A DNA stretch of 14,848 nt from Desulfobacteraceae bacterium. GTDB taxonomy: Bacteria; Desulfobacterota; DSM-4660; Desulfatiglandales; B25-G16. The position numbers and the translations under genes were made by a program. Below are positions 1-14,848 of this stretch, piece after piece (the stretch's first letter is position 1; the number at the start of each line of letters is the position of its first letter). The stretch spans positions 1-14,848 of the forward strand of contig DAOVDY010000001.1 in the NCBI GenBank assembly GCA_030669265.1. Reading direction: 5' to 3'. The notes below the pieces were generated by a model. That model saw only the letters and a list, made by a program, of their open reading frames with translations, was not told where the DNA came from and ran no database searches.

Positions 1-590
1 CTGCTCTTCCGAATTTGTTCTGATAGAAAACCACTCAAAAAGGCTACTAAATAAAAAGCAGCGACATTGACAAGAATCATATAAAAAATTTCACTACTCT
101 GGTACTCTTGGGCATAAGGGAAACGGTAGCCAATAGGGTTAATCAATCCATAGTAATTTAAATCAAGAAATGCACCATAGAGAATGCTGCTAAAAGAAGC
201 TATTATCATGCCTCCATAACGATAGAGGATTATTCCCCCTGAGATTATGTTCAATAAATACAGAAAGGAGAATATGCTTTCAATGCCGCCTGTTGTATAG
301 ATAATGGCTGTTATGAATATGGTATCGATAAGAAACTGAAGATAGGCAAACTTGAAAAGATTTTTTATGTACTTAAGTGAAACTATATAAAAAAATGTGA
401 GGAAATAGACTAAGGCAATAAGGAAGTAGTGGGCATTTAATATCTCGCCAAAATAGGTCTTTGTTTCCCTTACCTGAATTACAATCGCCACTCCTAAGAG
501 GAGGGAAACAAATCCCACCCTCAGAAACATCAATAATTGAAGGCGGGAAAGGGTCTCTTTTTGGTCAAGGCCTCTATCCGTTTTGACCAT
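1..590 (-). CDS. pilS: PilS-type sensor histidine kinase, N-terminal membrane part (runs off the left edge)
   Basis: Reading leftward from the ATG at 590-588, the frame stays open to the window edge (196 codons seen), so only the sensor part is present. The translation is very hydrophobic, with about six membrane segments near residues 24-40, 56-72, 84-99, 105-123, 127-143 and 168-190. It contains TGGIESIFSFLYLLNIISGG (99-118), which resembles the membrane sensor of PilS, the kinase that with PilR controls sigma-54 transcription of pilin. The kinase core (HisKA, HATPase) would lie outside the window. The gene starts 11 nt after the pilC stop, so the two are probably co-transcribed, and the order pilC-pilS is common in Desulfobacterota. 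No strong ribosome binding site is visible. An internal ATG at codon 21 is possible but would cut into the first membrane helix. PilS family is likely; which gene PilR controls here cannot be seen. Confidence 0.82.
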   Translation of the reverse strand, partial: MVKTDRGLDQKETLSRLQLLMFLRVGFVSLLLGVAIVIQVRETKTYFGEILNAHYFLIALVYFLTFFYIVSLKYIKNLFKFAYLQFLIDTIFITAIIYTTGGIESIFSFLYLLNIISGGIILYRYGGMIIASFSSILYGAFLDLNYYGLINPIGYRFPYAQEYQSSEIFYMILVNVAAFYLVAFLSGFLSEQIRKS

Positions 591-601
591 AATTGTTTGA
601 G

Positions 602-1810
602 TCAGCCCATTGCCGCAGCCATCTGGAAGATAGGAAGATACATGGCAACAACCAGACCTCCAATTGAGCCGCCTAAAAACAACATTAAAAGTGGTTCCAG
701 CATAGATGTCATAGCAGAAACTGTAGCATCAACCTCATCGTCATAAAAATCCGCTATCTTTTCTAACATGATATCCAGAGAACCAGTTGACTCTCCAACA
801 GAAATCATTTGGGTTACCATGCCAGGAAATATATCTGTCTCGGAAAGAGGTTCGGCAATTGTTTGCCCTTCAGCGATGCTACTCCGTGCGTCATAAACAA
901 CCTCTTCTACGATAACATTCCCAGCTGTCTTTGCTGTTATCTCTAAGGCATCTAAGATAGGCACACCACTACTGACCATAGTGCCAAGAGTCCTTGTAAA
1001 TCTGGCAACAGCCACCTTCTTGATGAGTTCACCAAAAATCGGGAGCTTTAGCAAAACGCTATCTATGTTTCTTTTTCCTGAACTCGTTCTTGCATATCTC
1101 CTAAATGCCCAGACAAAGACAATCAACCCTCCAATCATATAATGTATGTTTCCCTTAATAAAATCGCTCATGGCAACCACAATCTGGGTTGGCACTGGTA
1201 GTGCCTTTCCAAAACTGGAAAACATATCCTGAAACACAGGGATGACGAAAATCATAATTACGGCAATAACAATAATGGCAATACCTACTACAACGATAGG
1301 ATAGGTCATAGCGCCTTTGATCTGAGATTTTAGCTTTTCTGCCTTTTCAATATACGCTGCCAGGCGCTGCAAAATGGTATCAAGAATCCCCCCAACCTCT
1401 CCTGCAGCAACTAAATTGACAAACAAGGAATCAAACACTCTAGGATGTTTGCCTAGTGCATCTGCTAAGGTTGAACCACCCTCCACATCCTTTGTTATCC
1501 GTTTGAGCATATTCCTAAACGTCTTATTCTCTGTCTGCTCCCCCAGAATATTCAATCCCTGAACAAGAGGAAGGCCAGCATCAATCATTGTGGAGAACTG
1601 CCTGGTAAAGATAACAAGGTCTTTATTGGTGACCTTGGGCTGCATAAATGAAATATTTTCAAAAATGTCTTTAGGTTTTGGTTTGAGTTTTGTAATTTCG
1701 ATACTTCTCTTCTTCAGCTGTATCCTTGCTATCCTTTCATCAGCAGCCTCGAGTTCACCTTTTAAGGAACGCCCCTTTTTGGTCTTGCCAGCCCAAACAT
1801 AAATAGGCAT
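602..1810 (-). CDS. pilC: Type IV pilus inner-membrane platform protein PilC
   Basis: This 402-residue protein has the usual length and layout of PilC/GspF. A short N-terminal region is followed by two T2SSF repeats (about 67-190 and 270-392). Membrane helices lie near 171-193, 222-236 and 372-395. Diagnostic stretches are FTRQFSTMIDAGLPLVQGL (68-86) and, in the second repeat, FTRTLGTMVSSGVPILDALE (271-290). FPGMVTQMISVGESTG (328-343) is also typical. PilC sits in the inner membrane and couples the PilB/PilT motor ATPases to pilus assembly and retraction. The start has a good GGAGG site about 8 nt upstream. Upstream lies the divergent groES gene, not pilB or pilT, so pilC must have its own promoter in the 1811-2056 gap. 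The pilS-like gene follows 11 nt later. Confidence 0.95.
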   Translation of the reverse strand: MPIYVWAGKTKKGRSLKGELEAADERIARIQLKKRSIEITKLKPKPKDIFENISFMQPKVTNKDLVIFTRQFSTMIDAGLPLVQGLNILGEQTENKTFRNMLKRITKDVEGGSTLADALGKHPRVFDSLFVNLVAAGEVGGILDTILQRLAAYIEKAEKLKSQIKGAMTYPIVVVGIAIIVIAVIMIFVIPVFQDMFSSFGKALPVPTQIVVAMSDFIKGNIHYMIGGLIVFVWAFRRYARTSSGKRNIDSVLLKLPIFGELIKKVAVARFTRTLGTMVSSGVPILDALEITAKTAGNVIVEEVVYDARSSIAEGQTIAEPLSETDIFPGMVTQMISVGESTGSLDIMLEKIADFYDDEVDATVSAMTSMLEPLLMLFLGGSIGGLVVAMYLPIFQMAAAMG

Positions 1811-1863
1811 GATTCGCCCTCCGGTCTATTTATATTAAATTTATTCAGCAGTTATTAAAAATT

Positions 1864-1892
1864 AGCTTAATTATGTTCAGAGGTCATGTCAA
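1864..1892 (-). promoter_or_regulatory. Candidate sigma-70-type promoter for pilC-pilS
   Basis: On the minus strand there is a perfect TTGACA (1892-1887), a 17-nt spacer and TAAGCT (1869-1864), a poor -10 match. It lies about 55 nt upstream of the pilC start. The call rests on the perfect -35 and the need for a promoter in this divergent gap. Confidence 0.4.
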
Positions 1893-1990
1893 GAAATCTC
1901 TTTTATTTTTACAATTAGTCCCTAAAATAAAAGGATTTTTAAATAATTCTCAAACTAGTCCGTCGGAAAATATTTTTTTAAACCGAGGGC

Positions 1991-2018
1991 TTGACATTTT
2001 TATTTTAGTCATTATCAT
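1991..2018 (+). promoter_or_regulatory. Promoter of groES-groEL
   Basis: TTGACA (1991-1996), a 16-nt spacer and TATCAT (2013-2018) give a strong sigma-70-type promoter about 40 nt upstream of groES. No CIRCE operator (TTAGCACTC-N9-GAGTGCTAA) and no clear sigma-32 -10 element (CCCCAT) are present in 1811-2056. HrcA control of the usual kind is therefore not supported. Confidence 0.65.
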
Positions 2019-2059
2019 TTTTAGGTATTTGTAATTTCAAACGAAAAAAAGGAGGAATG

Positions 2060-2350
2060 ATGAAAATTCAGCCACTGCACGACCGGGTAATTGTAAAAAG
2101 AGTTGAAGATGAAGAAACAACCAAAGGTGGTATCATAATTCCTGATACGGCCAAGGAAAAGCCAATGGAAGGAGTAGTTGTTGCTGTTGGAAGCGGAAAG
2201 ACTGGAGAAGAGGGAGAAAAAAAGATACCTTTAGAGGTTAAGAAAGGCGATAGAGTCTTGTTTTCCAAATATGCTGGAACTGAGATAAAAATAGATGGCG
2301 AAGACCACCTTATCATGAAAGAAGAAGATATTATTGCTATTGTTAAATAA
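2060..2350 (+). CDS. groES: Co-chaperonin GroES (Hsp10)
   Basis: This 96-residue protein is full length for GroES, the heptameric lid that caps the GroEL cage in the ATP-driven folding cycle in the cytoplasm. It begins [14 protein letters not shown]. The mobile loop that binds GroEL is at about 17-32, with the GGIIIP motif at 23-28. [15 protein letters not shown] follows. Two ATG codons lie in tandem (2057 and 2060). I chose the second because GGAGG at 2051-2055 leaves only 1 nt before the first ATG but 4 nt before the second, and family members usually begin with a single Met before K-I/V-x-P-L-H-D-R. groEL follows after 37 nt with its own strong ribosome binding site, the usual two-gene heat-shock operon. 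Confidence 0.97.
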
Positions 2351-2387
2351 TTTTTTTAATTTTTAAAATCTCAAGGAGGATTTAATT

Positions 2388-4031
2388 ATGGCAGCAAAGG
2401 AAATTATGTATGATTCCAAGGCCAGGGAATTAATATTGAAAGGCATAGACACACTGGCTGAGGCGGTTAAGATAACTCTTGGCCCAAAGGGAAGGAATGT
2501 TATTTTAGAAAAATCATGGGGATCACCCACTGTTACCAAGGACGGCGTTACCGTGGCTAAAGAGATAGAGCTCGAAGATAAGTTTGAAAACATGGGCGCT
2601 CAGATGGTCAAAGAGGTTGCCTCTAAGACATCAGACGTAGCAGGGGATGGAACGACAACAGCTACTCTATTGGCTCAATCAATCTACCGTGAAGGTGCAA
2701 AGCTTGTCGCAGCAGGCGTTAATCCTATGGCCCTCAAGAGAGGTATTGAAAAGGCGGTAGATACTGTAGTAGATGAACTGAAAAAGATGTCCAAAATAAC
2801 AAAAGAGCAGCAAGAAATTTCTCAGGTAGGCACAATCTCGGCAAACAATGATCAGACTATAGGAAATATTATTGCTGAGGCCATGGCAAAGGTTGGCAAA
2901 GAAGGGGTTATCACTGTTGAGGAGGCAAAAAGTATGGAGACAACCCTCGAGATTGTCGAGGGAATGCAATTTGACAGAGGTTATCTTTCCCCCTACTTTG
3001 TAATGGATGCGGAAAAGATGGATGCCTCCTTAGAAGAGCCTTATATACTGTTACACGAAAAAAAGATCAGCAACATGAAAGATATGGTTCCCCTGCTTGA
3101 GCAGATCGCCAAGATGGGAAAACCTCTCTTAATCATAGCTGAGGATGTAGAGGGTGAGGCCCTTGCTACTCTGGTGGTTAACAAACTGAGAGGGACAATA
3201 AAAATAGCAGCTGTTAAGGCGCCTGGCTTTGGAGATAGGCGTAAGGCCATGCTTGAGGATATCGGTATCCTCACAGGAGGTAAGGTGATCTCAGAAGACC
3301 TTGGTCTTAAACTGGAGAATGTAAGCACAACTGACCTTGGCACAGCAAAAACCGTCAATATCGATAAAGACAATACAACTATTATTGATGGTGGGGGAAG
3401 CAGAAGTGATCTGGAAGGAAGGGTAAAACAGATCAGGACTCAGATAGATGATACCACCTCTGACTATGATAGAGAAAAATTGCAGGAAAGGCTGGCCAAG
3501 TTGATTGGCGGTGTTGCCGTTATTAATGTCGGAGCTGCAACAGAGACAGAGATGAAGGAAAAGAAGGCAAGGGTTGAGGATGCCCTCAATGCTACCAGGG
3601 CAGCAGTAGAAGAAGGGATCGTTCCTGGTGGCGGTATTGCCTTTATCAGATGCATTTCAGCCTTATCAAAGCAAAAATTGGAGGGAGACGAACAGCTTGG
3701 AGTAAATATAGTCAAAAGATCTTTAGAAGACCCGGTACGTCAGATTGCAAACAATGCTGGCTTAGAAGGATCAGTTGTGGTGGAAAAGGTGAAAGAAGAA
3801 AAAGGTGCCTTTGGTTTGAATGCTGAGACAGGTGAATATGAAGATCTCATCAAGGCTGGAATCATTGATCCAACCAAAGTTACACGATATGCCCTTCAAA
3901 ATGCCGCTTCTGTGGCTGCCCTTATGCTCACTACCCAGGCTATGGTAGCTGAAAAACCGAAAGAAGAAAAAGAAATGCCAGCAATGCCTCCAGGAGGTGG
4001 CTACGGTGGTGGAATGGGTGGAATGATGTAA
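2388..4031 (+). CDS. groEL: Chaperonin GroEL (Hsp60)
   Basis: At 547 residues this is a typical full-length group I chaperonin, the 14-mer ATPase folding cage that works with GroES. Equatorial ATP-site motifs are LGPKGRNV (31-38), KDGVTVAKE with Asp52, and [10 protein letters not shown] (86-95) with Asp87. The third catalytic aspartate, Asp398, lies in [15 protein letters not shown] (396-410). The apical domain contains [11 protein letters not shown] (195-205). The C-terminus is the usual Gly-Met-rich tail ([12 protein letters not shown]). The start has AAGGAGG about 8 nt upstream. It is the second gene of groES-groEL and is followed by a strong intrinsic terminator. Nothing is missing or unusual, and a single groEL is expected to be essential. 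Confidence 0.99.
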
Positions 4032-4064
4032 TTGTTATAAAAAATAGCTGGAATTTTCCCCCTG

Positions 4065-4097
4065 AGGCGACTAATTACTAATTGGTCGCCTTTTTTT
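4065..4097 (+). terminator. Intrinsic terminator after groEL
   Basis: AGGCGAC (4065-4071) pairs with GTCGCCT (4085-4091), and the stem can extend through a T-G wobble and AATTA/TAATT. It is followed directly by a T run (4091-4097). It starts 33 nt after the groEL stop and separates the heat-shock operon from comF. Confidence 0.88.
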
Positions 4098-4098
4098 A

Positions 4099-4128
4099 TG
4101 TTTAAATAAAGATAAAATAGGCTATAAT
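4099..4128 (+). promoter_or_regulatory. Candidate promoter for comF
   Basis: A perfect -10 TATAAT lies at 4123-4128. The -35 (TGTTTA or GTTTAA around 4099-4105) is weak. It would give a leader of about 100 nt to the comF start. That leader holds the palindrome CCATATGG but no riboswitch I can recognise. Confidence 0.4.
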
Positions 4129-4234
4129 GGATTTCGAGACTTCGCCCCACTATTCCATATGGGTGGCATAAACTGATATTTCCAAAAAAATATGATGTTT
4201 CAATAACTTAGAGAATTTCCGAGATAATATATTG

Positions 4235-4972
4235 ATGAAATTCCTTTCCCAGTTAATTGACATTTTCTATCCTCCACGCTGCCATATCTGCCGTCAATTC
4301 TTATCTACTGATGAAAGGTTTTCCTCCTCATTTCATTTATGTAATAATTGTTTAGCTGGCCTCATCCCTATCACTCATCCGATGTGCACTATTTGCGGTG
4401 TGCCTTTTTCAACCTCAAGAGGACCAGATCATCTCTGTGAAAATTGTCTTCGTAAAAGGCCTTGGTACGATTTTCTCCGATGCCCATATCTTTACTCAGG
4501 TCCACTTATGGAATCCATACAAAGATTCAAATACAATGTAGAAATTCACCTAATGTCCCCTCTTGGACAGCTACTTTCCTCCTTTGCCAAAGAATGGATG
4601 CCCAACCTTAAGGATTTTGTAATTATCCCTGTACCCCTCCACAGGCGCAGACTCAGAGAAAGGGGCTTCAATCAGAGTCTTTTGTTAGCCAGGGTATTGG
4701 CCTCAGACCTTGGAAATCAATTAGATTACCTCTCCCTTATTAGGAAAAGATATACACAAGCCCAGACAGGTCTGAAAAAAGGAGAGAGGAGAAAAAATGT
4801 CAAAGATGCCTTTTCCATTATACATCCTGAGGCTATCAAGCATAAAAAGATACTATTGGTTGATGATGTCTTTACAACCGGGCATACCGTGAATGAATGC
4901 GCACGAACCCTGAAAAAATCAGGGGCGACAACTGTTATTTGTCTCACACTGGCCAGAGCTCTGATTAATTGA
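4235..4972 (+). CDS. comF: ComF family phosphoribosyltransferase-like protein
   Basis: At 245 residues this matches ComF, a cytosolic protein linked to DNA uptake in naturally competent bacteria and widespread elsewhere with an unclear role. The N-terminus holds four CxxC pairs (Cys16/19, 36/39, 51/54, 68/71), enough for two zinc knuckles. Next come RFKYNVE and the family motif PVPLHRRRLRERGFNQS (132-148). RYTQAQTGLKKGERRKNVKDAF (172-193) is the typical Q-T-x-L-x-x-x-x-R-x-x-N motif. The phosphoribosyltransferase loop ILLVDDVFTTGHT is at 206-218. An in-frame TTG lies directly before the ATG; I prefer the ATG at 4235. The ribosome binding site is weak. It may be the first gene of a run with the MinD-like gene 103 nt later. 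Type IV pilus genes are close by, so a DNA-uptake role is conceivable but unproven. Confidence 0.9.
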   Translation: MKFLSQLIDIFYPPRCHICRQFLSTDERFSSSFHLCNNCLAGLIPITHPMCTICGVPFSTSRGPDHLCENCLRKRPWYDFLRCPYLYSGPLMESIQRFKYNVEIHLMSPLGQLLSSFAKEWMPNLKDFVIIPVPLHRRRLRERGFNQSLLLARVLASDLGNQLDYLSLIRKRYTQAQTGLKKGERRKNVKDAFSIIHPEAIKHKKILLVDDVFTTGHTVNECARTLKKSGATTVICLTLARALIN

Positions 4973-5017
4973 AGATAAAATGGTAAATTAGATACGCTGT
5001 TACACATCCAAAAAAGG

Positions 5018-5054
5018 TTGCAATCCATATAATCAACTGTTAATTTAATTGCAA
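5018..5054 (+). promoter_or_regulatory. Inverted repeat and possible promoter before the MinD-like gene
   Basis: The 103-nt gap between comF and the next gene has TTGCAAT (5018-5024) and its inverse ATTGCAA (5048-5054), with a TATAAT (5028-5033) between them. No -35 sits at the correct distance from that TATAAT. TTGCAA with a 17-nt spacer to TAATTT is an alternative. No terminator is seen, so read-through from comF is also possible. Confidence 0.25.
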
Positions 5055-5075
5055 TTTATTTTCCTGGAATAGCCA

Positions 5076-6035
5076 ATGATTGAACAAGGGCAAACAAAAA
5101 AACCGAGAGCAGTAAATAATCATATACTTGCAATTGGTGGTGGAAAAGGGGGTACTGGCAAGAGCCTTATTACCGCAAGTTTAGGCATCTGTTTGGCTGA
5201 TAGAGGCAATGGTGTTCTTCTCATAGATGCTGATTTGGGAACAGCTAATCTCCATACCTTTTTAGGATTAGAACCTCCAAAAATAGGTCTATCAGATTTT
5301 GTTACTAAGAGAGAATCAACTATTTCTGGTGTTATAACAAAGACAGGGATAAATAATCTTAAGCTAATTTCAGGGGCTAAAGATATGATAGGGATTGCCA
5401 ATCTATCCTATGGACAAAAGATGAAGGTATTGAACAATATTAAAAAATTGAATTATAGATACATCTTATTAGATCTTGGCCCTGGTACATCCTTTAACAT
5501 CCTCGACTTTTTTTTGATTTCCCATTGTGGCATCCTTATAACATCACCTGAACCCACATCTATTGAGAATACATATCGCTTTACAAAGGGGCTTCTTTTT
5601 CGCTATTTAAGAAAGATAATCAGTAAAAAAGTGGTGAGATCCCTAATAGACAATGGGATCAGGCAGAGGAATGGACACAAATTCGAGTCAGTCTTTGATC
5701 TCATGGAAGCTATAGAAAAGATCGAACCAAGGCTTGGAGATACTATATCAAGCTATCTCTCAACCTTAGATATCAAATTAATTGTTAACCAGGTACGCAC
5801 AAGTAAAGACAGGGCCATAGGACAAAAGATGGCTATTGCGGTCAAGAAATACTTTGGTATCCCGATTGATTTCTTGGGAAATGTAAGCCATGATAATAAA
5901 GTTAGTAAAGGCTTACTCCAGAAAAAACCCCTCATGGACTATTTGCCACATTCTAAGGCATTTAAGGAACTTACCGAAATTACTCAAAAAATATCGCCTC
6001 GTTACCAATTAGGATTAGGCTTCCCTGCTGATTAA
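5076..6035 (+). CDS. MinD/ParA-family (SIMIBI) ATPase of unknown cargo
   Basis: This 319-residue P-loop ATPase carries the deviant Walker A of the MinD/ParA family, GGKGGTGKS (22-30), with both the signature Lys24 and Lys29. The next motif, LLIDADLGTANLHTFLG, is at 48-64 and the Walker B-like ILLDLGPG at 130-137. The opening and the DADLGTAN motif recall FlhG/YlxH and MinD more than Soj-type ParA. Such ATPases dimerise on ATP and place protein complexes at cell poles or on membranes. No amphipathic MinD-type tail is obvious at the C-terminus, which ends in LGLGFPAD. Residues about 175-240 form a basic, less conserved insert before a MinD-like core resumes at IKLIVNQV. No minC, minE, flhF or flagellar gene is adjacent. 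The next gene, 26 nt downstream, is a J-like/HTH protein that is likely its partner. The start ATG has only a weak ribosome binding site. Confidence 0.85.
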   Translation: MIEQGQTKKPRAVNNHILAIGGGKGGTGKSLITASLGICLADRGNGVLLIDADLGTANLHTFLGLEPPKIGLSDFVTKRESTISGVITKTGINNLKLISGAKDMIGIANLSYGQKMKVLNNIKKLNYRYILLDLGPGTSFNILDFFLISHCGILITSPEPTSIENTYRFTKGLLFRYLRKIISKKVVRSLIDNGIRQRNGHKFESVFDLMEAIEKIEPRLGDTISSYLSTLDIKLIVNQVRTSKDRAIGQKMAIAVKKYFGIPIDFLGNVSHDNKVSKGLLQKKPLMDYLPHSKAFKELTEITQKISPRYQLGLGFPAD

Positions 6036-6061
6036 ATTTTTAACTAATTATCTGGCAGTTT

Positions 6062-6727
6062 ATGAAAAAATTAACCGAGCAAGACTATTACAATCTACTT
6101 GACATTTCTCCTAAGGCCTCTTTTGAGGAAGTTCGATCTGCCTACGATCAAGCCATGAGCATATACTCAACCGATTCTATTTCCACCTACACTCTTTTTA
6201 CACAAAAGGAAAGGGATCTCATCCTTTCCCGTTTGGCTGAAGCGTACAAAACCCTGACTAACAGCCAGCTCAGAAAAGAATACAATCATTTTTTGATTGA
6301 AAGGGGTGAGCTTTCTCCTCAAGAAATCGGATTTTCATCCCTGGAAGATTCTGATATCGCCAAAGGTAAGCTTCTGGAGGTAAGCGTAGAAAGTCTTACC
6401 CAGAAACAACAAAAGGCAAAGGATGAGCGCGTACCTTCCAATAAAAACCTTAGCCTCTTCGACAGCCAAATTTCTGTGACTGGGAAAAGCATTAAAACAA
6501 TTAGGACATCCAAAGAAATGAGTCTTGAAGAAATATTCAAACAAACGAATATATCACGAGAAACATTAGAAGATATTGAGGAAGAACGTTTTGAAAAGCT
6601 CCCAGCCCTTGTCTATCTTAAAGGCTTTTTAAAGGCCTACGCTAAAATACTACAAGTTAATCAGACCGAAATGGTGGATGGATACGTGAAAAGGTATCTC
6701 GAATGGAAGAATACCTATCAAAAATAA
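6062..6727 (+). CDS. Degenerate J-like domain plus RodZ-type helix-turn-helix protein
   Basis: This 221-residue protein has two recognisable parts. Residues 7-78 follow the DnaJ J-domain pattern (DYYNLLDISPKASFEEVRSAY, then LAEAYKTLTNSQLRKEYNHF). The HPD tripeptide needed to stimulate Hsp70 is replaced by Ser-Thr-Asp (36-38), so it is probably a structural relic. Residues 141-210 form an HTH_25-type Cro-like domain (GKSIKTIRTSKEMSLEEIF, then LPALVYLKGFLKAYAKIL), as at the N-terminus of RodZ. A polar linker (about 85-140) joins them. There is no membrane segment, so it is cytosolic, unlike RodZ. It lies 26 nt after the MinD-like ATPase and its end overlaps hldE by 25 nt, so all three are likely co-transcribed. 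RodZ HTH domains bind MreB, so this one may bind protein rather than DNA. The exact role is unknown. Confidence 0.8.
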   Translation: MKKLTEQDYYNLLDISPKASFEEVRSAYDQAMSIYSTDSISTYTLFTQKERDLILSRLAEAYKTLTNSQLRKEYNHFLIERGELSPQEIGFSSLEDSDIAKGKLLEVSVESLTQKQQKAKDERVPSNKNLSLFDSQISVTGKSIKTIRTSKEMSLEEIFKQTNISRETLEDIEEERFEKLPALVYLKGFLKAYAKILQVNQTEMVDGYVKRYLEWKNTYQK

Positions 6728-7203
6728 AAACCCAATCAGCAATGAAAAAGGTAGCGGAAAAAGCGAAAGGGGAAGGCAAAAAAATAGTTTTTACCAATGG
6801 CTGTTTTGATATCCTTCATCAAGGTCACGTGCGTTATCTTTCTGAAGCCAAGACGTGTGGAGATTACCTGATAGTTGGCATAAATAGCGACGAATCTATT
6901 AGAAACATTAAAGGAAATAATCGTCCCTTTATGACTGAGGGAGCAAGGGCGGAATTGCTTGCCGCTCTCTGTTTCGTTGATGGGGTGGTTATTTTTACTG
7001 AGGAAGACCCCCTTGCCATCATAAAATATCTCCAACCTCATATTTTAGTAAAAGGTGCAGATTGGGCTGAGGATAAAATTATAGGGGCTGAATTCATTAA
7101 AAAAACAGGGGGGGATGTTAAACGAATACCTCTTATCCCAAATATTTCCACTTCCAATATTATTCGCCGAATTATTGATCTTAATTCCGCTCAAAATAGC
7201 TAA
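6703..7203 (+). CDS. hldE: D-glycero-beta-D-manno-heptose 1-phosphate adenylyltransferase
   Basis: This 166-residue protein is the stand-alone C-terminal domain of HldE (also called RfaE2 or HldC). It transfers AMP from ATP to heptose 1-phosphate, giving ADP-D-glycero-beta-D-manno-heptose for the lipopolysaccharide inner core. It carries the nucleotidyltransferase opening KIVFTNGCFDILHQGHVRYL (27-46), with the HxGH ATP motif at 39-42 (HQGH). LVKGADW and the C-terminal ISTSNII are also typical. The kinase domain of bifunctional HldE is absent and must be encoded elsewhere. The ATG at 6703 gives the usual length but lies inside the previous gene (25-nt overlap). An in-frame ATG at 6742 would just spare the core. 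Neither has a clear ribosome binding site, so translational coupling is likely. The gene supports an outer membrane with heptose-containing LPS. Confidence 0.93.
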   Translation: MEEYLSKIKTQSAMKKVAEKAKGEGKKIVFTNGCFDILHQGHVRYLSEAKTCGDYLIVGINSDESIRNIKGNNRPFMTEGARAELLAALCFVDGVVIFTEEDPLAIIKYLQPHILVKGADWAEDKIIGAEFIKKTGGDVKRIPLIPNISTSNIIRRIIDLNSAQNS

Positions 7204-7250
7204 GGCAAGGCAGATACCTTCTCAATATAAAGAGATTATTTTTAGTATGT

Positions 7251-7327
7251 GCGCCCATAGCTCAGCTGGATAGAGTAACGGACTACGAATCCGTAGGTCG
7301 CAGGTTCGAATCCTGCTGGGCGCACCA
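7251..7327 (+). tRNA. tRNA-Arg (anticodon ACG), CCA encoded
   Basis: The 77 nt fold as a normal tRNA. The acceptor stem is GCGCCCA/TGGGCGC, the D arm GCTC-AGCTGGATA-GAGT, and the anticodon stem ACGGA/TCCGT with loop CTACGAA. The anticodon ACG is at 7285-7287. The T arm is GCAGG-TTCGAAT-CCTGC, followed by discriminator A and an encoded CCA (7325-7327). A34 would be changed to inosine by TadA to read CGU, CGC and CGA. It lies 47 nt after hldE. Its last 20 nt, from the T loop to CCA, are repeated at 7405-7424. Confidence 0.98.
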
Positions 7328-7404
7328 TTTCGTTCTGAAACTTTACGGCCTTCAGTGAGCAATTCCCCAGTCGCAAAGTGAGCTTGCCCTGAGCGTGCCG
7401 AAGG
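7328..7404. other. 77-bp GC-richer insert between two copies of the tRNA-Arg 3' end
   Basis: By hand count this stretch is about 53% G+C, while the flanking intergenic DNA is clearly AT-rich. Its right half holds GCTTGCCCTGAGCGTGCCGA, which continues AAGGG. This resembles the short dispersed CCCTGAGC...GAAGGG repeats seen in many bacterial genomes. The left half has a related inverse (GGCCTTCAGTGAGC), so an imperfect hairpin is possible. It has no coding potential. It looks like a scar or a small intergenic repeat unit. Confidence 0.55.
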
Positions 7405-7424
7405 GAATCCTGCTGGGCGCACCA
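7405..7424 (+). repeat. Direct repeat of the tRNA-Arg 3' end (second copy)
   Basis: These 20 nt are identical to 7308-7327, the T-loop-to-CCA part of tRNA-Arg, offset by 97 bp. This is the form an att site takes when a tyrosine integrase uses a tRNA 3' end. However, no integrase gene is present and only 77 bp lie between the copies. It may be a scar from a lost element or a simple duplication. Confidence 0.85.
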
Positions 7425-7779
7425 GTAAAAAAATCAATCAACCACATCAAAGCATCTATTACCAGCTCTTAGATTATCTTAAGCCTCGATGAAGTCCCAT
7501 AATACAGCAATACTCTCTCTCTAAATTCAGAATGAGGACTTAAAATAGGCAATGTAGTTCAGTTCTATGTTACACCTCACAAAATGAGCAAACGGTAAAT
7601 CAGTATAATTTTGTTCTTATTGATTTTTGAATTGAGAATATTTTTCCTTCAGTGTATGTTCTTTTCTAAAAATAATTACTTAAATCTTAATACTGACTTA
7701 AATAGAGGGTCCTTACCTTTATTGGCGTTTCATGTTGAAAGGAACTATCTTTGATCGTTAAAAGAAAGGAGAGGCTATT
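7425..7779. other. Gene-free AT-rich stretch between the tRNA repeat and the DUF59 gene
   Basis: I see no convincing coding region, tRNA or terminator in these 355 bp. The sequence is AT-rich and contains a short direct repeat (ACTTAAAT, twice around 7677-7703). The DUF59 gene needs a promoter here, but no good -35/-10 pair stands out. Its ribosome binding site AAGGAG is at 7766-7771. The stretch could be decayed flanking DNA of the element implied by the tRNA repeat. Confidence 0.5.
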
Positions 7780-8082
7780 ATGGAAAACAATCCTTCAGTT
7801 GAAGATGTTGCGCAGGCGATAGCGAATGTGATGCATCCAGCTATAGATCGAAGCCTAATGGATTTAGGAATGATCCGGGATATTGCTTTGACAGGAACCA
7901 CCGCCTCTTTAACCCTATTACTCCCATTTCCAGGCATACCTATCTTGGCTTTCTTAGAGAAAAGCCTGGAAGAATCAGTAAAAGCGTTGGGAATAGATCT
8001 TGAGACAAAAATACAGAATATGAATCAAGAAGAAATTCAGAATTTTCTTGCTATGGAGAAAGAGGCCTGGAAGGGATTATAA
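7780..8082 (+). CDS. DUF59/MIP18-family protein without cysteine
   Basis: This 100-residue protein matches the DUF59 (MIP18, SufT/PaaD-like) domain, which also forms the N-terminal part of Mrp/ApbC iron-sulfur carriers. The pattern V-x-H-P-x-I-x-x-S-L-x-D-L-G-M-I-x-x-I (18-35) corresponds to the usual D-P-E-x-x-x-x-I/L-x-x-L-G-x-V. It is followed by a beta-rich segment (ASLTLLLPF) and an amphipathic helix (LEKSLEESVKAL). The strongly conserved T-P-x-C-P loop is replaced by LPFPGIP (47-53), and the whole protein has no cysteine. Direct cluster or metal ligation through that residue is therefore ruled out. The start has AAGGAG 8 nt upstream. It lies directly before parS and parA, whose ATPase fold is related to Mrp's second domain; this may be coincidence. 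Family call is good, function unknown. Confidence 0.75.
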   Translation: MENNPSVEDVAQAIANVMHPAIDRSLMDLGMIRDIALTGTTASLTLLLPFPGIPILAFLEKSLEESVKALGIDLETKIQNMNQEEIQNFLAMEKEAWKGL

Positions 8083-8091
8083 ATGTATAAA

Positions 8092-8107
8092 TGTTTCACG
8101 TGAAACA
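8092..8107. promoter_or_regulatory. parS: parS centromere site
   Basis: TGTTTCACGTGAAACA is a perfect 16-bp palindrome (18 bp with the flanking A and T). It agrees with the widely conserved bacterial chromosomal parS consensus. It lies 140 nt upstream of parA, in the gap after the DUF59 gene. ParB should load here and spread as a CTP-dependent clamp. No second copy is seen in the window. Being palindromic and beside parA, it may also bear on parAB expression. Confidence 0.95.
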
Positions 8108-8246
8108 TTCGGTCGCGCTCATTGAAAGTTGTAATTTGTCTATTGAAACAAGAAATGAGCAACGCAAATAAATACAACAAATAATAAGGTTGTTTATTTC
8201 TTCTGAAGGCCGATACCTTAATTTCTGTAAAAATAGCATCGTACCT

Positions 8247-9029
8247 ATGGGATCAATAATATCTATAGTGAATCAAAAGGGAGGGGTTGGTAAAACTATC
8301 ACAGCTGTAAATCTATCTTCATCTATTGCTGCTGCTGAAAAAAGATGCCTTTTAGTAGATTGCGATCCTCAGGGAAATGCAACTACCTCTTTGGGAATCA
8401 ATCCCTCAAGCGTTGAGCCAAGCCTTTACGACGTAATATTGGGGGGAAGCATGGATGACAAAGTCATTCTTGAAACAGAAATCCCCATGCTTAATCTTAT
8501 TGGAGCCAATCCTGATTTATTTGGGGCGGAAGTAGAGATGTTTTCTAAAAATAACAAAGAGTATCTTTTACACAATGTCTTGTCTCAATTTAAAGATAAA
8601 TACGATTATATATTTATTGACTGTCCCCCTTCTCTTGGGTTTCTGACACTTAATGCTCTTACTGCGGCTGATTTTTTTCTTGTACCACTTCAATGCGAAT
8701 ATCTTGCTATGGAAGGATTAACCCAATTGCTTAATACGGTAAGGTTGGTTAAAAAAGGGCTTAATCCATCACTTATAATGATGGGCATTTTGTTAACAAT
8801 GTTCGATAAACGAAACAATCTATCACATCAAGTAGCGGATGAGGTTCGCCGCCATTTTGGAGCCTCTGTGTTTCAATCAGTTATCCCACGCAATGTTAGC
8901 TTAAGTGAGGCATCAAGCCATGGGAAGCCAATCATTCTTTATGATATTCGATCAAAAGGGGCCCAGAGTTATTTAGAGCTTGCAAAGGAAATAATCTTAA
9001 AAGGAGGGGATAAAGGTGGCCAAGCGTAA
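8247..9029 (+). CDS. parA: Chromosome-partitioning ATPase ParA (Soj)
   Basis: This 260-residue protein is a Soj-type ParA without an N-terminal HTH domain, as in chromosomal loci. It holds the deviant Walker A KGGVGKT (11-17) after IISIVNQ, the A' motif LLVDCDPQGNATTSLG (35-50), and IFIDCPPSLGFLTLNAL in the Walker B region. ATP-bound ParA dimers coat the nucleoid and are released by ParB bound at parS, which drives origin segregation. The frame is open back to a TTG at 8190, but those 19 extra residues are unlike any ParA N-terminus. I start at the ATG at 8247, which gives MGSIISIVNQKGG. No clear ribosome binding site precedes it. The 3' end overlaps parB by 14 nt, so translation is coupled. 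Confidence 0.95.
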   Translation: MGSIISIVNQKGGVGKTITAVNLSSSIAAAEKRCLLVDCDPQGNATTSLGINPSSVEPSLYDVILGGSMDDKVILETEIPMLNLIGANPDLFGAEVEMFSKNNKEYLLHNVLSQFKDKYDYIFIDCPPSLGFLTLNALTAADFFLVPLQCEYLAMEGLTQLLNTVRLVKKGLNPSLIMMGILLTMFDKRNNLSHQVADEVRRHFGASVFQSVIPRNVSLSEASSHGKPIILYDIRSKGAQSYLELAKEIILKGGDKGGQA

Positions 9030-9858
9030 GGCTCTCGGAAGAGGACTTTCAGCCTTATTTCCAGAAACAGTTATTTCAGAAACTGATAAGGGTTTTTTCT
9101 ACTGCCCTATTGAATCCATTTCTCCTAATCCACACCAACCGAGACAAAATTTTGGCGACTCTGAGCTGACAGAATTAGCAGATTCTATAAAGGAGAAAGG
9201 CCTCATCCAACCCATATTGGTCAGCAAAGCAAAGGATGGATATCAACTTATTGTAGGAGAGAGGCGTTGGCGTGCAGCTCAAAAGGCAGGTCTTGATAAA
9301 ATACCCGCATGGATAAGGGATGTATCTCCTGCAGAGACATTGGAATTAGCACTGATTGAGAATATCCAGCGAAAAGATCTTAACCCTATCGAGGAATCAT
9401 CAGCTTACCAGGAATTGATGCAAAAGTTTCATCTCACACAAGAAGCCCTTTCAAAAAGGGTTGGAAAAGATCGTTCCACCATTGCCAATTTCTTAAGACT
9501 GTTGAAGCTTCCTGCTATTATTCAACAGGATCTTATAGATGGTCAATTGACCACAGGCCATGCAAGAGTTCTTGTCACTATTGAATCTCCTTTAGCCCAA
9601 AAAGAAGTCAGGGATTTTATCATAAAGAAATCTCTCTCTGTTCGTCAGACAGAGGACTTGGTTAAAAAGATTTTGGCACCAAAAAAGCCAAAAAGCCCAA
9701 AAACCGAAACAGAATACTACATAGATTCTTTATCCAAAGATCTTCAAAGGTCATTAGGCACTAAAGTAATTATAAAACGTAAAGGTAAAAAAGGTAGAAT
9801 TATAATCGAGTTTTATTCTGATGAGGATTTAGGCCGTTTGATTGATCAATTATTGTAG
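9016..9858 (+). CDS. parB: Chromosome-partitioning protein ParB (CTP-dependent DNA clamp)
   Basis: This 280-residue protein has the full ParB layout. A basic N-terminal ParA-stimulating segment (KRKALGRGLSALFP, 3-16) comes first. The CTP-binding ParB/Srx domain begins at ISPNPHQPR and includes GERRWRA (81-87) and ENIQR (115-119). The parS-reading helix-turn-helix is LTQEALSKRVGKDRSTIANF (140-159). A lysine-rich linker and a C-terminal dimerisation domain (about 233-280) follow. It starts with GTG at 9016, supported by AAGGAGG at 9001-9007. It overlaps parA by 14 nt at its start and the convergent plsY by 9 nt at its end. With parA and the parS at 8092-8107 it forms a complete ParABS system. 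mnmG/rsmG, the common neighbours of parAB, are not present here. Confidence 0.97.
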   Translation: MAKRKALGRGLSALFPETVISETDKGFFYCPIESISPNPHQPRQNFGDSELTELADSIKEKGLIQPILVSKAKDGYQLIVGERRWRAAQKAGLDKIPAWIRDVSPAETLELALIENIQRKDLNPIEESSAYQELMQKFHLTQEALSKRVGKDRSTIANFLRLLKLPAIIQQDLIDGQLTTGHARVLVTIESPLAQKEVRDFIIKKSLSVRQTEDLVKKILAPKKPKSPKTETEYYIDSLSKDLQRSLGTKVIIKRKGKKGRIIIEFYSDEDLGRLIDQLL

Positions 9859-10473
9859 TGTTGATTTCTGCCATCTTCTTTCATTTCCTCGGATTAATCT
9901 TCGAATATTTGCTCTATGCTGGAATGTAATTAAGAAAGACATTATCAAAGAAAGGATGATTATAACATTGGGATGACCCATGAAATACAAGAAAAGAGGC
10001 ATGGCAAAGGATGCTACTATTGATCCTAAGGAGATATACCTCCAAAGAGCGACGAAGATAAAAAATATCACACCACAAAATAAGCATGAAATCGGGGAAA
10101 TAGCCAAAAAAATTCCAAGACATGTAGCTACTCCTTTTCCCCCTTTAAAACGATTATAAATTGAGAATTGGTGGCCTAACAAGGCCGCGAGACCAATCAT
10201 TCCCTTTAAGGCCTCGTTTATTTCTGCTGATGACCCTAAAAGATAATGGAAAAATACAACAGGAATGAAACCCTTTAACGTATCTGCCAAAAGGGTGACG
10301 ATGCCCCATTTGAGGCCAACCTCACGAGCAACGTTAGCGGCTCCAATATTTCCGCTTCCCGCTTTGGTTATATCTAATTTAGCCACCTTTTGACTGATCA
10401 ACAGACCAAAAGGAATTGAACCTAAGAGATATGCAGCTGTTAATAACGCTATGAAAAGTACCCACATCTCCAT
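9850..10473 (-). CDS. plsY: Acyl-phosphate:glycerol-3-phosphate acyltransferase PlsY
   Basis: This 207-residue integral membrane protein matches PlsY, which transfers an acyl group from acyl-phosphate to glycerol 3-phosphate. The product is lysophosphatidic acid, in the first step of phospholipid synthesis at the inner membrane. Family motifs are YLLGSIPFGLLI (15-26), AGSGNIGAANVAR (38-50) and GHQFSIYNRFKGGKGVAT (100-117). About five hydrophobic helices are seen, and the C-terminus is basic (QHRANIRRLIRGNERR). The ATG at 10473 is preceded by GGA only. A second in-frame ATG two codons later has GGAG before it, so the true start may be 10467. Its stop overlaps the end of parB, a convergent arrangement with no room for a terminator between them. 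Confidence 0.95.
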   Translation of the reverse strand: MEMWVLFIALLTAAYLLGSIPFGLLISQKVAKLDITKAGSGNIGAANVAREVGLKWGIVTLLADTLKGFIPVVFFHYLLGSSAEINEALKGMIGLAALLGHQFSIYNRFKGGKGVATCLGIFLAISPISCLFCGVIFFIFVALWRYISLGSIVASFAMPLFLYFMGHPNVIIILSLIMSFLITFQHRANIRRLIRGNERRWQKSTLQ

Positions 10474-10507
10474 TCATTCCAAAAAAGCAAGAAAAAGTGT
10501 TTTTAAA

Positions 10508-10535
10508 TTGAAATTGCCTGGTATATAGTTATAAA
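10508..10535 (+). promoter_or_regulatory. Candidate promoter for the DUF3842-CooT pair
   Basis: TTGAAA (10508-10513), a 16-nt spacer and TATAAA (10530-10535) each match the sigma-70 consensus at five of six positions. The leader would be about 80 nt. An inverted repeat AATAAAC-AG-GTTTATT (10567-10582) lies in that leader, where a regulator could bind. Confidence 0.45.
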
Positions 10536-10621
10536 AAATTTCCCAAGCCACTGATATTACTATTACAATAAACAGGTTTATTAAATGTTTCAATCCAAAT
10601 CTTTAACTAAAGGGGGTCTTC

Positions 10622-11041
10622 TTGAGTTTATTAATGGTTATGGACGGACAAGGGGGTGGAATAGGAAGAGTTATAATAAAAAAATTACGGGATGCCTTTG
10701 GTGAAGAGGTAGAAATACTTGCCCTGGGGACAAATTCTGTTGCTACCTCCCAAATGATGAAGGCTGGTGCTAATCGAGGGGCGACTGGAGAAAATGCAAT
10801 CATCAACATGGCTCCTGAGGTTGATATCATAATTGGTCCATTAGCTGTAATCATGGCTAATTCTATGATGGGTGAAGTAACTCCAGGGATATCCCAGGCC
10901 ATCTCCTCAAGTAAGGCCTTTAAAATATTAATCCCATTGACCCAGGAGAGGGCTAAGATCGTGGGTGTATCTGGTGAACCTCTTCCCCATCTTATTGATC
11001 AAATTATTGAAATTATTAAAGAAGGAGAAAATAATGTGTGA
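10622..11041 (+). CDS. DUF3842 family protein
   Basis: This 139-residue protein matches what I recall of the DUF3842 family, small proteins of anaerobic bacteria with no known role. It opens with a hydrophobic strand and a glycine-rich loop, LMVMDGQGGGIGRVII (4-19), followed by a second strand and a small-residue loop, ILALGTNSVATSQMMKAGAN (32-51). This is a Rossmann-like start that suggests nucleotide binding. Later motifs are GATGENAI, IIGPLAVIMANSMMGE and GEPLPHLIDQIIE near the end. It starts with TTG at 10622, supported by the AGGGGG site at 10611-10616 with a 5-nt spacer. An ATG four codons on would break the first strand. Its end overlaps the CooT gene by 8 nt, so the two are translationally coupled. 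A link to nickel or CO metabolism is inferred from that pairing only. Confidence 0.85.
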   Translation: MSLLMVMDGQGGGIGRVIIKKLRDAFGEEVEILALGTNSVATSQMMKAGANRGATGENAIINMAPEVDIIIGPLAVIMANSMMGEVTPGISQAISSSKAFKILIPLTQERAKIVGVSGEPLPHLIDQIIEIIKEGENNV

Positions 11042-11228
11042 GGCATCAGCTTATGTTATTCAGGATGGAAAAGAGACGCTTATTTTAGAAAATGTAGATG
11101 AGTTACATAAAGAAGGTGACACAATTAAGATGACAAATCTTTTCGGAGATCAAAAGGTTCTTGAGGCTCAAATAAAAATGATTTCCTTTGTTGATAACAA
11201 AATAATCCTAGAGAAAGCCAAAGAATAG
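11034..11228 (+). CDS. cooT: CooT family nickel-binding protein
   Basis: This 64-residue protein begins Met-Cys-Glu-Ala and continues through the motifs LILENVDELHKEGDTI (16-31) and NLFGDQK (35-41). It fits the CooT family. CooT of Rhodospirillum rubrum binds nickel as a dimer through Cys2 and helps mature CO dehydrogenase. Cys2 is present here. The frame is open further upstream, but the ATG at 11034 has AAGGAG 6 nt before it and gives the family N-terminus. It overlaps the DUF3842 stop (ATGTGTGA), which indicates translational coupling. No CO dehydrogenase gene lies in the window, so the client is not shown. The presence of CooT suggests that the organism has a nickel CO dehydrogenase, as acetogens, sulfate reducers and syntrophs do. 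Confidence 0.85.
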   Translation: MCEASAYVIQDGKETLILENVDELHKEGDTIKMTNLFGDQKVLEAQIKMISFVDNKIILEKAKE

Positions 11229-11241
11229 GTAATGTCCGGTG

Positions 11242-11274
11242 ATAATTGCCAATACTCCGTCGCGTGTCAATTAT
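11242..11274. terminator. Weak hairpin between convergent genes
   Basis: ATAATTG (11242-11248) can pair with CAATTAT (11268-11274) in the 49-nt gap between the convergent cooT and glycosyltransferase stops. The stem is AT-rich and has no T run on either side, so its role as a bidirectional terminator is doubtful. It is the only candidate in the gap. Confidence 0.3.
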
Positions 11275-11277
11275 TGT

Positions 11278-12180
11278 CTACATTTGAGTCGTTAATCTTT
11301 TAACTTTTCGACTATCAAACCATTCAACTGATTGACCACTCAACGTATAGCCATCGCTATTAATCCTTTTGGGAAGTGAGAGGTAAAAATGTCCCTCTTT
11401 TAATTTTCCTCTTTTAATACATCCCTCGCCATATATCCTGCATTTGATAGATAATTCCTCCATAGCTTGGCTTATTTGATCTTGAGAAAGTATTCCACTT
11501 TCGATCAGTTTAACTATAGCCTTAATCCTAAAGCGGTCCATACCAGAGAATCGCCGAGAGAGCTGATCATCATGTCCTCCTTCTTTAACAACCAACCCCT
11601 TATCAATTAAGTAAATAGGGTACCTGCACGATATCCTCAACCACAGATCAAAGTCCTCAGCTGCTGGAAGGGTTTCATCAAAAAGACCAACATCTTCAAA
11701 AAGAGACCTCTTTATAATCACGCTTGATGGGCTAACCAGGCATAACTTTAACGATTGCGCAAATATATTTCCAGATGGCTTTTTATGTCTTTTCTTTTGG
11801 TTGACTCGTCTACCATTTTTTATCCATATTTCTTCTGTCTGGCAGGCTACAGTATTAGGATTTTGATCAATAAATTCTATCTGAACAGATAGCTTTTCAT
11901 TAAGCCAATAATCATCTGAGTCTAAAAATGCAATCCAGGGTGCTGTTGAATTCTTTATTCCTCTATTTCTAGCTGCTGATACACCCATGTTGGCCGACTG
12001 TCTTATATATTTTATCGAGGACATATATTTGGACAGAGCCTTATTGGTATTATCAGTTGATCCATCATCAACTACAATTATCTCGAAATCTCTAAAACCC
12101 TGGTTAAGCACTGATACCACTGCCCTCACCACCTTCTCAGACCTGTTAAATGTTGGAATTATTACACTAACCGTGGGCAT
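11278..12180 (-). CDS. Family 2 glycosyltransferase (GT-A fold)
   Basis: This 300-residue protein has a typical GT2 start, VSVIIPTFNR (4-13), the nucleotide-binding VVDDGSTDNT (36-45) and the metal-binding DxD region FLDSDDYW (85-92). Next comes AAEDFDLWLRIS, which carries the acidic residue typical of the acceptor side. There is no membrane segment, so it probably acts at the cytosolic face. It would transfer a sugar from a nucleotide sugar onto a glycan or lipid. Neither donor nor acceptor can be read from the sequence. The residues after about 215 are a less conserved helical tail. It starts 3 nt after the stop of the IspH-UbiA fusion, so it is the last gene of that operon, and it converges on cooT. 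Its location beside a prenyltransferase suggests a prenylated lipid acceptor, but this is only inference. Confidence 0.9.
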   Translation of the reverse strand: MPTVSVIIPTFNRSEKVVRAVVSVLNQGFRDFEIIVVDDGSTDNTNKALSKYMSSIKYIRQSANMGVSAARNRGIKNSTAPWIAFLDSDDYWLNEKLSVQIEFIDQNPNTVACQTEEIWIKNGRRVNQKKRHKKPSGNIFAQSLKLCLVSPSSVIIKRSLFEDVGLFDETLPAAEDFDLWLRISCRYPIYLIDKGLVVKEGGHDDQLSRRFSGMDRFRIKAIVKLIESGILSQDQISQAMEELSIKCRIYGEGCIKRGKLKEGHFYLSLPKRINSDGYTLSGQSVEWFDSRKVKRLTTQM

Positions 12181-12183
12181 TCT

Positions 12184-13914
12184 CTAAAACAATTCCCATA
12201 TAAATGCAAGTAACCCTGCCAAAAGGAGATTGACTTCAGCAATAGATTGCAAGCGATATCCATCTCTCATCCACCCCTTATTGTAAGCTTCAAGATAAGA
12301 AAACGAAATAAAGAAACAAATAATAAAAAAATAACCTAGATTTGAAGCCATCCCTATAGCTGTTGATAATAGTAAAAATATACCAAAAAGACTGTTTAAT
12401 AATAGTAAAAGCTTAATAGCCCTTTCCTCCCCCAAGGCGACTGGAAGGGTTTCCTTGCCAACTATTAAATCCCCGTGTATATTGAGGATGTCAAAGAGGC
12501 CAGACCGTATGTAACACATAGAGGAGACAAAAAAGAAAGAGATCAAAACACCAGGCCAAAAAGGCTTCGGCCATCCGATAATAGGAAGTAGCGAGCTGAT
12601 TGTACCCCAAGCCAAGGCCTCTGCTATGTTTTTTGAACCAGGAAGGTCCTTTATTTTTCCATAACGCCCCAGATATCCAAGTCTCCATGGTATTATCGGC
12701 ATGCTATAGACTAAGCCAAGGATAGTCAAAGCAAGAAAAAGCAGAAACTGGGCTATTCCCAAAGAAAGTGAGAGAATTAGGCCTGCACATATTCCTATCA
12801 GAGAGGTAATTATAAGAAAAGTTTTGTGCGTGGTATAGAAAAGAGCTGTACTAGGATCGTTATATGCACTAGCCTCTTTGTCAAGAAAACGGTTCAAGAC
12901 ATGCATGCTAAAAACATACAATAGGGCAAGAAATGGATGGATGAAATCAGCATTTCCTCTTGATAGAATAAGCCCGGCATAGGTAAGAAAAAACGCCCCT
13001 ATTGCCTCAGGAAGGGTTATTTTAACTAAAAATTGAAAACTCTCTTTTAATACACTCCCCAGTGGATATTGCCTGGTTTTACCCATGGTTTTCAATCTAT
13101 CGGTAACTTTTCTGATCATCCAATTGGGTGTTGAGGCACCGGCTGTAACTCCAGCTGTTTCTGTTGATGAAAACCAGGAATTCTGTAGCTCCTTCTCGGT
13201 CTCAATATGAAACGTAGGTTTACCTGTTGACCTTGATATCTGATATAGCCGTTTGGTATTACCACTGTTATATCCACCAACTATTACCATGCTATCAACC
13301 TCAGAGGCTAATAATCTGACTTCTCTCTGTCTTTTATACGTTTCGTCGCAGATAGTATCAAATATTATAGCATCTGGATAACGACCCTTGATAGCATCTA
13401 TTATTTCTCTGTAGGAATCTACATCTTGTGTTGTTTGAGATACCAGAATTAATTTTTTCTTGTCAGAAAGTTTTTCAACATCTTCAACAGAACTTATAAT
13501 GATACCTTGGCCTTTGCTATAACCCATCAAACCAATAACCTCCGGATGTTTGGCATCTCCAAATATGACAGGTGTATAGCCTTTGTTGCTATATTTTTTT
13601 ATTATTGCCTGTACCTTTGCCACTCTCGGACATGTTGCATCAATTAACTTGAGATTCGAAGATCGTATCTTTTCTCTTTCGGTCGGTGTAATACCATGAG
13701 CCCTGATAATTACCCTTCCTTTGTCATGCGTATCAATATTGTCTTTGACATCCACCCCTTTAGATCGAAGAAGATCTAATACCTGTTGATTATGGATTAT
13801 AGGCCCATATGTGAAAAGCTTTCCATCACCTTTGTTTGCCTCAGATAGTGCAATTTCCATTGCCCTTCTTACTCCCATGCAAAATCCAGCAGTTTTTGCT
13901 AATTTAATCTTCAC
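12184..13914 (-). CDS. ispH: IspH (HMBPP reductase) fused to a UbiA-family prenyltransferase
   Basis: This 576-residue frame joins two full enzymes. Residues 1-279 are IspH, which makes IPP and DMAPP from HMBPP in the last step of the MEP pathway. It has all three [4Fe-4S] cysteines (GFCMGV Cys12, DATCP Cys95, DTICDETYKRQ Cys189) plus His41, His73 and KHPEV (His123, Glu125). Residues 290-576 are a UbiA-type membrane prenyltransferase with about eight hydrophobic segments. Its first Asp motif is NRFLDKE (341-347, variant of NDxxD). The second is FDILNIHGDLIVGKETLP (474-491). UbiA enzymes attach prenyl chains to aromatic or other acceptors; the substrate here is unknown. I chose the GTG at 13914, since GGAGG lies 9 nt upstream and MKIKLAKTAGFCMGV is the normal IspH start. 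The in-frame ATG at 13941 lacks these supports. The gene overlaps dusB by 11 nt and is 3 nt from the glycosyltransferase. Confidence 0.93.
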   Translation of the reverse strand: MKIKLAKTAGFCMGVRRAMEIALSEANKGDGKLFTYGPIIHNQQVLDLLRSKGVDVKDNIDTHDKGRVIIRAHGITPTEREKIRSSNLKLIDATCPRVAKVQAIIKKYSNKGYTPVIFGDAKHPEVIGLMGYSKGQGIIISSVEDVEKLSDKKKLILVSQTTQDVDSYREIIDAIKGRYPDAIIFDTICDETYKRQREVRLLASEVDSMVIVGGYNSGNTKRLYQISRSTGKPTFHIETEKELQNSWFSSTETAGVTAGASTPNWMIRKVTDRLKTMGKTRQYPLGSVLKESFQFLVKITLPEAIGAFFLTYAGLILSRGNADFIHPFLALLYVFSMHVLNRFLDKEASAYNDPSTALFYTTHKTFLIITSLIGICAGLILSLSLGIAQFLLFLALTILGLVYSMPIIPWRLGYLGRYGKIKDLPGSKNIAEALAWGTISSLLPIIGWPKPFWPGVLISFFFVSSMCYIRSGLFDILNIHGDLIVGKETLPVALGEERAIKLLLLLNSLFGIFLLLSTAIGMASNLGYFFIICFFISFSYLEAYNKGWMRDGYRLQSIAEVNLLLAGLLAFIWELF

Positions 13915-14848
13915 CAGCCATCTCCTCCCTGATGGATCCAAAATATTTGTTTAAGATAGAGATCAGTTTTTCTCTTCCATCTATCTCTGGAATAAAACCC
14001 CTTAATAATCTTCTATTTGGAAGACCCTTTGTGTATAAAAGCAGTAAGCCTTTTATAATGCGTGTTGCCCTATTTTCTCTAAAATATTCTATAAGAAGCG
14101 AATAATGATCCATGATTAACTGATATCTTTCATTAAGGTTCGGGATTTCAAAAGTTCCCTTATTTTCCATATCTAAGATCTGCTTGAAAATCCATGGATT
14201 AGTTAATGCTGCCCTGCCAATCATAACACCATCACAGTTTGTTTCAGAGCGCATCTTTAAGGCTAAAGAAGGCCTTGTTATATCACCACTACCAATAACA
14301 GGAATTTTCACTACCTTCTTTATCTTGGCAATTAAGGTCCAGTCAGCATTTCCATAAAATCCTTGACTGGCAAAACGTGGATGAACGGTAATCCCATCAG
14401 CTCCACTGTCTTCAATTATACTCGCAACCTCAAGGGCATTCGCCTCTTCTGGTGACCAGCCAGCCCTGATCTTTACTGTCAATGGGATGGGGCTACTTTT
14501 TCGCACAGCAGAAAGAATCTTTTCCACTCTCTTTGGCTCCCGCATCAGGGCTGCTCCTGACCCTGTTTTAATAACTTTTTTTACTGGACACCCCATATTA
14601 ATATCAACAATATCCAATCCTTTTTCAGCTACTATCTGCGCCGATAGTGCCATTGTATCCGGGTCAGATCCAAATAGTTGGGCACCAACGGGTCTTTCAG
14701 AAGGATGACTTTCGAGAAAGGCTTGGGTTTTTGCCTGCCCCCTGGAAAGACCAATAGCACTGATCATCTCTGTAATAACAAGGCCGGCTCCCATTTTTTT
14801 AACAATAAGGCGAAATGGGAGGTTTGTTTTTCCTGACATAGGGGCCAT
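13904..14848 (-). CDS. dusB: tRNA-dihydrouridine synthase DusB (5' end outside the window)
   Basis: The 314 residues seen match the FMN-dependent Dus family, which reduces uridines in the tRNA D loop. Visible motifs (numbered from the window edge) start with APMSGKTNLPFR (2-13). The catalytic Cys87 is in NMGCPVKKV. Lys126 is in VKIRAGW, His156 and Arg158 in VHPRFASQGFYGNADW, and PVIGSGDI (183-190) binds FMN. The C-terminal helical domain is complete. DusB proteins normally have about 15-20 residues before the A-P-M-S/A-G motif, so the ATG at the very edge is internal and the real start lies beyond 14848. It is the upstream gene of the minus-strand operon and overlaps the IspH-UbiA start by 11 nt. 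The DusB subtype rests on overall similarity and on the G-C-P-V-K-K-V motif. Confidence 0.92.
   Translation of the reverse strand: MAPMSGKTNLPFRLIVKKMGAGLVITEMISAIGLSRGQAKTQAFLESHPSERPVGAQLFGSDPDTMALSAQIVAEKGLDIVDINMGCPVKKVIKTGSGAALMREPKRVEKILSAVRKSSPIPLTVKIRAGWSPEEANALEVASIIEDSGADGITVHPRFASQGFYGNADWTLIAKIKKVVKIPVIGSGDITRPSLALKMRSETNCDGVMIGRAALTNPWIFKQILDMENKGTFEIPNLNERYQLIMDHYSLLIEYFRENRATRIIKGLLLLYTKGLPNRRLLRGFIPEIDGREKLISILNKYFGSIREEMAGED

Follow-up and report, generated by a model that had tools for sequence, protein, structure and literature searches.

Hybrid proteins that join IspH to a UbiA-like domain have been described before. In the parts of Rao et al. 2015 available to us (PMC4746011), 47 IspH-UbiA proteins are reported from sulfate reducers, the UbiA half is filed as PT_UbiA_5 with its function called unknown, and a full-length active IspH-UbiA protein was not obtained. 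The same text calls IspH an essential enzyme, notes separate UbiA/MenA proteins alongside the hybrids, and proposes membrane localisation with high local IPP/DMAPP. No later study of IspH-UbiA was recognised in the literature searched, which left most subscription journals outside its scope; the term 'IspH-UbiA' turned up in two papers there, in the second of them as part of a cited reference.

In AfUbiA, Mg is bound by N68, D72, D198 and D202; GPP no longer binds after the exchanges N68A and D72A and binds 45- and 21-fold more weakly after D198A and D202A, and in E. coli MenA the equivalent mutants lost function wholly or nearly so (PMC4106721, sections available). UBIAD1, another UbiA-fold protein, is a sensor of GGPP and a binding partner of HMG-CoA reductase (PMC9314443, available portion).

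Here we analysed a window, that is, the whole stretch of 14,848 nucleotides of contig DAOVDY010000001.1 from a Desulfobacteraceae bacterium. Its fusion protein fits the hybrid pattern of Rao 2015, with an N-terminal IspH and a C-terminal UbiA-like part in one chain and a host that belongs to a sulfate-reducer group by the names of its near relatives. The fusion is genuine, not unusual for its group and has been published before as such. We did not find the erosion of the catalytic motifs in the UbiA half described in the literature searched, again with most subscription journals outside its scope.

The Fused Gene and Its Neighbourhood

A preliminary description of this DNA had proposed that IspH reads in frame into a UbiA-type membrane domain. 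This holds: the protein is encoded by one frame of 576 residues (Table 1), with AGGGAGGAG upstream of its GTG start, and its relatives carry both domains. The 96 best database matches (P0001-P0096) show 60-94% identity at 89-100% query coverage, all with both Pfam domains, and both are present in 118 of the best 120 of 5826 matches. Since database relatives carry both domains in one protein, the junction frame is real; in the structure model the junction block 281-290 has a pLDDT of 60. Among the compared loci, 109 of 113 matching ORFs are fused and the other four end at contig ends (repeats of the window locus included). Fused-length frames are also present in the one-contig genomes G038, G161, G214 and G282. 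The source genome of the window is a draft, 63% complete and in 273 contigs.

Table 1. Position of the fused gene, its parts and other genes in the window.
Feature	Position	Strand	Remarks
dusB-like dihydrouridine synthase	13904..14848	(-)	probably cut by window end; stop overlaps fusion start by 11 bases
IspH-UbiA fusion CDS	12184-13914	(-)	576 aa, GTG start, TAG stop, single open frame
IspH half, residues 1-283	13066..13914	(-)	Pfam and TIGR00216 matches, active-site residues
Junction, residues 279-300	13015..13080	(-)	IspH end, helix 285-298, then first membrane helix; secondary structure of the model
UbiA-fold membrane half, residues 284-576	12187..13065	(-)	hydrophobic; profile alignment and structure model
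Motif 1 region, N341-R-F-L-D345-K-E-A-S349	12868..12894	(-)	Asn and first counted Asp retained; Ser in place of the third acid
Conserved cytoplasmic loop KIKDLPGSK, residues 420-428	12631..12657	(-)	typical of the fused family
Motif 2 region, D475-I-L-N478-I-H-G-D482-L-I-V-G-K-E-T489	12448..12492	(-)	AfUbiA D198 position is Asn, D202 position is Asp
Family 2 glycosyltransferase	11278..12180	(-)	ATG start 3 bases past the stop of the fusion
DUF3842 gene and CooT-like frame	10622-11228	(+)	overlapping
DnaJ/HTH_25 protein	6062-6727	(+)	221 aa

The neighbouring genes recur. Counted over L034-L113 only, and where at least 700 bases were available on the respective side, 41 of 71 loci have a dusB gene as the next gene upstream and 39 of 67 have the glycosyltransferase as the next gene downstream, each in the direction of the fusion. 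No acceptor-pathway gene was noticed among the shared neighbours, which are partly annotated. Beyond the glycosyltransferase, on the opposite strand, lies the DUF3842 gene, and a DUF3842-like cluster recurs in 31 compared loci. Elsewhere in the window, the 221-aa protein combines an N-terminal DnaJ match (28.6 bits, cut-off 27.8) with a C-terminal HTH_25 match (67.6 bits), a pairing that struck us as unusual.

The IspH Half

The preliminary description of a complete IspH with three cluster cysteines was confirmed. The fusion scores 320.2 bits with Pfam LYTB (cut-off 24.5) and 297.4 bits with TIGR00216 (cut-off 187.85), and C12, C95 and C189 are all in place. Also present are H41, H73, H123, E125, T161, S217, N219 and S261, at the positions of what we take to be the list of IspH active-site residues (H/H/H/E/T/S/N/S). 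All of the distinct IspH domains examined, 114 fused and 47 single, have the three cysteines and these eight residues. Judged by its sequence, the first half of the protein is a member of the IspH family, the last enzyme of the MEP pathway, and is predicted to be an HMBPP reductase with a 4Fe-4S cluster. The fusion is the only IspH match detected in its own genome (63% complete). IspH is clearly the conserved business end of the fusion.

Distribution of the Fusion

Of the 297 genomes sampled from the phylum, 117 gave a match to a profile of the UbiA half, and these belong to 84 of 198 genera; PF02401 matched 278 and PF01040 286 of the 297. The 117 genomes comprise 109 with one IspH match, four with none and four with two. 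Frames of at least 500 aa account for 108 of the 120 match rows, two of them with an in-frame TGA; the other 12 rows are five at contig ends, two with stops and five in frames of 293-341 aa that match weakly (E 2e-9 to 6e-4) and are taken to be ordinary UbiAs. Seven more genomes, of family f31, carry the fused membrane tail, though the UbiA-half profile missed them; this family includes Thermodesulfobacterium hydrogeniphilum (via P0149). For the distribution outside the phylum, 80 of 168 matching loci were considered; their titles name Deltaproteobacteria, Desulfo-, Syntropho- and Thermodesulfobacteriota groups, with two 'Pseudomonadota bacterium' and one 'uncultured bacterium' as exceptions. 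The preliminary description had raised the question whether such fusions are already common and characterised. They are common in Desulfobacterota and published, but characterisation in the available text of PMC4746011 includes neither a full-length active protein nor a function for the UbiA half.

Searches with the sequence and with the profile of the UbiA half (25 matches each) returned fusions, short UbiA-only pieces and one weak ordinary UbiA (P0153); the search for unfused relatives scored only proteins sharing exact words. The UbiA-only pieces lie on contigs of about 1-3.5 kb, several carry an IspH name from their source, and they are probably cut fusions, although a few could be unfused. 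Wherever the locus was readable, the UbiA-derived half is joined to IspH.

On the IspH tree, the single IspH genes L136 (G015), L150/L151 (G037, G233), L209 and L211/L212 fall among the fusions. Their placement suggests possible secondary losses, and that the membrane half may be dropped. G135 and G271 have a fusion and a second IspH match, which in G135 is an unfused 373-aa frame on another branch (L141). An apparent N-terminal fusion to IspH in G015 (608-aa frame) was rejected, as the added residues seem to come from a frame called too long ahead of IspH; the IspH there is tailless.

The genome of the window has one further UbiA (L001 on C133), which is unfused, has full motifs and scores 112.7 bits with Pfam. 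By its motifs we named it MenA-like. The 30 phylum UbiA loci used for comparison are of two kinds: L155-L167, L170 and L171 show ND..D..D with an E. coli-like motif 2, and L168, L169 and L172-L184 show NR..D...D with a different motif 2. The latter kind may, we presume, be the MqnP type of the futalosine route. Futalosine is given as the preferred route in Desulfobacterota in the available text of PMC13386864.

Fold and Conservation of the Membrane Half

The membrane half is derived from UbiA. The fused family aligned to the ordinary UbiA set (hhalign) with a probability of 96.8 and an E value of 2.8e-10 at 13% identity, and residues 284-576 are confidently modelled in the UbiA membrane fold. 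Pfam UbiA PF01040 scored 32.8, 33.9 and 34.9 bits in three runs, around the cut-off of 34.2. When the UbiA-half profile was run against PDB sequences, no UbiA was recovered and the single match had E 0.1. Confidence in the model is lowest at the motif loops (pLDDT 57 for 341-350, 47-52 for 401-420 and 60 for 481-490). Thus the structure prediction proposed earlier yields the fold, but the model says nothing about the geometry of the active site.

Y403 and R470 are invariant in the fusions of two alignments (n=21 and n=32) and kept in the window, whose copy has strongly conserved pocket loops. Among close relatives of the window the UbiA half is under purifying selection, with dN/dS of 0.17-0.20. 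In the Thermodesulfobacterium family dN/dS is 0.16-0.47 for the UbiA half, clearly looser than the 0.07-0.15 for IspH; all values come from a simple counting method in which many pairs were saturated (nan). The Thermodesulfobacterium tail matches the fused family weakly (hhalign probability 37, E 0.00035) and gave no profile match to ordinary UbiAs (hhalign probability 0.2); its homology rests on gene position, motif 2 remnants and predicted fold. In these copies most pocket residues are gone too.

Catalytic Motifs of the Membrane Half

As a yardstick we used 32 ordinary UbiAs: the 30 phylum loci, which had the highest PF01040 scores in the phylum sample and so lean canonical, E. coli UbiA and the MenA-like protein of the same genome. 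Five positions are invariant across all 32, namely one Asn and two Asp in motif 1 and a pair of Asp in motif 2. At the corresponding positions the window has N341, D345, S349, N478 and D482, of which S349 and N478 are replacements. In place of the canonical NDXXDXXXD it reads NRFLDKEAS, with Ser for the last acid, and in place of DXXXD it has N478 and D482. Of the four metal ligands of AfUbiA, three are retained in the window. E. coli N67/D71/D75 were equated with AfUbiA N68/D72/D76, and D191/D195 with D198/D202, by motif order only.

The preliminary description had seen a complete UbiA with both Asp motifs. The modelled fold and N341, D345 and D482 agree with this; S349 and N478 do not, and the Pfam scores lie on both sides of the cut-off. 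It had also suggested that the substrate may be unusual, given the variant NRFLDKE. This was not sustained, as R stands at the second position of motif 1 (NR for ND) in 15 of 32 ordinary UbiAs; the real oddities are S349, N478 and the loss of the motif 1 Asp in related lineages. A MenA/MqnP role for the UbiA half was considered as well and is disfavoured: a separate MenA-like UbiA is present in the same genome, and the five-position pattern of MenA, MqnP and UbiA quinone prenyltransferases, complete in all 32 references, lacks two positions in the window.

The motifs vary within the fused family. Counts refer to 112 of 114 distinct fusions (two with tails below 225 residues dropped, near-copies retained), with ligand positions placed by profile alignment at 13% identity. 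The motif 1 Asn is kept in 96 of 112; the D345 position is D in 88 and E in one, and the S349 position is D in four and E in one. The N478 position is acidic in 31 (23 D, 8 E), and D482 is kept in 111. All four AfUbiA-type ligands are present in 13 of 112 fusions (E counted as acid at the D198 position), while the N68/D72 equivalents are lost in 31 of 112 with the domain still attached. When the seven f31 rows, the least certain in alignment, are left out, 24 of the remaining 105 lack the motif 1 Asn or Asp. The counts hint at compensation between loss of the motif 1 Asp and retention of motif 2 acids, with only two independent pairs on supported branches. A motif 2 series from QGDGFVGKETLP to QTDGFLPKNFLL runs over L118, L122, L125 and L134/L135 and links the eroded Thermodesulfobacterium tails to fuller relatives. 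Among the 67 loci with room downstream, the glycosyltransferase is absent in 7 of 7 that lost the motif 1 Asp versus 11 of 42 with Asp; these are close relatives, so the difference carries no weight here, and 17 loci without a state and one with Glu stand outside the comparison.

In UBIAD1, D236A raised activity in a quoted assay, and D112G raised it with FPP and lowered it with GPP and GGPP (PMC4398444, text available). Matched by motif order, these are the two positions lost in the window, whose two losses are therefore no proof of inactivity.

Role of the Membrane Half

Our belief is about evenly divided on whether the family serves not canonical prenyl transfer but the holding of IspH and IPP/DMAPP at the membrane, with a partly kept ligand-binding pocket in some lineages. 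The UbiA-fold half would hold IspH at the cytoplasmic membrane face, its products IPP and DMAPP would be held next to membrane-bound isoprenoid steps, and in lineages such as that of the window the partly kept diphosphate pocket may bind a ligand. The UbiA half needs no canonical chemistry to be kept; motif residues were lost in several related lineages while fold, fusion and purifying selection remain. We infer that placing IspH at the membrane is the simplest shared role, with ligand binding where the pocket is kept; a membrane position of IspH, suggested in the preliminary description, is supported as a proposal. The single IspH genes placed among the fusions on the tree weigh against this role, since they suggest that the half is dispensable in some lineages.

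An active prenyltransferase in the window's own lineage is a serious rival, possible but short of probable. Rao et al. put forward a 'Rosetta stone' reading of the hybrids (PMC4746011, available text), a bifunctional enzyme in which IspH would make IPP/DMAPP and the UbiA half would prenylate an unspecified acceptor using DMAPP or a longer prenyl diphosphate; lineages with broken motifs would have lost the second activity. We regard this tentatively as a minority reading. N341, D345 and D482, the invariant Y403 and R470, the conserved pocket loops and the purifying selection in the window's close relatives are consistent with it, and the 13 fusions with all four ligands speak against a non-catalytic role. 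It is opposed by the 31 fusions that lost the N68/D72 equivalents without losing the domain, by the replacement in the window of two further positions that are invariant in ordinary UbiAs, and by the partly annotated shared neighbours, among which no acceptor-pathway gene was noticed.

UBIAD1 offers an analogy: its UbiA fold serves an enzyme of the isoprenoid pathway by binding and sensing. A feedback sensor of this kind, a covalent counterpart of UBIAD1 whose UbiA-fold half would bind a downstream prenyl diphosphate and alter the activity or stability of IspH, is improbable: Thermodesulfobacterium copies have lost most pocket residues, and copies without the Asp would need another binding mode, given the effect of AfUbiA D72A on GPP binding (PMC4106721, sections available). 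It also seems unlikely that the half, no longer a prenyltransferase, acts as tether and prenyl-diphosphate sensor together, as a covalent bacterial counterpart of UBIAD1-HMGCR with Asp motifs eroded several times independently. That an assembly or frame artefact joined two separate genes is practically negligible in spite of the draft state of the source genome, as independent assemblies, with 109 of 113 ORFs fused, the other four cut by contig ends and fused-length frames in one-contig genomes, contradict it.

Holding IspH at the membrane would be of interest in its own right. IspH is generally regarded as a soluble enzyme; a large share of the Desulfobacterota have it attached to a membrane domain. 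The fused UbiA-like half may have a job other than the one in its name, with catalytic residues lost in a good part of the relatives. Motifs from near-complete to fully eroded in one fused family offer a natural series for roles of the UbiA fold beyond prenyl transfer, and the same series allows asking whether the membrane is a point of control for MEP flux.

Comparison with Known Systems

The window and the hybrids of Rao 2015 are alike in domain order, bacterial group and the presence of separate UbiA/MenA. They differ in that the available text assigns two DXXXD repeats to the UbiA half, whereas the window is without two of the five canonical positions and some relatives are without more. 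The IspH-RPS1 hybrids of anaerobes in the same text (PMC4746011) likewise carry a large C-terminal partner on IspH, which is ribosomal protein S1. The UbiA of the same genome (L001) shares the superfamily with the fused half and, unlike it, is unfused with ordinary motif positions. ApUbiA (4od4/4od5) and AfUbiA (4tq3/4tq4) are free-standing and have 10-15% identity to the half in the window. In UBIAD1-HMG-CoA reductase (8djk), too, a protein with the UbiA fold is physically linked to an enzyme of the isoprenoid pathway; UBIAD1 differs in being a separate eukaryotic protein of the mevalonate pathway that is not covalently joined and still makes MK-4 (PMC9314443, available portion).
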